Below, piece by piece: positions 1 to 6,895 of a stretch of 6,895 nucleotides of DNA. Under the pieces are notes generated by a model. The model ran no database searches, was not told the DNA's origin, and worked only from the letters and a program-made list of their open reading frames with translations. Location of the stretch: assembly GCA_003696125.1 (NCBI GenBank), contig RFHZ01000090.1:1-6895 (forward strand). The letters run 5' to 3'. The DNA comes from Nitrospinota bacterium. Lineage in GTDB: Bacteria; Tectomicrobia; Entotheonellia; J063. How positions within the stretch are numbered: position 1 is the stretch's first letter; each line of letters starts with the position of its first letter. Made by a program: the position numbers and the translations under genes.

Positions 1-828
1 CAGCGGTTGCTGTTTGAGGGTCGATTTTCGCAGAGAGAGGAGATGCTGAAAGACCTGCGAGTTGACAAACTTCTGCATGGCCTTTTCCGGGGTATCGGCG
101 ATGCTTACCACTAGCTGGGGAGCAATGGTGATCGTGGCAGGATTCCGTCCAGCTGCTTCTGCCATGCTGCGGATACGATCTACCCGTTGACGGATTTCCT
201 CTGGACTCAGGATGGCCGGCAACCAGCCATCACCGTACCGGGCGACACGCTGCATCCCCTGCTCAGAATTCCCCCCGATCCAGACCGGTAACGGGTTCTG
301 CAGGGGCTTGGGGTACATTTCCACCCCTTCAAAGCGGATGTACTTTCCTTGAAAGCTCGCTCTACGATCATGGAGTAAGGTGCGAAGAGCCTGTATCCCT
401 TCATCGAGCATCTCACCACGCTGCCAGCCGCGTGCGCTCGGGTGTACTGCTTCAAACTCTTCCCGGTAAGCACCGATTCCTACCCCGAGGATGAGACGAC
501 CACCAGACATCACGTCGAGTGTAGCCGCCTGCTTGGCCAGCACCACCGGATCACGGACCGGGAGCACGGCAACGGCGGTTTGTAACCGGAGCCGGGTGGT
601 AGCCGCAGCCACAAAAGCCAGGGCAACAAAGATATCGTAGTAGCGGGGCGGATCTGGCCATTCTGCCGCCACGTATCGTTGCGTGGTCAGGTGATCATTT
701 CCCCCCACATGATGGTAACCCAGGCGTTCGGCAGCCTGTGCGATCCGGATCAAGGTCCCGGCATCTCCAAACGGTACCGGATACATCAACCCCTCCATCC
801 CGGTACTCAGTCCGACTCCAAACTGCAT
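1..828 (-). CDS. Luciferase-like (LLM class) F420/flavin-dependent oxidoreductase, 3' end cut by window edge
   Basis: The frame stays open from the ATG at 828 to the window edge, giving 276 residues with no stop. The protein is a TIM-barrel oxidoreductase of the bacterial-luciferase superfamily, probably cytoplasmic and using F420 or FMN. Family marks are the N-terminal MQFGVGLST strand, AERLGYHHV (33-41), the LDVMSGGRLILGVGIG block (104-119) and PLPVWIGGNSEQGMQRVARY (179-198) followed by GDGWLP. Members are usually about 290-330 residues, so only the C-terminal helices should be missing. The start is supported by AAGGAGG (845-839) and a nearer AGGAG (836-832). The upstream SD overlaps the stop codon of the preceding gene, suggesting translational coupling. 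It is the third gene of the minus-strand operon. The substrate cannot be predicted: this family is large, and F420 versus FMN use is inferred from overall resemblance. Confidence 0.93.
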   Translation of the reverse strand, partial: MQFGVGLSTGMEGLMYPVPFGDAGTLIRIAQAAERLGYHHVGGNDHLTTQRYVAAEWPDPPRYYDIFVALAFVAAATTRLRLQTAVAVLPVRDPVVLAKQAATLDVMSGGRLILGVGIGAYREEFEAVHPSARGWQRGEMLDEGIQALRTLLHDRRASFQGKYIRFEGVEMYPKPLQNPLPVWIGGNSEQGMQRVARYGDGWLPAILSPEEIRQRVDRIRSMAEAAGRNPATITIAPQLVVSIADTPEKAMQKFVNSQVFQHLLSLRKSTLKQQPL

Positions 829-843
829 CGACTCCTCTCCTCC

Positions 844-1845
844 TTATCTACGCACCTGGGGCATAATATCACGGGCAAAGCGGATGATCGCTTCCTGTAT
901 CGTCTGTCCCGGTGTCAGCACCGGATACATGGTGATCTGATCGACACCGGTGGCCGCAATCTCCTGGAGCTGGGTAATCACCTCTTGCCGGCTCCCGGCA
1001 ACGGCCAGGTGGCGCACAAAGGAATCGGGAACCAGGGAAGCGCTCGGGACGATCAGGCTATAATCCCGTTTAGCCAACTGCGCCTGTAAGGCTGACGGTA
1101 CCTCTAAGCCCAGCACCTCGAGATATTGAAAATGGGGGTAGCTGTTCCAGAGGGGGAGGGCAATCATCCGCTTCACCGCCTGGCGGGCCATCTGCGGGTG
1201 ATCGTCATTCACACAGATGTCTACACGGGCAATGATTTGCACCGGGTGAGGACGTCCCTGGGCGCCTTCCCGGATACGACCGATGGCGTACCGCAGTCCT
1301 GGAGCCGAGGCATAAGGAGCGATCATCACCCCATCAGCCACCGCACCGGCCATCTTCAGCGTATGGTATCCCCGGGTTCCGATGACCACAGGGGGGAGGC
1401 GTGTGACCGGGAAGTTGAGCTGTCCGTTATGACAGAAAAGCACAGACCCTGTATAGTGCACCCTTTCTCCCCGCCACAAGCCACGTATGATCTCTACCGC
1501 TTCGCGGATGGCCACGGCAGGACGCTCACGACGGATCCCCATGGTGGGGAAGCCACTCCCTCCGGCACCAATGCCCAGAATCATGCGTCCATGTGAGAGC
1601 TCGTCCAGGGCAGCAACAGCAGCAGCGGTAAGGGCTGGATGCCGGGCATACGGGTCGGTGACACAGGTTCCCAACCGGATACGGCTGGTACTCATCGCTA
1701 CGGCAGTCAACCCGACGTACACATCACGATAGAACTTTTCGTCGGCGTACCAGAAGACATCGTATCCCTCGTCCTCGGCCAGCCTGGCCAGGGTAATCAG
1801 TTCTTCGGCAGGGTGCTCACCAAAGAGTAGCAGGCCGTATTCCAT
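844..1845 (-). CDS. Mer-like luciferase-family F420-dependent oxidoreductase
   Basis: Complete protein of 333 residues, cytoplasmic, with no signal peptide. It strongly resembles the branch of the luciferase superfamily that contains F420-dependent methylenetetrahydromethanopterin reductase (Mer). Marks are LARLAEDEGYDVFWYADE (19-36), RDVYVGLTAVAMSTSRIRLG (40-59), TDPYARHPALTAAAVAALDE (63-82) and HGRMILGIGAGGSG (85-98). These are followed by AVEIIRGLWRGE (116-127), PPVVIGTRG (151-159) and ADGVMIAPYAS (170-180), where Mer-type proteins bind cofactor. The C-terminal GVDQITMYPV (300-309) is also typical. A true Mer role is not implied: bacterial relatives act on many substrates, and no methanopterin genes are nearby. 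The ATG lies two bases after the stop of the upstream hydrolase gene. There is no good SD, so translation probably depends on reinitiation or coupling. It differs clearly from the downstream oxidoreductase, so the pair is not a recent duplication. Confidence 0.93.
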   Translation of the reverse strand: MEYGLLLFGEHPAEELITLARLAEDEGYDVFWYADEKFYRDVYVGLTAVAMSTSRIRLGTCVTDPYARHPALTAAAVAALDELSHGRMILGIGAGGSGFPTMGIRRERPAVAIREAVEIIRGLWRGERVHYTGSVLFCHNGQLNFPVTRLPPVVIGTRGYHTLKMAGAVADGVMIAPYASAPGLRYAIGRIREGAQGRPHPVQIIARVDICVNDDHPQMARQAVKRMIALPLWNSYPHFQYLEVLGLEVPSALQAQLAKRDYSLIVPSASLVPDSFVRHLAVAGSRQEVITQLQEIAATGVDQITMYPVLTPGQTIQEAIIRFARDIMPQVRR

Positions 1846-1847
1846 GC

Positions 1848-2738
1848 TTAAAATCCAAAACCAAAGAGTTGATTGGCGTTTGCAAACGCGACCTTCCGGA
1901 TATGCTCGGGAGGAATCCCGGCCCGTCGCATGGCACGGATCGCCTTGGGAATGGCCAGGAGATCGGTGGAACGGTACGGGATGTGGTCTGAGTTGAGCAG
2001 GATGCGATCAGGACCGTAATGCTGTACCCATTCCACCACCTGTTGGGGAGGGATGGGACGGAGTTCGCTACCGATACTCAGCGCACACCAGGCCCGCGTC
2101 TCTTTATGGACAAAGTCGATGATGGTCGCATCCACATGATCGATCACGAGCAGGCGATGCTCCAGCCCCACGCGCTCCACTATCTCCAGATCCTGCTGCA
2201 GATAGTGCAGGCGGAACCTTTCCGGAGGAATCGCCTCCTGCGTGGCCACTCCCCCCAGGAAATCCTGGCTCTTCTTGGGCGTAGGGGTATGGAGGATCAG
2301 CGGTTTTCCCGCATCTGCTGCCACCCGCATCTGCGCTTCCAGGCAACGCGCCTGATCTGCCAGCGGCCAGGTAAACCCAAAATACTGTCCCGGATCGAGT
2401 CCCACTTCTCCCACCGCAACCACGTGCGGGTCCTGCAGGTAGCGGGGAAGGAGTTTAACCAGTTGCGGCCAATCCCGCACCCGGGTCATGGCACTGATCC
2501 CCACGGCACACTTCAGGCGAATGAAGTGCTTCTCCTCCGAGACCCGGGCCAGGCGAATGGGGTTTTCCCAGAAGCGACGAATCTCCTCTGGTCCCGGCAC
2601 CTCTTCCCAGATCTCCCGGTACACATGGGGGTTACCGCAGGAGAGCACCGCACCGACCATGCCCGACATCCCCAAAAGCTCCCAGTCATCCCAGCTCAGG
2701 GCCTGCATGTGGTTGTGGCTATCGATGTAGGAGTGCAT
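1848..2738 (-). CDS. TatD-fold metal-dependent hydrolase (amidohydrolase-like TIM barrel)
   Basis: Protein of 296 residues from the chosen start. The metal-site pattern of TatD-type hydrolases is complete: DSHNH with H8 and H10, GEVGLD with E111, LILHTP with H150, VIDHVD with H201 and NSDH with D251. The layout (YIDSHNH start, LLPRYLQDPHVVAVGEVGLD, the late NSDHIPYRSTDLLAIPKA segment) recalls the COG1099 group of predicted TatD-fold hydrolases rather than the nuclease TatD itself. The reaction is probably hydrolysis of an ester, amide or lactone, but the substrate is unknown. An upstream in-frame ATG at 2789 would add 17 residues. I prefer 2738 because AAGGAG (2751-2746) sits seven bases before it, the family starts right before the HxH strand, and nothing like an SD precedes 2789. 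It is the first gene of the minus-strand operon. Confidence 0.88.
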   Translation of the reverse strand: MHSYIDSHNHMQALSWDDWELLGMSGMVGAVLSCGNPHVYREIWEEVPGPEEIRRFWENPIRLARVSEEKHFIRLKCAVGISAMTRVRDWPQLVKLLPRYLQDPHVVAVGEVGLDPGQYFGFTWPLADQARCLEAQMRVAADAGKPLILHTPTPKKSQDFLGGVATQEAIPPERFRLHYLQQDLEIVERVGLEHRLLVIDHVDATIIDFVHKETRAWCALSIGSELRPIPPQQVVEWVQHYGPDRILLNSDHIPYRSTDLLAIPKAIRAMRRAGIPPEHIRKVAFANANQLFGFGF

Positions 2739-2801
2739 AAACGATCTCCTTATCCCTTGCTCCACCTCTTTCAGAGTCTGAGCGAACATGCTACGCTACA
2801 T

Positions 2802-2838
2802 GGCACCGGGAGGCTACCCTCTTTCTGTACCCGGTGCC
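2802..2838. repeat. Perfect 9-bp inverted repeat in the hydrolase operon leader
   Basis: GGCACCGGG at 2802-2810 and its exact complement CCCGGTGCC at 2830-2838 flank a 19-base spacer. It lies inside the predicted 5' leader of the minus-strand operon for both candidate start sites. It could form an RNA hairpin about 64 bases before the hydrolase start codon, or serve as a two-half-site operator. No U-run follows on either strand, so it does not look like an intrinsic terminator. Confidence 0.6.
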
Positions 2839-2850
2839 CATCCTGGTACC

Positions 2851-2880
2851 ACCATAAGCGGAAACACCTCCTATCGTCAA
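2851..2880 (-). promoter_or_regulatory. Possible sigma-70-type promoter for the hydrolase operon
   Basis: On the minus strand TTGACG (2880-2875) is followed after 18 bases by TATGGT (2856-2851). This is five of six and four of six matches to the -35 and -10 consensus. Transcription would start near 2844, giving a leader of about 105 bases that includes the inverted repeat at 2802-2838. It could give basal expression next to the sigma-54-type promoter upstream. It is only moderate evidence. Confidence 0.35.
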
Positions 2881-2929
2881 GGGAAAAGAAGAGAGAGTTC
2901 GATGTGCCATTTTGTGCACATTGGGCAAG

Positions 2930-2955
2930 CAGGTGTGCAGTTATTTGCTCACCTG
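2930..2955. repeat. Imperfect inverted repeat, candidate operator between the divergent promoters
   Basis: CAGGTGTGCA (2930-2939) and TGCTCACCTG (2946-2955) are complementary at nine of ten positions across a 6-base spacer. The centre lies about 107 bases upstream of the predicted regulator start site (near 3050) and covers the predicted start of the minus-strand operon (near 2949). A protein bound here could activate rightward transcription while blocking leftward transcription. The sequence differs from the palindromes at 4559-4599. Confidence 0.4.
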
Positions 2956-2959
2956 TATA

Positions 2960-2975
2960 TGCTCTTTTCCTGCCA
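2960..2975 (-). promoter_or_regulatory. Candidate sigma-54 (-24/-12) promoter of the hydrolase/oxidoreductase operon
   Basis: Read on the minus strand the site is TGGCAGGAAAAGAGCA. The invariant GG and GC are ten bases apart, and TGGCA plus the following G match the TGGCACG-N4-TTGCW consensus (9 of 12 defined positions). Transcription would start near 2949, leaving a leader of about 210 bases. It shares TGGCA-K-G-A-R-A-A-N-N-GC-W with the sites at 3024 and 4744, which is the main support. The -12 element (GAGCA) is imperfect. Confidence 0.55.
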
Positions 2976-3023
2976 GCAGGATGTGTGCTGCCTTCGCCAC
3001 GGTACCCTTGCCCGGGAGGAGGA

Positions 3024-3039
3024 TGGCATGAGAAATGCA
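3024..3039 (+). promoter_or_regulatory. Candidate sigma-54 (-24/-12) promoter of the response regulator gene
   Basis: The site is TGGCATGAGAAATGCA, with GG (3025-3026) and GC (3037-3038) ten bases apart and 10 of 12 defined consensus positions matched. It is the best of the three sites. Transcription would start near 3050, giving a leader of about 135 bases before the regulator ATG. It suggests that the regulator drives its own synthesis, as is common for NtrC-type activators. Confidence 0.65.
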
Positions 3040-3142
3040 ACCATAAATCTTCAGAGAAAAGTTACAAAAATCGAGGAAGGGGGTGAGAGCATTGACTCGA
3101 TGATAGCAGAAGGGAGCTTGAGGAGAGATGCCGGCTTGACCG

Positions 3143-3167
3143 CCTGTGGGTGAGAGGGGTCCACAGG
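3143..3167 (+). repeat. Hairpin just upstream of the regulator's ribosome binding site
   Basis: CCTGTGG (3143-3149) and CCACAGG (3161-3167) are perfectly complementary around an 11-base loop. The stem ends two bases before the AAGGAGGTGA ribosome binding site, so in RNA it could affect access to that site. As DNA its centre lies about 206 bases upstream of the predicted left-facing sigma-54 start, so it could also be an activator site for that promoter. Which role applies cannot be decided from sequence. Confidence 0.45.
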
Positions 3168-3185
3168 AAAAGGAGGTGAGGTACC

Positions 3186-4541
3186 ATGCCGAGAGTCCAT
3201 GTGTTAATTGTGGACGACGACGAAATAGTCCGGAGTACGATCGGTGAAACCTTGGCCGGACGGGGGTACCAGATAAGTGCGGTGGCTTGTGGAGACGAGG
3301 CCTGTCAAGTAATCACCCGACACGACATCGATGTGGTCCTCCTCGATGTCGTAATGCCGGGGATGGGAGGACTGGAAGTCCTTGGCTGGATCAAAGAGCA
3401 TGCACCGTTTACCGAAGTGATCATGTTGACCGGGTACGGCACCATCGATAGTGCCGTACAGGCGATGCAGCTTGGAGCGAGCCATTACCTGACCAAACCC
3501 TGCCAGCTTGATGCCCTCGATGCAGTGATTCAGAAAGCCTACGAAACCCGCCAGAAAAGACTCTTACAAAGCGAATTGACTTACCGTGAGCGCTTTCCCG
3601 AACTCATCGGCCAGAGTTTACCGCTCAAGGCTATCAAGGGGATGATCGAGAAAGTTGCTCCCACCGACTCCACCGTCCTCGTCCAGGGGGAGAGCGGAGT
3701 GGGCAAAGAGTTGATTGCCCGGTGTATTCACCGGCACAGTCCCCGCAGTTCGTATCCGTTTGTGGTGGTCGATTGCACCGTGTTGCAGGAAAATTTGCTA
3801 CAGAGTGAACTGTTCGGCCATGAACGTGGATCGTTTACCGGAGCGATTCGACGGAAACCGGGACTCTTTGAAGTGGCGCACCGGGGCACGCTTTTCCTGG
3901 ACGAAATCGGTGAGATGACGCTCTCCACTCAGGCCCAGCTCCTGCGCGTCCTGGAAACAGGACGGTTCCGTCGTTTAGGAGGAACCAGGGATATCCTGAC
4001 CGACGTCCGCATCATCGGAGCCACCAAGCAAGACCTGCAGGAGCGTATGGCTGCTGGCCAGTTCCGGGAAGACCTCTACTATCGCCTGAACGTCATTACC
4101 ATCACCCCACCCCCTCTGCGAGAGAGGCCGGAGGATATCCCTCTTTTGGTGGAATACTTCCTCCACCACATGCCCATACCGAAAAAGCGGAAGAAGCGCA
4201 TCACGCCTGAAGCCATGTCCATCCTGCAGTCTTATTCCTGGCCGGGAAACATCCGGGAGTTGCGCAATATCCTAGAGCGAGCGGTCATCCTCTCTGAAGG
4301 AGACGAGATCACGGCACGCGATCTCCCGGCTGATCTGCGAGGAGAGCCGAACTTTTGGGTGAAAAACGGCATCCCCATCCTCTCCCTCCCCCAGCTCAAA
4401 GAGCGATACCTGGAGGTGGAGAAACAGCACATTGCCACTCTTCTTGCCAGATATGGCGGTCATCGCTCTACCGTTGCCCGTCTCCTCCAAATCAGTGAAC
4501 GCAACCTCTACCGGAAGATCAAACAATACCAGCTCGACTAG
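3186..4541 (+). CDS. NtrC-family response regulator, sigma-54 enhancer-binding protein
   Basis: Complete protein of 451 residues, the usual length for NtrC-type regulators. The receiver domain (about 4-118) has the acidic pocket D10-D11, phospho-acceptor D54, T82 and K104. The AAA+ domain (about 139-367) has Walker A GESGVGKE (168-175), the sigma-54 contact loop as GSFTGA (215-220, usual form GAFTGA) and Walker B GTLFLDE (234-240). It continues with REDLYYRLNV (294-303) carrying the arginine-finger region, and sensor II WPGNIRELRN (352-361). A Fis-type helix-turn-helix covers about 424-450 (TVARLLQISERNLYRKIKQY). Phosphorylation should promote oligomerisation, binding to upstream sites and ATP-driven opening of sigma-54 promoters. 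The start is fixed by AAGGAGGTGA six bases upstream. No sensor kinase gene is present in the window. Three candidate sigma-54 promoters nearby, one its own, make local control likely. The signal is unknown. Confidence 0.97.
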   Translation: MPRVHVLIVDDDEIVRSTIGETLAGRGYQISAVACGDEACQVITRHDIDVVLLDVVMPGMGGLEVLGWIKEHAPFTEVIMLTGYGTIDSAVQAMQLGASHYLTKPCQLDALDAVIQKAYETRQKRLLQSELTYRERFPELIGQSLPLKAIKGMIEKVAPTDSTVLVQGESGVGKELIARCIHRHSPRSSYPFVVVDCTVLQENLLQSELFGHERGSFTGAIRRKPGLFEVAHRGTLFLDEIGEMTLSTQAQLLRVLETGRFRRLGGTRDILTDVRIIGATKQDLQERMAAGQFREDLYYRLNVITITPPPLRERPEDIPLLVEYFLHHMPIPKKRKKRITPEAMSILQSYSWPGNIRELRNILERAVILSEGDEITARDLPADLRGEPNFWVKNGIPILSLPQLKERYLEVEKQHIATLLARYGGHRSTVARLLQISERNLYRKIKQYQLD

Positions 4542-4558
4542 TCTCCCCTGCTCCTGAC

Positions 4559-4576
4559 CTCGACAGCGCTATCAGG
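4559..4576. promoter_or_regulatory. Distal palindromic activator site (degenerate copy)
   Basis: CTCGACAGCGCTATCAGG matches the perfect palindrome just downstream at 15 of 18 positions, sharing the GACAGCGCT core. The two centres are 22 bp apart, about two helical turns, so proteins bound there would lie on the same DNA face. This fits tandem binding of dimers of an NtrC-type activator. It begins 18 bases after the regulator stop codon. Confidence 0.55.
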
Positions 4577-4579
4577 GAA

Positions 4580-4599
4580 ACCTGACAGCGCTGTCAGGT
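4580..4599. promoter_or_regulatory. Perfect 20-bp palindrome, candidate upstream activator site
   Basis: The core CCTGACAGC (4581-4589) is followed directly by its exact complement GCTGTCAGG, and the flanking A and T extend the match to 20 bp. There is no spacer, so an RNA hairpin would have to open its central pairs, and no U-run follows. A dimeric DNA-binding site is more likely than a terminator. The centre is about 180 bases upstream of the predicted oxidase start site. Binding by the adjacent regulator is inferred from position and the tandem arrangement. Confidence 0.65.
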
Positions 4600-4616
4600 C
4601 ACGGAACATGAGTATA

Positions 4617-4637
4617 GGAGGGGATTTCTCCCTTTTC
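4617..4637 (+). terminator. Weak possible terminator after the regulator gene
   Basis: AGGGGA (4619-4624) can pair with TCCCTT (4629-4634) around a TTTC loop with one G-U pair, followed by TTC. The stem is short and the U-run poor. Read-through from the regulator into the oxidase is therefore possible. Confidence 0.2.
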
Positions 4638-4743
4638 TCCCCTCTCCAGCCTGTCAACCGGGTCAGTCTTCCTCCCTCTATCTCTCGAGGTCTCGCCGGT
4701 GTAAAGCCTTCAGGCTGTAGGGATTGCTCGCCTTGCCCTGTTC

Positions 4744-4759
4744 TGGCATGAAAACCGCT
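4744..4759 (+). promoter_or_regulatory. Candidate sigma-54 (-24/-12) promoter of the multicopper oxidase gene
   Basis: The site is TGGCATGAAAACCGCT. GG (4745-4746) and GC (4757-4758) are ten bases apart, and 9 of 12 defined consensus positions match, with a T or C before TGG as usual. Transcription would start near 4770, giving a leader of about 80 bases. Two tandem palindromes lie about 180 and 200 bases upstream of that start. The -12 half (CCGCT) departs from TTGCT, so the promoter may be weak or strictly activator-dependent. Confidence 0.65.
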
Positions 4760-4782
4760 TTACGCTTGGAGAAAGGGTACGC

Positions 4783-4794
4783 TGACCCAGGTCA
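4783..4794. repeat. Short inverted repeat in the oxidase leader
   Basis: TGACC and GGTCA are exact complements separated by CA. The repeat lies about 14-25 bases after the predicted transcription start, where a repressor could act. It is short enough to be chance. Confidence 0.25.
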
Positions 4795-4851
4795 CGGTGA
4801 GCACCATCGAAAATGGGTAGGTCAACAGTGGAGGAAAGAGGAGGAGAGCCT

Positions 4852-4959
4852 ATGCTGAACCGACGACAGTTTCTACAATGGAGCATGCTGGCTGGAGCAG
4901 GGTTATTGCTTCCTGGCAAATGGAGACTCCCCCGCGCCTTGGCCCTCCCTGTGCCAGGG
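4852..4959 (+). other. Twin-arginine (Tat) signal peptide of the multicopper oxidase
   Basis: The N-terminus MLNRRQFLQWSMLAGAGLLL has the RRxFL twin-arginine motif (R4-R5, F7, L8) followed by a hydrophobic stretch. A cleavage region is plausible around the ALALP segment near residues 33-37. This predicts export of the folded, copper-loaded enzyme. The exact cleavage point is uncertain. Confidence 0.85.
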
Positions 4960-6895
4960 GGAACTCTAGACCCCTTATCCATCCCCAAGTACCAGATGCC
5001 GCTGGTGATCCCCCCGGCCATGCCACGATCGAGAAAGATAAAACGGCGCAAAGGGAAAAATGCTGACTACTACGAAATAGCGGTCAGGCAGTTCACCCAG
5101 GATATCCTCCCCCCCGGCATGGGACTGCCCCCAACGACCGTATGGAGCTACGGTTCGGTCAAATTCCCAGGCACGGTTGCGCAAGGGGGAAGCTTCTTTT
5201 ATCCTGCCTTCACCCTGGAAACAAAGTGGAGGAAACCGGTCGTGGTCAAGTGGATCAACGATCTGGTCGATGTCAACGGCAACTACCTCCCCCATATCCT
5301 GCCGGTAGACCAGACCCTGCACTGGGCCAACCCTCCGGGAGGGATAGATAACCGGGATGGACGGGGAACGGATCAGGCTCCTTATCTGGGCCCTGTCCCT
5401 ATCGTGACCCATGTCCATGGAGCCCACACGACGCAGGAGAGTGATGGGTATCCCGAAGCCTGGTACCTCCCTGCGGCAAACAATATCCCTATCGGTTATG
5501 CCTCTACCGGCACCTATTACGACATCTTCCAGAGGAGTTCTCCCTTAGGGAATCTCTGGTCCCCTGGCAGCGCCGTGTTCGAGTATCCTAATCAACAGCG
5601 AGCCACCACCCTCTGGTATCACGATCATTCCTTAGGGATGACCCGTCTGAACGTGTACGCCGGACCGGCCGGATTCTATATCATCCGTGGGGGGCCTGAT
5701 GATGCGGTGTTCGATACCAGTGGTGCCCGTGCTACCCTGCCTGGGCCGGCTCCTGCCTTAGGTGACCCCCCCGGGATGAAATACTATGAGATCCCCATCG
5801 TCATCCAGGATCGCTCCTTCAATGCGGACGGTTCCCTCTTCTATCCGGATAACCGGGCCTTCTTCGAGGGGTTAACCCCTGCTCAACTGCAGATACCCTT
5901 TATTCCTGACCCGGCCTGTGGAGGAAGCCCCAGCGATGTCCCCCCGATCTGGAATCCGGAGTTCTTCGGGAACACCATGGTGGTCAACGGCCGTACCTGG
6001 CCCTTCCTGGAGGTGGAGCAACGCCGCTACCGTTTCCGCTTCCTGAACGGTTGTAATTCCCGTTTCCTGATCCTGCGGATGAGCAACGGGATGCCGTTCT
6101 GGCAGATCGGGGCGGAAGGAGGCTTTCTCCCTGCACCGGTGATGCTCAACGAACTGCTCATGGCTCCGGCCGAGCGGGCCGATGTGATCGTTGACTTCAC
6201 CAATGTGCCTGTGGGAACAGAGATCCTTCTCCTCAATGTCGGTCCGGATGAACCGTTCGGTGGTGGCATCCCGGGTATCGACTTTCCGGCAGCAGACCCG
6301 AATACGACCGGCCAGGTCATGCAGTTCCGGGTAGTCCCGGCCACCAGCGTCGATACCAGCACCCCTCCTGATCAACTGGTACTCCCTCCCCTGGTGGGAC
6401 CCGGCCTGCCGAGTACCACCAGGCAGGTTTCTCTTAACGAAGAAGAATCCCTGACCGTCTTTGTGCGGACAGAACCGGACGGCAGCATCGTGCTGGATTG
6501 CGCCAGCAACACACCGTTTGGTCCCACCGCGGCGCTACTCGGTACCGTAGCCGGAGGAGCAGGGATTCCACTGCGTTGGAGTGATTTCATCACCGAGAAC
6601 CCGGCCCTCGGTACCACCGAGGTCTGGGAAATCTACAATTTCACCGTGGATGCCCATCCGATCCACGTCCATCTCGTGCAGTTCCAGGTGGTAAATCGCG
6701 AAGACATGACTACAGGGGCGATCCGTGGTCCAGAGCCCTGGGAAACCGGGCTGAAGGATACCGTCATTGCTCTGCCCGGAGAGATCACCCGCATCAAGGC
6801 AACCTTTGATCTGGCCGGGTTATTCGTCTGGCATTGCCATATCGTTGAACACGAGGATAACGAGATGATGCGACCGTATCAGGTCGGTCCACTAC
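4852..6895 (+). CDS. Tat-exported CotA/bilirubin-oxidase-like multicopper oxidase, C-terminus cut by window edge
   Basis: The frame is open from the ATG to the window edge, giving 681 complete codons with no frameshift. The enzyme should couple one-electron oxidation of a substrate (phenols, bilirubin-like compounds or metal ions) to reduction of O2 to water outside the cytoplasm. All four copper-ligand blocks are present: HVH (187-189), WYHDH (255-259), HPIHVH (602-607) and HCHIVEHEDNEMM (661-673), with C662, H667 and axial M672 at the type 1 copper. The CotA subgroup is indicated by SDGYPEAW, YPNQQRATTLWYHDH, TRLNVYAGPAG, SLFYP, MAPAERADVIVDF and MMRP. It is longer than Bacillus CotA (about 513 residues), with inserts such as residues 207-243 and 282-312. 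The start has AGGAGG seven bases upstream and a twin-arginine signal. Little of the C-terminus should be missing. The physiological substrate cannot be read from sequence. Confidence 0.97.
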   Translation, partial: MLNRRQFLQWSMLAGAGLLLPGKWRLPRALALPVPGGTLDPLSIPKYQMPLVIPPAMPRSRKIKRRKGKNADYYEIAVRQFTQDILPPGMGLPPTTVWSYGSVKFPGTVAQGGSFFYPAFTLETKWRKPVVVKWINDLVDVNGNYLPHILPVDQTLHWANPPGGIDNRDGRGTDQAPYLGPVPIVTHVHGAHTTQESDGYPEAWYLPAANNIPIGYASTGTYYDIFQRSSPLGNLWSPGSAVFEYPNQQRATTLWYHDHSLGMTRLNVYAGPAGFYIIRGGPDDAVFDTSGARATLPGPAPALGDPPGMKYYEIPIVIQDRSFNADGSLFYPDNRAFFEGLTPAQLQIPFIPDPACGGSPSDVPPIWNPEFFGNTMVVNGRTWPFLEVEQRRYRFRFLNGCNSRFLILRMSNGMPFWQIGAEGGFLPAPVMLNELLMAPAERADVIVDFTNVPVGTEILLLNVGPDEPFGGGIPGIDFPAADPNTTGQVMQFRVVPATSVDTSTPPDQLVLPPLVGPGLPSTTRQVSLNEEESLTVFVRTEPDGSIVLDCASNTPFGPTAALLGTVAGGAGIPLRWSDFITENPALGTTEVWEIYNFTVDAHPIHVHLVQFQVVNREDMTTGAIRGPEPWETGLKDTVIALPGEITRIKATFDLAGLFVWHCHIVEHEDNEMMRPYQVGPL

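Follow-up and report, generated by a model that had tools for sequence, protein, structure and literature searches.

What would join three sigma-54-type promoters into one regulon, and do the three -24/-12 sites at this locus qualify as such promoters in the first place? The window (the whole stretch of DNA analyzed, 6,895 nucleotides) is the entire contig C263 of a fragmented genome bin of 4.18 Mb in 990 contigs (94.8% complete, 8% contamination). Its features, in order, are:

1 to 828, minus strand: second LLM-class oxidoreductase, truncated by the contig end.
844 to 1845, minus strand: luciferase-like (LLM class) oxidoreductase.
1848 to 2738, minus strand: TatD/amidohydrolase-like gene, first in the leftward operon; its start ATG at 2738 is preceded by AAGGAG, and the open reading frame opens at 2789.
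2903 to 2920, no strand assigned: dyad TGTGCCATTTTGTGCACA (TGT-N12-ACA form), a possible activator site about 120 bp 5' of site 2 and just 3' of site 1.
2960 to 2975, minus strand: site 1, a weak sigma-54-type -24/-12 site TGGCAGGAAAAGAGCA, 221 nt 5' of position 2738, where the first gene of the hydrolase/LLM oxidoreductase operon probably has its start codon.
3024 to 3039, plus strand: site 2, a good sigma-54-type site TGGCATGAGAAATGCA, 146 nt 5' of the regulator start codon.
3186 to 4541, plus strand: NtrC-type response regulator with a receiver domain (PF00072), a sigma-54 AAA+ domain with a GAFTGA-type loop reading GSFTGA (PF00158) and a Fis-type HTH (PF02954).
4552 to 4605, plus strand: inverted repeat in which 22 bp separate CGACAGCGCTATCAGG from CTGACAGCGCTGTCAG; it may consist of tandem activator sites, roughly 160 bp 5' of site 3, or form an RNA hairpin behind the regulator.
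4744 to 4759, plus strand: site 3, a good sigma-54-type site TGGCATGAAAACCGCT, 92 nt 5' of the oxidase start codon at 4852.
4852 to 6895, plus strand: CotA/bilirubin-oxidase-like multicopper oxidase with a Tat-type signal, truncated by the contig end.

Whether the genome has the sigma factor at all was a concern of an earlier note on this DNA, and it does: the bin holds a complete RpoN of 479 amino acids with all three sigma-54 domains (AID, CBD and DBD), encoded in the gene order lptB-rpoN-rapZ. Genes for sigma-54 activators number about 20. Contig C964 (L114) matches part of the sigma-54 DNA-binding domain a second time (24.9 bits), perhaps through a truncated rpoN or contamination. The middle gene of the window had been taken to encode the matching type of activator, and the presence of all three domains listed above bears this out. 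The 6.9-kb contig, truncated on both sides, carries no gene for a histidine kinase; for regulators of this class a cognate kinase is usually, though not necessarily, encoded close by. The multicopper oxidase is closest to CotA.

All three sites lie at the coordinates and on the strands given in the earlier note, as exact matches to TGGCAKGARAANNGCW with zero mismatches and no further match in the window, and each is correctly oriented toward one of the three surrounding transcription units. The rarity claimed for the motif also stood up, TGGCAKGARAANNGCW being absent from 200 of 200 shuffles of the window. Across the genome (4,182,615 bases, 990 contigs) there are four matches, compared with about 0.25 expected under uniform base use by our own arithmetic and none for the reversed control. 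The fourth is on contig C757, 47 nt 5' of an open frame for a TreT-like (trehalose-synthase-like) glycosyltransferase. The suspicion that the motif might be just as common inside genes is not borne out in this genome, where all four matches are intergenic and each points toward a gene. Similarly, when the two intergenic regions were shuffled with their dinucleotides preserved, a trio of GG-N10-GC sites with pairwise differences of at most 4 in 16 bases arose once in 2000 trials, and at least three sites scoring at least 11 bits never arose (0/2000).

Our -24/-12 matrix is approximate, and its scores are usable as a ranking only. By that ranking site 2 is the best in the window (16.0 bits) and site 3 scores 13.9 bits; both have GG and GC ten bases apart in a TGGCAYG-N4-TTGCW-like core. 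High-scoring sites are about 7-13 times denser in intergenic than in coding DNA of the loci fetched from this genome (0.89 vs. 0.107 per kb, about eight times, at 12.5 bits or more and about thirteen times at 15.5 bits or more), a ratio biased upwards because these loci were partly picked for such sites. Sigma-70-type promoter matches around the sites showed no excess over chance. Sites 2 and 3 are thus most likely sigma-54 promoters, as judged from their sequence, with site 1 perhaps a weaker third.

Which protein would activate them? The likeliest targets of the local regulator are the oxidase and its own gene, and we cautiously favor a reading in which sites 2 and 3 are the promoters of an orphan NtrC-type regulator and a CotA-like oxidase, site 1 is perhaps a third promoter, and activation by the regulator involves looping. 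Once phosphorylated, the regulator would occupy an enhancer at a distance of some 100-200 bp, DNA looping from that enhancer would open the sigma-54 RNA polymerase at site 3, and the regulator would probably open its own promoter likewise. Enhancers of the form TGT-N10-12-ACA are common for this protein class and lie mostly 100-250 bp upstream (PMC6615313). The repeat at 4552-4605 includes TATCA-N8-TGACA, and the pattern TRTCA-N8-TGAYA, which like our other enhancer patterns was picked post hoc after inspecting the sequence, has only three places in the genome: two beside the window regulator and its paralog on contig C749, and a third inside an open frame. The core of the repeat, CTGACAGCGCTGTCAG, is unique in the genome.

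Is this repeat read as DNA at all? The strongest competitor to an enhancer, which we take very seriously and would put just short of an even balance, is that the repeat works as an RNA hairpin, ending or protecting the regulator transcript, and plays no role in activation at site 3. The oxidase-region dyad doubles as a very stable hairpin right after the regulator stop codon (-39.9 kcal/mol, z -8.6, with a GAAA loop, starting 10 nt past it) and so may act in RNA, and a weaker hairpin also follows the stop codon of the C749 paralog. Against this, no T tract follows the repeat, and TRTCA-N8-TGAYA recurs in the paralog's divergent promoter region, which is not at a gene end.

Dyads of related form occur elsewhere. 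TGACA/TGTCA dyads lie 3' of the regulator gene both on C749 and in genome G036, with a weak sigma-54-like site after each. On contig C966 (L240, 4644-4803) a TGTCA-N6-TGACA dyad, similar to the FlrA-type motif (PMC4641369), lies about 130 bp 5' of the sigma-54 site TGGCATAGGAAATGCA, with an apparent chemotaxis operon next, and on contig C564 (L241, 3215-3437) one TGTCA-N6-TGACA and two TGACA-N5-TGTCA dyads precede the sigma-54-like site TGGTACGATGTTTGCT. Identical sigma-54-like cores TGGCATGGTATTTGCT were seen on three contigs (L121, L123 and L125), one of them 87 bp 5' of the gene for a universal stress protein and another close to a heavy-metal ATPase.

To return to the favored reading, in which the regulator drives sites 2 and 3, could any of the sites be chance matches rather than promoters? 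For site 1, which this question chiefly concerns, we consider it a doubtful but real prospect: it keeps the GG/GC spacing of a -24/-12 promoter, but its -12 element is GAGC and its score of 11.0 bits is at the in-gene background, about equal to several in-gene sites of the window, and of the 14 matches that its version of the motif, TGGCAGGA, has in other genomes, 13 fell within genes. The four exclusively intergenic matches in this genome and the rarity of such a triple in shuffles argue against chance. Beyond this genome, the TGGCAKGARAANNGCW pattern gave 23 matches in 60 other genomes vs. three for the reversed control; we rejected this excess as a sigma-54 signal, because 17 of the 23 matches fall within genes, which makes most of the excess coding composition and means that the pattern by itself is no sigma-54 promoter signature.

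Does the shared motif then mean one regulon? The earlier note held that motif and activator together join all the units, and of this the rpoN gene, the activator domains and the intergenic sites stand, but the shared motif fails as proof. The -24 to -12 core is contacted by sigma-54, while activators bind elsewhere (PMC4641369, PMC6615313), and since the shared letters lie in that core they cannot carry the inference to a common regulon. Site 3 is matched most closely by the treT-like site CTGTTYTGGCATGAAAAYCGC on a different contig, and in the class-mate G004 near-identical cores lie 5' of an NMT1-type transport-binding protein gene and an aconitase-family gene; near-identical cores 5' of unrelated genes, here and in G004, mean that core similarity is not specific to this locus. 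What would be expected of a regulon is the same enhancer at every member promoter, and the dyad forms differ between the two regions: the TGTCA/TGACA-type dyads of the oxidase region are absent from the divergent region, which carries TGTGC-N8-GCACA only, and comparison of the dyads of both regions found no enhancer that the copper oxidase has in common with the divergent pair. As a specific enhancer TGTGC-N8-GCACA was rejected, with six occurrences in the genome, near chance.

A single activator running all three sites is plausible from the sequence. All three face units flanking a single activator gene, adjacency to targets is usual for this class, whose members often adjoin the genes they activate (PMC6615313), and the dyad at 2903-2920 lies near both site 1 and site 2. 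Nevertheless, with dyad arms that differ (TGTGC vs. TRTCA/TGACA), a weak site 1 and a core likeness that carries no activator specificity, we regard it as rather unlikely that the middle regulator activates the hydrolase/oxidoreductase operon, its own gene and the oxidase as one local regulon. Even less probable is that the sites are sigma-54 promoters served by different activators and are neighbors by position only. The roughly 20 activator genes, the unlike dyads and the recurrence of the core 5' of unrelated genes speak for this; that such activators usually adjoin their targets, and that the window regulator's dyad form recurs beside the C749 paralog, speaks against it.

Where did the regulator come from? 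It appears to be a duplicate of a two-component regulator on C749 that is 65% identical to it and would respond to redox state. The two share the recognition stretch ISERNLYRKIK, their DNA-reading helices being nearly identical, and the divergent region of C749, like that of the window, has back-to-back sigma-54 sites, together with a TGTCA-N8-TGACA dyad. The C749 system differs in that the paralog is adjoined, in the same operon, by a sensor kinase that has two CxxCH motifs (c-heme-like; L110, 5811-7790), and in that it faces genes for a cytochrome c, an iron-sulphur protein, an NrfD-like protein and an ArrA/PhsA-like molybdenum oxidoreductase, with no copper oxidase. Outside this genome, no regulator above 51% identity, the value for that of G036, was found in the genomes searched, the nearest of which are class-mates, and the class-mates have neither the oxidase nor a regulator that is closely orthologous. 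Scanning named genomes brought up general sigma-54 activators only (38-49% identity); the 350-bp stretches upstream of 78 such activator genes held no strong sigma-54 site, but many of them are probably coding and so they give a poor base rate. One could imagine that a duplicated c-heme-sensing redox regulator lost its kinase, took over the oxidase and the LLM operon, and still reads the enhancer of its paralog, which would wire two regulons together; we give this little credence.

If the favored reading of a regulator acting on its own promoter and that of the oxidase, and perhaps on site 1, is true, a multicopper oxidase and an oxidoreductase operon would be added to the genes under sigma-54 control in a bacterial class of which few genomes have been sampled. 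The locus further illustrates that likeness within the -24/-12 core does not prove a common regulon, and that it is the enhancers that decide.

How does the locus compare with known systems? Predicted sigma-54 regulons of Desulfovibrio and Clostridiales share with it the -24/-12 core, an adjacent activator gene and palindromic enhancers, TGT...ACA or GTCA...TGAC in form (PMC4641369, PMC6615313), but they are backed by conservation in several genomes, whereas the circuit in the window is read from one. Among systems studied by experiment, CorSR of Myxococcus comes closest (PMC3707914). In the M. xanthus CorSR/curA operon, which has four putative sigma-54 promoters, an NtrC-type sigma-54-dependent response regulator is clustered with a multicopper oxidase (CuoA), and the window likewise has a multicopper oxidase gene next to that of a sigma-54 response regulator. 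The CorSR operon also includes the CorS kinase and copper-handling genes, whereas our contig is without a kinase, P-type ATPase or other copper gene, and a copper response of the window's circuit is putative. In kind, the locus is an ordinary bacterial control circuit.
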